A stretch of 64,000 nucleotides of DNA from Leifsonia shinshuensis (lineage in GTDB: Bacteria > Actinomycetota > Actinomycetes > Actinomycetales > Microbacteriaceae): NCBI RefSeq assembly GCF_014217625.1, contig NZ_CP043641.1:806001-870000 (forward strand). The letters are read 5' to 3'. This document shows, piece after piece, positions 1-64,000 of this stretch. Made by a program: the position numbers and the translations under genes. Each line of letters begins with the position of its first letter. Position 1 is the first letter of the stretch. The notes beneath the pieces were generated by a model. That model was not told the DNA's origin. It was given only the letters and a program-made list of their open reading frames with translations, and searched no databases.

Positions 1-368
1 AACTGCACGTCGATGTGCACCGTCGACCACGCCGTGGACAGGTTGGCCCAGTCGACGCCATGCGGCCAGAGCGCCATCGGCGTGGCCAGGGTGTCCTGGG
101 TCGGGGTGATCGCCGACTTCGCCAGCCAGAGCAGCGGGCCCAGGCCCACGATCAGCAGCACGACGAGCAGCGCGGCGTTGACGATCCGGCTGCTCCAGCG
201 GACGCCCGGCCTGCGGCGGTCGGAGATCGAGAGGATGCCGCGGTCCGCGGAGTCCTCGCTGGGACGGCGGCGCCTGCGGCGGCGTGGCGGCTCGGTGCGA
301 GCGCCCTCCTCGACGACGTCGGTGACGACTTTCCGGACCTCGGGCGGGAGCTGGGTGGAGGTGGTCAA
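1..368 (-). CDS. Carbohydrate ABC transporter permease, MalG type (partial, runs off the left edge)
   Basis: Second inner-membrane permease of a sugar ABC importer. Only the first ~122 codons are present. The translation has a long basic, Arg-rich cytoplasmic N-terminus, then a first membrane segment (IVNAALLVVLLIVGLGPLLW) followed by a KSAITPTQDTLATP loop of the kind seen in MalG/CUT1 permeases. The start is placed at a TTG (368-366) that overlaps the TGA of the upstream permease (367-365), with a GGAG 6 nt before it, so translation is probably coupled. It is the last visible gene of the alpha-glucoside operon. The TTG start is an inference; no ATG or GTG in this frame fits better. Confidence 0.8.
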   Translation of the reverse strand, partial: MTTSTQLPPEVRKVVTDVVEEGARTEPPRRRRRRRPSEDSADRGILSISDRRRPGVRWSSRIVNAALLVVLLIVGLGPLLWLAKSAITPTQDTLATPMALWPHGVDWANLSTAWSTVHIDVQ

Positions 369-1294
369 TTCTGGCTCCAGGACTTGGTGAGACGGAAGTA
401 GACGAGGGACAGCACGGCCAGGAACGCGGCGAGCATGAGGCTCAGCGCGGTCGCGGCGCCGTAGTCGCCGCCGAGCGAGTTCTGGAACGCGTAGCGGTAG
501 ATCAGCAGCAGGATGGTGACCGTGGAGTCCACCGGCCCTCCGCCCGTGAACAGGAACGGCTCCAGGAAGACCTGCGCCGTCCCGATGATCTGCAGGATCA
601 GCGTGATGAGCAGCACGGCGCGCAGCTGCGGCAGGGTGACGTGCCAGATCTTCTTCCAGATCCCGGCGCCGTCGACCTCCGCCGCGTCGTACAGCTCGGG
701 CGCGACGCCCGTGATCGCGGCCAGGTAGATGATGATCGTCCCGCCCGCGGCGGCCCAGGTGGCCTCGACGACGAGGGAGGGCATCGCCTGCGTGGCGGAC
801 TGGATCCATGGCTGCGGCGGGATGCCCACCCAGCCGAGGATCGTGTTGAAAACGCCGTCAGGGCGGGCGTCGTAGAAGAACTTCCAGAGCAGCACCGCGA
901 CCACCGGCGGCACGACCACCGGCAGGTAGGCCAGCGCGCTGTAGAGGCCCTTCGCACGCTTGACCTCGCTCATCAGCACCGCCGCGATCAGCGGAACCGG
1001 GTAGCCGAGGATCAGCGCGAGGAAGGCGAACCAGGCGGTGTTGCCGACCGCCGTCCAGAACAGCGGGTCGTTCACCACCTGGACGAAGTTGTCCCAGCCG
1101 ACCCAGGTCGGCGCCGAGACCAGGTTGGTGTGCTGGAAGCTCATCACCACGCTGCGGACGATGGGCCACCAGGAGAAGACGCCGAAGATCACGAGCATCG
1201 GGATCAGGAAGAGCAGGGTGGTGAGGCCGCCGCCGCGCACCCAGGTGAGGGGCGACCTCCGGCGGGCGGAGTGTGGTCGGTCGATCTCTGTCAT
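365..1294 (-). CDS. Carbohydrate ABC transporter permease, MalF/UgpA type
   Basis: Inner-membrane permease subunit of a CUT1-family sugar importer, 309 aa. It has about six hydrophobic segments; the first (TTLLFLIPMLVIFGVFSWWP) begins near residue 25. The EAA-type cytoplasmic loop ELYDAAEVDGAGIWKKIWHV lies near residues 200-220 and is where the ATPase subunit docks. No ATPase gene is in the operon; in actinobacteria a shared MsiK-type ATPase often energises such importers (established for the family, inference here). The gene lies 59 nt downstream of the binding-protein gene, with a strong hairpin between them. Confidence 0.93.
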   Translation of the reverse strand: MTEIDRPHSARRRSPLTWVRGGGLTTLLFLIPMLVIFGVFSWWPIVRSVVMSFQHTNLVSAPTWVGWDNFVQVVNDPLFWTAVGNTAWFAFLALILGYPVPLIAAVLMSEVKRAKGLYSALAYLPVVVPPVVAVLLWKFFYDARPDGVFNTILGWVGIPPQPWIQSATQAMPSLVVEATWAAAGGTIIIYLAAITGVAPELYDAAEVDGAGIWKKIWHVTLPQLRAVLLITLILQIIGTAQVFLEPFLFTGGGPVDSTVTILLLIYRYAFQNSLGGDYGAATALSLMLAAFLAVLSLVYFRLTKSWSQN

Positions 1295-1316
1295 GTGCGA
1301 GGGCTTTCGTGCGAGG

Positions 1317-1347
1317 GGCCGGCGGGACGCGTGACGTCCCGCCGGCC
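1317..1347 (-). terminator. Intra-operon hairpin between binding protein and permease genes
   Basis: A perfect 13-bp stem (1317-1329 with 1335-1347) and a 5-nt loop sit immediately 3' of the binding-protein stop codon. There is no T-run after it. In maltose-type operons such hairpins lower permease expression relative to the binding protein by partial termination or 3' end protection; that role is inferred here. Confidence 0.65.
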
Positions 1348-1353
1348 GGGTGG

Positions 1354-2730
1354 CTACTTGTCGGCGTCGACGAGCTTCTGGATGTTCGTGTCGACCGTGG
1401 TCAGGAGCTGGTCGATGTTCGCGTTCTTGTCCGTCAGCACGGCCTGCACGACCGAGTCGAGGGCGCCGTAGAGCTCCTGCGTGTGCTTGTTCGGCTCCGG
1501 GACCAGGTTCGCGTCGAAGATCTTGTCAGTGAACGGCGCCACGTTCTCCAGCGGGATGTTCACCTCGTCCTTGATCCACTGCATGTTCTGGTCGTAGGTC
1601 GCCTTGTCGAAGACCGGGAGGGTCGGCACGCCGACCGGCTGGCCCGACTTGGCGAGGACCTTCGCGTCCGCGACGGCCTGATCCTGGTTGAGCAGCTTCT
1701 GCATGTAGTAGAAGTCGATCCACTTCACCGCCGCGTCCTTCTGCGCCTGCGATGACTTCGGGCTGACCGCCGCGACGTTGCCGCCGACGAGGACGCCGGC
1801 GTTCTTGTCGCTGGTGTCGACGGGCAGCATCGTCAGGCCGTAGCTCTTCGGGTCGACGTGGTTCTGCTGCACCAGCGAGGTGAGCACATCGGAGCCCGAC
1901 GGGTACATCGCGATCTGGCCGGCGCCGAACGCCTGGTTGATGCCGCTCCAGTCGAGCAGGAAGTTGCTGCCGACAGAGTTGTCGCTCCAGCGGAGGTCGT
2001 GCAGCCACTGCAGCGCGTCCTTGGTGACCGCGTTGTCGGCCGTGACCTTCGTCTTGCCGTTCTCGACGGTCTCCATCCTGCCGCCGCGCGCGTACGTCGT
2101 GGTGGTCAGCTCCCAGCCGCCGGTGTTGCCCTGCGTCATCTGCATGTAGCCCGCGACGCCCGGCACCTTCTCGGAGATGATCTTCGCGTCGGCGCGGACC
2201 TCGTCCCAGGTCGTCGGCGGCTTGTCCGGGTCGAGGCCGGCCTTCTGGAAGATGTCGCGGTTGTAGGACAGACCCATGGCGTACGGGCCGTACGGGATCC
2301 CGTAGATCTTGTCGCCGCTCTTGGCCACGGCCAGCACGTTCTCGTTGAACTTCTTCGCGTACGGCAGCTTGTCGACCTCGGCGGTGATGTCGGCGAGCTG
2401 GCCCGCCTGCAGCAGCGACTGGGAGTCGGTGAAGGGCACGTTGAAGACGTCGGGGAGGGTGCCGCCGGCGAGCTGGGTCGCGAACGTCGGCCCGGTCCAC
2501 TGGTACTCCTCGGACTTGATCACGATGTTCGGGTTCGCCTTCTCGAACTCCTTGACGCGATCGTCGAACGCCTTGAAGGCGGCCTTGTCGCTGCCCGGGA
2601 TGAGGCTGGCGACAGTGATGTGGACTTTGCCGTCGCTGGAGTCCGAGCCGGACGACGAGCATCCGGCCAGGAGCCCGACTCCGGCGATGGTGACCGCGGC
2701 GACGGCCGCGATCGTTCTCGGTGACTTCAT
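1354..2730 (-). CDS. Extracellular sugar-binding lipoprotein (ABC importer)
   Basis: Substrate-binding protein of the sugar importer, anchored outside the membrane, 458 aa. The N-terminus is a lipoprotein signal peptide: KSPR, then a hydrophobic stretch, then the lipobox LLAGC with the modified Cys at residue 24 and a Ser/Gly/Asp-rich linker. The body matches the SBP type 1 family (MalE-like): near residue 100 DVFNVPFTDSQSLLQAGQL, then a GIPYGPYAMGLSYNRDIFQ segment. The length is normal for the family. It lies between the GH13 gene and the permease genes on the same strand. The substrate is probably an alpha-glucoside (maltose, trehalose or sucrose type), judged from the linked alpha-glucosidase. 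Confidence 0.93.
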   Translation of the reverse strand: MKSPRTIAAVAAVTIAGVGLLAGCSSSGSDSSDGKVHITVASLIPGSDKAAFKAFDDRVKEFEKANPNIVIKSEEYQWTGPTFATQLAGGTLPDVFNVPFTDSQSLLQAGQLADITAEVDKLPYAKKFNENVLAVAKSGDKIYGIPYGPYAMGLSYNRDIFQKAGLDPDKPPTTWDEVRADAKIISEKVPGVAGYMQMTQGNTGGWELTTTTYARGGRMETVENGKTKVTADNAVTKDALQWLHDLRWSDNSVGSNFLLDWSGINQAFGAGQIAMYPSGSDVLTSLVQQNHVDPKSYGLTMLPVDTSDKNAGVLVGGNVAAVSPKSSQAQKDAAVKWIDFYYMQKLLNQDQAVADAKVLAKSGQPVGVPTLPVFDKATYDQNMQWIKDEVNIPLENVAPFTDKIFDANLVPEPNKHTQELYGALDSVVQAVLTDKNANIDQLLTTVDTNIQKLVDADK

Positions 2731-2776
2731 TGTCGGAATGTTCCTTTCAGGTGGGTGGTGAGGGTTCTCCGGCGGC

Positions 2777-4453
2777 TCAGTGCTGTGTTCGAAGCCACGC
2801 CGTGGAGTCGGGAGGCAGCATTCCGCCGTCGAGCGGGCTGCTGCTGAGCAGGATGGCGGCGTGCGCCGGCAGCGCGACCGGCTCCGCCGAGAGGTTGGTG
2901 ACGTTCAGGAACGCGCCGCCGCGGGCGAACGCGAGCACGCCCTCCGGTGCCTCGGCCCAGGAGAGCGGGCCGTCCCCGAGCCCGGGCTCCGCACGCCGGA
3001 TCCGCAGTGCCTGGGTGTACAGCCACAGCATCGAGGCGGGATCGCTCTGCTGCGCCTGGACGGTCAGGGCCGCCCAGGCGGCGGGCTGCGGGAGCCACGG
3101 CTCCCCGGCCGCGCTATCGGGGCTGAAGCCGAACGGGGAGGCTGTCCCGCGCCACGGCAGCGGCACCCGGCAGCCGTCCCGGCCCGGGTCCACGCCGCCG
3201 GAACGGAAGTGCATCGGGTCCTCGATGCGGTCGGCCGGCAGGTCCTCCACCTCCGGCAGGCCGAGCTCGTCGCCCTGGTAGAGGTACAGCGAGCCGGGCA
3301 GCGCCGCCGTGAGCAGGGCCGCGGCGCGCGAGCGGCGGCGGCCGAGGTCGAGGTCGGTCGGAGTCCCACTGCGCTTGGCGGCGAAGGCGAACGAGCTGTC
3401 CGCCCGGCCGTAGCGCGTCACCGGGCGGGTGACGTCGTGGTTGGAGAGCACCCAGGTGCTCGGCGCGCCCACGGGGGCGTGTGCGGCCAGGGTCTGATCG
3501 ATCGAGGCGCGCAGCTCGCCGGCGTCCCAGGCCCGGGCGAGGAAGTCGAAGTTGAAGGCTGTGTGCAGCTCGTCCGGCCGCAGGTACTTCGCGAACCGGT
3601 CGATGTCCGGCAGCCAGATCTCCCCCACGAGCACCCGGGTGCCGTCGTAGGAGTCGGCCAGCTCCCGCCAGTTGCGGTAGATCTCGTGCAGCTCGTCGCG
3701 GTCCTGGTTGGGGTGCTCGCCGGGGCCCGGCGCTGCCGGCACCTCGGGCAGCGCCGGATCCTTGATCAGCAGCGCCGCCGAGTCGATGCGCACGCCCGCG
3801 ACGCCGCGATCGAACCAGAAGCGCAGGATGTCCTCGTGCTCGCGCCGGACGTCCGGATGATTCCAGTTCAGGTCGGGCTGCTGCTGGCTGAACAGGTGGA
3901 GGTACCACTCCCCCGGTGTGCCGTCTGCGTTCACGGTGCGCGTCCAGGTGTCGCCGGAGAAGTTGGACACCCAGCCGGTCGGCAGCTCGTCGCCGCGCTC
4001 GCCGCGGCCAGGACGGAACCAGAACCGCTCGCGCTCCGGCGATCCAGGTCCGGCCGCCAGCGCCGCCTGGAACCACGGATGCCGGTCCGAGACGTGGTTG
4101 GGGACGATGTCGATGATGGTGCGGATGCCGAGCTCGAGCGCCTCCCGGATCAGCGCCTCCGCCTCGGCCAGGTCGCCGAACGCCGGGTTGATGCGGCGGT
4201 AGTCCGCCACGTCGTAGCCGCCGTCCGCCAGCGGCGAGTCGTACCAGGGCGTGAACCAGATCGCGTCGACGCCGAGGTCCCGCAGATAGCCGAGGTGCTG
4301 TCGCACGCCCGCCAGGTCGCCGACCCCGTCGCCGTTCCCGTCCGCGAAGCTCCGCGGGTAGATCTGGTAGATGACCGCGCTGCGCCACCACTCCGGATCG
4401 TCGGCAGGCGGTGAGGGATGCGCAGCCGTCTCGGCCAGCACGGAGAGGTCCAC
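2777..4453 (-). CDS. GH13 alpha-glucosidase (oligo-1,6-glucosidase/alpha-glucosidase type)
   Basis: Cytoplasmic retaining glycoside hydrolase, 558 aa, with no signal peptide. It would split the imported oligosaccharide to glucose. GH13 landmarks are in order: VIYQIYPRSF near residue 27, IDIVPNHVSD near 114 (conserved region I), GVRIDSA near 220 with nucleophile Asp224, VGEIW with acid/base Glu278, and LSNHD with the transition-state Asp340. The start at 4453 gives a short N-terminal extension before EWWRSAVIYQ. It is the first gene of the operon after lacI; the 128-nt gap before it contains a LacI-like site. Exact bond specificity (alpha-1,4, alpha-1,6, sucrose or trehalose) cannot be read from the sequence. 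Confidence 0.92.
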   Translation of the reverse strand: MDLSVLAETAAHPSPPADDPEWWRSAVIYQIYPRSFADGNGDGVGDLAGVRQHLGYLRDLGVDAIWFTPWYDSPLADGGYDVADYRRINPAFGDLAEAEALIREALELGIRTIIDIVPNHVSDRHPWFQAALAAGPGSPERERFWFRPGRGERGDELPTGWVSNFSGDTWTRTVNADGTPGEWYLHLFSQQQPDLNWNHPDVRREHEDILRFWFDRGVAGVRIDSAALLIKDPALPEVPAAPGPGEHPNQDRDELHEIYRNWRELADSYDGTRVLVGEIWLPDIDRFAKYLRPDELHTAFNFDFLARAWDAGELRASIDQTLAAHAPVGAPSTWVLSNHDVTRPVTRYGRADSSFAFAAKRSGTPTDLDLGRRRSRAAALLTAALPGSLYLYQGDELGLPEVEDLPADRIEDPMHFRSGGVDPGRDGCRVPLPWRGTASPFGFSPDSAAGEPWLPQPAAWAALTVQAQQSDPASMLWLYTQALRIRRAEPGLGDGPLSWAEAPEGVLAFARGGAFLNVTNLSAEPVALPAHAAILLSSSPLDGGMLPPDSTAWLRTQH

Positions 4454-4528
4454 AGTGAGCCCTTCGCTTCGGGAAGCGGCCCAGGCGGGCCGCGTTGCTC
4501 ACTGAATGTAGCTATCGCGACAGAATGA

Positions 4529-4582
4529 CGCAAGAACTCAACAAGACGTAATTGGTTTGCATACTTTTGCGCTGAATTGCGT
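4529..4582 (-). promoter_or_regulatory. Promoter/operator region of the alpha-glucosidase operon
   Basis: The gap between lacI and the GH13 gene contains, on the minus strand, GCGCAAAAGTATGCAA (4572-4557). It matches the two sites in front of lacI, sharing the core GCAA(A/G)AG(T)..TGC. Another CGCAAGAACTC half-site lies at 4529-4539. Binding by the neighbouring LacI-family protein is inferred. Confidence 0.5.
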
Positions 4583-5598
4583 TACGAGACCAGGTGTGCG
4601 GCGGGTCCTGTCGACCCGCGGACAACCAGCTCCGGCTCGAACAGCAGCTCGTCGCGCAGGGCCGAGTCGCTGGAGATCTGGCGCAGCAGCAGCTCGATCA
4701 CGGTGCGGCCCATCGGCTCGATGGGCTGGCGGATGGTGGTCAGCGGAGGCTCGGTGCTGTTCATCAGCGCCGAGTCGTCGTAGCCCACGATCGACACGTC
4801 GCGCGGCACGCTCAGCCCCGCCCGCCGCACCGCGCGGATCGCGCCGAGCGCCATCGGGTCGCTCGCGCAGACGATCGCCGTCACCCCGGCCTTCAGCAGC
4901 CGGGCCGCGGCGGCCTGGCCGGCCTCCAGCGAGTAGAGGGAGTGGACGACCAGGTCCTCGTCGAGCTCCTGGCCGGCCTCTGCGAAGATCCGGCGGGCGG
5001 CGGCGAGCTTGCGCTGCGACGGGACATGGTCGCGCGGTCCGAGCAGCAGCCCGATCCGCTCATGGCCGAGCGAGCGCAGGTGGCCGAGAGCCTGCGCTGT
5101 CGCGACCGAGTCGTCGCAGGACACCGTGGCGAAGTGGAGGGCGTCGACCGGCGCGTTGACCAGCACCGTCGGCAGGTGCAGCTCGGTCAGCCGCGCGTAG
5201 TGCTCGTGCGACGCGTCCTGCTGCGCATAGGCGCCGCCGACGAAGATCACGCCGGACACCTGCTGCTGCAGGAGCAGCTCCACGTAGTCGGCTTCGGAGA
5301 TGCCGCCCGCCGTCTGCATGCACAGCACCGGCGTGTAGCCGTTCTGTGCGAGCGCGCCGCCGATGATCTCGGCGAAGGCGGGGAAGATCGGGTTCTGCAG
5401 CTCGGGCAGGACCAGCCCGACCAGGCGGGCCCGCTCGCCGCGCAGTTTGCTCGGCCGCTCGTAGCCGAGCACGTCCAGCGCGGTCAGCACCGCCTGCCGG
5501 GTCGCGTCGGAGACCCCCGGCTTGTCGTTGAGCACCCGGCTCACCGTGGCCTCGCTCACCCCGACCTTGCGCGCCACTTCGGCGAGACGTTTCGACAT
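4582..5598 (-). CDS. LacI-family transcriptional regulator
   Basis: Sugar-responsive repressor, about 338 aa. The N-terminal HTH is RLAEVARKVGVSEATVSRVL followed by the hinge-helix region; the C-terminal part is a periplasmic-binding-like sensor domain with the family signature VSIVGYDDSALMNSTEPPLT near residue 270. ATG at 5598 (MSKRLAEVA) is preferred; a GTG two codons upstream (5604) is also possible. It sits directly upstream of the GH13/ABC operon on the same strand and is its likely local regulator. Two operator-like repeats lie just 5' of its start, suggesting autoregulation. Confidence 0.92.
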   Translation of the reverse strand: MSKRLAEVARKVGVSEATVSRVLNDKPGVSDATRQAVLTALDVLGYERPSKLRGERARLVGLVLPELQNPIFPAFAEIIGGALAQNGYTPVLCMQTAGGISEADYVELLLQQQVSGVIFVGGAYAQQDASHEHYARLTELHLPTVLVNAPVDALHFATVSCDDSVATAQALGHLRSLGHERIGLLLGPRDHVPSQRKLAAARRIFAEAGQELDEDLVVHSLYSLEAGQAAAARLLKAGVTAIVCASDPMALGAIRAVRRAGLSVPRDVSIVGYDDSALMNSTEPPLTTIRQPIEPMGRTVIELLLRQISSDSALRDELLFEPELVVRGSTGPAAHLVS

Positions 5599-5610
5599 GG
5601 TCACAGTGTA

Positions 5611-5646
5611 CGCAAACTCTTGCAGATCAACGCAACTCTTTTGCAG
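5611..5646 (-). promoter_or_regulatory. Tandem LacI-like operator sites upstream of lacI
   Basis: Two imperfect inverted repeats are seen at 5611-5625 (minus: CTGCAAGAGTTTGCG) and 5631-5646 (minus: CTGCAAAAGAGTTGCG). Both share the core of the site in front of the GH13 gene. Their position, a few bases before the lacI start, fits autorepression. Confidence 0.5.
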
Positions 5647-5713
5647 CAGGTGCTTCCTGCGTGTCCGCCCGTACGCCGTCGCCTCCCGGCTCCGGCCGCC
5701 CTACGATGGCGGG

Positions 5714-6550
5714 ATGGCGTCCAAGCCGATCTCGCTGCTGCTCGCCAGCCACCCGGGACCCACTGCCGTGGTCACCGTCGTGGCGGTCGGCCTCGGCATC
5801 GGGCTCGGCTATCCGCCCGGCCGCCTCGTCGTCCTCGCGCTCGCGATCCTGCTCGGCCAGCTCTCGATCGGCTGGTCGAACGACTGGCTCGACGCCGCCC
5901 GCGACCGGGAGGTCGACCGGGCCGACAAGCCGGCTGCCCGCGGCGATGTCCCGCTCGCCCTCGTGCGCGCGTCCGCGTTCGTGGCGCTCGCCCTCGCGCT
6001 GATCGTGACCGCATTCCTCGGTATCGGCGCACTGATCGCCCACGCCGTGGCGATCGCGGGCGGCTGGGCCTACAACCTGGGCCTCAAGTCGACCGCTGCG
6101 TCGTTCGTCCCGTTCGCCGTGAGCTTCGGCCTCCTCCCGGCCATCGCCACGCTCGGCCAGGAGCACCCGGCGTGGCCGGCGCCCTGGGTCTTCGCGGCCG
6201 GCGCTCTGCTCGGGGTCGCCGCGCACGTGACCAACGTGCTGCCCGATCTCGCCGACGACGCCCGCACCGGCATCCGCGGCCTCCCGCACCGCCTCGGCAC
6301 GCGCGCCAGCGGCCTGCTCGCTTTCGGCTGCCTCGCGGTCGCGACCGTGCTGATCACGTTCGGGCCCGGCCTCCCGGTGCGCCCGCTGCTCGTCGTCGGC
6401 CTCGTCATCGGGCTGGCCGCGGTCGTCGCAGGCGTCGTCCTCCTGCTCCGGCGCAGCCCGACCCGGCTGCTCATGCAGCTCATCATGACGTGCGCGCTCG
6501 TGGACGTCGCGATGCTGGCCCTGGCCGGCCAGTCGATCGCGGCGGGTTAG
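5714..6550 (+). CDS. UbiA-family prenyltransferase
   Basis: Integral-membrane prenyltransferase, 278 aa, about 8-9 hydrophobic segments. The first Asp-rich motif is NDWLDAARDREVDRADKP (residues ~56-73), i.e. the NDxxDxxxD pattern that holds Mg-diphosphate, with the usual R/KP following. The second Asp motif is VLPDLADDARTGIRGLPHRLG near residue 180. The acceptor could be an aromatic quinone precursor or another substrate; MenA/UbiA-type assignment is not possible from sequence alone and no menaquinone genes are adjacent. The start is at MASKPIS; the reading frame is open further upstream but without a good start. It converges with and overlaps the exporter gene by 4 nt. Confidence 0.88.
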   Translation: MASKPISLLLASHPGPTAVVTVVAVGLGIGLGYPPGRLVVLALAILLGQLSIGWSNDWLDAARDREVDRADKPAARGDVPLALVRASAFVALALALIVTAFLGIGALIAHAVAIAGGWAYNLGLKSTAASFVPFAVSFGLLPAIATLGQEHPAWPAPWVFAAGALLGVAAHVTNVLPDLADDARTGIRGLPHRLGTRASGLLAFGCLAVATVLITFGPGLPVRPLLVVGLVIGLAAVVAGVVLLLRRSPTRLLMQLIMTCALVDVAMLALAGQSIAAG

Positions 6551-7968
6551 CGGGAGGCCGTCGGGCTCCCCGCGGGCGGCTCGTCGACCGTGGTCTTGAT
6601 CGGCGCAGCCGCCGGCTCGTGGTTGCGGATGCCGATGGCCGACACCACGCCGCCGACGATCAGCAGCGCCGCCGTGGCGAGCATGGCCCGGTGCATACCG
6701 TCGACGTCCAGCTTCTGGCCGATCACGATCCCGGCCATGGCGACGGTGAGGAGGCCGGCGATGCGCGCCACGGCGTTGTTGACCGCGGACCCGATGCCGG
6801 CCTGGCCCGGGTGGATGGAGCCGAGGATCGCGCTGGTCAACGGCGCGACCGTCATCGAGAGGCCGACGCCGAACAGCAGCACGGCGGGCAGCAGCTCGAA
6901 CCAGTAGTTCACCTCCGGCCCGATCATCAGCAGCCAGAGGAAGCCCGCCGACGCCACGATGGGACCGACGCCCATGAAGAACCGCGGCCCGTACTTCCCC
7001 GCCAGCCCGCCGAAGTAGCTCGACAGCAGCAGCATGCAGAGGGTCGACGGGATGAAGACGAACCCGGCGACGAACGCGGAGAACCCGACGACCTGCTGCA
7101 GGAACAGCGTGACCATCAGCGGCCCGAACGACAGCGCTCCGTAGACGAACGCCGTGGCCAGGTTGCCCACCCAGAAGTTGTGCACGGAGAAGAGCCCCAG
7201 CGGCAGCATCGGCTGCCTGACCCGCGTCTCGGCGAAGAAGAAGCCGATCAGCGACAGGATGCCGACCACGAACGGGATCCACACCCGCGGGCTCCCCCAG
7301 CCGTACGACCCCTGCTCGATGAGTGCGAACACGGTGCCGGCCAGACCGACCGAACCGAGCACGGCGCCGATGATGTCGACCCGACCCCCCATTCCCTTGT
7401 CGGTGTCACCGAGCGTCAGCATGAGCACCAGCGTGACCGCGATGGGCACCACGTTGATGACGAACACCCAGCGCCAGGACAGCGCGTCCACGAAGAAGCC
7501 GCCGACCACCGGGCCAGCGATCATCGCGATGCCGGTCCACGCCGTCCAGCGCCCGATGGCTTTGGCCTGGGCCGGCCCCTCGAACCGGGAGATGATGATC
7601 GCCAGCGACGACGGCACCAGCAGCGCTCCGGCGACGCCCTGGAGGGCGCGGGACAGCACGAGGAACACGCCGCTCGGCGCGAACGCGCACAGCAGCGAGG
7701 TGATGCCGAACCCGATCAGCCCGACGTAGAGGATGCGCTTGCGCCCGAACACGTCGGACAGCGAGCCGGCGATGAGGATCAGCGAGCCGAGCGTCACGAG
7801 GTAGGCGTCGACCACCCACTGCTGCAGCGGCAGCCCGCCGCCGAGCTCCTTGTCGATCGCCGGCAGCGCCACGTTGATGACGGCCCCGTCGAGGAACGCC
7901 ACGAAGCTGGCCAGGATCGCGATCAGGAGGACGCGCAGCTGCAGGGACGTCATCTTCTCGGTGGCCAT
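6547..7968 (-). CDS. DHA2-type MFS drug exporter (EmrB/QacA family)
   Basis: Proton-driven multidrug exporter, about 473 aa with 14 predicted membrane segments. Family features: FLDGAVINVALPAIDKELG in TM1 (motif D-like), GSLSDVFGRKRILYVG (motif A, loop 2-3), RALQGVAGALLVPSSLA (motif B in TM4) and GPVVGGFF (motif C in TM5). ATG at 7968 (MATEKM) is preferred; a TTG 12 codons upstream (8004) is possible. No regulator gene is adjacent. The substrate is unknown. Confidence 0.88.
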   Translation of the reverse strand: MATEKMTSLQLRVLLIAILASFVAFLDGAVINVALPAIDKELGGGLPLQQWVVDAYLVTLGSLILIAGSLSDVFGRKRILYVGLIGFGITSLLCAFAPSGVFLVLSRALQGVAGALLVPSSLAIIISRFEGPAQAKAIGRWTAWTGIAMIAGPVVGGFFVDALSWRWVFVINVVPIAVTLVLMLTLGDTDKGMGGRVDIIGAVLGSVGLAGTVFALIEQGSYGWGSPRVWIPFVVGILSLIGFFFAETRVRQPMLPLGLFSVHNFWVGNLATAFVYGALSFGPLMVTLFLQQVVGFSAFVAGFVFIPSTLCMLLLSSYFGGLAGKYGPRFFMGVGPIVASAGFLWLLMIGPEVNYWFELLPAVLLFGVGLSMTVAPLTSAILGSIHPGQAGIGSAVNNAVARIAGLLTVAMAGIVIGQKLDVDGMHRAMLATAALLIVGGVVSAIGIRNHEPAAAPIKTTVDEPPAGSPTASR

Positions 7969-8033
7969 GTGCTCATTCAACGACCCGGCGTGCTGATCGC
8001 GCAACCACGCACGCCGGGCGTACGGTTTCCCTC

Positions 8034-8660
8034 GTGTCCGAGCTGTCGCACTCCGAGCGATCCTCCGGGCGGCGCCGACCGACCCCGACCACGATCTCGC
8101 GGGCCGGCTGGATCGGCGTGCTCCTCATCACGGCCGTCTTCCACGCGGTGCGGGGAGCGCCCGTGGACGCGGCGATCTACGTCGCAGGGGCGGCTGTGCT
8201 CACGCTCGACGCGCTCGGCTGGCTGCGCGTCCCGCTCCGGATGCCGGCCGACCGCGACACGGTCTCCCGCCGCGTGATCGCCGGGACGCTGATCGCGGTC
8301 GCAGCCATCACTCTCGGCTTCACGCAGCTCTACAGCCCGGCCGACACCGCGATCGTGGTCGGACTCGGGGTGCTGCTGCTGCCGGTGGCGTGGGCCGACC
8401 GGTCGCGTGCGGACGCCGGGCCGCCCGGAGCCGCCGTGCGCCGCGCAGCCGTGCTCTGGTCGGTCGTCATCGTCCTCGGCTGCCTCTGGGAGATCGGCGT
8501 TTACTTCCTCGGCCGTGACCTCACCGGCAGCGAGAACGCCTTCCCCGCGCTCTCCGACCTGATCGACCCGCTGCTGGCGTCGCCGCCTGCGCGGGCGCTG
8601 CTGGTGGCGTGCTGGCTGCTCGGCGGTTATGCGCTGCTGCGGCGCGGGAGGTCGTCATGA
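8034..8660 (+). CDS. Hypothetical multi-pass membrane protein
   Basis: 208 aa, GTG start, function unknown. After a basic N-terminal tail there are about five hydrophobic helices (near residues 27-50, 80-105, 110-122, 140-162 and 185-203). No catalytic motif was recognised. It shares an ATGA overlap with the next gene, which encodes a small membrane protein, so the two are probably co-translated and may work together. Confidence 0.75.
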   Translation: MSELSHSERSSGRRRPTPTTISRAGWIGVLLITAVFHAVRGAPVDAAIYVAGAAVLTLDALGWLRVPLRMPADRDTVSRRVIAGTLIAVAAITLGFTQLYSPADTAIVVGLGVLLLPVAWADRSRADAGPPGAAVRRAAVLWSVVIVLGCLWEIGVYFLGRDLTGSENAFPALSDLIDPLLASPPARALLVACWLLGGYALLRRGRSS

Positions 8661-8863
8661 GATGGGTGACCATCGGCGGCTTCCTGCTGTGCGGCCTCCT
8701 GATCGTCCTGCTCGTCGTCCAGTCGCGCCGGCGCCCCGACCGGATCGCGCCGCTCGGCAGCCTCCTCGACCGGGTCATGGCCGATCGCGCGGCCCGGGTC
8801 ACCATCCTGCTGTTCTGGTGGTGGATCGGCTGGCACTTCCTGGTCACGCCGCCGACGGTGTGA
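8657..8863 (+). CDS. Small membrane protein (possibly DUF6186-like)
   Basis: 68 aa; start ATG at 8657 overlaps the stop of the previous gene (ATGA). It has an N-terminal transmembrane helix, a basic SRRRPDR segment, and a C-terminal hydrophobic patch rich in Trp and His (LLFWWWIGWHFLV). The Trp-rich ending resembles a small actinobacterial family of unknown function (DUF6186), but this match is from memory and uncertain. It converges on the LCP gene with only 6 nt between the stop codons. Confidence 0.7.
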   Translation: MRWVTIGGFLLCGLLIVLLVVQSRRRPDRIAPLGSLLDRVMADRAARVTILLFWWWIGWHFLVTPPTV

Positions 8864-8869
8864 CCAGCG

Positions 8870-10195
8870 TCAGTTGTTGCCCTTCGTGCAGGTCTGCTGC
8901 GCGGCCGTCTGACCGGTGACGTTCGAGGGCAGATCGACCGCGCCGGACGAGTTGGTCGGGGCGGGCGTGCCGCTCGAGGTCGGGCTCGCGGGCGCCGTCG
9001 CGGTGTCGCTCGGCTGGGAGGTCTGGCTCGGCTGGGAGGTCGGCGTGGCCGTCGCGCTCGGGTCCTCCGCCGCTCGCCCGGTCGAGCCGGTGAGGGTGAC
9101 CGGCTGGTCGTTGACCAGCGCGTTGTTCACAGCGGTCGAGGCCTCCTCGTCCGGGATGACGCGGTTGATGTTGTCCGGGTCCGTCACCGCCGGATACTGC
9201 AGGAACACCATGTTCTGCAGGCCGGTGTCCTTGAGCGCGAGCGCGATCTCCACCAGCGTGGTCGGGTTGGTGAGCGTCTCCGACGGCGTGACGTTCTGCA
9301 CAGCGGCTTTGGCGAGCGCGTAGAGCTGCACCGGGTTGCCGAGCACTCCCCCGCTGACGATCTTGCGTGCGAGCGCGGACAGGAAAACCTGCTGGTTGGA
9401 GATGCGGCCGAGGTCGCTGCCGTCGCCGACGCCGTGCCGGCTGCGCAGGAATGAGAGCGCCTGATCCCCCACCAGCGTGCTCTCCCCGGCCGGGAGGTCG
9501 AGCGGCGGGTTCGTGTAGTCGTCCTGCACCTTCGACGCGAGGCAGACCGTGACGCCGCCGACGGCCGTCGACATCGCGCTCACGCCGTTGAAGTTGATGA
9601 CAGCGCCGAACGGGATGCTCACGCCGGTCAGCTTCTCGACGGTGAGCACCACGCAGGCGAGGCCGCCGCGCGACAGCGCCGTGTTGAACTGCGCGTACGA
9701 CGACCCGCTCACGGTGTCCTTGCCGTCCGGCGTCGGACACGTCGGGATGCGCACCATGAGGTCGCGCGGAAAGCTGACCACCATCATGCTCTTGTGGTCC
9801 TGCGCGATGTGCAGCAGCATCGTGACGTCGTTGTTGCCCTCGCCCGTGCTGGCGTCCTGCTCGGCCGCCGAGTTGTAGACGCCGCCGAGGCCGCTGCGGC
9901 TGTCCGTGCCCGCCAGCAGCAGGTTGACGCCGCCGGGGATGGCGCCCACATTCGGGATGTCCTGCGGGATCGCCGTGTGGCCGGGAAGCGTGACCAGGGT
10001 GACGCCGTGCTTCACCGAGCGGGCGACATCCCACACCGCGTACGCGGCGACCGAGAAGCTGCTGACCACCACGACCGCGACCACGCCCGCCAGCAGCTTG
10101 AGGACGGACGCCACCAACCGCCGCCGCGGCAGTCTCCCGTGCCGCACCGGCGCCGGCCCGCGCGGACGCTTCTGACGGCGAGTCAGGTCGGTCAT
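8870..10195 (-). CDS. LytR-CpsA-Psr (LCP) family cell-wall glycopolymer ligase
   Basis: Membrane-anchored phosphotransferase that attaches glycopolymers to peptidoglycan; acts outside the membrane. 441 aa from ATG 10195, with GGGGGAT just before it. A basic cytoplasmic tail and one TM helix (residues ~33-55) precede the LCP domain: NLLLAGTDSR, VVSFPRDLMVRIP (conserved Arg for the pyrophosphate), FGAVINFNGVSAM, and SFLRSRHGVGDGSDLGRISNQQ. The C-terminal ~80 residues form a Ser/Thr/Pro-rich low-complexity tail ending in ...CTKGNN. The reading frame is open for another ~700 nt upstream, but that part is a shadow of the divergent gene. Confidence 0.92.
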   Translation of the reverse strand: MTDLTRRQKRPRGPAPVRHGRLPRRRLVASVLKLLAGVVAVVVVSSFSVAAYAVWDVARSVKHGVTLVTLPGHTAIPQDIPNVGAIPGGVNLLLAGTDSRSGLGGVYNSAAEQDASTGEGNNDVTMLLHIAQDHKSMMVVSFPRDLMVRIPTCPTPDGKDTVSGSSYAQFNTALSRGGLACVVLTVEKLTGVSIPFGAVINFNGVSAMSTAVGGVTVCLASKVQDDYTNPPLDLPAGESTLVGDQALSFLRSRHGVGDGSDLGRISNQQVFLSALARKIVSGGVLGNPVQLYALAKAAVQNVTPSETLTNPTTLVEIALALKDTGLQNMVFLQYPAVTDPDNINRVIPDEEASTAVNNALVNDQPVTLTGSTGRAAEDPSATATPTSQPSQTSQPSDTATAPASPTSSGTPAPTNSSGAVDLPSNVTGQTAAQQTCTKGNN

Positions 10196-10352
10196 GCGGA
10201 TCCCCCGGGGCGGTTCGAAGAAGAGAACTGGGTGAATCCTAAGCGATGGGCGCTTTCGGATGGGGGCGGGGCGCGCGGATACGCCGGCAGGATGACGCGG
10301 GTCCGCAGCGGGAGGGACGACGGGCGCCGCGCCGAGGCGCTGGACTGGCGGG

Positions 10353-11609
10353 ATGGTTCCGCTGCTCCACCGCTTCGTGATCGGAGCAGCACTGCTCTGC
10401 GTCGTCGCCCTCCTCTCGTCGGTCCTCGCCGGGTGTTCGCAGCTGCCGGATCCGAAGCGGGACCTGATCGTGGCGGCGGCGAAGGTCGCGTTCGACGTGC
10501 GCACACAGCCGGGGGTGGCGGCGGCGTGGTCGGAGGTCGGGGATGCGGGCCGCGTCACCGTGCACGTGCGGCTGCAGCCGGAGGGCGAGCTGAGGGCCGC
10601 GGCGACGGCGGCCGCGGCCCTCGACGCCGCGCCGCTGCCCGGCGCGGAGGAGGTCACGCTCGCGGTCGCGGTTCCGGCTGCTCCGGGCCTCGCGCCGGTC
10701 GAGATCTCGCAGGCGCGCGCGCACCAGGACGGGATGCCGTTCCCGGCAGCGCTGGAGGCGGCGGACACGCTGCGACGGGTCGCGATCGCCGCGGAGGTCG
10801 GCATCACGTCCTCGGCTCTGTCGCTGCGACTGGACGACCACACCACGGCGGGGCCGTCCCCGCTCACGACGGCGGCGGCGGCCCTCCGCGGCGTCGCGGG
10901 CGTCCCCTCGCCCGTCACGGTGGAGTACCGGCCGCGGGACTCCTCCCGCTCCGTCTCGGTGGAGGTGGCCGACGACGGCCCGTCCGCGGAGCTTCTGGCC
11001 GCGCTGGACGAGCTGACCGTCCGCCCGGACGTCTCCAGGATCGTCCACCACGAGCAGCGCGGTCAGGATCGTCCGCTGCTCGACGTCCAGACCGACGACC
11101 CGGAGGCCGTCGCGCGGCTCCTGACGACCGTCGCCGACGACCACCCACCGCGCCCACGGACCGCGTTCTCCGCCCACACCGCCACGAACGCACCCCCGTT
11201 GAACGGGTACGTCGGCCTACCTCTCGCCGGTGCGGACCCACCTCCGCCCGCCGCTGAGGCCGCCCCGATCCTCGCGTCCTACGAGGCCGATCTCCGGGCC
11301 TTCCTGCTCCGGACCGCGGAAGCCGGCACCGCCACCTGCTCGGTCACGGACGGGCGCAGTGTGCAGTGCCTGGCCGAGCTCCCGCTCTGGCATGAAGCCG
11401 GCACGACCACGGAGGACGTCGAAGCCTGTTTCGCCGCCATCACCGCGGCCTGGCGCCACGCCGGGCTCACCAGTGGGGAACGCGCGCTCGGCACGGAGAT
11501 CTGGAGCCGGGGACCGCACGTCCCCGGGCCGGCCGGCGTCGACGTCGCCCGGATTCGCGGGACCACCGACGGAATCCGTGTCTCCGTCGAGTCCCCGACC
11601 GTGAGGTGA
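10353..11609 (+). CDS. Putative lipoprotein of unknown function
   Basis: 418 aa. The N-terminus is a lipoprotein signal peptide with hydrophobic core and lipobox VLAGC (Cys near residue 28). The rest is Ala/Val-rich, with alternating alpha/beta character and two Cys near residue 330-340 (CSVTDGRSVQC). No family was recognised. It is divergent from the LCP gene and precedes the exported-protein cassette, with a 229-nt gap. It could be an independent envelope protein or part of the cassette's envelope function; nothing in the sequence decides this. Confidence 0.7.
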   Translation: MVPLLHRFVIGAALLCVVALLSSVLAGCSQLPDPKRDLIVAAAKVAFDVRTQPGVAAAWSEVGDAGRVTVHVRLQPEGELRAAATAAAALDAAPLPGAEEVTLAVAVPAAPGLAPVEISQARAHQDGMPFPAALEAADTLRRVAIAAEVGITSSALSLRLDDHTTAGPSPLTTAAAALRGVAGVPSPVTVEYRPRDSSRSVSVEVADDGPSAELLAALDELTVRPDVSRIVHHEQRGQDRPLLDVQTDDPEAVARLLTTVADDHPPRPRTAFSAHTATNAPPLNGYVGLPLAGADPPPPAAEAAPILASYEADLRAFLLRTAEAGTATCSVTDGRSVQCLAELPLWHEAGTTTEDVEACFAAITAAWRHAGLTSGERALGTEIWSRGPHVPGPAGVDVARIRGTTDGIRVSVESPTVR

Positions 11610-11801
11610 GGCGCTGGCACACGCCGCCGCACGGGATGTGAGCCCCGAATGAACCCGCGACACCCCGCGCGACACGCCCGGGCTCCACGCGGGTGAAAGC
11701 CCAGACGATCATCTCGGCTCCCCCCGTGTCAGACCCCGATGAAACCCCTCCTCCCCCGCCGTTCCACCGCGAAACCCCGGTGCTACGGTCACGTCGCTGT
11801 A

Positions 11802-11838
11802 GACGGCCTGACCGTCTTCGACCGTTAGGGAGAGAGCA
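11802..11838 (+). promoter_or_regulatory. 5' leader of the exported-protein cassette with dyad and RBS
   Basis: A dyad GACGGCCTGACCGTC (11802-11816), followed by a partial repeat of GACCGT at 11820-11825, precedes a purine-rich RBS (AGGGAGAGAG, 11827-11836). No clear -35/-10 pair was recognised. The dyad may be an operator or a leader hairpin. Confidence 0.35.
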
Positions 11839-12504
11839 ATGATGCAAGAAGCCGCCGCGCCGCAGAAGCGCGGAATGTCCAAGAGAACTCGGGCGGTCGT
11901 CGGCCTGGGCGCTGTCGTCGCGATCGCGGCCGGCGTCACCGCCGCCGCCTTCACCGATTTCGCGAACCTCAACCTCGGGGCGAACGGGATCGGCGCCGAC
12001 CAGTACAACATCCAGGTGGTCGACACCGACCCCACGACAGGCGCGCAGATCCCCGGCTCGTGGCAAGAGGCGAACACGCCCGCAGGAGCCCCGATCGAGC
12101 TCGTCGGCGCGAACACGATCTTCCCGGGGAGCACGCCGATCTCGGTCGACATCCCGGTCCGGAACGCGTCCGCGACGCTGAACTCCACGCTGTCGCTCGG
12201 TCTCGTGCAGCTGCCGGACGCCGGAGCGAACGTGACCGACCCCGACTACCTGTCCAGCCTGCGGTTCACCGTCACGATGCCGGCGACCTCGCTCGGCGCG
12301 ACGCCGATCAGCGTCACCGACCAGACGTTCGCGGAGCTCAGCACACTCGCGCTGAACGGCCTGGCCGCCGGCGAGGAGTCGAGCGTCACCATCCAGGTGC
12401 GCCTGCTCACCCAGGCCGAGTCCGGCTCCACGTTCACGGACAACGACCTGAACGGCATGAAGGCGTTCATCCAGGCCCAGTTCAACGGCACGTCGGCTCC
12501 CTGA
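11839..12504 (+). CDS. SipW-dependent exported protein, TasA/camelysin-like (paralogue 1)
   Basis: 221 aa, first gene of the cassette. A basic region and hydrophobic segment end at AAAFTD (FTD at residues 38-40), the type of cleavage context processed by SipW-like signal peptidases. Then comes LGANGIGADQYNIQVVD, a motif echoed in the paralogues at 13090 and 15775. The rest is predicted all-beta and Thr/Ser-rich, and ends in FNGTSAP. Length and layout fit TasA/CotN (camelysin)-type proteins, which polymerise into extracellular fibres in Bacillus; fibre formation here is inference. Start ATG 11839, with a second ATG directly after. The next gene starts 4 nt after the stop. Confidence 0.85.
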   Translation: MMQEAAAPQKRGMSKRTRAVVGLGAVVAIAAGVTAAAFTDFANLNLGANGIGADQYNIQVVDTDPTTGAQIPGSWQEANTPAGAPIELVGANTIFPGSTPISVDIPVRNASATLNSTLSLGLVQLPDAGANVTDPDYLSSLRFTVTMPATSLGATPISVTDQTFAELSTLALNGLAAGEESSVTIQVRLLTQAESGSTFTDNDLNGMKAFIQAQFNGTSAP

Positions 12505-12508
12505 TCCG

Positions 12509-13093
12509 ATGACCCCACCCACTCTGCCGGCGCGTCGGTGGCGCCGCCCCGTCCTTGCCGCGGTCGGAGTCTGCGTCGCCTCGGCGATCGCCGTCACCGC
12601 CGCGAGCACCGTGAACTGGTCCGACGTCATCGTCGCGCTGGACGGAAGCGACAACACCTTCGACCTGCAGGTGGCGGGCAGCGACGTGCCCGGCTGGCAG
12701 CCGACGGCAGCCGAATGGCAGCAGGGCCGACCCGACCCGGTCGTGGTCGCCCTGCCCGCCACGGTCCTGGAACCCGGCACCTCCGTGCAGGCGCGCGTCG
12801 CCGTCCGGAACAGCAGCCCCCGGCTCGCCGGGTCGATCAGGGTGCACCTGGTCGACCCGGCCACGCCGAACGCGCTGTTCCCCGAGTTGCGTTTCACCAT
12901 CTCCGAAGGAGGCCACGTGTACGCGGCAGCAGTCCCGCCCACCGGCGCGGCGGACATCCCGCTCACCGGCGCGACGGCGCCCGGCGAGGACCGGGTCCTG
13001 GACGTGGAGGTCGCGCTGCCGGCCGACGCGCCCGCGAGCGTGAACGGATCGGTGACGCCCATCCGGCTCATGTTCACCGGGGTGAACCTGTGA
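12509..13093 (+). CDS. SipW-type exported protein (paralogue 2)
   Basis: 194 aa. It has a Pro/Arg-rich start, a hydrophobic helix (residues ~15-32), and then STVNWSD in place of the usual FTD motif (WSD at 37-39). SDNTFDLQVAGSDVPGW corresponds to the GxDxYNIQVVD segment of paralogue 1. A central VRNSSPRLAGSIRVHLVDP resembles VRNASATLNSTLSLGLVQ of paralogue 1. It ends MFTGVNL, close to the shared C-terminal F-x-G motif. Probably an exported beta-sandwich protein. The stop overlaps the next GTG start (GTGA). Confidence 0.82.
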   Translation: MTPPTLPARRWRRPVLAAVGVCVASAIAVTAASTVNWSDVIVALDGSDNTFDLQVAGSDVPGWQPTAAEWQQGRPDPVVVALPATVLEPGTSVQARVAVRNSSPRLAGSIRVHLVDPATPNALFPELRFTISEGGHVYAAAVPPTGAADIPLTGATAPGEDRVLDVEVALPADAPASVNGSVTPIRLMFTGVNL

Positions 13094-13740
13094 CCGGGCG
13101 GCGGGCGAGCAGCGCACGCCGGGTCTCCGCTCTGCGCCTCCTTCCGCGCGGACGGCGCGCACTGGCCGCCACCGGCCTCCTCGCCCTGAGCGCCGCCTTC
13201 GGCCTCGCCGCCCTCCAGACCACTTCGGCCGGGTTCACGGACCAGTCCGCTCCGCGGCTCGGCACGGGCGGCGCCATCGGCGGCTCCTACAACATCGCCT
13301 TCCTCGACGCGGGAGGCGCGATCCAGGAGGGCGACCCGACACCGCTCGCGCTGGACACCTCCGGCAACGGCGCCATCACGTTCGACGCCACCTCCGACGT
13401 CGCCATGCGGGTGGTCACCACGACCGTCGCGACCGGTCCCGTCCGGCTCTCCCTGTACAACGCCTACCCCGGGAGCCGCCCCAGCGATCCAGGGACCACC
13501 GGGCCCGGCGCCGATCCGTACGACTACGCCCTCTACACGGTCACGGTGGATGGGACCGCGGTCGTGACGGCCGCCACCGCCGCCGCGATCGACGCGGCGC
13601 CCCCCGTCCTCACCGGCTGGACGCAGAACACCCCGAAGGCGGTCACGGTCGCCGTCTCGCTGCCGCGCGCGATCGGGAATCCGTACGTCTTCGACCGCAC
13701 GCTCGTCCTCGGCGTCCGCTTCGACGGGAGCACCTCGTGA
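13090..13740 (+). CDS. SipW-type exported protein (paralogue 3)
   Basis: 216 aa, GTG start overlapping the previous stop by 4 nt. A long Arg-rich N-terminus and hydrophobic stretch lead to TSAGFTD (FTD at 49-51). GGAIGGSYNIAFLDAGG follows, matching the conserved block of paralogues 1 and 6. A Gly/Pro/Thr-rich loop (PGSRPSDPGTTGPGADP) lies in the middle. The C-terminus is VRFDGSTS, again the F-[DN]-G-[ST] ending. The function is likely structural at the cell surface. The stop overlaps the start of the LADTG protein gene (GTGA). Confidence 0.82.
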   Translation: MTGRRASSARRVSALRLLPRGRRALAATGLLALSAAFGLAALQTTSAGFTDQSAPRLGTGGAIGGSYNIAFLDAGGAIQEGDPTPLALDTSGNGAITFDATSDVAMRVVTTTVATGPVRLSLYNAYPGSRPSDPGTTGPGADPYDYALYTVTVDGTAVVTAATAAAIDAAPPVLTGWTQNTPKAVTVAVSLPRAIGNPYVFDRTLVLGVRFDGSTS

Positions 13741-14294
13741 GGGCCGCCGTCGTCGCGTCCGCCGCCCTCCTCGCGCTGGCCGGCGTGCTGCCCACCGCCT
13801 CCGCCGCGAACGCCGCCGACGTGGTCACCGTGCCGATGCCAGGTCCTGGCCATCAGAGCGCGTGGTCGGCCACCGTGCAGAATCCCGTCTCCGGCACGTC
13901 GAAGGTCTACCTCAACGTCGTCGGCGCGACCGGCGGCGCGGCGGGCATCGACGACGAGCTCACGCTCAGCGTCCAGGTGGACGGCGTCACCGTGATCGCG
14001 CCGACCCCGGTGCGCCGGATCCTCGGCGCCGGCCCGGTCGCGCTCGGCACCGTCGACGGCGGAAGCACGAAGACCGTCTCGGGCGAGGTCGCCCTCTCGA
14101 CGGCCGCCGGAAACGCCTACCAGGGACAGAGCGCCGAGGTCACCCTCCGGCTCAGCTCCGTGGCGCAGGAGTCCGCGCCTCCCCCGCTCGCCGACACCGG
14201 CCTCACGGTGATCGGCCTCGGCGTCCCTCTCGCCCTCGTCTCCCTGGGCGCCGTGTTCCTCCTGCGGCGCAGAAAGCAGAGTGCACAGCCATGA
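13737..14294 (+). CDS. LADTG-anchored surface protein of the cassette
   Basis: 185 aa, GTG start coupled to the previous gene. Unlike its neighbours it has a conventional signal peptide ending TASA-ANA (residues ~1-25). A single beta-rich domain follows, then APPPLADTG (sorting motif at residues 151-155), a hydrophobic helix and the tail RRRKQ, i.e. a complete cell-wall sorting signal of the LAxTG form used by class E sortases in high-GC actinobacteria. No sortase gene is in the window. As the only member with a wall anchor, it is the natural base for whatever the other proteins build (inference). Confidence 0.85.
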   Translation: MRAAVVASAALLALAGVLPTASAANAADVVTVPMPGPGHQSAWSATVQNPVSGTSKVYLNVVGATGGAAGIDDELTLSVQVDGVTVIAPTPVRRILGAGPVALGTVDGGSTKTVSGEVALSTAAGNAYQGQSAEVTLRLSSVAQESAPPPLADTGLTVIGLGVPLALVSLGAVFLLRRRKQSAQP

Positions 14295-15775
14295 CGCGCA
14301 GACCCATCACCCGGATCCGGCGTTCCGCCGCCGCCCGCGCGGCAGGGATGACCACCCTCGTCGCCATCGCGCTCGCCGCCGTCGCCGGAGTGCCGTCGAC
14401 CACGGCGGCGTACACCGACACCGCCGCGGCCGAGACCTCCCCGACCGACACGCCCCTGCTCACCCAGGCGGCGCGGATGATCCCGACGAACACCTACCTG
14501 GCCAACACGGCGACCGCCCTGCAGGACGACGGCACGCTGTGGGTGTGGGGCTTCCGCGGAAACGGCCTCGCCGGGAACGGCACCTTGACCGTCCCGTCCA
14601 CCGCCTCGCCGTCGCCCGTCGTCCTCCCGAACGACGGCTACACCGGCGCGAACCATCGGTACATCGTCAAGGTCGCCGGCACGAGCCTGGACGACTTCTA
14701 CCCCACCGACATCAACTACACCGGCCTCGCAGCGCTGTCCGACGACGGCCAGGTCTACACCTGGGGCGGCAGCAACACGAACAACGTCATGGGCCGGCCG
14801 AGCACGCCGATCCCCTATACGCAGCCGGGGCCGGTCGCCATCCCCGGGACCGTCGTCGACCTCCGCTCGTCCTCCGGCGTCTTCATGGCGCTCACCAGCA
14901 CGGGCGACCTGTACACCTGGGGCAACGCGCAGGGCCGCGGGATCACCGGCCAGGGCAGCGCGACGGCCTCCTCGCCGACTCCGTCCCTGATCATGTCGGG
15001 CGTGCACAGCATCGGCGCCGGCATGTGGAACGGGTGGGCGGTCCGCGGGAACTTCGACCCGAACGACCCGACCACCGGGGTCTTCTGGTGGGGATGGGCG
15101 AACGCGGGCTCCTCCTACGCCTCCGACCCCTCCGGCGACAACCTCGGCACGAACCAGTACACCCCGACCCGGTCGACGGGGCTGTCCCCGTTCGCCCAGT
15201 CCGGCTGCGACACGGTCGGGGTGGTGATGGGCTCCCCCGCGGACCAGTGCTCGATCGAGTCCCTGACCGGGCACTACTTCGGCAACCAGCTGGTCGCCGT
15301 GGGAGGTCACCTCGTGACGTGGGGCGACGCCTCCAACTTCGGCACCGGCCGGGCGTACGTCTCCGGGCCGATCAGCGCGACCCCGATCGCGTTGACGCTG
15401 CCGAACGACGACCTGGTCAAGCAGATCGCGCCGAGCCAGGACTACGTCGAGGTGCTGGGGATGTCCGGCCAGGTCTACATCTACGGCCGCTACTCGTTCG
15501 CACGCGGACCGGACCCGGTGTCGGGGACGGCGTCGACCACGAACATCGTGACCCCGACCCCGCTGCTCCCACTGGGCGACACGGTCAGCGCCGTCGGCGC
15601 CTTCGGCTACTCCGGAACGGCCCTGAACGCCGACGGCTCGTTCGTCAACTGGGGAGGCAGCACCGCGGGCGGCAACAACAACACCTACTCCTCGATCATC
15701 AACAGCTGGGCCGCCAACACCACACCCACGAACGCCGTCCAGGGGCTGACGACGATGATCACCCCGGGGTCGTGA
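14291..15775 (+). CDS. Exported RCC1-repeat protein with SipW-type signal
   Basis: 494 aa, ATGA overlap with the gene before. The N-terminus is basic, then hydrophobic, ending TTAAYTD (YTD at 41-43), the same cleavage context as the FTD proteins. The body has RCC1-type repeats, each with a Trp-Gly signature: TLWVWGFRGNGLAG, QVYTWGGSN, DLYTWGNAQG, HLVTWGDASNFG, SFVNWGGS, with QVYIYGRYS as a weaker copy. This predicts a beta-propeller of about seven blades. A two-Cys stretch (CDTVGV...DQC) may form a disulphide. Bacterial RCC1 proteins often mediate binding; the ligand here is unknown. Confidence 0.85.
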   Translation: MTRRPITRIRRSAAARAAGMTTLVAIALAAVAGVPSTTAAYTDTAAAETSPTDTPLLTQAARMIPTNTYLANTATALQDDGTLWVWGFRGNGLAGNGTLTVPSTASPSPVVLPNDGYTGANHRYIVKVAGTSLDDFYPTDINYTGLAALSDDGQVYTWGGSNTNNVMGRPSTPIPYTQPGPVAIPGTVVDLRSSSGVFMALTSTGDLYTWGNAQGRGITGQGSATASSPTPSLIMSGVHSIGAGMWNGWAVRGNFDPNDPTTGVFWWGWANAGSSYASDPSGDNLGTNQYTPTRSTGLSPFAQSGCDTVGVVMGSPADQCSIESLTGHYFGNQLVAVGGHLVTWGDASNFGTGRAYVSGPISATPIALTLPNDDLVKQIAPSQDYVEVLGMSGQVYIYGRYSFARGPDPVSGTASTTNIVTPTPLLPLGDTVSAVGAFGYSGTALNADGSFVNWGGSTAGGNNNTYSSIINSWAANTTPTNAVQGLTTMITPGS

Positions 15776-16458
15776 TGAAGCACAGGAGACAATCACGCAG
15801 AGGGATCGCCCTCGCCACCGTCGCCGCCGGAACGCTCGTCGTGACGGCCGCGCTGCTGACGGTCGGCCCGACGGTGAGCGCCTTCACCGACCGGGCGGCG
15901 CTGAACGCGGGGACGGACGGCATCGGCTCCGAGGCCTTCGACATCGTCTCCGTCCTCCCGGGCGGGGACGTCGCCCAGGCACTCCCCGGTCACGGCGTGA
16001 CGGTGCCGATCGCCGGCGACGACTCCCTCGTCCCCGGGGGCGCCCTCACTGTGAACCTCGGCGTCGCGAACAACTCGCCCTCGCTCGCCGCCGCCGTCAC
16101 CGTCGCCGTAAAGCCGTCGGACGCGGCCGGCACCGGCCAGGTCGACGGCAGCCCCAACATCACGCCGTTCCTCCGCGTCACCGTGGTCGACACGACGACC
16201 GGGCAGCTCCTGGTCGGCGGGAGCGCGTCCGACCCCAGCCAGGGCGCCGCGGTCGCGGACGCGTCGGCCGTGATCGGCCGCCTCCCGGCCCGCGGCTCCG
16301 CCGCCCTCGCCGACGGCGCCGCCTGGGTGGCGGGAAACGCCGGCAGCCGCCACGACCTCACGATCACGCTGTTCTACGTGGACACACCGGAGACCTCCGC
16401 CTACAACGGAGGCCAGACCGCCCTGGAGGTGGAGTTCGATGGCACGTCGGCGCAGTGA
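15775..16458 (+). CDS. SipW-type exported protein (paralogue 4)
   Basis: 227 aa from ATG 15775, overlapping the previous stop by 1 nt (TGATG); a GTG one codon upstream is also possible. A basic KHRRQSRRG region and hydrophobic helix end at VSAFTD (FTD 37-39). Then AALNAGTDGIGSEAFDIVSV, clearly related to the block in paralogue 1. VNLGVANNSPSLAAAVTVAV parallels the VRNxSxxL segment of the others. The C-terminus is VEFDGTSAQ, nearly the same as FNGTSAP of paralogue 1. The gene's last 20 nt overlap the signal peptidase gene. Confidence 0.83.
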   Translation: MKHRRQSRRGIALATVAAGTLVVTAALLTVGPTVSAFTDRAALNAGTDGIGSEAFDIVSVLPGGDVAQALPGHGVTVPIAGDDSLVPGGALTVNLGVANNSPSLAAAVTVAVKPSDAAGTGQVDGSPNITPFLRVTVVDTTTGQLLVGGSASDPSQGAAVADASAVIGRLPARGSAALADGAAWVAGNAGSRHDLTITLFYVDTPETSAYNGGQTALEVEFDGTSAQ

Positions 16459-17014
16459 GCCCCCGCGTCGCTCGGTGTGGAAGCTGCTCGGCTCGCTCCT
16501 GCTGACGTTCTCGGCCGTCGTCGGCGTGATCGCGATCGTGGCCGTGGCGGTCTGCGCGATCTTCGGCCTCCGCCCCGTGGTGGTGATCTCCGGCTCGATG
16601 GAGCCGGAGCTCCCGGTGGGATCGATGGTCTTCTACCGCACGGTCCCGGCGAAGGACGTCGCGGTCGGCGACATCGTGACGGTGCCCCGCTCGGATGGCG
16701 CCGCGGGCCTCATCACCCACCGTGTGAAGCAGGCGACGACGAAGGACGGCGTCACGACCCTGCGTCTGAAAGGCGACGCCAACGCGACGGAGGACCCGCT
16801 GCCGTACGTGGTCACCTCCGTCGGTGAGTTCGTCGGCCGGATCCCGCTGGCGGGCACGATCGCGCTCGCCGCGCGGACGCCCCTGGGCATCGCGGCGGTG
16901 GCGACGTACGTGGCGGCCTTGATCGCGGTGATCGTGTTCGGCCGCCGGCGACCCCAGCCGGGATCGCGCACCAGAGGTCGGCGACGGGCCGTACCGCGGG
17001 CGGCCGCCGACTGA
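16439..17014 (+). CDS. sipW: SipW-type signal peptidase I (S26B, Ser/His)
   Basis: 191 aa membrane protease that would cleave the signal peptides of the preceding genes. One N-terminal TM helix (residues ~17-43) is followed by SGSMEPELPVG with catalytic Ser53, then ITHRV with His94 in place of the Lys of ordinary bacterial type I enzymes, and KGDAN (Asp113). This Ser/His arrangement is the ER/archaeal/SipW class. A second TM helix (~145-166) and an Arg-rich tail close it. It overlaps the upstream gene by 20 nt; GGAG precedes the ATG. It is the last gene of the cassette before a strong terminator. The symbol is by class, not proven orthology. Confidence 0.9.
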   Translation: MARRRSEPPRRSVWKLLGSLLLTFSAVVGVIAIVAVAVCAIFGLRPVVVISGSMEPELPVGSMVFYRTVPAKDVAVGDIVTVPRSDGAAGLITHRVKQATTKDGVTTLRLKGDANATEDPLPYVVTSVGEFVGRIPLAGTIALAARTPLGIAAVATYVAALIAVIVFGRRRPQPGSRTRGRRRAVPRAAAD

Positions 17015-17054
17015 GCGCGCCCATGGAGAGGCCGGCTCATCGGCCCGCGCAATC

Positions 17055-17090
17055 AGAAAAGGCCGGCTTCCGAAGAAGCCGGCCTTTTCT
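17055..17090. terminator. Bidirectional intrinsic terminator
   Basis: A perfect 16-bp stem (17055-17070 with 17075-17090) with a CGAA loop, A-run on one side and TTTTCT on the other. It ends the sipW cassette on the plus strand and tRNA-Ala on the minus strand. Confidence 0.9.
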
Positions 17091-17098
17091 GTTCTCGG

Positions 17099-17171
17099 TG
17101 GATCTGAGGGGACTCGAACCCCTGACCCCCTGCATGCCATGCAGGTGCGCTACCAGCTGCGCCACAGACCC
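17099..17171 (-). tRNA. tRNA-Ala (anticodon GGC)
   Basis: 73 nt without CCA. Acceptor GGGTCTG pairs with CAGATCC and includes the G3:U70 pair that identifies tRNA-Ala, with discriminator A73. The anticodon stem CCTGC/GCAGG holds the loop ATGGCAT, giving GGC (reads GCC). The T arm contains TTCGAGT. CCA is not encoded. It lies downstream of rsfS on the same strand. Confidence 0.97.
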
Positions 17172-17308
17172 CCATGTTGAATTATCAGTACCTTTGTTGT
17201 TGTTCACCGGGTCTCCCCGGGCAACTCATCAAGCGTACTACACGCGGGCGGCGCAACGTAAATCGGCCGTGCAGCCCGGGCGTGTGCGCTCCGCGCCCGC
17301 TTCCGGGG

Positions 17309-17683
17309 CTACTCCGCGGTGTGGACCGGGAGCTCGAGCGGGAGGACCGGGCAGTCCTTCCAGAGGCGCTCGAGGGCGTAGTACATGCGGTCTTCCTCGT
17401 GGAAGACGTGCACCACGAGGTCGCCGAAGTCCAGGAGGATCCAGCGGCCCTCCGCCTTGCCCTCGCGGCGCAGCGTGCGTACGCCGGCGTCGTTCAGCCG
17501 GTCCTCCACCTCGGAGGCGATCGCGATCACGTTGCGTTCGACCGAGCCGGACACGAGGAGGAAGGCGTCCGTCAGGGGCAGCGGGCCGGAGACGTCCAGC
17601 GCCACCAGGTCGATGCCGCCCTTCGAGTCGGCGGCGGCGGCCGCGAGCTGGAGGATGTCCCGGGCATGCGGGGAGGCGGTCAC
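17309..17683 (-). CDS. rsfS: Ribosome silencing factor RsfS
   Basis: 124 aa Iojap/RsfS protein that binds ribosomal protein L14 and blocks subunit joining when nutrients are scarce. Conserved pieces: DIVALDV-type GIDLVALDVSG near residue 23, LTDAFLLVSGSVERNV, and the core GRWILLDFGDLVVHVFHEEDRMYYALERLW. The length is normal. It forms a minus-strand group with nadD and the membrane protein gene between them, a usual actinobacterial arrangement. Confidence 0.95.
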   Translation of the reverse strand: MTASPHARDILQLAAAAADSKGGIDLVALDVSGPLPLTDAFLLVSGSVERNVIAIASEVEDRLNDAGVRTLRREGKAEGRWILLDFGDLVVHVFHEEDRMYYALERLWKDCPVLPLELPVHTAE

Positions 17684-17732
17684 AGAGAGTCCTTCGGAAG
17701 AGAGCGGGTCGAGAAGAAGTGTTCGCGGGTCA

Positions 17733-18989
17733 TCAGAACACGTGGAGCACGTACGCCGCGATCAGCAGGCCGATCACGCCGACGGCGAGCACGCCCGCGG
17801 TCACCATGAGCACCACCGGGAGGGCGTTGCCGCGCTTCTTCGGCGGGGCGATGACGCCGCGCGTCGAGGTGTGCGTGCTGATCGCCCGCGACGCGCGCAC
17901 CGGCGCGACCTCGGAGGTGTTGAACTCGTTCTCCTCGCTGTCCAGCAGCCGGTCGATGTCGGAGGAGTCGATGCGGTCGTGGGCACCGGTCGCCCCGAGC
18001 GTGCGCGGCAGGTCGATCGAGCCGGTGACGAGGATCTCGCCGGTGCTGGTCAGCGGGCCCGTGGCGTCCGCCTGCGGCAGCGACGGGAGGATCAGCGCGT
18101 TGGTCGTGGTCGCCGCCGTCGAGTGGCCGACGTTGCGGGAGGTGATCGGCTCGGAGCCGTCCTCCAGCTCGGCCGCCATCGACCAGTGGCCGGTCGGCGG
18201 CGTGAACGGACGGCGCTCCTGCGCGGAGGTGTCCTCGTCGTCCTCGACAGGGGCGGCAGCGGTAGCGGCCGGCGCGGCGGGAGCCTGCGATCCGAACGCC
18301 GTGAAGACGGACGTCGGCGAGGATGTCACCGCGCTGTCGGCCTGCGACGCCGCGGAGACCGGGGCCGCGGGCGCCCCCTCGTCGGTGAAGCTCACGGGGA
18401 TGATCGGCTCGGCGATGGCCGGCGAGTGGTTCGCCTGCTGGTTCGCCGCCTGCGCCTGCAGCATGGCCCGCAGCTCGCGGCGGGTCAGCGTGCGCTCACC
18501 GGTCGGGTCGGACTCGTCCGACGCGGACGGCGGAGGAGTCGTGATCTGCTGCGACGTCGCGCGCACAGGAGCCTGAGCGGCCGCAGCCGCCCCCGGCAGA
18601 ACGCTCATCGGCTGCGTCACCGGCTCGGGCTTGGACGGGTCCGGCGCCTGCCGGAACAAGTCGAACGACGACGCGTCCGAGCTGGGGTCGGAGCCCGAGC
18701 GCTTGGGGGCGCTGAACAGGAGGTTGTCGAAGCTGCCGCCCGACGACACGCCGGGCTCGGCGAACGCGCTGGCGGGGATGGCCGGTGCCTGCTCCTCGTT
18801 CGAGGACGGAGCGTCGGAGGGGGCTCCGGGAGTCGCGGACGTCTCGGGGATCTCCCCCGCAGGCGTGATCTCGGAGGTGCCCGCACGGCGCGACGCCTGC
18901 CGAGCCGCCGTACGCTCGTTCTCTCTGGCCTGTCGCCGTGTCTGCGGCGGCTGGCTCGCTTCCGCTGGCTGTTCAGGCCATGACGTCAT
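17733..18989 (-). CDS. Hypothetical protein with disordered N-terminus and C-terminal membrane anchor
   Basis: 418 aa, function unknown. Nearly all of the protein is low-complexity (Ala/Pro/Ser/Thr/Glu-rich, few hydrophobic runs), apart from one TM helix at the very C-terminus ([20 protein letters not shown], residues ~386-416). An Arg-rich [16 protein letters not shown] patch is near the start. Such proteins lie between nadD and rsfS in Microbacteriaceae. The start codon overlaps the nadD stop by 4 nt. The layout suggests a tail-anchored cytoplasmic scaffold, which is speculative. Confidence 0.75.
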
Positions 18990-19588
18990 TCCACGCTCCG
19001 ATACAAGTGATGTTTGGAGATGTACTGGACCACCCCGTCGGGGACGAGGTACCAGACGGGGAATCCCCTGCTCACCCGGCTCCGGCAGTCAGTGGACGAG
19101 ATCGCCAGGGCCGGAACTTCCAACAAGCTTACGTCCTGTTTGGGCAATCCAGAAATATTGAGGTCGTGTCCCGGGCGACTCACAGCCACGAAGTGCGCGA
19201 GCTTCCACAGCTCGTCGATGTCGCGCCAGCTGAGGATCTGCGCGATGGCGTCGGCGCCGGTGATGAAGAAGAGCTCCGCGTCCGGCCGCTCCTCGCGCAG
19301 ATCGCGCAGGGTGTCGATCGTGTACGTGGGGCCGACGCGGTCCACATCCACCCGGCTGACCGTGAAGCGCGGATTGGAGGCCGTCGCGATCACCGTCATC
19401 AGATAGCGGTGCTCGGCGGGCGTGACCTCGCCCTTCTGCCAGGGCTGGCCGGTGGGCACGAAGACGACCTCGTCGAGGTCGAACGACTGCGCGACCTCGC
19501 TCGCGGCGACCAGGTGGCCGTGATGGATCGGATCGAATGTTCCGCCCATCACGCCGATGCGTGGACGGCTCTTCTCGGTCAGCTCCAT
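18986..19588 (-). CDS. nadD: Nicotinate-nucleotide adenylyltransferase
   Basis: 200 aa; transfers AMP from ATP to nicotinate mononucleotide in NAD synthesis. The nucleotidyltransferase signature [15 protein letters not shown] (GTFDPxHxGH, residues ~12-26) and the C-terminal [10 protein letters not shown] (the ISST.IR motif) are both present. Start ATG at 19588 ([12 protein letters not shown]) puts the signature at the usual distance; the frame is open upstream without support. It is the first gene of the nadD/hypothetical/rsfS group. Confidence 0.95.
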
Positions 19589-19616
19589 GTGTGGGTGCCG
19601 CCCGGCGCGGCGGGCC

Positions 19617-19859
19617 TCAGTGCCCCTGGGTCGGGTGGCCGGTGCCGTGGTGGGTGGCGCCCGGGGCGCCGGCGTGCGACGCGGCGTCGGTCGCCGAGCG
19701 GTGGCTGTGGCGGTTGGCCACGTCACGGAAGCTGAAGATGACACCGAGCAGGCACAGGAAGGTGACGATCGCGATCGTGCCGTAGGCCCAGGTGGGCATC
19801 GGCAGGTCGACGTGGGTCTCCGCTGCTGCCGCGGCGATGATGGTCGTCAACTGGGACAT
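19617..19859 (-). CDS. Small membrane protein with His-rich tail
   Basis: 80 aa, unknown function. There is one central TM helix ([20 protein letters not shown], residues ~24-43), and the C-terminal ~35 residues are rich in His, Ala and Gly ([20 protein letters not shown]...). A metal-binding role for the tail is possible but not shown. It lies between proA and nadD on the same strand. An RBS-like GAAAGGAA precedes the start. Confidence 0.72.
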
Positions 19860-19917
19860 CGGTGGTGTTCCTTTCGGGGCGTTGCGGCACGAGGCCGTTT
19901 CTCAGTCTAGTGGTCGC

Positions 19918-21186
19918 TCACGCGCGGATCTGGCCTGACCCGCGGACGATCCACTTGGTGCTGGTCAGCTCGGGCAGGCCCATCGGTCCGCGCGCGTGCA
20001 GCTTCTGGGTGGAGATGCCGACCTCCGCGCCGAAGCCGAACTCGCCGCCGTCGGTGAACCGGGTGGACGCGTTGACCATGACGACCGCCGAGTCGACCTC
20101 GGCGAGGAAGCGCTCGGCGTTGCCGAGGTCGTTGGTGACGATCGCCTCGGTGTGCTGCGTGGAGTACCGGCGGATGTGCGCGATCGCGGCGTCCAGGTCG
20201 TCCACGACCCGCACCGAGATGTCGAGGCTCATGTGCTCGGTGGCGTAGTCCTCGTCGGTGACGGGGACGCCGCCCGGCGCGTACGGGAGCGCGGTCTCGT
20301 CGGCGTGGATGGTGACGCCGGCCTCGGCCAGCGAGCCGAGCACTGCGGGCAGCAGGCGCTCGGCGGCGCTCCGGTGCACCAGCAGCGTCTCGACCGCGTT
20401 GCAGACGCTGGGACGCTGGACCTTGGCGTTGCGGACGATGTCCACCGCCCAGTCCTCGCGCGCGCTCTCGTCCAGCACGATGTGCACGACGCCGGCGCCC
20501 GTCTCGATCACCGGGACGCTCGACTGGGTCACCACGGCCTGGATCAGGTCGGCGCTGCCCCGCGGGATCAGCACGTCGACCAGGCCGCGTGCACGCATCA
20601 GCTCGTTCGCGCCGTCGCGGCCGAACTCGTCGATGGTCTGCGCCGCGTCGGCGGGGAGGCCGGCGCTCGCGAGCGCGTCGCGGACGACCTCCACCAGCAC
20701 GGCGTTGGTGTTGAGGGCCGCGGTGCCGCCGCGCAGGACGACCGCGTTGCCGCTCTTGATCGCGAGCGACGCGATGTCGATGGTGACGTTCGGCCTGGCT
20801 TCGTAGATCGCGCCGACGACGCCGAACGGCACGCGGGTCTGGGCGATCTTCACGCCGTTCGGGAGGTCGCTGCCACGCACCACCTGGCCGACCGGGTCGG
20901 TCAGGCCGACGACCTCGAGCACAGCCTCCGCGAGACTCTGCAGCCGCGACGGGGTGAGGGTCAGCCGGTCGAGCAGGCCCGCGGAGAGCCCGTTCTCACG
21001 CCCGTTGGCGAGGTCGAACTCGTTGGCGGCCAGAATGCTCTGCTCGGCCGCCAGCACGCCATCCGCGATCGCGCGCAGCGCCGCGTTCTTCTGCTCGGAC
21101 GTCGCGGTCGCCAGCGGGAGCGAAGCGCCCTTGGCCGCGGCGAGGCGATCAGCGAGCGAAGTGGGGGCGGCGACGGTCGAGGACAT
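19918..21186 (-). CDS. proA: Gamma-glutamyl phosphate reductase
   Basis: 422 aa, second step of proline synthesis: NADPH reduction of gamma-glutamyl phosphate to glutamate-5-semialdehyde. Aldehyde-dehydrogenase-like fold with QTRVPFGVVGAIYEARPNVTIDIA, LRGGTAALNTN, and the catalytic Cys segment KVQRPSVCNAVETLLVH. The end has TRFTDGGEFGFGAEVGISTQKLHARGPMG, the ProA signature. Directly downstream of proB, 9 nt apart, so one transcript. Confidence 0.96.
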   Translation of the reverse strand: MSSTVAAPTSLADRLAAAKGASLPLATATSEQKNAALRAIADGVLAAEQSILAANEFDLANGRENGLSAGLLDRLTLTPSRLQSLAEAVLEVVGLTDPVGQVVRGSDLPNGVKIAQTRVPFGVVGAIYEARPNVTIDIASLAIKSGNAVVLRGGTAALNTNAVLVEVVRDALASAGLPADAAQTIDEFGRDGANELMRARGLVDVLIPRGSADLIQAVVTQSSVPVIETGAGVVHIVLDESAREDWAVDIVRNAKVQRPSVCNAVETLLVHRSAAERLLPAVLGSLAEAGVTIHADETALPYAPGGVPVTDEDYATEHMSLDISVRVVDDLDAAIAHIRRYSTQHTEAIVTNDLGNAERFLAEVDSAVVMVNASTRFTDGGEFGFGAEVGISTQKLHARGPMGLPELTSTKWIVRGSGQIRA

Positions 21187-21195
21187 GCGTCAAGT

Positions 21196-23926
<2,731 letters not shown>

Positions 23927-23955
23927 GTCTTCTTCTCCTCGAGAGGTTCTGTCGG

Positions 23956-24270
23956 CTACTTGATGCCGGTGATCTTGACGCGCGTGAGCTCCTGGCGGTG
24001 GCCCTGGCGCTTCTTGTAGCCGGTCTTGTTCTTGAACTTCTGGATGACGATCTTCGGGCCGCGCAGGTCGCCGAGGACCTCGGCGGTCACCTTCACCTTG
24101 GCGAGGGACTTCGCGTCGGAGGTGATCTTGTCACCGTCGACGAGCAGGACAGCGGCCAGCTCGACGTTGCCGTCCTTGTCGGCCTTGATGCGGTCCATCG
24201 TCACGATGGTGCCGACCTCGACCTTCTCCTGCCGGCCACCGGCGCGCACAACTGCGTAAACCACTTTCAC
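23956..24270 (-). CDS. rplU: 50S ribosomal protein L21
   Basis: 104 aa. [25 protein letters not shown] at the N-terminus and the C-terminal [24 protein letters not shown] signature identify L21. First gene of rplU-rpmA, divergent from the DUF4031 gene. Confidence 0.98.
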
Positions 24271-24522
24271 GTACCTTTTCGTCGGGGATCAGTTCCCGAC
24301 CGATGCCGTGGACCTGTCCTGCTCTTGTTTGTTCAGGGAGTTACTGGCGAGCTCGCGCCCGCCGATGGCGGCGGGTGGCTCTCAGAAAACCGTGCGGGTG
24401 CACCGGCCAACCGGCACACACCAACGGTCAACTTTACCCGACACCGCACGACCCGTCAATTCAGCGAGGGGGCGTCGAGACCGACCGGAACCCTGGACGG
24501 GACCGGTTCCTACAATCATTGT

Positions 24523-24798
24523 ATGACGGTCCTGATCGATCCCCCGGCATGGCCCGCCCACGGCATGTTGTGGTCGCATCTGGTCAGCGACTCCTCCCTG
24601 GACGAGCTGCACGCGTTCGCCGCCGCGGCGGACATCCCGGCGCGCGCGTTCGACCTCGACCACTACGACGTGCCGGACCGCCGCTACGACGAGCTCGTGG
24701 CGGCGGGAGCGGAGGCGGTCAGCGGCAAGGAGCTGGTCTCCCGGCTGATCGCCAGCGGACTGCGCGTGCGGGCGCGCGACCGCGTGCGCCGCCACTGA
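24523..24798 (+). CDS. DUF4031 domain protein
   Basis: 91 aa small soluble protein of unknown function. The sequence TVLIDPPAWPAHGMLWSHLVSD, AFAAAADIPARAFDLDHYDVP and a basic C-terminus (RVRARDRVRRH) match the short DUF4031 proteins of actinobacteria (recognised from memory). ATG at 24523; a CAATCATTGT palindrome (24512-24522) lies just before it and may be a promoter or operator element. It lies convergent with rne (29 nt apart) and divergent from rplU. Confidence 0.8.
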   Translation: MTVLIDPPAWPAHGMLWSHLVSDSSLDELHAFAAAADIPARAFDLDHYDVPDRRYDELVAAGAEAVSGKELVSRLIASGLRVRARDRVRRH

Positions 24799-24827
24799 GA
24801 GGTCAGCGACGGCGCACGGAGGGCGAT

Positions 24828-27410
24828 TCAGTCCTCGTGCTTCTCGCCGGCGATCTGGCCGCCGGTGATGACGGCCGTGCTCGCACGGCGGCCGCGGCTG
24901 CGGCCCTGGCCCGGAGCCTTCGGCTGCGGCAGGGCGTCCAGCACGGAGTCGAGCAGCAGCTCGGTCTCCACGGCCGTCGCGACCGGGGCGTGCGCCACGG
25001 GAGCGGACGGCTCGGGCAGGTCGATCATCGGGAAGTCGAGGTGCGGGTGCTCGTCGGCCGCCGGAGCCGCGGGAGCGGACTCCTGCGCTGCGGGCTCGGG
25101 CTTCGTCTCGGCGGCGGGAGCCTCCGCGGCCGGAGCCTCCGCCTGACGCTGCTCGTCGCGCGGGCCCTTGCCCTTGCGGCGGCGCTTCTTCGGCGCGGCG
25201 TCGGCGGCGGGCGCGTCGGCCACCTGCGCGGGCTGAGTGGCCGGTTCGGCGGCCGGTGCGACCTCCCCCTCGTGATGCGGGTGGATGGTCGAGGCGGCGA
25301 TCTGGGCGAGCGCGTTCTTGGCGTCGTCGGTCAGCGCGTGCGTGCCGTTGGTGTGCGCGGCGCTCGCCTGCTGCTGCTGGCCGCCGCCGTTGCCGTTTCC
25401 GTTGCCGGCGTTGCCGCCGCGGCCGCGCCGGCGCTCGCTCTGGGGCTGCTGCTGCGGCTGGCGGTGCTTGACGACGGGGTCGTGGTGCACGATCACACCA
25501 CGGCCCGCGCAGACCTCGCACGCCTCGCTGAAGGTCTCCAGGAGGCCGAGGCCGAGCTTCTTGCGGGTCATCTGGACGAGGCCGAGCGAGGTGACCTCCG
25601 CCACCTGGTGCTTGGTCCGGTCCCGGCTCAGGCACTCGATCAGGCGGCGCAGCACCAGGTCGCGGTTCGACTCCAGCACCATGTCGATGAAGTCGACCAC
25701 GATGATGCCGCCGATGTCGCGCAGCCGGAGCTGGCGGACGATCTCCTCCGCGGCCTCCAGGTTGTTCTTGGTGACCGTCTCTTCGAGGTTGCCCCCGGAG
25801 CCGACGAACTTGCCGGTGTTGACGTCCACCACGGTCATCGCCTCGGTGCGGTCGATGACCAGCGAACCGCCGGACGGCAGCCAGACCTTGCGCTCCAGCG
25901 CCTTCTCGATCTGCTCGGTGATGCGGTGCTCGTCGAACGCGTCGCGGTCGCCGGTGTAGGCCTCCACGCGGTCGATCAGGTCGGGCGCGACCTGGCGCAG
26001 GTAGCTCTCGATCGTCTGGCGCGCGTCGTCGCCGGCGATGATCAGTTTCTGGAAGTCCTCGTTGAAGACGTCGCGGATGATCTTGATCAGGAGGTCGGGC
26101 TCGCTGTGCAGGAGCGCGGGCGCCTGCTGGGTCTCGACCTGGCGGCTGATGTCCGCCCACTGCGCCGTCAGGCGGGTGACGTCGAGGGTGAGCTGCTCCT
26201 CGGTGGCGCCCTCGGCCGCCGTGCGGACGATGACGCCGGCGCTCTCCGGGAGGACCTCCTTGAGGATCTTCTTGAGGCGCGAGCGCTCGGTGTCGGGCAG
26301 CTTGCGGCTGATCCCGTTCATGGAGCCGTTCGGCACGTACACGAGGTAGCGGCCGGGCAGCGAGATCTGGCTGGTCAGCCGCGCGCCCTTGTGGCCGACC
26401 GGGTCCTTGGTGACCTGGACGAGCACGCGGTCGCCTGCCTTGAGGGCGAGCTCGATGCGGCGGGGCTGGTTGCCGGTCTCGACGGCGTCCCAGTCGACCT
26501 CGCCGGAGTAGAGGACGGCGTTACGGCCGCGGCCGATGTCGACGAAGGCGGCCTCCATGCTCGGCAGCACGTTCTGCACGCGGCCGAGGTAGACGTTCCC
26601 GATGAGGGAGGCCTCCTGCGACCGGGCGACGTAGTGCTCGACGAGGACTTTGTCCTCGAGCACGCCGATCTGGATGCGGCCGCCCTTCGAGCGGACGACC
26701 ATCTGCCGGTCGACGGACTCGCGGCGGGCCAGGAACTCCGCCTCGGTGATGACCGGGCGGCGGCGGCCGGCGTCGCGGCCGTCGCGCCTGCGCTGCTTCT
26801 TGGCCTCCAGCCGGGTCGAGCCCTTGACCTTCTGCGGCTCGGTGATCAGCTCCGGCTCGCGCGGCGTGCGGACCTTGACGACGGTGTTCGCCGGGTCGTT
26901 CGCCTCGGTGCGGCCGTTCTCGCCCGCGCGGCGGCGCGAGCGGCGGCGCATGGTGCCGGTCGGCTCCTCGTCCGGCAGCGGGGGCAGCGGAACGATGTCC
27001 GGGGCCTGGAAGAGCAGGGTCGTCGGCGGGAGGCCGGGGATGACGGCGCCGGCCGCCTCCTGCTCGTCGCCGTGGCGCTCGGGCAGGGCGGGCGGCTCGT
27101 GGCCGTCGGCGGCGATCGTCGCAACGTCCACGACGGACTCCGCGGCCGCGGTCTCCTCGGTGACGGCGACCGTCACGTCGGTCGCGGCGTCGGGGGTCCC
27201 GGCGTCGGCGGTCGCCTCGGCGACCGACGTGTCGGCCTGCTCCGCGACGACCTCCTGCTCGGCGATCTCGCGCTCTCCGGCGAACACCGGTGTCTCGGCG
27301 GTCCCGGCGGGACGGCTCACGCGCCTGCTGCCGAAGATCCCCCGGCGCCTGCGGCCTCCCGTTCCCTGTTCGTTGCTGTTCGTGCTGTCGATATTCTCGT
27401 TTTCCACCAT
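24828..27410 (-). CDS. rne: Ribonuclease E/G
   Basis: 860 aa endoribonuclease central to mRNA decay and rRNA/tRNA processing. The N-terminal ~250 residues are disordered. The S1 domain follows with GNVYLGRVQNVLPSMEAAFVDIGRGRNAVLY. The catalytic part has RDIGGIIVVDFIDM (Mg-binding Asp) and TRKKLGLGLLETFSEACEVCAGRGVIV with the CxxC Zn-link that joins subunits. The C-terminal ~250 residues are disordered and Ala/Pro/Glu-rich with basic patches (KKRRRKGKGPRDEQ), the degradosome-scaffold region. It has the actinobacterial layout with disordered arms on both sides of the catalytic core. Confidence 0.95.
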   Translation of the reverse strand: MVENENIDSTNSNEQGTGGRRRRGIFGSRRVSRPAGTAETPVFAGEREIAEQEVVAEQADTSVAEATADAGTPDAATDVTVAVTEETAAAESVVDVATIAADGHEPPALPERHGDEQEAAGAVIPGLPPTTLLFQAPDIVPLPPLPDEEPTGTMRRRSRRRAGENGRTEANDPANTVVKVRTPREPELITEPQKVKGSTRLEAKKQRRRDGRDAGRRRPVITEAEFLARRESVDRQMVVRSKGGRIQIGVLEDKVLVEHYVARSQEASLIGNVYLGRVQNVLPSMEAAFVDIGRGRNAVLYSGEVDWDAVETGNQPRRIELALKAGDRVLVQVTKDPVGHKGARLTSQISLPGRYLVYVPNGSMNGISRKLPDTERSRLKKILKEVLPESAGVIVRTAAEGATEEQLTLDVTRLTAQWADISRQVETQQAPALLHSEPDLLIKIIRDVFNEDFQKLIIAGDDARQTIESYLRQVAPDLIDRVEAYTGDRDAFDEHRITEQIEKALERKVWLPSGGSLVIDRTEAMTVVDVNTGKFVGSGGNLEETVTKNNLEAAEEIVRQLRLRDIGGIIVVDFIDMVLESNRDLVLRRLIECLSRDRTKHQVAEVTSLGLVQMTRKKLGLGLLETFSEACEVCAGRGVIVHHDPVVKHRQPQQQPQSERRRGRGGNAGNGNGNGGGQQQQASAAHTNGTHALTDDAKNALAQIAASTIHPHHEGEVAPAAEPATQPAQVADAPAADAAPKKRRRKGKGPRDEQRQAEAPAAEAPAAETKPEPAAQESAPAAPAADEHPHLDFPMIDLPEPSAPVAHAPVATAVETELLLDSVLDALPQPKAPGQGRSRGRRASTAVITGGQIAGEKHED

Positions 27411-27727
27411 CGCTGGTGCACTCCTCGACCGGTGGCGGCAACCCGCTCACCGGGTACTCTCCGTCGGAGGCGCCGCTCGGCGCCTGCCGTAATCCTGGCT
27501 CGGACTGCCGGTGCTCGTGGCACCCGCGTCCGGCTCTCCCTTGTCTTGTGCCGGCCTGCGTGGCCGGCTGTTCATTCGGGCGCACCTGGCGCCCTCAAGC
27601 CTTCTGTTCGTGTCGGCCGGCATGCTGCCGGAACGACTTATCCAATGATTATCGCATGTCGGCGGCTCCGAACCGGCGCAACCGGCGTTCACAGAACGGG
27701 CGCGCCGCGTCATGCCATAATCCGACT
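27411..27727. promoter_or_regulatory. Divergent rne / VKOR intergenic region
   Basis: 317 nt with no convincing gene. On the minus strand GATAAT (27651-27646) could be the -10 of rne, which would give a leader of ~230 nt, plausible for an rne mRNA (RNase E autoregulates through its leader in E. coli). The leader is rich in GC inverted repeats, e.g. GCCGGC near 27558 and GGCGCC near 27480. On the plus strand CATAAT (27716-27721) precedes the VKOR GTG by 6 nt. Confidence 0.5.
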
Positions 27728-28387
27728 GTGCCTGCCTCGAAGACCGCGCCTGCTACCCCACAGCCGTCAAAACCGACGACCGATCCCGCTCCCGCGGGGT
27801 ACCGCCGCCCGACCGCCCTCGCGATCTTCCTGATCGTCGCCGGGGTCATCGGCTTCTGGGCGGCGTTCATGCTGACCGTGGACAAGTTCCACCTGCTCGC
27901 CGACTCCCACGCGCAGCTCTCCTGCAACTTCAACGTCCTCGTCGGCTGCAGCAAGAACCTGAACTCGTGGCAGGGCTCGCTGCTGGGCTTCCCGAACCCG
28001 CTCCTCGGCCTGGCCGGCTGGACGGCGACCATCGCGGTCGGCGTCGGACTGTTCGCCGCCGGGCGCTTCGCCCGGTGGTACTGGATCGCGTTCAACGTCG
28101 GCGTCGTGCTCGCCCTGGTGCTGGTGATCTTCCTCATCACCGAGTCGCTGACCGTGCTGAACGTGCTCTGCCCGTGGTGCATGGTCACCTGGACCGTGAC
28201 GATCCCGACGTTCTGGGCGGTCACGCTCTACAACCTCAAGGAGGGGCACATCCCCGTGCCCGAGCGCGCCCGCCGGTTCTTCGGCACGCTCTACGGCTGG
28301 GTGCCGCTGATCACGATCGTCAGCTACGCGATCGTCGCCGTGCTGGCGCAGATCCAGCTCGACTGGATCCACCGGGCGTTCGTCTGA
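27728..28387 (+). CDS. Vitamin K epoxide reductase (VKOR) family protein
   Basis: 219 aa from GTG 27728; membrane thiol oxidoreductase that in actinobacteria re-oxidises DsbA-like enzymes using menaquinone. There are five or so TM helices. Loop cysteines CNFNVLVGC (first pair) and the active-site CPWC in VLNVLCPWCMVTW are both present, with the conserved SxxxGFPNPLLGLAGW (quinone-side Ser region). An ATG at 27656 is in frame, but the GTG sits directly behind CATAAT, implying a leaderless mRNA. No partner DsbA gene is adjacent. Confidence 0.9.
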   Translation: MPASKTAPATPQPSKPTTDPAPAGYRRPTALAIFLIVAGVIGFWAAFMLTVDKFHLLADSHAQLSCNFNVLVGCSKNLNSWQGSLLGFPNPLLGLAGWTATIAVGVGLFAAGRFARWYWIAFNVGVVLALVLVIFLITESLTVLNVLCPWCMVTWTVTIPTFWAVTLYNLKEGHIPVPERARRFFGTLYGWVPLITIVSYAIVAVLAQIQLDWIHRAFV

Positions 28388-28416
28388 TCCCCGGGCGCTG
28401 ATCCCCCGGCACGCGA

Positions 28417-28448
28417 AACGGCTCCCGACCATCTGGTCGGGAGCCGTT
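28417..28448. terminator. Bidirectional terminator between VKOR gene and ndk
   Basis: A perfect 15-bp stem (28417-28431 with 28434-28448) lies between the convergent VKOR gene and ndk. The tight 2-nt apex would open to a larger loop in RNA. Confidence 0.85.
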
Positions 28449-28466
28449 CCTCGTGCGGTCGGGGGT

Positions 28467-28889
28467 TCAGCCGAACCAGAGCGCGAGCTCGCGCTGCGCC
28501 GACTCGGGCGAGTCGGAGCCGTGCACCAGGTTCTGCTGCACCTTGAGGCCCCAGTCGCGGGCCAGGTCGCCGCGGATCGTGCCGGGCAGAGCACCGGTCG
28601 GGTCGGTCGCGCCCGCGAGCGAGCGGAAGCCCTCGATCACGCGGTTGCCTGCGACGCGCAGGGCGACGACGGGGCCGGACTCCATGAACTCCACGAGGGG
28701 CTCGTAGAACGGCTTGCCCTCGTGCTCGGCGTAGTGCTTCGCGAGGAGCTCGCGGTCGGCCTGCAGCATCCGGATGTCGACGAGCGAGTAGCCCTTGGCC
28801 TCGATGCGGCGCAGGATCTCGCCCGTGAGGTTGCGGGCGACTCCGTCGGGCTTGACGAGGACGAGGGTCTCTTCGACGGCGGTGGTCAT
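28467..28889 (-). CDS. ndk: Nucleoside diphosphate kinase
   Basis: 140 aa; balances NTP/dNTP pools by phosphate transfer through a phospho-His. ETLVLVKPDGVARNLTGEIL at the start, RSLAGATDPTGALPGTIRGDL, and the catalytic NLVHGSDS (His near residue 120) are present. Start ATG 28889 overlaps the DUF4233 stop (ATGA); it is the last gene of ileS-folC-DUF4233-ndk. Confidence 0.97.
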   Translation of the reverse strand: MTTAVEETLVLVKPDGVARNLTGEILRRIEAKGYSLVDIRMLQADRELLAKHYAEHEGKPFYEPLVEFMESGPVVALRVAGNRVIEGFRSLAGATDPTGALPGTIRGDLARDWGLKVQQNLVHGSDSPESAQRELALWFG

Positions 28890-29275
28890 CTGGTCTCCGT
28901 TCGGTTGTTCCGGTCGATGTTGTTCCGGTCGATGCGGGAGGCGACGATCATGCAGTAGGTCCACATTGCCGTGAAGATCGCCCCCACGATGAAGAAGGCG
29001 GGCTGCAGGAAGCCGGCCGCGACGACGAGCACCTGGACGATCCAGCCCAGGACGACGCCGACGCGATTGCGCATGAGCCCGATGGCCGCGATCATCAGCA
29101 CGACCACCAGCGCTCCCCCGCCGAGCGCGATCCACGCCGGCAGGGCCTTCAGCCCGAAGAGCACGAGCGCGCCCAGGAATACGACGATCAGCTCGAAGCC
29201 GAGCACGATCGAGCCGAGGCTCTCGCGGAGGCCGCGCTGACGGCGGGCGCGCGGCTGCTTGGCTGCGGCGCTCAC
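28886..29275 (-). CDS. DUF4233 membrane protein
   Basis: 129 aa, GTG start overlapping the folC stop (GTGA). A basic N-terminus (KQPRARRQRGLRESLGSIVL) is followed by four TM helices, and the C-terminal tail RIDRNNIDRNNRTETR contains a duplicated IDRNN. It matches the small DUF4233 family found between folC and ndk in actinobacteria; function unknown. The position suggests co-expression with folate and nucleotide genes. Confidence 0.87.
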   Translation of the reverse strand: MSAAAKQPRARRQRGLRESLGSIVLGFELIVVFLGALVLFGLKALPAWIALGGGALVVVLMIAAIGLMRNRVGVVLGWIVQVLVVAAGFLQPAFFIVGAIFTAMWTYCMIVASRIDRNNIDRNNRTETR

Positions 29276-30639
29276 GCTGTGGCGTCCTTCCAGCCCTGCT
29301 CGTCGGCGTACGCCATCGCGGCGCCGACCAGCACGATCGAGCCCGTGACGACCACCGCGCGGCGCGGTTCCTCGCCCGCCCACTCGCGCGCGGCCTCCAG
29401 GGCGTCGAGTGCGTCGCCGTAGACGATGGTCGCCTCGTCGCCGGCCTCCTCGCGCACGATGTCCCCCAGGTCTTCGGCGGGCAGGGCACGGTCGGAGGCG
29501 GGCTCGGTCACGAAGAACTGCGTCGCGACGGGGGTGAGCGCGCGGATGACCCCGCGGGCGTCCTTGTCGCCCAGGCTGCCGACCACGAAGGTGAGCTCGT
29601 CGAAGTCGAAGTAGCGGCGGAGGGCGTCGGCCAGGGTCGCCGCTCCCGCGGGGTTGTGCGCGGCGTCCACCAGGATGGTCGGCTCGACGCCGACGAGCTG
29701 GAGGCGACCGGGCGAGGTCGCGGTGGCGAAGCCCTCCTCGACGAGGTCGGTCTTCAGCGGCTGGGTCCCGCGGCCGAGGAAGGTCTCGACCGCCGCGATC
29801 GCGACGGCGGCGTTCTGCGCCTGGTGGTCGCCGTAGAGCGGGAGGAAGACGTCCGCGTAGGTCGCCGCCCGTCCCCGGACGGTCACGAGCTGGCCGCCGA
29901 CGGCGACCTGGGTGCTGACGACGTCGAACGCCTGCGGCTGAGCCGCGAGCGTGGACTCGGTGAGCCGGGCGGCCTCCTCCAGCTCGGCCATGGCCTCCGG
30001 AGCCTGGGCCGAGGTCACGACGTCGGCGGAGGGCTTGATGATGCCCGACTTGGTGCGCGCGATCTCGCGGACGGTGCCCCCGAGCTGCTTGGTGTGGTCG
30101 AGCGAGATGGGCGTGAACACCGCCACCTGGCCGTCGCCGACGTTGGTGGAGTCCCACTCGCCGCCCATGCCGACCTCGATGACGGCGACGTCGACCGGTG
30201 CGTCCGCGAAGGCGGCGAACGCCAGCGCGGTCAGCGCCTCGAAGAAGGTCAGCGGCGCCTTGCCCTGCTCCTGCAGCTCGGCGTCCACGATCTCCAGGTA
30301 TGGGCGGACGTCCTCCCAGTTGCTCACCAGAGCCTCGTCGGAGATCGGCACGCCGTCGATCATGATGCGCTCGTTGAAGCGCACCAGGTGCGGGCTGGTC
30401 AGCAGGCCCGTACGCAGCCCGTAGGCGCGCAGGATGCTCTCCGCGATCCGGCTGGTCGAGGTCTTCCCGTTCGTGCCGGTGATGTGGATGATCGGGTACG
30501 CCCGCTGCGGGTCGCCGAGCAGCTCGACGGCACGGCGGGTCGCGTCGAGGCGGCGCTCGGGGGCGCCCTCGCCGACGCGGGCGAGGAGGGCCTGGTAGAC
30601 CGCCTCCGCGTCCTCGCGCAGTTCGTCGTCGTCGGTCAT
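29272..30639 (-). CDS. folC: Folylpolyglutamate synthase / dihydrofolate synthase
   Basis: 455 aa Mur-ligase-like enzyme that adds glutamate to folates. [23 protein letters not shown] carries the P-loop; [15 protein letters not shown] follows; then [13 protein letters not shown] and [28 protein letters not shown], all FolC signatures. The C-terminal domain has [11 protein letters not shown]. The start overlaps the ileS stop by 4 nt, so it may be under the same T-box. Confidence 0.95.
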
Positions 30640-33600
30640 CGGGTGGCCTCCACCTTCGTCACGCCGACCGTGAACCGGCCCGCGTTCGCGTACAGTCCGG
30701 CGGCGAAGTCCTTGCTGAAGTCATCGCGGGCGTCCTCGGAGCGGCCGCCGGCGGCGACGAACTCGAACTCCAGCGCCAGGGTCTCCGCCGCGATGTCCAC
30801 GGCCTCCCCCGCCAGTGCGATGGCGCGCACGTCGTCGGCGTGCTCGAACGCCACGCTCAGCTCGATCCGGTCGCTCACGTCGAGCCCGGCCGCCTTGCGG
30901 GTGTCCTGCACGGCGCGGATGACGTCCCTGGCCAGGCCCTCGGCCTCCAGCTCCGGCGTCGTGGCCGTGTCGAGCAGCACGAAGCCGCCGCCGGGCAGCA
31001 GCGCCAGCGCCGAGGTCGCCTCGTCGTCGGTCTGCGCGGTCTCCAGCACCAGCTCGTACTCGCCCTCGGCCAGCTCCACGCCGCCCACGGTAACGACTCC
31101 GTCGTGCTCCGACCAGTCGCCGGCGCGAGCGGCCTGGATGACCTGCTGCACCTGCTTGCCGAGCCGGGGACCCGCCGCACGGGCGTTCACGGTCAGCTTG
31201 CTGGTGATGCCGTACGACGTCGCGCTGTCGTCGGCGAGCTCGACCAGCTCGACCGCCTTGACGTTCAGCTCGTCGCGCAGGATCGCCTCGAACGGGCGCA
31301 GCGCGTCGGCGTCCGTGGCGACGACGGTCAGCGACGCGAGCGGCAGGCGCACGCGGCGGCCGGACTGCTTGCGCAGCGAGAGCGTGGTCGAGCTGATCGC
31401 GCGGATGCGGTCCATCGCGTCGACCAGTGCGTCGTCGGCCGGGAACTCCGCCGCCTCCGGCCAGTCGGTGAGGTGAACGCTGCGGCCCCCGGTGAGGTCC
31501 TTCCAGATGCGCTCGCTGACCAGCGGGAGCAGCGGGGCGGCGACCCGGGTCAGGGTCTCCAGCACCGTGTAGAGGGTGTCGAACGCCTCGGCGCCCGAGC
31601 CGTCCTCGGCGACGCCGGTCCAGAACCGGTCGCGCGAGCGGCGCACGTACCAGTTGGTCAGCACGTCGGCGAAGTCGCGCAGCTTGGCCGCGGCGAGCGT
31701 CGAGTCGAGCCCGTCCAGGTCGGCCGTCACGGCCTCCACCAGGTCGCGCGTCTTGGCGAGCAGATAGCGGTCGAGCACGTCGGTGGAGGCCGTCGAGCGC
31801 TTCGCCTCGTAGCCGGACGCGTTGGCGTACAGCGAGAAGAAGTACCACGTGCTCCACAGCGGCAGCAGCACCTGGCGGACACCCTCGCGGATGCCCTCCT
31901 CGGTGACGATGAGATTGCCGCCGCGCAGCACAGGGCTCGACATCAGGAACCAGCGCATCGCGTCGGAGCCGTCGCGGTCGAAGACCTCGTTGACGTCCGG
32001 GTAGTTGCGCAGCGACTTGGACATCTTCTGGCCGTCGCTGCCGAGCACGATGCCGTGCGAGATCACGTTCTTGAACGCGGCGCGGTCGAACAGCGCGGTG
32101 CCGAGCGTGTGCAGCAGGTAGAACCAGCCGCGGGTCTGCCCGATGTACTCCACGATGAAGTCGGCCGGGTTGTGGCTGTCGAACCAGTCGTGGTTCTCGA
32201 ACGGGTAGTGCACCTGGGCGAACGGCATCGACCCGGAGTCGAACCAGACGTCGAGCACATCCGGGATGCGGCGCATGGTCGACGCCCCGCTCGGGTCGTC
32301 CGGGTTCTGCCGGGTGAGCTCGTCGATGAACGGGCGGTGCAGGTCGGGCTCGCCCGCGGCGTTGACCGGCAGCCGCCCGAAGTCGCGCTCCAGCTCCTCC
32401 AACGAGCCGTACACGTCGACGCGCGGGAAGTTCGGGTCGTCGCTCTTCCAGACCGGGATCGGCGAGCCGAAGTAGCGGTTGCGCGACACCGACCAGTCGC
32501 GGGCGCCGGCCAGCCACTTGCCGAACTGGCCGTCCTTGACGTTCTCCGGCACCCAGTTGATGCCCTGGTTGAGCTCGACCATCCGGTCGCGGAACTCGGT
32601 CACGCGCACGAACCAGCTGGACACCGCCTTGTAGATCAGCGGGTTGCGGCAGCGCCAGCAGTGCGGATACGAGTGCTCGTAGCTCGCCTGGCGCAGCAGC
32701 CGGCCGTCCTCGCGCAGCAGCGTGGTGAGCGGCTTGTTGGCCTCGAAGACCTGCAGGCCGGCGACGTCCTGCACCTCGGCGAGGAAGCGCGCGCCGTCGT
32801 CCACCGAGATGATCACGGGGATGCCGGCCGCCTCGCAGACGCGCTGGTCGTCCTCGCCGTAGGCCGGGGCCTGGTGGACGATGCCGGTGCCGTCCTCGGT
32901 GGTGACGTAGTCGTCGACGAGGATCTGCCAGGCGTTCTGCGTGCCGTACTTCTCGGTGTCGGCGTAGTAGTCCCAGAGCCGGTCGTACGTGACGCCGGCC
33001 AGCTCGCCGCCGCGGACGGTGCGGCTGACCGCGTCGCGCGCGGCCTCCGCAGAGCCGTAGCCGAGCTCCTTCGCGTAGTTGCCGACCAGGTCGATCGCCA
33101 GCAGGTACTCGCCGCTCAGCGACTCCTCGTGCAGGGCGGAGCTGTGCCGCCCGCCGTCGCGCCCGTGCACATCCGCGGCACCGTTCGGCCCGGCCGGGAC
33201 GACCGCGTACTCGATGTCGGGACCGACCACCAGCGCGAGGTTGGTGGGCAGGGTCCACGGCGTCGTCGTCCAGGCCAGGGCGCGCACGCCGGTGAGGCCG
33301 AGGGCCTCGGCCTTGGCGCCGGTCAGCGGGAAGGTCACCGTGACGGTCTGGTCCTGGCGCATCTTGTAGACGTCGTCGTCCATGCGCAGCTCGTGGTTGG
33401 ACAGCGGGGTCTGGTCGCGCCAGCAGTACGGCAGCACGCGGTGGCCCTCGTACGCCAGGCCCTTCTCGTGCAGCTGCTTGAACGCCCAGATCACCGACTC
33501 CATGTAGGAGGTGTCCAGCGTCTTGTAGTCGTTGTCGAAGTCGACCCAGCGCGCCTGGCGGGTGACGTACTCCTGCCACTCGCGGGTGTAGCGCAGCACG

Positions 33601-34019
33601 GAGTCCTTCGCGGCCTGGTTGAAGGCGGCGAGGCCCATCTCCTCGATCTGGCTCTTGTCGGTGATCCCGAGCTGCCGCTCGGCCTCCAGCTCGGCGGGGA
33701 GACCGTGCGTGTCCCAGCCGAACCGGCGCTCGACCTTCTTGCCGCGCATGGTCTGGAAACGCGGGAAGACGTCCTTCGCGTAGCCGGTCAGCAGGTGGCC
33801 GTAGTGCGGCAGGCCGTTGGCGAACGGCGGGCCGTCGTAGAAGACCCATTCGGGCGCGCCCTCGCGGTTCTCCACGGACGCGCGGAAGGTGCCGTCCTCG
33901 GCCCAGAAGGCGAGGACGTCGGTCTCGATCTCCGGGAACACCGGCGACGGCGTGACGTCCTGGGGCTCGCGCCCGGTGGACTCGGGCGCTCCATCCGGTG
34001 CGGACTTGGGGTACGGCAT
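30636..34019 (-). CDS. ileS: Isoleucyl-tRNA synthetase
   Basis: 1127 aa class I aminoacyl-tRNA synthetase. [20 protein letters not shown] contains the HIGH-type motif as HYGH, as usual in Ile[20 protein letters not shown] follows. KMSKS is in [15 protein letters not shown]. The editing domain ([17 protein letters not shown]) lies between them. The long C-terminal region lacks the Cys-rich zinc finger of E. coli IleRS, fitting the larger eukaryote-like actinobacterial type. Start ATG 34019 with AGGAGAG; a T-box leader precedes it. Confidence 0.96.
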
Positions 34020-34023
34020 CTCT

Positions 34024-34228
34024 CTCCTGGCAGTCGTGATCTGCACGAGGACGCCGGACGCTCGCACGCCCGTCGCGGTACCACCCCGCTTGCCCCACCC
34101 GCCTGCGGCGCCGGATGAAGCCTCTCGTTCTGCGGCTGTGACGGGCCTGCCCCGTTCGGTTCTAGTGAGCGGGCGACTGCCCGCCGTTCTTCCGAAGACT
34201 CACCGGTGATGGCCGGGTCGACGTCGTT
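34024..34228 (-). promoter_or_regulatory. T-box riboswitch, ileS leader (Ile specifier ATC)
   Basis: The minus-strand leader contains the invariant T-box element GGTGGTACCGCG (34085-34074), which pairs with uncharged tRNA-NCCA. A short Stem I holds ATC at 34210-34208 (in GGCCATCACCGGTGAG), the Ile codon. No terminator poly-U follows. The RBS (AGGAG, ~34028-34024) lies just after the T-box, so the switch acts on translation start, as established for actinobacterial ileS T-boxes. A -10-like TAGAAT (34240-34235) lies just upstream. Confidence 0.9.
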
Positions 34229-34254
34229 CGCACCATTCTACCGGGTGATCGGGG

Positions 34255-34881
34255 CTATTCGGACCCGAACGCGGTGGCGTACCCGGCGCACACCGGCTCG
34301 ACGGCCGCGCGAACGAGCGGAGCCAGCGGGCCGCGCCGCACTCCCGCGCGCGCCCACACGCCCGCGGCGGCGACCGCTGCCCCGACGACGGCGGTCGCAG
34401 CGGCCCGCGGGAGCAGGCCGTCCTGGTCCTGCCCGGCCCGGCGGGCGACCGCCGCGGCGACCAGCCGGACGACCGAGAGGAACCGCGGCAGCGCCGACGC
34501 CTGCAGCTCGGCGTCGGTGCCCATCAGCTCGACCTGGGTGACCGCGAGCGGGAGCCGGTCGGGGCCGAAGCCCTCGGCGAGCCGCACGACGGCCTCCAGG
34601 ACCGCGGCCATCGGCTCGACGTCGTCGTCGGCCGCCGCGAGCATCGCGGGGAACGCCGCCAACGACTCGTCGACCTCCAGCCAGAGCAGGTCGCTCTTGG
34701 CCGAGAAGTAGTTGAAGAAGGTGGCCCGGCTGACCCCGGCGCGACGGGCGATGTCGTCCACGGTGGTGCCGGCGTAAGTCTGCTCCAGGAAGAGCTCGCC
34801 GGCCGCCTCGGCCAGCATCCCGCGCGACGACGCCCGCGGTCGCCCAGGCTGCGTCGCCTGGTTGGAATGGCGCAGTGTCAC
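34255..34881 (-). CDS. TetR-family transcriptional regulator
   Basis: 208 aa from GTG 34881, with GGAG 10 nt before it. The HTH is TTVDDIARRAGVSRATFFNYF (residues ~40-60), followed by SAKSDLLWLEVDES. The C-terminal domain is helical and Ala-rich, with no recognised ligand class. It is divergent from the MHS transporter gene, separated by a palindrome, and probably represses it. Confidence 0.9.
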   Translation of the reverse strand: MTLRHSNQATQPGRPRASSRGMLAEAAGELFLEQTYAGTTVDDIARRAGVSRATFFNYFSAKSDLLWLEVDESLAAFPAMLAAADDDVEPMAAVLEAVVRLAEGFGPDRLPLAVTQVELMGTDAELQASALPRFLSVVRLVAAAVARRAGQDQDGLLPRAAATAVVGAAVAAAGVWARAGVRRGPLAPLVRAAVEPVCAGYATAFGSE

Positions 34882-34907
34882 GATGCGTTGTCTCCTCACG
34901 CCTAATA

Positions 34908-34922
34908 TTGGACCCGGTTCAA
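34908..34922. promoter_or_regulatory. Palindromic operator between tetR and transporter
   Basis: TTGGACCCGGTTCAA is a 15-bp dyad (TTG.ACC.GGT.CAA) with a single mismatch pair, sitting in the 64-nt divergent gap. It is the probable TetR binding site; overlapping the promoters of both genes is inferred. Confidence 0.6.
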
Positions 34923-34945
34923 ATACCCCCGTCAGAAGGACACCC

Positions 34946-36304
34946 GTGACCTCCACCCCCACGCTCGCCGTCAGCGAGACCGATCGCCCGGGCATCACAC
35001 CCGGCACCGCTCGCCGCGTCGCCATCGCATCGTTCGTCGGGACCTCCCTCGAATCGTACGACTTCTACCTCTACGCGTACTTCGCCGCGTTCTTCGTCGG
35101 CCCGCTGTTCTTCAGCCCGCTCGGCTCGTTCGGCGGCGTCCTCGCCGGCTTCCTGGCCATCGCGGCCGGCTTCGTGATCCGCCCGGTCGGCGCGGTCGTC
35201 TTCGGCCACCTGGGCGACCGGATCGGCCGCCGGCCCGTGCTGCTGATGACCATCCTCCTGATGGGGATCAGCACCGGCCTCGTCGGCGTGCTGCCCACCT
35301 ACGCGGCCGCCGGCTGGTTCGGCGGCGTCGTGCTCGTGCTGCTGCGGCTCGTCCAGGGCCTCTCGCTCGGCGGCGAATGGGGAGGCTCCATCCTGCTGGC
35401 GACCGAGTACGCCAACCCGAAGCGCCGCGGCTTCTACGCCGCCCTCCCCCAGCTCGGCTCGCCGGTCGGCTCCATCCTGAGCGCCGTGGTCTTCATCGTC
35501 CTGACGCTGACCATGTCGCCCGCCGACATCGCCTCGTGGGGCTGGCGCATCCCGTTCCTCACCGCGTTCCCGCTGCTGCTGGTGTCGCTCTACCTGCGCT
35601 GGTCGATCGACGAGACCCCGGTGTTCCGCAAGCTCGTCGAGACCGGCCGCCGCGACCGCTTCCCGGTCCTCGACGTCTTCACCAAGGCCCCGACGGCGTT
35701 CGTGATCGCGATCGGAGCGGCCGTCCTCGGCATCGGCTCCTACTCGCTGATGAACACCTACATGGTCGACTACGGCACGAGCGTGCTGGGCTTCAAGTTC
35801 CAGGACCTGCTGGTGGCGACCACGATCGGCGGCCTCCTCCAGCTCGTCACGATCCCGCTGTTCGGCCTGTGGGCCGCCAAGATCGGCTCGGCCCGCGTCG
35901 TCGCCATCGGAGCGATCGGCACGCTGGTCGTCGCGTTCCCGATGTACTTCCTGCTGCAGAGCGCGTCCTTCGGCGTGCTGGTCGCCAGCATGATCATCGG
36001 CGGCATCCTGCCCACCCTCTCCTGGGCGGGCCTCGGCGGGCTGATGTCCGACCTGTTCCCGAGCCCGATCCGCTACAGCGCGCTGTCGGTGGCGTACAGC
36101 GTCGCGGCGCTGCTGACGTCGTTCGTGCCTGCGCTGACGCTGATCTTCGGGCAGGCTGTGCACAACGCGTGGTGGCACCCCGGTGTGGTGCTGGCGGTGA
36201 TGTCGGCGATCACGCTGGTCGCGGCGTGGGCGGCGGCGCGGCGGAAGCCGGTGCTGGATGAGGATGCGGACGTGGCGGTCGAAGAGTCGGCTGCGACCAT
36301 CTAG
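34946..36304 (+). CDS. MHS-family MFS transporter (metabolite:H+ symporter)
   Basis: 452 aa from GTG 34946 (AGAAGGA before it), 12 TM helices. Family markers: RRVAIASFVGTSLESYDFYLYAYFAAFF near the start (the shikimate/proline-betaine group), GHLGDRIGRRPVLLMTILLMG (motif A), LVQGLSLGGEWGGSILLATEYA in TM4-5, and SDLFPSPIRYSALSVAYSVA near residue 380. The substrate is likely an organic or amino acid, not determined. Divergent TetR gene as local regulator. Confidence 0.9.
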   Translation: MTSTPTLAVSETDRPGITPGTARRVAIASFVGTSLESYDFYLYAYFAAFFVGPLFFSPLGSFGGVLAGFLAIAAGFVIRPVGAVVFGHLGDRIGRRPVLLMTILLMGISTGLVGVLPTYAAAGWFGGVVLVLLRLVQGLSLGGEWGGSILLATEYANPKRRGFYAALPQLGSPVGSILSAVVFIVLTLTMSPADIASWGWRIPFLTAFPLLLVSLYLRWSIDETPVFRKLVETGRRDRFPVLDVFTKAPTAFVIAIGAAVLGIGSYSLMNTYMVDYGTSVLGFKFQDLLVATTIGGLLQLVTIPLFGLWAAKIGSARVVAIGAIGTLVVAFPMYFLLQSASFGVLVASMIIGGILPTLSWAGLGGLMSDLFPSPIRYSALSVAYSVAALLTSFVPALTLIFGQAVHNAWWHPGVVLAVMSAITLVAAWAAARRKPVLDEDADVAVEESAATI

Positions 36305-36314
36305 CGACGTGTGG

Positions 36315-36346
36315 TCCCTGGCTCAGGTTGCGTCTCGAGCCAGGGA
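36315..36346 (+). terminator. Hairpin after the MHS transporter
   Basis: A 10-bp inverted repeat TCCCTGGCTC...GAGCCAGGGA (36315-36324 and 36337-36346) lies 10 nt past the stop. A second pair, TCTGCCGTGA / TCACGGCAGA (36347-36356, 36373-36382), overlaps the end of the convergent immunity gene. No clear U-tract. Confidence 0.55.
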
Positions 36347-36372
36347 TCTGCCGTGACCACGGCTCAAAGACC

Positions 36373-36777
36373 TCACGGCAGACCCTTGAAGAACCGGTCG
36401 TCGGGCTCGGGAAGGGCCTCGACGATCTGGCGGCCGGCATCCGTGAGATTGAGCCAGCACGCGTAATACCACCACGTGGTGTCTTCCACCTCGGGCGTGT
36501 AAACCTCGGCGAGACGCGCCATGTGATCGTCGAGACCGCCGGACCATTCCACCCAGTGGAGACCGCGGCGTTGCTCAGGGTCGTGGAACGCCAGCTGGCC
36601 GATCCGGATGTACCCGGCTGCGGCCAGTGATCGGATGGTGTCCAACAGGAGAGCCTTGCGTTCCGCCAGGTCCGTCACGAAGTCCGAGGCGTAGGCGCTC
36701 GCATTCCCGATCGGTAACCAATCGTCCGCGGCTTGTTGCAGGACGAGGTGCTCAATGGTGTCCGGCTCGATGTTCAC
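36373..36777 (-). CDS. Probable immunity protein of the adjacent polymorphic toxin
   Basis: About 134 aa, no family recognised. It is acidic and Trp-rich (DDTTWWYYACWLNLTDAGRQIVEAL near the end), soluble, and has a winged-helix-like ending (LTDAGRQIVE). GTG 36777 makes a 4-nt overlap (GTGA) with the toxin stop and has AAGGGAT at good distance; ATG at 36786 is the alternative. Base composition is lower in GC than the surroundings. The gene order toxin then small overlapping gene is typical of toxin-immunity pairs; immunity is inferred from this order only. Confidence 0.65.
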   Translation of the reverse strand: MNIEPDTIEHLVLQQAADDWLPIGNASAYASDFVTDLAERKALLLDTIRSLAAAGYIRIGQLAFHDPEQRRGLHWVEWSGGLDDHMARLAEVYTPEVEDTTWWYYACWLNLTDAGRQIVEALPEPDDRFFKGLP

Positions 36778-38096
36778 TTGCCCCATCCCTTCGGAAGATG
36801 AATCTTGAATTCCTTGCCACCAGGAGACCTGAGGTCGATCGTTGGGCCGCCCGATGTGCTGTCGCCTCGAATGCCGATTTCACTTCCGTCAGGGAGCCTG
36901 CGCTTCTCACCTTCGTAGGTTCCGGTCTCTTCGACCGCTTCGCTCCCGCGAGTGATCTCCTCGTGGAGCGCGTCCAGTTCTTCCGGCGTGTCGACTTCGC
37001 GGTGGGGCCGGCTCTTCCCCTTACGCGTTTTCTCCTTCACGATGGACTCGATCTCGTCGAACGTCTTCGCCTCGTTGAGGTATGTCCCGAGGGGCGTGGG
37101 CGCAGGTCCGATGAACTGACGAACGCTGCCGTCCAGGTTGTGTGTTCGGTAGTACATGTTCAGCTGCGCACGCCTCAGCCGTTCCTCCGGCGTGTAGAAC
37201 CGCGACCCGCTCGTGGACCCCGTGCCCACTCCCCCGATGACCACGAGCGCGACCGCCGCCATGACCACGCCCGCACCGCAGAGCGCGATCAGCTTCTCGA
37301 TGCTGTACGCCCCGCTGAGCAGCCACCGGGCGACCTGCTGCACGCTCGCTCCCGGCACCGGGACCGCCGTCGACGCCGGGCGAATCGTCACCCCCGGGTT
37401 CGCCCGGTCGTACCGCGCCAGCGTGGAGAGCGCGCTCACGAAGTCGGCGCCGAGCTCCGGCGTCGCCACGCGGGTGAGGGCGCCGTCCAGGGTCGATTCC
37501 AGCCGGCGCGCGAAGGCCCGCTCCTCCGAGTCGTAATCGTCCTTGGCGCGCCGCGCCCGTGCCGTGGCCTCGTCCAGTCGCTGCTGCGCGTCGTCCACCC
37601 GGTTGCGCGCGCCGATCAGTTCGGCAAGGACTGCGTCCTCGTCGTGGCGCACCGACGACGCCGCGCCAACGGCCGACAATGCAGCCACCAGGGCCGCGTG
37701 CTCGACAGAGAGCGCACCGGCCATTGCCTGCGCCCGCTCCAGGTCGTCCTGCGCCTCTTCCGCGTCCCGCCGCGCCCTGTCCGCCTCCTGCTGCGTCTCC
37801 GCGAGCGAGTGCGCCCACACGCGCGCCGCCGCCGCGGCCTCGTCGTGCTGCTGGGTCGCGGTCTTGGCTGCGGTGAGGACCGTTCCCAACGTTTCCGCGA
37901 ACACCTCCGCGGCGATCCCGGTCCACGCGGGCGTCTCGAGGACCGTCAGCGTCCGTCGCATGGCCTCCGACTGCTGCCACAGCCTGTCGGTCTGCGCGCT
38001 CAGATCGCGCGCCCACGCGTCGACCGCCTCCACCTCGCCGGGCGTGGGATCGGCGTCGAAGCCGACGACCGACCAGTCCGCCCCGCTAGATCGCAC
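36774..38096 (-). CDS. WxG/coiled-coil polymorphic toxin candidate
   Basis: 440 aa from GTG 38096. The N-terminal ~200 residues are helical, with AWTGIAAEVF (WxG at residues 58-60), then a long coiled coil rich in Ala/Glu/Arg (~90-190). A TM helix follows at ~267-290 (ALCGAGVVMAAVALVVIGGV). The C-terminal ~140 residues are a distinct hydrophilic module ending PDGSEIGIRGDSTSGGPTID and KIHLPKGWGK, with lower GC. This is the build of an exported effector: secretion-type N-part plus exchangeable toxin tip. The toxic activity was not identified. It overlaps the immunity gene and the WXG100-like gene. Confidence 0.7.
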   Translation of the reverse strand: MRSSGADWSVVGFDADPTPGEVEAVDAWARDLSAQTDRLWQQSEAMRRTLTVLETPAWTGIAAEVFAETLGTVLTAAKTATQQHDEAAAAARVWAHSLAETQQEADRARRDAEEAQDDLERAQAMAGALSVEHAALVAALSAVGAASSVRHDEDAVLAELIGARNRVDDAQQRLDEATARARRAKDDYDSEERAFARRLESTLDGALTRVATPELGADFVSALSTLARYDRANPGVTIRPASTAVPVPGASVQQVARWLLSGAYSIEKLIALCGAGVVMAAVALVVIGGVGTGSTSGSRFYTPEERLRRAQLNMYYRTHNLDGSVRQFIGPAPTPLGTYLNEAKTFDEIESIVKEKTRKGKSRPHREVDTPEELDALHEEITRGSEAVEETGTYEGEKRRLPDGSEIGIRGDSTSGGPTIDLRSPGGKEFKIHLPKGWGK

Positions 38097-38373
38097 GGAC
38101 GCCGCCCTCGAACATCCCCGCGTCCTCCGCATCACGCTGCTCGTACCCCTCGGCCAGCGAAAGCAGTGCCGCGCTCAGCGCCCCCGCACTGTCGGTCAGC
38201 AGCGATCGAGGTGTGGACCAGTACCCCTCGAACCGCTCGAACGCCGCCGCCGAGACGCGAGAACCGAGCTCCGCTCCGGCGACCATCGAGGGATGCCTTC
38301 GCTCGGCGGCCTGCGACAGCACTGCCGCGCCTTCCCGCAATCGTTCCGTCTCGACAGAAACCGCACCGGTCAT
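38086..38373 (-). CDS. WXG100/ESAT-6-like small protein
   Basis: 95 aa helical protein upstream of the toxin. It has two helices with a hinge (GYWSTPR near residue 50) and C-terminal YEQRD at residues 77-81, matching the YxxxD/E export signal of type VII substrates. No Trp-x-Gly hinge is present, so it is a variant form. The gene's end overlaps the toxin start by 11 nt. It is the likely secretion partner of the toxin; no ESX machinery is in this window. Confidence 0.6.
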   Translation of the reverse strand: MTGAVSVETERLREGAAVLSQAAERRHPSMVAGAELGSRVSAAAFERFEGYWSTPRSLLTDSAGALSAALLSLAEGYEQRDAEDAGMFEGGVRAI

Positions 38374-38519
38374 CACGCCTCACTCACATTGAAATCCGGA
38401 GTTCAGCATATGGCTGCAGACGAGTTCAGCCGTCGCCACGGCCAGTCTGTAAACTTGACGGGTATCCCACACTCAGGCACCCCGCTGACACGGTGCCGCA
38501 CATATCGAATCGGAGAGCC

Positions 38520-41129
38520 ATGACCGCCGCGAACCCCGTGCCCGACAAGCCAGCACTCGAAGGCCTGGAGGCCGTCTGGGGCGGACGCTGGCAGCAGGAC
38601 GGCACCTTCGAATTCGATCGGGACGGTGCCATCGCCGCCGGCCGGGCCGCGATCTACTCGATCGACACCCCGCCGCCCACCGCCTCCGGATCGCTGCACA
38701 TCGGGCACGTGTTCAGCTACACGCACACCGACATCGTCGCCCGCTTCCAGCGCATGCGCGGCAAGCGCGTCTTCTACCCGATGGGCTGGGACGACAACGG
38801 CCTGCCCACCGAGCGGCGCGTGCAGAACTACTACGGCGTGCGCTGCGACCCGTCGCTCCCCTACGAGGCCGGCTTCGTCCCGCCGTTCGAGGGCGGCGAC
38901 AACAAGAGCGCCAAGGCGGCCGACCAGAAGCCGATCTCGCGGCGCAACTTCATCGAGCTCTGCGAGCGGCTGACCGTGGAGGACGAGAAGCAGTTCGAGG
39001 CGCTCTGGCGCACTCTCGGGCTCTCCGTCGACTGGTCGCAGACCTACCGGACCATCGGCCGGGAGGCGCTGCACACCTCGCAGCTCGCCTTCATCCGCAA
39101 CGTCGCCCGCGGAGAGGCCTACCAGGCGCTCGCCCCGACGCTGTGGGACATCACCTTCCGCACCGCCGTCGCCCAGGCCGAGCTGGAGGACCGCGAGCAG
39201 CCGAGCGCCTACCACCGCGTGGGCTTCCACGGCGCCGACGGCCCCGTCTACATCGAGACCACCCGTCCCGAGCTGCTGCCCGCCTGCGTGGCGCTCGTGG
39301 CGCACCCGGACGACGAGCGCTACCAGCCGCTGTTCGGCACCACCGTGCGCACGCCCGTCTTCGGCGTCGAGGTGCCCGTGGTCGCCCACCACCTGGCCCA
39401 GCCGGACAAGGGCACCGGCATCGCCATGATCTGCACCTTCGGCGACATCACCGACGTCACCTGGTGGCGCGAGCTCGACCTCCCGAACCGCGCGATCATC
39501 GGCTTCGACGGCCGCATCATCGCGGAGCCGCCCGCGGCGATCGAGAGCGCGGAGGGCCGCGAGGCGTACGCGCAGCTCGCCGGCAAGACCGTGTTCTCGG
39601 CCAAGCAGTCCGTCGTGGAGCTGCTGCGCGCCTCCGGCGACCTGGTCGGAGAGCCGAAGCCCATCCAGCACCCGGTCAAGTTCTTCGAGAAGGGCGACAA
39701 GCCGCTCGAGATCGTCTCGACCCGCCAGTGGTACGTGAAGAACGGCGCCCGCGACGAGAAGCTGCGCGAGCGGCTCATCGAGCTCGGCCGCAGCCTCGAC
39801 TGGCACCCCGACTTCATGCGCGTGCGCTACGAGAACTGGGTGAACGGCCTCACCGGCGACTGGCTGATCTCGCGCCAGCGCTTCTTCGGCGTGCCGATCC
39901 CGGTCTGGTACCCGCTCGACGGCGTCGGCAACCCGCTGTTCGACCAGCCGATCCTGCCGGGCGAGGACAACCTCCCCGTCGACCCGTCCTCCGACCCGGC
40001 GCCCGGGTTCGAGGAGTCCCAGCGCGGCCAGGCCGGCGGCTTCGTCGGCGAGCACGACGTCATGGACACCTGGATGACCTCCTCGCTGACCCCGCAGCTC
40101 GCGGGCGGCTGGGTGGACGACCCCGAGCTGTTCGGCGCCGTGTACCCGTTCGACCTGCGCCCGCAGGGCCAGGACATCATCCGCACCTGGCTGTTCTCGA
40201 CCATGCTGCGCTCGCAGCTGGAGAACGGCGTCGCGCCGTGGTCGAACGCCGCCATCTCCGGCTTCATCGTCGACCCCGACCGCAAGAAGATGTCGAAGTC
40301 GAAGGGCAACGTGGTGACGCCAGCCGACATCCTGGAGCGGCACGGCTCGGACGCCGTGCGCTACTGGGCGGCCTCCTCGCGCCTCGGCACCGACGCGTCG
40401 TTCGACCCGCAGAACCCCACTCAGATCAAGATCGGCCGCCGCCTGGCGATCAAGCTGCTCAACGCGGCGAAGTTCATCCACGGCTTCGACGCCCCGGAGT
40501 CGCTCGACCTCGCCCAGGTGACCGCGCCGCTCGACCGCAGCATGCTGCAGCAGCTCGCCGATGTCGTGGCCGACGCGACCACCGCGCTGGAGGGCTACGA
40601 CCACGCCCGCGCGCTGGAGACGGCCGAGACGTTCTTCTGGACGTTCTGCGACGACTACCTGGAGCTGGTCAAGGAGCGCGCCTACGGCGAGCACAACGCC
40701 GGCCAGGTCTCCGCGGTGGTCGCCCTCCGCACCGCGCTGTCGGCGTTCCTCCGGCTGTTCGCCCCCGTGCTGCCGTTCGCGTCCGAGGAGGCGTGGAGCT
40801 GGTCGGAGAGCGGTTCCGTGCACCTCGCGCCCTGGCCGCAGACCGGTGAGGTCGCCGGCGACTGGGACGACGCCCGCGCCGTCCTCACCGTCGTGGGCCG
40901 CGCCCTGACCGGGATCCGCGGCGCCAAGACGGCCGCCAAGGCCTCCCAGCGCACACCCGTCGACTCGGCCGTCATCGCCGCTCCGGCGGGCGAGCTCGCG
41001 GCCATCGAGTCCGCGTCCGCCGACCTCGCTTCGGTGGGCAGAATCGCAGAACTGCGTTTCGCAGCAGCCGACACGCTCGAAGTGACCGATATCCTCCTTG
41101 CGCAGACGCTGAGCGAGGAGGAACGATGA
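38520..41129 (+). CDS. valS: Valyl-tRNA synthetase, archaeal-like type 2
   Basis: 869 aa class I aminoacyl-tRNA synthetase. IDTPPPTASGSLHIGHVFSYTHTDIVARF has the HIGH motif; FYPMGWDDNGLPTERRVQNYYGVRCDPSLPYE replaces the WGTDHAGIATQ block of E. coli ValRS and marks the archaeal-like (type 2) clade; DRKKMSKSKGNVVTP has KMSKS. The C-terminal coiled-coil arm of typical bacterial ValRS is short or missing. ATG 38520. Its stop overlaps the first GNAT gene by 4 nt. Confidence 0.95.
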   Translation: MTAANPVPDKPALEGLEAVWGGRWQQDGTFEFDRDGAIAAGRAAIYSIDTPPPTASGSLHIGHVFSYTHTDIVARFQRMRGKRVFYPMGWDDNGLPTERRVQNYYGVRCDPSLPYEAGFVPPFEGGDNKSAKAADQKPISRRNFIELCERLTVEDEKQFEALWRTLGLSVDWSQTYRTIGREALHTSQLAFIRNVARGEAYQALAPTLWDITFRTAVAQAELEDREQPSAYHRVGFHGADGPVYIETTRPELLPACVALVAHPDDERYQPLFGTTVRTPVFGVEVPVVAHHLAQPDKGTGIAMICTFGDITDVTWWRELDLPNRAIIGFDGRIIAEPPAAIESAEGREAYAQLAGKTVFSAKQSVVELLRASGDLVGEPKPIQHPVKFFEKGDKPLEIVSTRQWYVKNGARDEKLRERLIELGRSLDWHPDFMRVRYENWVNGLTGDWLISRQRFFGVPIPVWYPLDGVGNPLFDQPILPGEDNLPVDPSSDPAPGFEESQRGQAGGFVGEHDVMDTWMTSSLTPQLAGGWVDDPELFGAVYPFDLRPQGQDIIRTWLFSTMLRSQLENGVAPWSNAAISGFIVDPDRKKMSKSKGNVVTPADILERHGSDAVRYWAASSRLGTDASFDPQNPTQIKIGRRLAIKLLNAAKFIHGFDAPESLDLAQVTAPLDRSMLQQLADVVADATTALEGYDHARALETAETFFWTFCDDYLELVKERAYGEHNAGQVSAVVALRTALSAFLRLFAPVLPFASEEAWSWSESGSVHLAPWPQTGEVAGDWDDARAVLTVVGRALTGIRGAKTAAKASQRTPVDSAVIAAPAGELAAIESASADLASVGRIAELRFAAADTLEVTDILLAQTLSEEER

Positions 41130-41572
41130 CGGCTGACGTCCGGCGCGTGGAGGACAACGAGTTCTTCACCTGGCTCGACCTCTACGCCGGTTACGGCGAG
41201 TTCTACGAGACCCCCGTGACGGACGAGAAGGCCCTCCTCGTGTGGAGCTGGATCACCGACCCGGAGCACAGCCTCGAGGCGTACTTCGCGGTCGACGCGG
41301 AGGGCACCCCGATCGGCCTGGCGCACGTGCGCGAGTTCGCTCGCCCGCTCGACGGCAGCACCGGCCTCTACCTGGACGACCTGTTCGTCCTGCCGGACGC
41401 GCGCGGCGAAGGGGCGGGCACCGCCCTCCTCGAGCAGCTGCGCACGCTGGCGCAGGAGCGCGGCCTGTCGGTCGTCCGCTGGATCACCGCCAAGGACAAC
41501 CAGACGGCCCGCCGCCTCTACGATCGGGTGGCCGAGAAGACGAAGTGGGTCACCTACGACCTCGTTCCCTGA
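41126..41572 (+). CDS. GNAT-family N-acetyltransferase (copy 1)
   Basis: 148 aa acetyl-CoA-dependent acetyltransferase. Core: LYLDDLFVLPDARGEGAGTALLEQL, with the acetyl-CoA-binding ARGEGAG (R/Q-x-x-G-x-G/A pattern), and KDNQTARRLYDRVAEKTKWVTYDL at the C-terminus. ATG overlaps the valS stop (ATGA). It is the first of two tandem paralogues, about half identical by eye. The substrate is unknown; co-transcription with valS is likely. Confidence 0.92.
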   Translation: MTADVRRVEDNEFFTWLDLYAGYGEFYETPVTDEKALLVWSWITDPEHSLEAYFAVDAEGTPIGLAHVREFARPLDGSTGLYLDDLFVLPDARGEGAGTALLEQLRTLAQERGLSVVRWITAKDNQTARRLYDRVAEKTKWVTYDLVP

Positions 41573-41642
41573 ACGGGTCCGCGATAGGGTCGATACGACT
41601 CCCGGACTCCTGAGCCGGGGAGCAAGGCGAACGGAGGGGCTG

Positions 41643-42113
41643 ATGTCGACAGTTGTTCGGCCGGTCAAGGATGGCGACTTCTTCGCCTGGTTGGACCTGT
41701 ACGCGAAGTACGCGGAGTTCTACGACACCGAGCTGACCGACCAGAGGGCCCTCGTCCTGTGGTCCTGGCTGACCGACCCCGACCACGAGGAGCTCGGCTA
41801 CGTCGCCGTCGACGGCGACCGCATCGTCGGCCTCGCCAACGTGCGCGAGTTCGCCCGGCCGCTGGAGGGCGACCGCGGGCTGTTCCTGGACGACCTCTAC
41901 GTGCTGGAGGACGAGCGCAGCAAGGGCGTCGGCCACCAGCTCATCGCCGCGGTCCGCGCCCTCGCCGAGGAGCGCCGCCTCGGCGTCGTGCAGTGGATCA
42001 CCGCGACCGACAACGCCGACGCGCAGCGGGTCTACGACTCCGTGGCGAACAAGACCGGCTGGGTCACCTACGAGATCGACCTCGCCGCCGCGCAGAACGC
42101 CGAGAGCGCCTGA
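41643..42113 (+). CDS. GNAT-family N-acetyltransferase (copy 2)
   Basis: 156 aa. It shares with copy 1 the layout FTWLDLYAxY.EFY, VREFARPL, LDDLYVLEDERSKGVGHQLIAAV (acetyl-CoA site here RSKGVG) and the ending NADAQRVYDSVANKTGWVTYEID. Clearly a tandem duplicate with diverged CoA loop. A 70-nt gap separates the copies, so there may be an extra promoter. Stop overlaps the next start (TGATG). Confidence 0.92.
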   Translation: MSTVVRPVKDGDFFAWLDLYAKYAEFYDTELTDQRALVLWSWLTDPDHEELGYVAVDGDRIVGLANVREFARPLEGDRGLFLDDLYVLEDERSKGVGHQLIAAVRALAEERRLGVVQWITATDNADAQRVYDSVANKTGWVTYEIDLAAAQNAESA

Positions 42114-42379
42114 TGCAGCTCGGAACCCGCTGGGCCGTTGGCGAGAATCCGCCGGCGAACCTCCCGGAGGTGGTGACCTACGCCGTCTCCACCGTCGAGG
42201 AGGAGTTGACGGCGACGGACATCGACACGGCGGGCTGGCGCTGGACGCTGACCTGGCTGGAGGGCAACCCCGTCGTCGAGCTCGACGACGGGACGGTCAT
42301 CCGCTACAACGCGGCCGAGGACTCGGCCACGATCACCCAGGTGGTCGAGACCGAGCCCTCGGACTACGACGAGGCGTAG
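42113..42379 (+). CDS. Small conserved protein of unknown function
   Basis: 88 aa acidic protein beginning MQLGTRWAVGENPPANLPEVV. Its C-terminus is GWRWTLTWLEGNPVVELDDGTVIRYN plus an acidic tail. No Cys residues, so iron-sulfur annotations sometimes given to such genes are not supported here. Start overlaps the stop of the second GNAT gene, suggesting one operon. Convergent with the small gene at 42395. Confidence 0.75.
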   Translation: MQLGTRWAVGENPPANLPEVVTYAVSTVEEELTATDIDTAGWRWTLTWLEGNPVVELDDGTVIRYNAAEDSATITQVVETEPSDYDEA

Positions 42380-42394
42380 CCGCTCGTTGCGCGG

Positions 42395-42580
42395 CTAACG
42401 CGGCAGCTGCGGCAGCGTGCGCGCCGCGCGGTCACGGGTCTGCTCGACGGTGGCGACGAGCTCGGCGTGACGGTGGTGACGGGCGGGCTGGCGCATCCCC
42501 CACGCGGTGAGGGCGCGACCGAGCCGGAGTGCTGCGCGGTGGCTGAGCGGCCGGTGCACGGGCACGGAGATGGCGGTCAT
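42395..42580 (-). CDS. Small basic protein downstream of the MFS gene
   Basis: 61 aa, start ATG 42580 overlapping the MFS stop by 4 nt. Rich in Arg, His and Ala (HRPLSHRAALRLGRALTAWG, RQPARHHRHAELVATVEQ). Function unknown. The overlap with the MFS gene is the main support that it is translated. Confidence 0.6.
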   Translation of the reverse strand: MTAISVPVHRPLSHRAALRLGRALTAWGMRQPARHHRHAELVATVEQTRDRAARTLPQLPR

Positions 42581-43863
42581 GATGCGGTTCCTTCCGGGAT
42601 GGTCTGGACTTCTGGTGTTGTGTTCTCTTCTTCCACCTGGCCGTAGCGGCCGGCGCTGAGCAGGAGGCGCGTCGCGATCAGCGCGAGCACCACGACGATC
42701 GCACCGCCGATGAGGAACGGCAGGCGGAGGTCGATGCGGGCGACGAAACCGCCGAGCACCGTGGCGACCGGGGTCAGGCCCCAGCCGATGGTGCGGACGA
42801 TGCCCATCGCCCGGCCGAGGATGGCGCCAGGCACGATCGCCTGGCGCAGCGCGCCCCACGGGACGTTCCACACCGCGACGCCGAACGCGCCGATCGCGTA
42901 GGCCAGGATGCCCACCACGACGTTGCCGGTGAGCCCGACGCCGAGGATGCCGGCGCCGCTGACCAGGATGGCCACGTACATCACGCGGCCGCGGCCGAAC
43001 CGGGCGACGAGCCCGCTGGCGATCAGCGCGCCGACGAGGGCGCCGGCGCCGATCACCGCGGTGACGACCCCGACCAGCGACGGCGGCAGCGCGTAGGTCT
43101 GCAGGAGCAGCAGCACGACGCTGCCCTGTGCGAACGACAGCGCGGACGCCGTGATCGAGGTGAGGATGATCATCTTGCGCAGGAACCGGTCGTCCCAGAG
43201 GAACCGCACGACGGCGCCGAGCTTCGGACGCGGCGCGGCCTCCTCGCCGTCCGCCCCGAGCTGGTGCACGCGGGCCGCGGCGACCGGGATGCTGAGCACC
43301 AGCAGGGCCGAGATCAGGAACCCGGCGCCGGTCAGCCAGAGCGGCAGCCCGATCGCGGCGGCGAACAGGAAGCCCGCGATCGGCGTCGCGATGAAGTTCT
43401 GCACCACGATCTCGGCGGACTGCATCCGGCCGTTCGCCCGGTCGAGCTGCGCGCGGGTCACCAGGCTCGGCGTGACCGTCGTGGTCGCGTTGTCGAACAC
43501 CGTCTCGCCGAGGCCGAAAAGCAGCACGCAGCCGTACAGGCTCCAGATCGTCAGCGCGTCGGTGGCGATCAGCAGGGCGACCAGCGCGGCCACGGCGAAG
43601 CGGAGGCCGTTGGCGACGGCCATCGCGATCCTGCGGTCGACCCGGTCGAGCAGCATCCCGGCCGGGATGCCGAACAGCAGCCAGGGCAGGAAGGTCACCG
43701 CCGTCAGGCCGGCGATCAACGCGGGGTCGTGGGTCAGGGTCGTGGCGATCAGCGGGACCGCTGTGCGGCCGATGCCGTCGGCGAGGTTGGAGGCGATGGC
43801 TGCGGTCCAGAGCCGGCTGAAGCCGGCGCCGAGGCCCGTCTTCGCGGCGGCGGGGGCGGTCAT
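42577..43863 (-). CDS. MFS exporter (EntS-like, MFS_3 group)
   Basis: 428 aa with 12 TM helices. Features: RLWTAAIASNLADGIGRTAVPLIATTLTHDP at the start, PWLLFGIPAGMLLDRVDRRIAMAVAN (loop 2-3 motif), and AIGAFGVAVWNVPWGALRQAIVPGAILGRAMGIVR, typical of the EntS/macrolide-efflux-like group. Start ATG overlaps the ArsR-type regulator stop (ATGA), so both are co-translated. The substrate is unknown. Confidence 0.9.
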   Translation of the reverse strand: MTAPAAAKTGLGAGFSRLWTAAIASNLADGIGRTAVPLIATTLTHDPALIAGLTAVTFLPWLLFGIPAGMLLDRVDRRIAMAVANGLRFAVAALVALLIATDALTIWSLYGCVLLFGLGETVFDNATTTVTPSLVTRAQLDRANGRMQSAEIVVQNFIATPIAGFLFAAAIGLPLWLTGAGFLISALLVLSIPVAAARVHQLGADGEEAAPRPKLGAVVRFLWDDRFLRKMIILTSITASALSFAQGSVVLLLLQTYALPPSLVGVVTAVIGAGALVGALIASGLVARFGRGRVMYVAILVSGAGILGVGLTGNVVVGILAYAIGAFGVAVWNVPWGALRQAIVPGAILGRAMGIVRTIGWGLTPVATVLGGFVARIDLRLPFLIGGAIVVVLALIATRLLLSAGRYGQVEEENTTPEVQTIPEGTAS

Positions 43864-44549
43864 CGCTCCTCCTCGGCCTTCTGCTCCTCAGCCTTCTGCT
43901 CCTCGGCCTTCTGCTCCTCGGCGCGGTGCTCCTGCTCCACGAGCGGGAACGCGTTGAACTGCGCCTGGATGCGCTTGCGGTCGCCGGCCGGCTCGGCCTT
44001 CCACTTCTTCTTGAGGCGGTTGAGCATCTTGTAGTACTCGGTGGCGAACTCGGCGAGCTGGTCGCGGTTCAGCTCCAGGTGCGAGGTCGACAGCGCCGCG
44101 GCCTGCACCCACTCCGCTCCGAAGGTGTCGAGCCCGCGGCGCAGGTAGGCGTTGAGCCGACGCTCGTTGTTCTGCTGCCAGCTCAACGAGATCTGCTCGG
44201 TGACCTCCCGGCCGGCGGGGGTCTCCAGTGTCTCCGGGCCGCCGATGGTGACGCCGCCCGGCGCCATCCTCCACCAGCGCTCGCGGCCGCTGCCGCGCTC
44301 GGGGTCCTCCCGGATGATGTCGTGCTTGGCGAGCTGCCGGAGGTGGTAGCTCGTGGCGCCGCTGGACTCCCCCAGCCGCTCGGCCAGCATGGAGGCGGTG
44401 GCCGGCCCGAAGTCGGACAGCTCGTTCATGAGCTCGACGCGCAGCGGGTGCGCGAGGGCGCGCAGCGCGGGCATCCCGAGGGACTCGAAGTGCGGCTCGT
44501 ACTCGTCGGCGGCCTTCTCGGGGTCTGCGGGGGTGACATCGTCGGACAT
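43860..44549 (-). CDS. ArsR-like HTH regulator with KAEEQ repeat tail
   Basis: 229 aa from ATG 44549. N-terminal winged helix: LRALAHPLRVELMNELSDFGPATASMLAERLGESSGATSYHLRQLAKHDII (residues ~29-80). The effector part ends KKKWKAEPAGDRKRIQAQFN. The last ~20 residues are tandem AEEQK units from a 15-bp DNA repeat. Operator-like palindromes lie directly upstream. It is in one operon with the MFS exporter and is its probable autoregulated repressor. The open frame continues far upstream, but that part lies antisense to the peptidase gene. Confidence 0.9.
   Translation of the reverse strand: MSDDVTPADPEKAADEYEPHFESLGMPALRALAHPLRVELMNELSDFGPATASMLAERLGESSGATSYHLRQLAKHDIIREDPERGSGRERWWRMAPGGVTIGGPETLETPAGREVTEQISLSWQQNNERRLNAYLRRGLDTFGAEWVQAAALSTSHLELNRDQLAEFATEYYKMLNRLKKKWKAEPAGDRKRIQAQFNAFPLVEQEHRAEEQKAEEQKAEEQKAEEER
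43870..43920. repeat. 15-bp tandem repeat in the regulator's 3' end
   Basis: About three copies of CTCCTCGGCCTTCTG (one with a C to A-type change) encode the KAEEQ repeats at the C-terminus. In-frame unit length means copy number can change without a frameshift. Confidence 0.85.
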
Positions 44550-44565
44550 GAGACCAGAATAGCCA

Positions 44566-44625
44566 TGCAAAGACTTCTTTGCAACAACTATTTTGCAACG
44601 CAGTCTTTGCAGCGAAACCTTTGCG
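44566..44625. promoter_or_regulatory. Operator array between the ArsR-like regulator and M3 peptidase gene
   Basis: Three TGCAA-type dyads in a row: TGCAAAGACTTCTTTGCA (44566-44583, 18 bp, near-perfect), TGCAACGCAGTCTTTGCA (44594-44611) and a weaker TGCAGCGAAACCTTTGCG (44608-44625). They share half-sites TGCA(A).../...TTTGCA with 28-nt and 14-nt offsets. They fill the divergent promoter region and probably bind the ArsR-like regulator. Confidence 0.65.
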
Positions 44626-44654
44626 AGGTGCACGCCTACCCCTAGGCTGAAGGA

Positions 44655-46694
44655 ATGGCCGACACGTCGAACCCCTTCCTCTCCCCCAGCCCGCTCCCCT
44701 ACCAGCTCCCGCCGTTCGCCGACATCCGCGACGAGCACTACCGTCCCGCGTTCGAGCAGGGCTTCGCCGAGCAGCTGGCCGAGGTCGAGGCGATCGCGTC
44801 CTCCGCCGAGGAGCCGACCTTCGAGAACACCATGCTGCCGCTGGAGCGGTCCGGACAGGTGCTGCAGCGTGTCGCCGAGGTCTTCTTCAACAAGAGCTCG
44901 TCCGACAGCACCGACTTCACGAACGCCCTGGAGGAGGAGATCGCTCCCCTGCTCTCCGCGCATCAGGACGCTATCCGGCTGAACCCGGCTCTGTACGCGC
45001 GCATCCAGACGCTGCACGAGCGGCGCCACGATCTGGGACTGGACCCGGAGGGCGTGTACCTGATCGAGCGCTACTTCACCGAATTCACGCTCGCCGGCGC
45101 CGGGCTCGACGACGAGCAGAAGGAGCGGCTGCGCGAGTACAACCAGCGCCTCTCCACCCTGACGACGCGCTTCGAGAAGAACCTGCTCGCCGACACCAAC
45201 GACCTCGCCGTCGTGTTCGACGCGGCCGAGGAGCTGGACGGACTCGGCGAGGGCGAGCTCTCGGCCGCGGCGGAGGCCGCCCGCGAGCGCGGACTGGACG
45301 GAAAGTACGTCGTCACCCTGGTGCTGCCGACCGGCCACCCGTGGCTGGCGAGCCTCACCGACCGCCGCTCGCGCGAGCGGATCATGGCGGCCTCCCGGTC
45401 GCGCGGCATCCGCGGCGGCGACAACGACAACCGCGAGCTGGTGCTGGAGATCACGCGGCTGCGCGCCGAGCGTGCCCGGCTGCTCGGCTTCGACACGCAC
45501 GCCGCGTTCGTCACGGCCGACGAGACCGCGCGGACCCCGCAGGCCGTCGCCGACATGCTCGGCCGGCTCGCGCCTCCCGCCGCCCGCAACGCCCGCGCCG
45601 AGCAGGCCGACCTCCAGCAGCAGCTGGGCGACGGCGAGACCGTCGAGAGCTGGGACTGGTCGAAGCTCACCGACACCGTGCGCCAGGCGACCTACGACGT
45701 CGACTTCGCCGCGATGCGGCCGTACTTCGAGGCCGAGCGTGTGCTGCGCGACGGCGTCTTCTTCGCGGCCACCAGCCTGTACGGCATCACCTTCGAGGAG
45801 CGGCCGGACCTGGTCGCCTACCACCCGGACGCGCGCGTCTTCGAGGTACGCAACGAGGACGGCTCCGAGCTGGGGCTGTACATCCTGGACCTCTACACGC
45901 GCGACTCCAAGCGCGGAGGCGCCTGGATGAATCCCCTCATCTCGCAGTCCGCGCTGCTGGACTACCCGACGGTCGTGGTCAACAACCTCAACGTTCCGAA
46001 GCCGGCCGCCGGCGAGCCGACCCTGCTGACCTACGACGAGACGAACACGCTGTTCCACGAGTTCGGGCACGCTCTCCACGGGCTGTTCGCGCGGGTCACC
46101 TACCCCAAGTTCGCGGGCACGAACGTCTTCCGCGACTTCGTCGAGTTCCCCAGCCAGGTGAACGAGATGTGGATGCTGTGGCCCGAGATCGTCTCGAACT
46201 ACGCCGTGCACCACGAGACGGGCGAGCGGATGCCGCAGGAGCTCATCGACCGGCTGCACGCGTCCGAGTCGTTCAACGAAGGCTTCGCCACGAGCGAGTA
46301 CCTGGCCGCGGCACTGCTCGACCAGGCCTGGCACGCGATCACCGCCGACGACACGGTGACCGACGTCGCCGCGTTCGAGGCGGCGGCTCTCGCGGCGGTC
46401 GGCCTCGACAACCCGGCCGTCCCGCCGCGCTACGCGAGCACGTACTTCGCGCACACCTTCTCCGGCGGCTACGACGCCGGCTACTACTCCTACATCTGGA
46501 GCGAGGTCCTCGACGCGGACACGGTGGAGTGGTTCAAGGAGAACGGCGGCCTGACCCGCGAGAACGGCGACCGCTTCCGCAGCCGCCTGCTCGGCGTGGG
46601 CGGCTCGAAGGACCCGTTGGAGGCGTACCGCGACTTCCGCGGCCGCGACGCGGTCATCGAGCCGCTGCTGAAGCGCCGCGGGCTGGACGGCTGA
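44655..46694 (+). CDS. M3-family zinc metallopeptidase (Dcp/oligopeptidase A type)
   Basis: 679 aa cytoplasmic peptidase for oligopeptides. Start NPFLSPSPLPYQLPPFADIRDEHYRPAF is typical of M3A. The zinc site FHEFGHALHGLF (HExxH, residues ~466-470) and the further Glu in VEFPSQVNEMWM are present. The C-terminus has FAHTFSGGYDAGYYSYIWSEVLDAD, conserved in peptidyl-dipeptidase Dcp. Full length. Divergent from the ArsR/MFS operon across the operator array. Confidence 0.95.
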   Translation: MADTSNPFLSPSPLPYQLPPFADIRDEHYRPAFEQGFAEQLAEVEAIASSAEEPTFENTMLPLERSGQVLQRVAEVFFNKSSSDSTDFTNALEEEIAPLLSAHQDAIRLNPALYARIQTLHERRHDLGLDPEGVYLIERYFTEFTLAGAGLDDEQKERLREYNQRLSTLTTRFEKNLLADTNDLAVVFDAAEELDGLGEGELSAAAEAARERGLDGKYVVTLVLPTGHPWLASLTDRRSRERIMAASRSRGIRGGDNDNRELVLEITRLRAERARLLGFDTHAAFVTADETARTPQAVADMLGRLAPPAARNARAEQADLQQQLGDGETVESWDWSKLTDTVRQATYDVDFAAMRPYFEAERVLRDGVFFAATSLYGITFEERPDLVAYHPDARVFEVRNEDGSELGLYILDLYTRDSKRGGAWMNPLISQSALLDYPTVVVNNLNVPKPAAGEPTLLTYDETNTLFHEFGHALHGLFARVTYPKFAGTNVFRDFVEFPSQVNEMWMLWPEIVSNYAVHHETGERMPQELIDRLHASESFNEGFATSEYLAAALLDQAWHAITADDTVTDVAAFEAAALAAVGLDNPAVPPRYASTYFAHTFSGGYDAGYYSYIWSEVLDADTVEWFKENGGLTRENGDRFRSRLLGVGGSKDPLEAYRDFRGRDAVIEPLLKRRGLDG

Positions 46695-48034
46695 GCCCTA
46701 GCCCCCTTCCCGCGCGAAGCTCTACTCTGGGCCCAATCCCGGAGACCTGGGCGCATCCGAACGGGAAGGGGGCGACGTGACCACCACCGAGCCGGAGCTG
46801 GCCACACCGTCCGTCCGCCAGCTCGTCCTGCTCTCCATCCCGGCCGTCGTCATCGGCGTCGTCAGCGCCCTGACGCTGTGGGTAGTGGACGAGGTCGCCG
46901 CCGTGATCGACGACGGTGTGTGGACGACGCTGCCGAAGGCGATCGGCGTCGACCCGTCGTCCGGATGGTGGATCTTCCTCGTCCTCACGGTGACCGGCTT
47001 CGCGGTCGGCCTGACGGTCTGGCTCGTTCCCGGGCACGCCGGCCCCGACTCCGCGACGACCGATCTGGTCGCGGCGCCGCTGAAGATCGGCGTCGTGCCG
47101 TCGCTGGCCCTGGCAGCGGTGCTCGGCCTGGCCGGCGGCGTGAGCCTCGGCCCGGAGAACCCGATCATCGCGATCAACGTCAGTATCCTGGTGACGCTCG
47201 TCGGGAGGCTGTGGAAGGCCGTGCCCGCCCGGCTCGTCATGCTGATGGCGGCCTCCGGAACGATCGGCGCGCTCTTCGGCACGCCGGTCGCCGCGGCGCT
47301 GGTCTTCACCGGCATCGTCGCCGCGGTGAAGGGCGGCGGCGCCCTCTGGGACAAGCTGTTCCTGCCGCTGGTCGCTGCCGCGGCGGGGTCGCTGACCATG
47401 ACGCTGCTCGCCCACCCGCACTTCGGCATCCCGATGCCCGCCTACACCCAGGTGACCGGGTGGGACGTGCTCGCCGCCCTGATCATCGGCGTCGTCTCGA
47501 CGGCGCTCGGCCTGCTCGGGGCGGTCCTCTTCCCGCTGATCCACCGGGCGTTCCACGCTCTGCGGCACCCGCTGCTGATCACGCTCGCGGGCGGCGTGGT
47601 CCTGGGTCTGCTCGGCGCGCTCGGCGGCCCGATCACGCTGTTCAAGGGGCTGGAACAGATGGGCACGCTGGTGATGAACCGCGCCGACTATTCGGCAGGG
47701 CAGCTCGCGCTCATCATCGGCGTCAAGCTGGTCGCGCTGCTGGTCGCCGCGAGCGCGGGGTTCCGCGGCGGCCGCGTCTTCCCGGCGGTCTTCATCGGCG
47801 CCGCGATCGGGACGCTCGCCACCGCACTCGTCCCGGCCGTGCCGCTGCCGGTCGCGGTCGCGGCCGGCGTCCTCGGGATCACACTCGCGGTCACACGGGA
47901 CGGCTGGATCGCCATCTTCGTCGGCGTCGCCGTCACTCAGAACCTGCTGGTGCTGCCGATCCTGTCGCTCGCCGTGCTTCCGGCGTGGCTGATGGTGACG
48001 AAGGCGCCCGAGTTCCTGATCAAGCCGCCGAAGC

Positions 48035-49309
<1,275 letters not shown>

Positions 49310-49628
49310 CCGTCTCCCCCTCCTTCTTCGGGTCTCTTCGTCGAGCCTAACCCGAGACGGCGACATTGGCGCGCACCGGAGGCGATTCGACACGCGGGGC
49401 CCTTATGCCCGTAGCAGACGCTGCGCGCAGCCGACGTAGCCGCGATTCGGCACGAATGTCGCGTCTAGGGCTCCCTAACGCGACATTCGTGACGAATGTG
49501 CGAATCACGATTTATGACGAATCGCGACATTCGCCGCGCCAAACGGGACATTCGTCACGAATGTGGCGCTCAACGGCCACGCAAAACGCCCCCGTCCGGT
49601 GAGGACGGGGGCGTTCGGCGACGGGGAG
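49310..49628. repeat. Intergenic palindrome cluster between clpX and clpP2
   Basis: No gene seen. Repeats of ACATTCG in both orientations: perfect-arm dyads ACATTCGTGACGAATGT (49483-49499) and ACATTCGTCACGAATGT (49548-49564), plus CACGAATGTCGCGT (49451-49464), CGACATTCG (49525-49533) and GACATTGGCGCG (49363-49374). The A/T content is higher than around it. Could be a REP-like intergenic element or a regulator-binding array for clpX. Confidence 0.7.
49585..49615 (-). terminator. Terminator of clpP1-clpP2
   Basis: A perfect 13-bp GC-rich stem (49585-49597 with 49603-49615) followed on the minus strand by TTTTGC, 13 nt past the clpP2 stop. Good intrinsic terminator. Confidence 0.88.
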
Positions 49629-50297
49629 CTACTTGACGAGCGCCGGCAGCGTCTTGCGGCTGGTCAGCACCTGGTCGATGAGGCCGTACTCCAGGGCCTC
49701 CTCGGCCGAGAGGATCTTGTCGCGGTCGATGTCCTTGTTGACCTGCGCGACCGAGCGGTTGGAGTGCTTGGCGAGCGTCTCCTCCAGCCAGGTGCGCATG
49801 CGCATGATCTCGTTGGCCTGGATCTCGATATCGGACGCCTGCCCCTGGCCGGCCTCGCCGACGGCGGGCTGGTGGATGAGGATGCGCGCGTTCGGCAGCG
49901 CCAGACGCTTGCCCGGGGTGCCGGCCGCGGTCAGCACGGCCGCGGCGGAGGCCGCCTGGCCGAGGACGACGGTCTGGATCTGCGGGCGGATGTACTGCAT
50001 CGTGTCGTAGATCGCCGTCATGGCCGTGAACGAGCCGCCGGGCGAGTTGATGTACATGACGATGTCGCGGTCCGGGTCCTGGCTCTCGAGCACGAGAAGC
50101 TGGGCCATGATGTCGTCGGCGGACGCGTCGTCGACCTGCACGCCGAGGAAGATGATGCGGTCCTCGAAGAGCTTCGCGTACGGGTCCTGGCGCTTGTAGC
50201 CGTAGGCCGTGCGCTCCTCGAACGACGGCAGGATGTAGCGGGAGCCGGGCGCCTGGAGTCCGCCGAAGGCCGACCCGCCGAGCATGGGGGTGTTCAT
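49629..50297 (-). CDS. clpP2: ATP-dependent Clp protease proteolytic subunit ClpP2
   Basis: 222 aa serine protease subunit. INSPGGSFTAMTAIYDTMQ, catalytic Ser in LGQAASAAAVL, His in LIHQPAVGEAGQ and Asp in DIDRDKIL are in place. The N-terminal ~25 residues (TPMLGGSAFGGLQAPGSRYI) precede the mature start, consistent with a processed propeptide. Pairs with clpP1 (28 nt upstream) into the mixed ClpP1P2 complex of actinobacteria. Confidence 0.96.
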   Translation of the reverse strand: MNTPMLGGSAFGGLQAPGSRYILPSFEERTAYGYKRQDPYAKLFEDRIIFLGVQVDDASADDIMAQLLVLESQDPDRDIVMYINSPGGSFTAMTAIYDTMQYIRPQIQTVVLGQAASAAAVLTAAGTPGKRLALPNARILIHQPAVGEAGQGQASDIEIQANEIMRMRTWLEETLAKHSNRSVAQVNKDIDRDKILSAEEALEYGLIDQVLTSRKTLPALVK

Positions 50298-50325
50298 AGT
50301 GATGTCCTTGTCCTTCCGGCGTCTG

Positions 50326-50919
50326 CTACTGGGCGTCCTGGTCGGTTCCGCCGCCGCCGGAGACGTCCAGCGCGGACTCCCGGATGTGGTCGACGAAACC
50401 GTAGTCGAGGGCCTCCTGGGCGCTGAACCAGCGGTCGCGGTCGCCGTCGGCGTTGATCTGCTCCGTCGACTTGCCGGTCGCTGCCGCGGTGATCTCGGCC
50501 AGGCGCTTCTTCATGTCGAGGATGAGCTGGGCCTGCGTCTGGATGTCGCTGGCGGTGCCGCCGAAGCCGCCGTGCGGCTGGTGCAGCAGAACGCGCGCGT
50601 TCGGCGTGATGTACCGCTTGCCCTTGGTGCCCGCCGTCAGCAGGAGCTGACCCATCGAGGCGGCCATGCCGATGCCGACCGTGACGATGTCGTTCGGAAC
50701 GAACTGCATGGTGTCGTAGATCGCCATACCCGCGGTGATCGAACCGCCGGGAGAGTTGATGTAGAGGTAGATGTCCCGCTTGGGGTCTTCTGCGGCCAGG
50801 AGCAGCAGCTTCGCCGCGATCTCGTTGGCGTTGTCGTCGCGCACCTCGGAACCGAGCCAGATGATGCGGTCCTTCAGCAGTCTGTCGAAAACACTGGGCT
50901 GGATACCCATGTCGGCCAT
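50326..50919 (-). CDS. clpP1: ATP-dependent Clp protease proteolytic subunit ClpP1
   Basis: 197 aa from ATG 50919 ([21 protein letters not shown]), chosen because GGAG lies 5 nt before it; an ATG ten codons upstream (50949) has no [22 protein letters not shown], Ser in [11 protein letters not shown], His in [11 protein letters not shown] and Asp in GDRDRWF complete the triad. First gene of clpP1-clpP2. Confidence 0.96.
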
Positions 50920-51031
50920 GTTCGCTCCGTTTCCTTTGTCGCTTGGCATCGAATCTATCGGAGCGGAGAACGCATTTCCCCGCTGTTCGCCCTGGGCAGA
51001 GCGGGTGTCGCGGGGTGCCGGGCGCGCCGCG

Positions 51032-51517
51032 TCAGTCGTCGTCGAGGGCGGCGGCGTAGGCCTCCACCGCGCCGCCGTACCGCGGGAGGTGCGGGGCGAG
51101 CGCGCCGAGGGCCTCCCGCAGCGCGTCGGCGTGCAGTCCGTCGTCGAACAGGGCGAGCGCGGCGAACGCGTGCGCGGCGCCGGCGAGCGGATGCTCGGGC
51201 TCGGCGAGAAGGAAGTCGCGCAGCAGGGCCAGCGCCTCCGCCGGCCGGTCGAGGTTGCGGAGCGTGCTCGCGAGTTGCACGATCGCCTGCCCGCGCTCCG
51301 GCTCGGCGAGGCCGCCGGCCAGCGCCGCGCGGTACAGCGGCTCGGCCTCGGCCTCCCGGCCGGCGTAGTCGCGGGCGCCCGCCGCCTCGAACAGGGCGAC
51401 AGGGTCGTCGGCGGGGCGTTCGGCGACGAGGGCGTCGACGGCCGCCACCGTGGCCTGCTCCCCCAGCCGGTCCGCCGCGGCCCAGACCGCGTCCATCCGC
51501 TGCCGCCAGTCGTCCAT
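51032..51517 (-). CDS. TPR-repeat protein
   Basis: 161 aa soluble helical protein. [18 protein letters not shown] starts it; Ala/Leu-rich helix pairs ([79 protein letters not shown]) are TPR units. Probable protein-protein adapter; partner unknown. Start ATG 51517. Between tig and clpP1 on the same strand, behind the tig terminator. Confidence 0.82.
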
Positions 51518-51561
51518 CGTGCGCTCCGTTCGTCGTGCTCCGGTCACGCTACCGGACAGCA

Positions 51562-51597
51562 CGAAGGCCGGGCATCCCGTGGGACGCCCGGCCTTCG
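51562..51597 (-). terminator. Terminator after tig
   Basis: A 12-bp stem (51562-51573 with 51586-51597) with an inner TCCC/GGGA continuation, located 14 nt after the tig stop. It separates tig from the TPR gene. Confidence 0.8.
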
Positions 51598-51610
51598 GGT
51601 GACAGGAGTG

Positions 51611-53011
51611 CTACTCCGCCTTCTTCTTGGCGGCGCGCTTCTTCGGCTTCTCCTCGGCGGCCGGCTCCTCGGCCGGGGCCTCGGTCGCCTCGTCGGCAGC
51701 GGTCTCGTCCGCAGCCTCGTCGCCGTTCTCGTCCTCCGGCAGGGCGACGAACTCGGTGAGGTCGACCTTCTTGCCGTTGCTGTCCACGACCTCGGTCTTG
51801 CCGAGGATGATCGCGAGCGCCTTGTTGCGGGCGACCTCGCCGACCATCGACGGGATCTGGCCGTTCTCGCTGAGGATCTTGACGAACTCGTTCGGGTCCA
51901 TGCCGTACTGGGCGGCGCCCTGCACGAGGTACTGGGTGAGCTCGTCCTGGCTGACCTTGACGTTCTCGGCCTGGGCGACCTCGTCGAGGAGGATCTGCGT
52001 GCGGAAGGTCTTCTCGCTCGACTCGGTGACCTCGGCGCGGTGCACGTCGTCCTCGAGGCGGTTCTCCTGCTCGAGGTGGCGGTGCACCTCGTCCTCGACC
52101 AGCGAGGCGGGGACCGGGATCTCGACCAGCTCGAGCAGCTTGTCGACCAGCTGGTCGCGCGCGGCGGTGCCCTGGCCGAACGACTTGGCGCGCTCGACCT
52201 GGCCGCGGAGGCTGGTGCGGAGCTCGCCGATGGTGTCGAACTCGCTGGCGATCTGCGCGAAGTCATCGTCGGCCTCCGGGAGCTCGCGCTCCTTGACGGC
52301 GTTGAGGGTGACGGTGATCTGCGCGTTCTCGCCCTCGTGGTCGCCGCCCATGAGCGGGGCCTCGAAGGTGGTGGTCTCGCCGGCGGTCAGGGTGTCGAGC
52401 GCCTCGTCGATGCCGTCGATGAGCTCGCCCGAGCCGATCTCGTAGGAGATGTTCGCGGCGGTGTCGACCTCCTCGCCGCCGATGACGGCGGTCAGGTCGA
52501 TCTGGGCGAAGTCGCCGGACTTGGCCGGGCGGTCCACCGTGACGAGCGTGCCGAAGCGGCTGCGCAGACGGTCCAGCTCCTCCTCGACGTCGTCGACGGA
52601 CACCTCGGCGGCGTCGACGGTGAGGGTGATGTCGCCGAAGTCGGGAAGGGTGACCTCCGGGCGGGTGTCGACCTCGATGGTGAGCAGAAGGTCACCCGAG
52701 AAGTCGCTCTCGCTGGGCCACTCGGTGATGTCCGCCTCGGGACGGCCGAGCGGACGCACGTCGTTCTCCTCGACCGCCTGGCGGTAGAAGGTGTCGAGCC
52801 CCTCGTTGACCGCGTGCTCCAGGACGGCTGCCTTGCCGACCCGCTGGTCGATGATGGGCGGCGGCACCTTGCCCTTGCGGAAGCCGGGGATGTTCACCTG
52901 CTCGGCGATGTGCTCGTAGGCGTGCTTGATGGACGGCTGCAGTTCCTCCGGCGTCACCGAGATGATGAGCTTGGTACGCGTGGGGCTGAGCTTCTCGACC
53001 GTGGTCTTCAC
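51611..53011 (-). CDS. tig: Trigger factor
   Basis: 466 aa ribosome-bound chaperone with peptidyl-prolyl isomerase activity. The ribosome-binding signature [17 protein letters not shown] is near residue 45; the PPIase domain around 150-240 has [19 protein letters not shown]; a helical C-terminal domain and an Ala/Glu then Lys-rich tail ([12 protein letters not shown]) follow. Start GTG 53011 ([15 protein letters not shown]) with AGGAGAA upstream. It lies 60 nt after tRNA-Pro on the same strand and upstream of the clp genes. Confidence 0.96.
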
Positions 53012-53070
53012 GATGTCTGGGTTCTCCTGAATGTTCGAACGATGGTCTACTCGCAAGGAACGAGGTCCTC

Positions 53071-53145
53071 GTCGGGGCGACAGGATTCGAACCTGCGACC
53101 TCCCGCTCCCAAAGCGGGCGCTCTAGCCAAGCTGAGCTACGCCCC
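53071..53145 (-). tRNA. tRNA-Pro (anticodon TGG)
   Basis: 75 nt without CCA. Acceptor CGGGGCG/CGCCCCG with the C1:G72 pair typical of bacterial tRNA-Pro and A73. The anticodon stem CCCGC/GCGGG holds TTTGGGA, i.e. TGG. T arm has GGTTCGAAT. Upstream of tig on the same strand. Confidence 0.97.
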
Positions 53146-53246
53146 GGCTTCAAGCGGTGCGAAAGACCGTGCGCAAGTCTACTGCACGCGGGCATCCCCC
53201 CGCGTGTACTACGATGGTCGTCGGCCGTCCGCAGAGGACGGCCTTC

Positions 53247-53317
53247 GGGGATGTAGCTCAATGGTAGAGCCTCAGTCTTCCAAACTGATTACGCGGGTTC
53301 GATTCCCGTCATCCCCT
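53247..53317 (+). tRNA. tRNA-Gly (anticodon TCC)
   Basis: 71 nt without CCA. Acceptor GGGGATG/CATCCCC, D arm GCTCAATGGTAGAGC, anticodon stem TCAGT/ACTGA with loop CTTCCAA (TCC), T arm GCGGGTTCGATTCCCGT. A hairpin GGCCGTCC/GGACGGCC sits just upstream. The TIR gene begins its 3' end 41 nt away; the tRNA is a plausible insertion point. Confidence 0.97.
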
Positions 53318-53358
53318 CCGTGTGCGGACCGCTTCGGGGCCGATCCCTCGGTCTGGCG

Positions 53359-54429
53359 CTACGTTTGACGCCAGAGCTTGAACGCCTCCAACGAATCCAA
53401 GTATTGCTTGGACACTTCTTCGGGAATCACGAACTCGATCGTCTGTGACCAGTCCACGGACTTGCCGCTCTGGAGAATTTCGCTCAGTCCATCCATCTGG
53501 GCACGAAGCGCAAGAACGAATCGATGAATCTCGTCGATTGGCTGGTTGGCATAGTTCGCGAGAGCGCGAAGTAGCTCTCGGGCTTCATCGCTCCAGGTAG
53601 CTGCAGCACGGAGACGGTACTCCCAACTAAGCAGCTCAGCGTAAATTGCAATCATCCGATCAGCGAGATGCTCGATGAGTTCTGGGTCACCCGGCTCGCC
53701 CGGCCGCCCCATAGCAGCTTCTTGTGCAGGACCAAGCAGCAGGCTTTCAAACGTCGAGGTCACTGAACCTATGCGCGCCAGCTCGGAGCTGCTGAAGTCC
53801 AGCAGATCCTCGTCGCTCACGGGGTCTCCGCCTATCGCGAACTTGATTACATGGTCGTTGTATTGCGGGTTCAATCGCTCGAGCCCGGCTGCGAGCCAAT
53901 AGCTGAACAACAGATACTCCCACCCCGTGGGCCGCTCGCCGAGAAGAACAGCAACCTCAACTTCTGTCCGCGGGACTCGCCCATTGAAGCGTCGGCTGCC
54001 ATCTGATCGAGGTTGCTCAAGCTTTCCCCGGATTGCGTCGGCGATCCCCAACGGCCCCTCCTGCAAACCGTCGAGGTAACCGATACTCTCCCTCACCCCC
54101 GGAAGCGCTGTTGAGTCAAGGCGCACCGGCAAGAGATAGGGCGAAGACTCTCGCAGCGCGCGCGACAGCACACTTCGACGCTCCATTCGCGTCCATGGTT
54201 TGGCGGCATAACTCGCTGAAATGAACATCACGGCAAATCGTGCGCGTTGTTCGTACACGTTGGAGAAATACTCGGTGAGATCCTCGCCCCAGGTTGCAAC
54301 CTTCGAGTCCTCGTCGTAAAACACTGAAAAGCCGTCAGCCTGCACCAGCCGAACGATTTCTTCGACAAAATCGCGGTCTTCTCCAGCGAACGTTACAGCG
54401 ACGTCGAAGTCGTACTCGATCTCTTCCAT
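53359..54429 (-). CDS. TIR-domain protein, probable defence effector
   Basis: 356 aa. N-terminal TIR domain (residues ~7-135): YDFDVAVTFAGEDRDFVEEIV, SVFYDEDSKVATWGEDL, ARFAVMFISASYAAKPWT followed by Glu83 in RMERRS, the position of the catalytic Glu of TIR NADases. The C-terminal ~220 residues are helical, with no recognised family, and may sense the trigger. Start ATG 54429 with AGGATGA; GTG 54453 is an alternative. GC content is roughly 53-55 percent by eye versus ~70 around, and it lies beside tRNA-Gly, both signs of transfer. Confidence 0.85.
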   Translation of the reverse strand: MEEIEYDFDVAVTFAGEDRDFVEEIVRLVQADGFSVFYDEDSKVATWGEDLTEYFSNVYEQRARFAVMFISASYAAKPWTRMERRSVLSRALRESSPYLLPVRLDSTALPGVRESIGYLDGLQEGPLGIADAIRGKLEQPRSDGSRRFNGRVPRTEVEVAVLLGERPTGWEYLLFSYWLAAGLERLNPQYNDHVIKFAIGGDPVSDEDLLDFSSSELARIGSVTSTFESLLLGPAQEAAMGRPGEPGDPELIEHLADRMIAIYAELLSWEYRLRAAATWSDEARELLRALANYANQPIDEIHRFVLALRAQMDGLSEILQSGKSVDWSQTIEFVIPEEVSKQYLDSLEAFKLWRQT

Positions 54430-54449
54430 ATCGTCATCCTGGCAGCACC

Positions 54450-55103
54450 TCACCGCTGCAAATACGCCAGCACCGCCAGCACCCGCCGGTGATCGTCCCC
54501 CGAGTCCTCGAGCCCCAGCTTCTGGAAGATCGACGTCACGTTCTTCTCCACCGCGCCCACGCCGATCATCAGCCGCCCGCCGATCGCCGTGTTCGTCCGC
54601 CCCTCCGCCATCAGCGTGAGCACATCGCGCTCTCGCGGCGTCAATGCGGCCAGCGGGTCCGTCCGGCGCACCAGCAGCTCGCGGACCACCTCCGGGTCGA
54701 GGACCGTGCCGCCGGCGGCGACGCGGGTGACCGCGTCACGCAACTCCTCCAGCGAGGCGATGCGGTCCTTCAGGAGGTAGCCGGTTCCGCCGCGGCCGCT
54801 CGCGAGCAGCTCCTGGGCGTACGTCCCCTCGACGTACTGGCTCAGCAGCAGCACGCCCACCGACGGGAACGACGACCGCAGCTCCAACGCCGCTCGCACG
54901 CCCTCGTCGCGGAAGGTCGGCGGCATCCGAACGTCCAGCACCGCCACGTCCGGGGCCAGTGACGGGAGGGCGGCGAGCAGGGAGTCCGCGTCGCCGAACG
55001 CTCCCACGGTTTCGAAGCCGGCCTCGTCGAAGAGGCGGACCAGGCCCTCGCGGAGGAGGACGGAGTCGTCGGCGACGACGAGGCGGAGGGGGTCGGCAGA
55101 CAC
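54450..55103 (-). CDS. NarL/LuxR-family response regulator
   Basis: 217 aa two-component regulator. Receiver: RLVVADDSVLLREGLVRLF (acidic pocket), VAVLDVRMPP with phospho-Asp near residue 56, LLLSQY, and GYLLKDR with the conserved Lys. C-terminal LuxR HTH: LTPRERDVLTLMAEGRTNTAIGGRLMIGVGAVEKNVTSIFQKLGL. Pairs with the kinase 26 nt upstream. It lacks a D/E-rich extra domain; target genes unknown. Confidence 0.95.
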   Translation of the reverse strand: MSADPLRLVVADDSVLLREGLVRLFDEAGFETVGAFGDADSLLAALPSLAPDVAVLDVRMPPTFRDEGVRAALELRSSFPSVGVLLLSQYVEGTYAQELLASGRGGTGYLLKDRIASLEELRDAVTRVAAGGTVLDPEVVRELLVRRTDPLAALTPRERDVLTLMAEGRTNTAIGGRLMIGVGAVEKNVTSIFQKLGLEDSGDDHRRVLAVLAYLQR

Positions 55104-55129
55104 CCCTCCACCCTATTGGCCGAGCGCGC

Positions 55130-56551
55130 TCAGGTCAGCGGCAGCCGCGCCCCGATCACCGACGGCCCGCCCGCCGGGCTGTCGACCAGCAGTTCGCCCC
55201 GGAGGCCGTGCACCCGGTCCGCGAGGCCGCTCAGTCCGTGGCCGGGCACGATCGTCGCGCCGCCGTGGCCGTCGTCCGTCAGCCACACCGACAGCCACGG
55301 GTCGCCCGCGATGTCGACCGTCCGCTCCAGGACTATCCGGCCGGCGGTCGCGCCGGAGTGCTTCGCCAGGTTCGCGGACAGCTCCGCCAGCACGTAGTAG
55401 GCGTTCCGTTCCACCTCGGGGCTGAACCGCTCCCCCGGCTGCAGCGACGACTCCACCGTCAACGGGATGGTGCTGCGCGCGGCGAGCGAGTCGACCGCCG
55501 CGCCGAGGCCGCGGTCCTGGAGGATCGGCGGGGCGAAGCCGCGGGACAGCGCGCGCAGCTCCTCCAGCGTGTCGCCGGCCTGCTTGCGCGCCTCCGCCAG
55601 CAGCGACGCGGCGGCTGCGGGGTCGTCGGACAGCTTGCGCTCGGCGGCGGCGATGTCCATCTGCAGCCGGATCAGGCGCTGCTGCGGTCCGTCGTGGAGG
55701 TCGCGCTCCAGGCGGCGCAGCGAGTGGTCCTCGGCGGCGAGCGCGGCGCCGCGCTGGGCGGACAGGTCCGCGACCTCGCGCTGCAGCGCCTCCGACGGCC
55801 ACGCGCCGAGCAGGCCGCGGGCGATGGCGTGGTGCAGCAGGGTGAGCCCGCGGGTGACGAACGGCAGCGTCACGGCGAACACGACGCCGGCGATCAGGTA
55901 CAGGATGCGGTCGCCGGCGACCGGGTCGAAGGTCGAGTGGATGCCGAAGACGGCGTCCACCACGACCCGGGACAGGAAGAAGTCGCGGTGCCCGGTCGGG
56001 ATGAAGCCGAGCCAGATCCAGCCGGTCAGGCCGCCGAGCGCCACCGAGGTCCACGCGATGGTGATGCTCCAGCTCACGATGCTGACGATCGGGTTGATGA
56101 TCATCCCGTGCAGCAGGTACAGCCAGTAGTGGCCGTTCGCCCACGGACCGAAGATCATCCGCCAGAAGGTGCGCGGCTTGTCCGCCGGCTCCCACACCGG
56201 ACGCGGGATGGCCGGCCGCCCCGCCCAGTCCAGCCGGGTCAGCTCCAGGACGCCGAACGCGCGGGCCGTGTAGAAGGTCGCCACGACGATGAAGAAGCCG
56301 ACGTAGATCACGATGGTGCCGATGCCGGTCCAGAACAGCGACGACAGCACCGACAGCCCGACGATGGCGATGGGCATGGTCAACAATAGGAAGCCGAGCT
56401 CGCGCGGCACCCGGCGCCACAGCGCACCGTACGACGTACGGTCGGCGCGCGGAGCGGCGGAGGGGGCGGTCACGGTGTCCAGCCTGGCAGACGAGGCCGC
56501 CGGGCCGGGGACGTCACCCGCGGGCAGCGGGACGGTGCTCTGTTCGTTCAT
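55130..56551 (-). CDS. Sensor histidine kinase (HisKA_3 type)
   Basis: 473 aa from ATG 56551 with GGAG before it. Several TM helices in the first ~300 residues (RELGFLLLTMPIAIVGLSVL, IVIYVGFFIVVATFY, SWSITIAWTSVALGG, ILYLIAGVVFAVTLPF). The phospho-acceptor is in RRLERDLHDGPQQRL, typical of NarX/DegS-like kinases. The ATPase part has AELSANLAKHSGA, DDGHGGA, GLSGLADRVHGLRG. Stimulus unknown. Cognate regulator gene directly downstream. Confidence 0.93.
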   Translation of the reverse strand: MNEQSTVPLPAGDVPGPAASSARLDTVTAPSAAPRADRTSYGALWRRVPRELGFLLLTMPIAIVGLSVLSSLFWTGIGTIVIYVGFFIVVATFYTARAFGVLELTRLDWAGRPAIPRPVWEPADKPRTFWRMIFGPWANGHYWLYLLHGMIINPIVSIVSWSITIAWTSVALGGLTGWIWLGFIPTGHRDFFLSRVVVDAVFGIHSTFDPVAGDRILYLIAGVVFAVTLPFVTRGLTLLHHAIARGLLGAWPSEALQREVADLSAQRGAALAAEDHSLRRLERDLHDGPQQRLIRLQMDIAAAERKLSDDPAAAASLLAEARKQAGDTLEELRALSRGFAPPILQDRGLGAAVDSLAARSTIPLTVESSLQPGERFSPEVERNAYYVLAELSANLAKHSGATAGRIVLERTVDIAGDPWLSVWLTDDGHGGATIVPGHGLSGLADRVHGLRGELLVDSPAGGPSVIGARLPLT

Positions 56552-56742
56552 GCCTCCAGCCTCCCGAACCGCGGCCGGGCGCCCCATCCCGCGACCCTCC
56601 CGAACCGTGCGGGGGTTATCCCCCGGGATGCCAGGACCCGCAGGTGAGGGGAGCCTGCCCTTCCTGAGGGCAGCCTGCACTTCGTTGCGGAATTCCCGGC
56701 GCTGAGTAGCGTTGTCCACAGCCAGAAGAAGGGATCACCACC

Positions 56743-57225
56743 ATGACGGACATCGCAGCCACCCAGAGCGTTTCGAACCCGGACGTCGCCGCCGGGGTCG
56801 CCCAGTTCCTGACCCCCGTGGTCATCGACCTCACCGCACTCGTCGTCAACGGCAAGCAGGCGCACTGGCACGTGCGCGGCGCCAACTTCATCGGAGTGCA
56901 CGAACTCCTCGACACCATCGTCGCCCACGCCCAGGACTGGGCCGACCTCGCCGCCGAGCGGATCGTCGCGCTCGGCCTCCCGGTCGACGCCCGCCTCGGC
57001 ACCGTCGCGGCGAAGACCACCACGGGTGAGCTGACCGCCGGCTTCCGCCCGTCGAACGAGACCATCGCCGAGGTCATCGCCCAGATCGACGCCGCGCTCG
57101 CGAGCGTCAACACCGCCGTCGCCGAGCTGGACGAGCTCGACCAGACCAGCCAGGACGTCGCGATCGAGATCGCCCGCGGGCTCGACAAGGACCGCTGGTT
57201 CCTCTTCGCGCACATCAGCGAGTAG
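56743..57225 (+). CDS. dps: DNA-binding protein from starved cells (Dps)
   Basis: 160 aa ferritin-like dodecameric protein that stores iron and protects DNA from oxidants. Ferroxidase-site stretch NGKQAHWHVRGANFIGVHELLDTIVAHAQDWADLAAERI (His, His, Asp, Glu ligands at subunit interface) is intact. ATG 56743, AGAAGGGA upstream. Divergent from the sensor kinase gene; the 191-nt gap could carry stress promoters. Confidence 0.94.
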   Translation: MTDIAATQSVSNPDVAAGVAQFLTPVVIDLTALVVNGKQAHWHVRGANFIGVHELLDTIVAHAQDWADLAAERIVALGLPVDARLGTVAAKTTTGELTAGFRPSNETIAEVIAQIDAALASVNTAVAELDELDQTSQDVAIEIARGLDKDRWFLFAHISE

Positions 57226-57252
57226 AGCCGCAGCGGGAGCCCCGCAGTCAGG

Positions 57253-57280
57253 AGGCCGTCCACCGGGAGGTGGGCGGCCT
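57253..57280. terminator. Bidirectional terminator between dps and the amidohydrolase gene
   Basis: A 12-bp stem (57253-57264 with 57269-57280, one G:U) and a GGGA loop between convergent genes. Confidence 0.8.
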
Positions 57281-57303
57281 TCGGTGGGTCAGGCCTTCGA
57301 GCG

Positions 57304-58752
57304 TCAGTCCAGCACGCTGTGCGTGAACCGCCCGGCGAGCAGGGTCGCCGCGACCGGCATCCCCCGCAGCTCGTCCGCGGACGCCGCGAGCGGATCACTT
57401 TCCAGCACAGCGAGGTCGGCCGCCTCCCCGACGGCGACCCGCGTCCGGGCCGACGCGGCGAGGGCGGCCGGCGTCGTGACGCGCTGCTCGGGATGCCACG
57501 GCTCGCGTCCGTCGCGCGAGCGGCCGACCGCGGACGCGATGGCCGCCCACGGATCGAGCGGCGCCACGGGCGCGTCGGAGCCGAACGCGAGCCGGGCGCC
57601 GGAGGCCAGCAGCGACGCGAGCGGGAAGGCGTCCGCGGTGCGTCCGGCCCAGAGCCGGTCCGCGACGTCGCGGTCGTCCATCGCGTGCTCGGGCTGCACG
57701 CTCGCCGTCACTCCGAGCGCGGCGAAGCGCGGGATGTCGGCGGGGTCGATCAGCTGCGCGTGCTCGATGCGGCCTCCCGAGCCCACCGCCTCGAACGCGT
57801 CGAGCGCCAGCCGGTTGGCCTCGTCGCCGATCGCGTGCACGGCCGGCTCTATGCCGTTGCCCACGGCGAACCGGAGGTCGGCCAGCAGCTCGGCGGGCGT
57901 CAGGTTCGCGACGCCGTGGCCGCCGTCCGGGTACGGGTGGCGGCAGAGCGCCGTGCGCGTGTTCAGCGAGCCGTCGGAGATGACCTTGAACGGACCCATC
58001 GTGAGCAGGCCGTCGGTGTCGTCCACGGCGCGGCCGGTGCGGAGGCCGAGGGCGACCGCGTCGGCGATCCGGTCGCGGTAGACGCCGAACTCGACTCGCA
58101 GCGAGCGGGCGCCCGCGGCGATCCGGCGGGTCCACACGTCGAGGTTCCAGCCGTATTCGAGGTCCACGATCCCGACGACGCCGCGCCGGGCCGCCTGCTG
58201 CGCAGCCTCCGCCGCCCACCGGTCGAGCGTCGCAGCGTCGGACGGCGTGAGGCGGCTGGTCAGGGCGAAGCTCTCGTCCTCCCGCAGCAGTGCGCCCTCC
58301 GCCGACGGCGCCAACCGCTCGAACGCCGCCGTGTTCAGCCAGGAGCAGTGCAAGTCGCCGGCGATCAGCACGACCGGTCGCTCCCCGGCCGCGGCGTCGA
58401 GGAGCTCGCGAGTCGGGAGGTCGGGCCACAGCGCGTCGTGGAACCCGAAGCCGACCAGCACATCCGTCCCGGGGTCCGCCGAGACCCGCGCGCCGACCAG
58501 GGCGGCCGCATCCGCCGCCGACGCCGCGCGCGACACATCCAGCCGCCGGGCGGTCTGCGCCCACTGCGTGAAATGCACGTGCTGATCCCAGAGCCCCGGG
58601 ATCAGCCAGCGCCCGTCGAGGTCGATGCGCTCGGCCTCCGAGGCGATCCGACCTCCCGACGGCGCGACGCCCGCGATGACGCCATCCCGGAGGGTGACAT
58701 CCACGACCTCGCCCGACCCGGGCAGCCGCGCCCCCGCGAGGACGAGCGTCAT
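57304..58752 (-). CDS. Metal-dependent amidohydrolase (YtcJ-like)
   Basis: 482 aa. TLRDGVIAGVAPSGG and LDGRWLIPGLWDQHVHFTQW (HxH, the first metal site) open the barrel. Then GVVGIVDLEYGWN, SDGSLNTRTALCRHPY, VHAIGDEANRLALDAFE with a further His, and FGSDAPVAPLDPW (catalytic Asp). It matches the YtcJ-like group, whose natural substrates are mostly unknown. Start ATG 58752 overlaps the stop of the FMN-binding gene (ATGA). Confidence 0.92.
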   Translation of the reverse strand: MTLVLAGARLPGSGEVVDVTLRDGVIAGVAPSGGRIASEAERIDLDGRWLIPGLWDQHVHFTQWAQTARRLDVSRAASAADAAALVGARVSADPGTDVLVGFGFHDALWPDLPTRELLDAAAGERPVVLIAGDLHCSWLNTAAFERLAPSAEGALLREDESFALTSRLTPSDAATLDRWAAEAAQQAARRGVVGIVDLEYGWNLDVWTRRIAAGARSLRVEFGVYRDRIADAVALGLRTGRAVDDTDGLLTMGPFKVISDGSLNTRTALCRHPYPDGGHGVANLTPAELLADLRFAVGNGIEPAVHAIGDEANRLALDAFEAVGSGGRIEHAQLIDPADIPRFAALGVTASVQPEHAMDDRDVADRLWAGRTADAFPLASLLASGARLAFGSDAPVAPLDPWAAIASAVGRSRDGREPWHPEQRVTTPAALAASARTRVAVGEAADLAVLESDPLAASADELRGMPVAATLLAGRFTHSVLD

Positions 58753-59387
58753 CGCGCCGCGCGGCGGCGGTCGTGCACCAGCTGCATCTCGCGCAGCAGC
58801 GCGGGGCTCGCGTACGGCGAGCTGCCGCCCAGCTCCGACATGATCGAGTCCACGATGTGGTCGGGGCGGTTCTGGCTCATCTTCTGCTTGGCGACGATCT
58901 TCGTCGGCGTCAGCCGCACGCCGACCGTACCGGAGGAGATCCGCTCGGCGTAGCTCTCGTCCTCCAGCGTGCCGCGCATCTGGCGCGGCTCCGGCAGCTC
59001 GCGCTCGAAGTGGTCGACCAGCTTCTCCAGCACCCGGAGGTTCTCCTCCGGGCTCAGCAGCTCCGGCACGCCGGAGAGGTGGACGGCGACGAAGTTCCAG
59101 GTCGGCACCGCGGGGTCGGCGTCGTACCAGGACGAGGAGATGTAGCCGTGCGGGCCCTGGAAGATCACCAGCAGCTCGTGCTCGCCCAGCTCGTGCAGCT
59201 GCTCGTCGGGACGGCCGACGTGGCTGACGATGCTCAGCTCCTCGCGGGTGTCGTCGAGGATGACCGGGTAGTGCGAGGCGACCAGCCCGGTGGAGGCGTT
59301 GCTCACGAAGGTGCCCCACGGGTTCTCGCGGATGATCCGCTCGATCTCCGCCCGGTCGGTCAGGGTGAAGCTGGGGTTCTGACGCAC
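58749..59387 (-). CDS. FMN-binding negative regulator (PaiB-like)
   Basis: 212 aa flavin-binding split-barrel protein. NPWGTFVSNASTGLVASHYPVIL near residue 20, FQGPHGYISSSWYDADPAVPTWNFVAVHLSG and VRLTPTKIVAKQKMSQNRP are the PaiB hallmarks. PaiB represses sporulation and protease genes in Bacillus; here the role is unknown. Upstream of and overlapping the amidohydrolase gene. Confidence 0.93.
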   Translation of the reverse strand: MRQNPSFTLTDRAEIERIIRENPWGTFVSNASTGLVASHYPVILDDTREELSIVSHVGRPDEQLHELGEHELLVIFQGPHGYISSSWYDADPAVPTWNFVAVHLSGVPELLSPEENLRVLEKLVDHFERELPEPRQMRGTLEDESYAERISSGTVGVRLTPTKIVAKQKMSQNRPDHIVDSIMSELGGSSPYASPALLREMQLVHDRRRAAR

Positions 59388-59397
59388 GGAGCGCTCC

Positions 59398-60372
59398 TTA
59401 CTTCTGATCCTTGGGGCACCAGTACAGCTTGCGGCCGCCCAGTTCCTCCATGACGATGTGCGTGCCGCAGACCCGGCACGGCAGGCCCTCGCGCTTGTAC
59501 ACCCAGTGCCGGTCCTCGCGCTTGGCCATCGCCTTGCGGTACGACTCCTCGTCCAGGTCGTCCATCGTCATCATCTGGCCGGTCTCGACGCCGATCTTCA
59601 GCAGGTGCACCCAGTCGCGCCACAGCTCACGCACGGTGTCCTCGGCGACGAGCTTTCCGGGGGTGTGCGGATTCTGCCGCGCCCGGAACAGCAGCTCGGC
59701 GCGGTAGACGTTGCCGATGCCGCTCACGACGCTCTGGTCCATCAGCAGGAGGGCGATGGCGGTCGGCTTCTTGCGGACCTTCGCGACGAACGCCTCCTCG
59801 GCCTCCGGGCCATCGTCCACCTGCGGGTCGGGCCCGAGCTTGGCGATCACGGCGTCGACCTCGGCGGGGTCGAGCACCTCGCACGCGGTCGGCCCGCGGA
59901 GGTCGGCCACGGCGGTGTCGGTGAGCAGGCGCACCCGCACCTGCCCGATCGGCTCCGGCGGGAAGACGTCGATGTCGGCCTCCACCTTCTCGGACTCCGA
60001 CATGCGCAGCCGGGTGCGCCGCGGGGCGCCGATGGAGTGCAGGGAGTTCTCGCCCGCCGAATCCAGGATGGTGCCCGTCTGGTTGGTCTGGCCCATCCGC
60101 CCGTTCGCGCTCGCGATGGTCGGGTCGATGCTGATGTCGCCCGCGAAGTCCCAGGCGCCGTAGATGCCGAGGTGGATGCGCAGCCAGAGGTCGTTGTCGA
60201 ACTCCAGGAACATCTGCTTGCCGACCGCCTTCGCGGCGATCATCGTGTGCCCGTCGATGCGCTTGGCGTCGTCGGCGAACCGGCCCTGCGGCGAGGACAC
60301 CGCGACCCGGCGCCCGACGAAGTTGACCGCGAACTGCTTCGCGATCCGGTGGACGGAGTGGCCCTCGGGCAT
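59398..60372 (-). CDS. Fpg/Nei-family DNA glycosylase/AP lyase
   Basis: 324 aa base-excision repair enzyme. MPEGHSVHRIA gives catalytic Pro2/Glu3; the helix-two-turn-helix IALLLMDQSVVSGIGNVYRAELLF is intact; a C-terminal zinc finger CRVCGTHIVMEELGGRKLYWCPKDQ follows. The fourth zinc ligand, normally Cys in CPxC, is Asp here (CPKD). Start ATG 60372 shares one base with the rpiB stop. Likely of the Nei2 group acting on oxidised pyrimidines. Confidence 0.93.
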   Translation of the reverse strand: MPEGHSVHRIAKQFAVNFVGRRVAVSSPQGRFADDAKRIDGHTMIAAKAVGKQMFLEFDNDLWLRIHLGIYGAWDFAGDISIDPTIASANGRMGQTNQTGTILDSAGENSLHSIGAPRRTRLRMSESEKVEADIDVFPPEPIGQVRVRLLTDTAVADLRGPTACEVLDPAEVDAVIAKLGPDPQVDDGPEAEEAFVAKVRKKPTAIALLLMDQSVVSGIGNVYRAELLFRARQNPHTPGKLVAEDTVRELWRDWVHLLKIGVETGQMMTMDDLDEESYRKAMAKREDRHWVYKREGLPCRVCGTHIVMEELGGRKLYWCPKDQK

Positions 60373-60860
60373 CAGCGGTCCACGTTCTTGCCCGCGATGT
60401 CGCCGGTGGCCTCGTACTCCGCGAGCTGGGCGATGCGGCGCACGTGGCGCTCCTCCAGCGAGAACGGCGTGGCGATGAAGAGGTCGATGAAGCGGGTGGC
60501 CTCCTCGACGGTGTGCTGGCGCGCGCCGATCGAGATGACGTTGGCGTCGTTGTGCTGGCGGGCGAGCTCCGCGGTGCTCTCGTTCCACACCAGCGCGGCG
60601 CGGACGCCGAGCACCTTGTTGGCCGCGATCTGCTCGCCGTTGCCCGAGCCGCCGAACACCACGCCCAGGGCCTCCACACCGGACTGCTGGTCGCGCACGA
60701 CCGCGTTGGCCGCGTTGATGCAGAAGGCCGGGTAGTCGTCGATCGGGTCGTACTCGGACGGCCCGTGGTCGACGACCTCGTGCCCCGCCTCGCTGAGGTG
60801 CGCCTGCAGGTGCGTGCTGAACTCGAGACCGGCGTGATCGGTGGCGATGTGGATGCGCAT
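60372..60860 (-). CDS. rpiB: Ribose-5-phosphate isomerase B
   Basis: 162 aa; interconverts ribose-5-P and ribulose-5-P. MRIHIATDHAGLEF start, DYPAFCINAANAV, and GVVFGGSGNGEQIAANKVLGVRAAL. In the last block Gly-Ser-Gly-Asn-Gly-Glu replaces the Cys-containing CGTGLG of E. coli, so the catalytic base is a Glu as in M. tuberculosis RpiB. First gene of the rpiB-glycosylase pair. Confidence 0.95.
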   Translation of the reverse strand: MRIHIATDHAGLEFSTHLQAHLSEAGHEVVDHGPSEYDPIDDYPAFCINAANAVVRDQQSGVEALGVVFGGSGNGEQIAANKVLGVRAALVWNESTAELARQHNDANVISIGARQHTVEEATRFIDLFIATPFSLEERHVRRIAQLAEYEATGDIAGKNVDR

Positions 60861-60962
60861 GGAGACAGTCTAGGGAAGGCCGCCGACGCCGCCGCCACGT
60901 CAGTAAGGTGGATCCGGTGGACACGATCCACACCCCCCGATCCGCTTTTCAAGGAGTCAGCG

Positions 60963-63509
60963 TTGCCCGGAGAAAACCTCACCCGCATCGAAGCCCAGGA
61001 GCGCGCGTCGCTCGTCCGCACCCAGAGCTACGACGTCGCCCTCGACCTGACGACCGGGCCGGAGACCTTCCGCAGCACCACGACCGTGCGCTTCTCCGCC
61101 ACGGAGGGCGCGTCCACGTTCATCGACGCGATCACGCGCACCGTCCACTCGGTCGTGCTGAACGGCGTCGAGCTGGACCCGGCCGTCGTCTCGGACGGCG
61201 TGCGCATCCAGCTGGACGGCCTCCTGGCGGAGAACACGCTGACCGTCGACGCCGACGCGATCTACACCAACACCGGCGAGGGCCTGCACCGCTTCGTCGA
61301 CCCGGTCGACGGCGAGGTGTACCTCTACTCGCAGTTCGAGGTCCCGGACTCCCGCCGCATGTTCGCGGTGTTCGAGCAGCCCGACCTCAAGGCGGAGTTC
61401 ACCTTCACCGTCACCGCTCCCGCGCACTGGGCGGTCGTCAGCAACTCCCCCACCCCGGAGCCGGTCGAGGCCGGAGAGGGCGCCAAGACCTGGTCCTTCG
61501 CTGCCACGCCGGTCATCTCCTCCTACATCACCGCGCTCATCGCGGGCCCGTACGAGTCGGTCCACAGCGAGCTGACCAGCCGCGACGGCCGTACCATCCC
61601 GCTCGGCGTGTACGCCCGCAAGAGCCTGGCCGGGTTCCTCGACGCCGACTACATCTTCGAGAAGACCCGCGAGGGCTTCGCTTTCTACGAGGAGAAGTTC
61701 GACTACGCGTACCCGTTCGAGAAGTACGACCAGCTGTTCGTGCCCGAGTTCAACGCGGGCGCGATGGAGAACGCCGGCGCGGTGACCTTCACCGAGACCT
61801 ACGTCTTCCGCTCCAAGGTCACCGACGCGATCAAGGAGCGCCGCGTCGTCACGATCCTGCACGAGCTGGCGCACATGTGGTTCGGCGACCTGGTCACCAT
61901 GAAGTGGTGGAACGACCTGTGGCTGAACGAGTCGTTCGCCGAGTACGCCTCCACGCTCGCGACCGCCGAGGCCACCGAGTGGACCGAGGCGTGGACGACC
62001 TTCGCCGCGATGGAGAAGAGCTGGGCGTACCGCCAGGACCAGCTGCCCTCCACCCACCCGATCGTCGCCACGATCAACGACCTGGAGGACGTGCAGGTCA
62101 ACTTCGACGGCATCACCTACGCCAAGGGCGCGTCGGTGCTCAAGCAGCTCGTCGCCTGGGTCGGCCAGGACGACTTCCTCGCCGGTGTCGCGCAGTACTT
62201 CAAGAAGCACCAGCACGGCAACACCGAGCTCACCGACCTCCTGGTCGAGCTGGAGGCCACCAGCGGCCGCGACCTGACCGAGTGGTCGAAGAAGTGGCTG
62301 GAGACCGCGGGCGTCAACACCCTCCGCCCGGAGCTCTCGGTGGAGGCGGACGGCACGATCACCGCCTTCGCGATCCTCCAGTCGGCGGCGGCCGACTACC
62401 CGACCATCCGCCCGCACCGTCTCGCGGTCGGCTTCTACGAGCTGGTGGAGGGCCGCCTGGTCCGCACCTCGCGCGTCGAGCTGGACGTCGACGGCGAGCG
62501 GACCGAGGTCGCCGAGCTGGTCGGCCAGAAGCGCCCTGCGCTCATCCTGCTCAACGACGACGACCTCGCCTACGCGAAGATCCGTCTCGACGAGGACTCG
62601 CACCGCGTCGCGCTCGAGCACCTGTCCTCGATCGAGAGCCCGCTCGCGCGCTCCCTGGTCTGGGGCGCGGTCTGGGACGCCACCCGCGACGCCGAGACGC
62701 CCGCGAGCGACTACGTGCGCCTCGTGCTCGGCAACATCGCCTCGGAGACGGAGTCCACCACGCTGCGGACCACGCTCAACCAGCTCGTCCTCGCGGCCGG
62801 CAGCTACGTCGCGCCCGAACGGCAGAAGCAGACCAGCGAGGATGCCGCGAGCGGTCTCTGGGAGCTGGCTCAGCAGGCCGAGGCCGGCAGCGACGCCCAG
62901 TTCCAGTTCGTCAAGTTCTTCGCGGCGCTGGCCTCCACCCCGGAGCAGCTCGCGAACGTCGCCGCCCTGCGCGACGGGACGGTGACCCTCCCGGGCCTGA
63001 CCGTGGACACCGACCTGGCCTGGGAGCTCCTCATCGCGCTCGTCGCCGGCGGGGTCGCGGGCGACGACGAGGTGGACGCCGCGCTGGCGGCGGACAACAC
63101 CGCGAACGGCGCGCAGTTCGCCGCGCAGGCCCGTGCGTCCATCCCGACGCTCGCCGGCAAGCAGGCGGCGTGGGACTCGGTGTTCGCCTCGGACGCCCTG
63201 CCGAACACGATCGTCCGCTTCACGGGCCTCGGCTTCCAGCGCGCGGCCGACAAGGAGGTCCTTGCGGCCTTCGTCGCGCCGTACTTCGCGGCGCTGCAGG
63301 ACATCTGGGTGTCGCGCACGTACAAGATCGCAGAGTACCTCGTCGCCGGCATGTACCCGGCGCCGCTCGCGAACGCCGAGCTGCGCGACGCGACGCGGGC
63401 GTGGCTCGACGCCAACCAGGAGCCGGCCGCGCTGCGACGGCTCGTGGTCGAGAACCTCGCGGGCGTCGAGCGGGCCCTCGCCGCGCAGGCGCGGGACGCG
63501 CAGGCGTAA
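60963..63509 (+). CDS. pepN: Aminopeptidase N (M1 family)
   Basis: 848 aa zinc aminopeptidase that removes N-terminal residues from peptides. Start TTG 60963 with AAGGAG 7 nt before it (MPGENLTRIEAQERA); no ATG fits. GAMENAGAVTF binds the peptide N-terminus; HELAHMWFGDLVTMKWWNDLWLNESFAEY has HExxH-x18-E. The C-terminal ERAP1-like helical domain is complete. Divergent from rpiB. Confidence 0.96.
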   Translation: MPGENLTRIEAQERASLVRTQSYDVALDLTTGPETFRSTTTVRFSATEGASTFIDAITRTVHSVVLNGVELDPAVVSDGVRIQLDGLLAENTLTVDADAIYTNTGEGLHRFVDPVDGEVYLYSQFEVPDSRRMFAVFEQPDLKAEFTFTVTAPAHWAVVSNSPTPEPVEAGEGAKTWSFAATPVISSYITALIAGPYESVHSELTSRDGRTIPLGVYARKSLAGFLDADYIFEKTREGFAFYEEKFDYAYPFEKYDQLFVPEFNAGAMENAGAVTFTETYVFRSKVTDAIKERRVVTILHELAHMWFGDLVTMKWWNDLWLNESFAEYASTLATAEATEWTEAWTTFAAMEKSWAYRQDQLPSTHPIVATINDLEDVQVNFDGITYAKGASVLKQLVAWVGQDDFLAGVAQYFKKHQHGNTELTDLLVELEATSGRDLTEWSKKWLETAGVNTLRPELSVEADGTITAFAILQSAAADYPTIRPHRLAVGFYELVEGRLVRTSRVELDVDGERTEVAELVGQKRPALILLNDDDLAYAKIRLDEDSHRVALEHLSSIESPLARSLVWGAVWDATRDAETPASDYVRLVLGNIASETESTTLRTTLNQLVLAAGSYVAPERQKQTSEDAASGLWELAQQAEAGSDAQFQFVKFFAALASTPEQLANVAALRDGTVTLPGLTVDTDLAWELLIALVAGGVAGDDEVDAALAADNTANGAQFAAQARASIPTLAGKQAAWDSVFASDALPNTIVRFTGLGFQRAADKEVLAAFVAPYFAALQDIWVSRTYKIAEYLVAGMYPAPLANAELRDATRAWLDANQEPAALRRLVVENLAGVERALAAQARDAQA

Positions 63510-63524
63510 CGCTCGGGCGCTCTG

Positions 63525-63560
63525 AAGGAGGCCCCGGCTCGCACGAGCCGGGGCCTCCTT
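63525..63560 (+). terminator. Terminator of pepN
   Basis: A perfect 16-bp stem (63525-63540 with 63545-63560), GCAC loop, T-run TTTC after. 15 nt past the pepN stop. Confidence 0.92.
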
Positions 63561-63645
63561 TCATGCCACCGCCCGACCCGCCCGACACGCAGGTCGTACC
63601 CAGGTTCGATGACGGCGACCCCTCCGCACCCCTACTCTCGGAGCC

Positions 63646-64000
63646 ATGATCCAACTCGAACGCCTCACCAAGACGTTCGGCAGCAAGACCGCTGTCGACG
63701 ACATCTCGGCGACCATCCAGCCGGGCAAGGTCACCGGCTTCCTCGGGCCGAACGGCGCGGGCAAGTCGACCACCATGCGCATGATCATGGGTCTCGACCG
63801 GCCCACCAAGGGCATCGCGACCATCAACGGCAAGCGCTACGCCGAGCTGCGGTCGCCGCTCGGCGAGGTCGGCGCACTGCTGGACGCGAAGGCCGTCCAC
63901 ACCGGGCGCACCGCCTACAACCACCTCCTCGCCATGGCCGCGACGCACGGCATCTCCAAGCGCCGCGTGCACGAGGTCATCGGCCTCACCGGCCTCGAGT
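63646..64000 (+). CDS. ABC transporter ATP-binding protein (partial)
   Basis: Runs off the right edge; ~118 codons are visible. MIQLERLTKTFGSKTAVDDIS start and Walker A FLGPNGAGKSTTMRMIMGL; the Q-loop and later motifs are cut. The style (IQPGKVTGFLGPNGAGKST, GLDRPTKGIATINGKRY) is that of a drug/bacitracin-type ABC exporter. The permease would be to the right of the window. Confidence 0.92.
   Translation, partial: MIQLERLTKTFGSKTAVDDISATIQPGKVTGFLGPNGAGKSTTMRMIMGLDRPTKGIATINGKRYAELRSPLGEVGALLDAKAVHTGRTAYNHLLAMAATHGISKRRVHEVIGLTGLE

Follow-up and report, generated by a model that had tools for sequence, protein, structure and literature searches.

The seven-gene cassette at positions 11839–17014 (+ strand) of the window, the 64,000-nucleotide stretch of Leifsonia shinshuensis DNA analysed here, probably encodes a wall-anchored TasA-type surface fibre that is matured by a SipW-like peptidase, assembled through donor strands, anchored by a sortase and provided with a propeller as cap or adhesin. 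Most work on TasA-type fibres concerns Bacillus and a single archaeon. A conserved form in actinobacteria, with its sorting-signal and propeller partners, would reveal how these fibres attach to the cell and what they carry. It would also give a role to the secreted bacterial RCC1 family, whose members are now mostly called hypothetical, and would open both the attachment and the polarity of donor-strand matrix fibres to tests in soil bacteria. According to PMC10903470, TasA-like systems are widespread across the phylogeny, so the class of fibre itself is already known. What appears new, judged by the matches listed from the open-licence literature, is the composition: several homologous subunits together with an LAxTG protein and an RCC1 propeller.

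The genes, all on the + strand, follow one another in the order A1, A2, A3, LP, RC, A6 and SW, and their coordinates confirmed the original prediction that neighbours overlap by 1–20 nt or lie 4 nt apart. The main subunit A1 (11839–12504) is followed after a 4-nt gap by A2 (12509–13093). A3 (13090–13740, GTG start), LP (13737–14294) and RC (14291–15775) each overlap the preceding gene by 4 nt, A6 (15775–16458) overlaps RC by 1 nt, and SW (16439–17014) overlaps A6 by 20 nt. The gene classes that had been named, four short exported proteins, an LAxTG protein (LP, with LADTG), an RCC1 protein (RC) and a Ser/His signal peptidase (SW), also hold, with matches to PF00415 for RC and TIGR02228 for SW. 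A conserved leader lies 5′ of A1 (11777–11838, + strand), where blastn similarity to two relatives starts at 11777 or 11778. A hairpin of 17 pairs 3′ of SW (17054–17091, + strand; −32 kcal/mol, z −6.5), which is missing from the consensus scan, is a likely transcription terminator. No sigma-70 promoter consensus was found in 11500–17300, and the sole Rfam match in 10000–18500 was the tRNA, a tRNA-Ala (GGC) at 17097–17171 on the − strand that borders the cassette and is not a member of it. Upstream, the window holds a predicted lipoprotein-like gene of 418 residues without Pfam match (10353–11609), which is absent from both relatives that have the cassette at this site. Comparison with three relatives gave dN/dS values of 0.15–0.76 in 21 of 21 gene pairs, and LP evolved fastest of the cassette genes in all three comparisons. 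The cassette is under purifying selection and, since its gene order also recurs elsewhere, it is more than a chance arrangement.

The structure model of A1 is a TasA-type β-sandwich, the fold by which TasA-like donor-strand fibre systems are recognised. Its best solved matches were the TasA fibre and then the Pyrobaculum bundling pilus; these two donor-strand fibres were the only PDB matches at E ≤ 0.001, and the structural match scores of the A1 and LP models were moderate. Structure models cover A1 and LP only, and profile comparison identified A2, A3 and A6 as homologues of A1. The TasA-like structure foreseen for all four paralogues was thus modelled in A1, to which the others are linked by profile. 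The most conserved stretch of A1 is the N-terminus that is predicted to be freed, an indirect hint that subunits may join through it. A sequence search of solved structures with A1 gave no link at E ≤ 1. PF12389 (TasA/camelysin, Peptidase_M73) matched none of the seven proteins (E ≤ 1) and nothing in the genome, while a B. subtilis control did match, and camelysin protease activity was set aside on this ground.

SW scored 79.7 bits against TIGR02228 (cut-off 51.85), and its Ser53 and His94 were identical in 14 of 14 aligned relatives. A SipW-like signal peptidase is encoded alongside the subunits, as in TasA-like donor-strand fibre systems; its score against the Bacillus SipW equivalog NF046067 was 55.5 bits, below the cut-off of 190. 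As judged by eye, the motif T-x-A-A-F/Y-T-D is present in A1 (TAAAFTD), A3, A6 and RC (TTAAYTD); the FTD core is missing from A2, and the signal peptide of LP looks ordinary. Against TIGR04088, the model of the SipW-dependent signal peptide, A1 reached 13.4 bits, under the cut-off of 19, and the other six proteins had no match at E ≤ 1. Some A1 relatives are already annotated as 'SipW-cognate class signal peptide' or 'Alternate-type signal peptide domain' proteins, and from these source names the signal type has already been recognised by annotators.

LP ends in LADTG, a hydrophobic stretch and an RRRK tail, and its model is similar in fold to A1, a weaker case and without the donor-strand segment. 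The sorting signal was found on LP in 20 of 21 loci. The genome encodes a class E (LAxTG) sortase (234 bits, cut-off 160), so that LP has the sorting signal of a class E substrate and the matching enzyme in the same genome, suggesting that LP would be attached to the wall through this sortase. A class C sortase is also present, beside its own SpaH-type pilin (SpaH/EbpB-type, L155 8034–10417), and the genome's two sortase genes are located some 2.2 and 2.5 Mb away from the cassette.

RC scored 24.3 bits against the RCC1 family PF00415 (cut-off 21.7) and 91.8 bits against PF25390, under its cut-off of 150, and its profile matched the structures of RCC1 and HERC2. Seven blade strands were recognised by sequence pattern. 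Taken together, pattern and profiles place RC in the RCC1 propeller family, with RCC1 repeats and seven blades. The 19 aligned relatives were 41–80% identical to RC. Since RC carries T-x-A-A-Y-T-D and its residues 6–46, which take in the signal peptide, align by profile with the start of A3 (probability 92), its sequence makes it look like a client of the same peptidase as the A-type subunits. RC is a core partner of the cassette that carries a SipW-type motif, a point that is new relative to the original prediction. A β-propeller protein, Bap1, is described as serving in the Vibrio matrix (PMC10903470).

The full seven-gene order was found at 11 loci examined, the window included. Within the genus it is present in the window's genome, at the same site in G020 and G006, and at another site in G013. 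Two other genera of the family have it, G051 twice (L152, L153) and G313 once (L188), and outside the genus it was also found in Cellulomonas/Cellulosimicrobium (L066, L067, L073, L074). These last four belong to nine actinobacterial loci (L066–L074), among which L070 (Propionibacteriaceae) has all cassette genes with RC last, L068 and L069 are truncated by contig ends, A2 and LP are missing between A1 and RC of L069, and no SW is present in L071 and L072 within the stretch examined. In three genomes of another family of the order (L204–L206), an A1-like gene is found with SW and RC but LP is missing, and L204 additionally has a weak A3 match; in a fourth (L207), RC and SW lie 2.4 kb apart without A1. 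The recurrence in other genera and families supports the earlier reading as a SipW-type surface-fibre-like cassette whose genes travel together, with the limit that several relatives have incomplete sets. The cassette is a conserved module, and some of its forms are reduced or reordered.

DNA similarity to G020 and G006 forms a single block across the cassette, from 11777 to 16950. The cassette was absent at the same site in all five genomes checked (G007, G008, G010, G014 and G016), which were drawn from 28 genomes where the neighbouring rsfS was found. The tRNA/rsfS side and the LCP-gene DNA are still present at these sites, and between the flanks there is no predicted gene in G014 and G016, one short gene in G007 and several others in G010 and G008. 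Since the flanks were kept in five of five absences, the site is variable, with the cassette present or absent as a unit. Cargo of a mobile element at tRNA-Ala was considered and rejected: none of the 17 direct-repeat families of 10200–17200 includes the tRNA stretch, and RC had no match in 72,556 plasmid records.

Among 299 genomes of the family, A1-type genes were found in 18 (E ≤ 1e-5), close RC relatives in 3 (E ≤ 1e-30) and SW-type peptidases in 100 (E ≤ 1e-25). The top SW-type clade consisted of 13 matches in 11 genomes at E ≤ 3.8e-53, a cut set after the gap to the next match (9.6e-45) was seen. Each of the 13 clade peptidases has an A1-type gene no more than about 5.2 kb away (start to start), and 12 of the 13 family cassettes have an RC-type gene, the one in G030 having none. 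RCC1 repeats occur in just 35 of the 299 genomes, also outside cassettes, and therefore the link between RC and SW is not explained by a ubiquitous RCC1. The profiles were partly built from loci that they then match: rows for the SW profile came from six of the 13 family cassettes (window, L033, L187, L188, L191 and L193), and so did rows for the RC2 profile (window, L033, L186, L188, L192 and L193). Among the cassettes that gave no rows, RC2 matched L152, L153, L187, L190, L191 and L194 and did not match L189. A narrower RC profile matched L186 (8e-16), L187 (9e-10), L191 (6e-5), L192 (1e-17) and L193 (4e-18) and missed L188; L190 and L194 were matched by RC2 only. Since the gene caller used on the relatives places some starts late and does not work on loci of lower GC, gene presence was counted by profiles on stop-to-stop frames, where listing by frame start swaps a few neighbours.

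For the anchored fibre that we favour, SW would remove the special signal peptides of A1, A3, A6, RC and perhaps A2, freeing an extended N-terminus that starts A-F/Y-T-D. As in TasA, the next subunit would receive this N-terminus as a donor strand in its open β-sandwich, and A1 would polymerise as the main subunit with A3, A6 and A2 as minor or specialised ones. The original prediction had spoken of amyloid-like fibres, a term now outdated, as TasA fibres are described as assembling by donor-strand exchange (PMC9674648). LP combines a sandwich with a sorting signal and lacks the donor segment. It could therefore take up a strand but give none, and would tie one fibre end to the wall via the class E sortase of the genome. 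RC has a putatively processed N-terminus and a propeller in place of an open sandwich, and could therefore donate a strand but not accept one. It would sit on the fibre as a cap or tip with the role of an adhesin or binding head, or initiate it in the manner of TapA. A stricter form of this arrangement, which we put forward tentatively and hold to be doubtful, is a polar, chaperone-free Gram-positive donor-strand pilus, with a SipW-processed RC as a tip that only gives a strand, a TasA-like shaft, and a TasA-like LAxTG base that only takes one and is covalently tied to the wall.

Alternatively, no polymer would be formed, SW maturing separate β-sandwich surface proteins and the propeller acting as an independent secreted binding protein. 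β-Sandwiches are common and the structural scores moderate, the cassette has four different subunits instead of one major pilin, and other SipW-like loci of the genus have large LPXTG proteins instead. Nevertheless, we consider this unlikely, because the two close structural matches of A1 are both donor-strand fibres, its predicted freed N-terminus is its best conserved part, and the gene order is kept across loci. It is also rather improbable that the product is a free matrix fibre as in Bacillus, with LP and RC as assembly factors similar to TapA and CapP instead of anchor and head. TapA is described as giving a donor strand and is thought to stay outside the fibre beyond initiation (PMC10151520), CapP is described as a chaperone-like factor of the sortase-independent B. 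cereus system (PMC13082335), and the three loci with only an A1-like gene, SW and RC do without LP; however, the sorting signal recurs on nearly all LP proteins with a matching sortase class in the genome, and a propeller of 450 residues is large for a chaperone. A SpaA-type pilus, whose subunits are covalently joined by a sortase, was rejected as highly improbable. The cassette does have one sorting signal and the genome a class C sortase, but the signal is on LP alone of the seven proteins, both sortases are encoded megabases away, and the class C enzyme is paired with its own pilin, so that the cluster has neither a class C sortase nor sorting signals on its pilin-like subunits.

The cassette resembles tapA-sipW-tasA of B. 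subtilis in having a SipW-like peptidase in an operon with TasA-fold subunits that carry the special motif, and it differs in its four homologous subunits, sorting-signal protein and RCC1 propeller, and in that its proteins, unlike TasA, do not match PF12389. The B. cereus sipW-tasA/calY system with CapP likewise has more than one TasA-type subunit with SipW (PMC13082335, PMC10151520), but it is described there as sortase-independent, and no propeller is described in the excerpted text. C. perfringens sipW-bsaABCRSD is described as an operon in which SipW and a polymer-forming secreted protein are joined by other secreted proteins and by regulators, but its BsaA polymer has no LPXTG and does not need the nearby sortase (PMC7395162). 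The Pyrobaculum pilus, the second-best structural match of A1, is archaeal. Compared with chaperone-usher pili (Fim/Pap), the cassette has no chaperone or usher gene, and its proposed head would give a strand instead of taking one, the reverse polarity. Among the matches listed from titles and abstract starts of the open-licence literature, none described a SipW/TasA-like cassette from an actinobacterium, or RCC1 in combination with SipW or TasA.

A regulator of about 760–880 residues with a LuxR-type DNA-binding end (PF00196 in three of three scanned) adjoins the cassette in L035, L036, L037, L069, L070, L072, L074, L188, L191, L192 and L193. Most of these loci had given rows to its profile; L035 and L192 had not. 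The window's cassette has no adjoining regulator, and LuxR/STAND paralogues are encoded elsewhere in the genome (best 32% identity). A two-component regulator is described for C. perfringens, whereas cassettes of the present type often have a LuxR/STAND protein beside them. L036 and L037, from members of the genus with small genomes, retain only parts of the cassette, next to the LuxR-type regulator and a SipW-like match, which looks like decay.

A SipW-like match of some kind was found in 22 of 28 genomes of the genus. Eight loci (L040, L044, L046, L047, L054, L056, L057 and L058) show a different SipW-like arrangement, a long LPXTG-type protein (about 660–2090 residues as called) followed by one or two short genes and, downstream, a SipW-like gene called at 393–480 residues and a gene of about 155 residues. 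The window's own genome has, at L032 7255–10098, a second SipW-like gene; genes of about 193 and 530 residues precede it, and the arrangement at L062 7351–10172 is alike.
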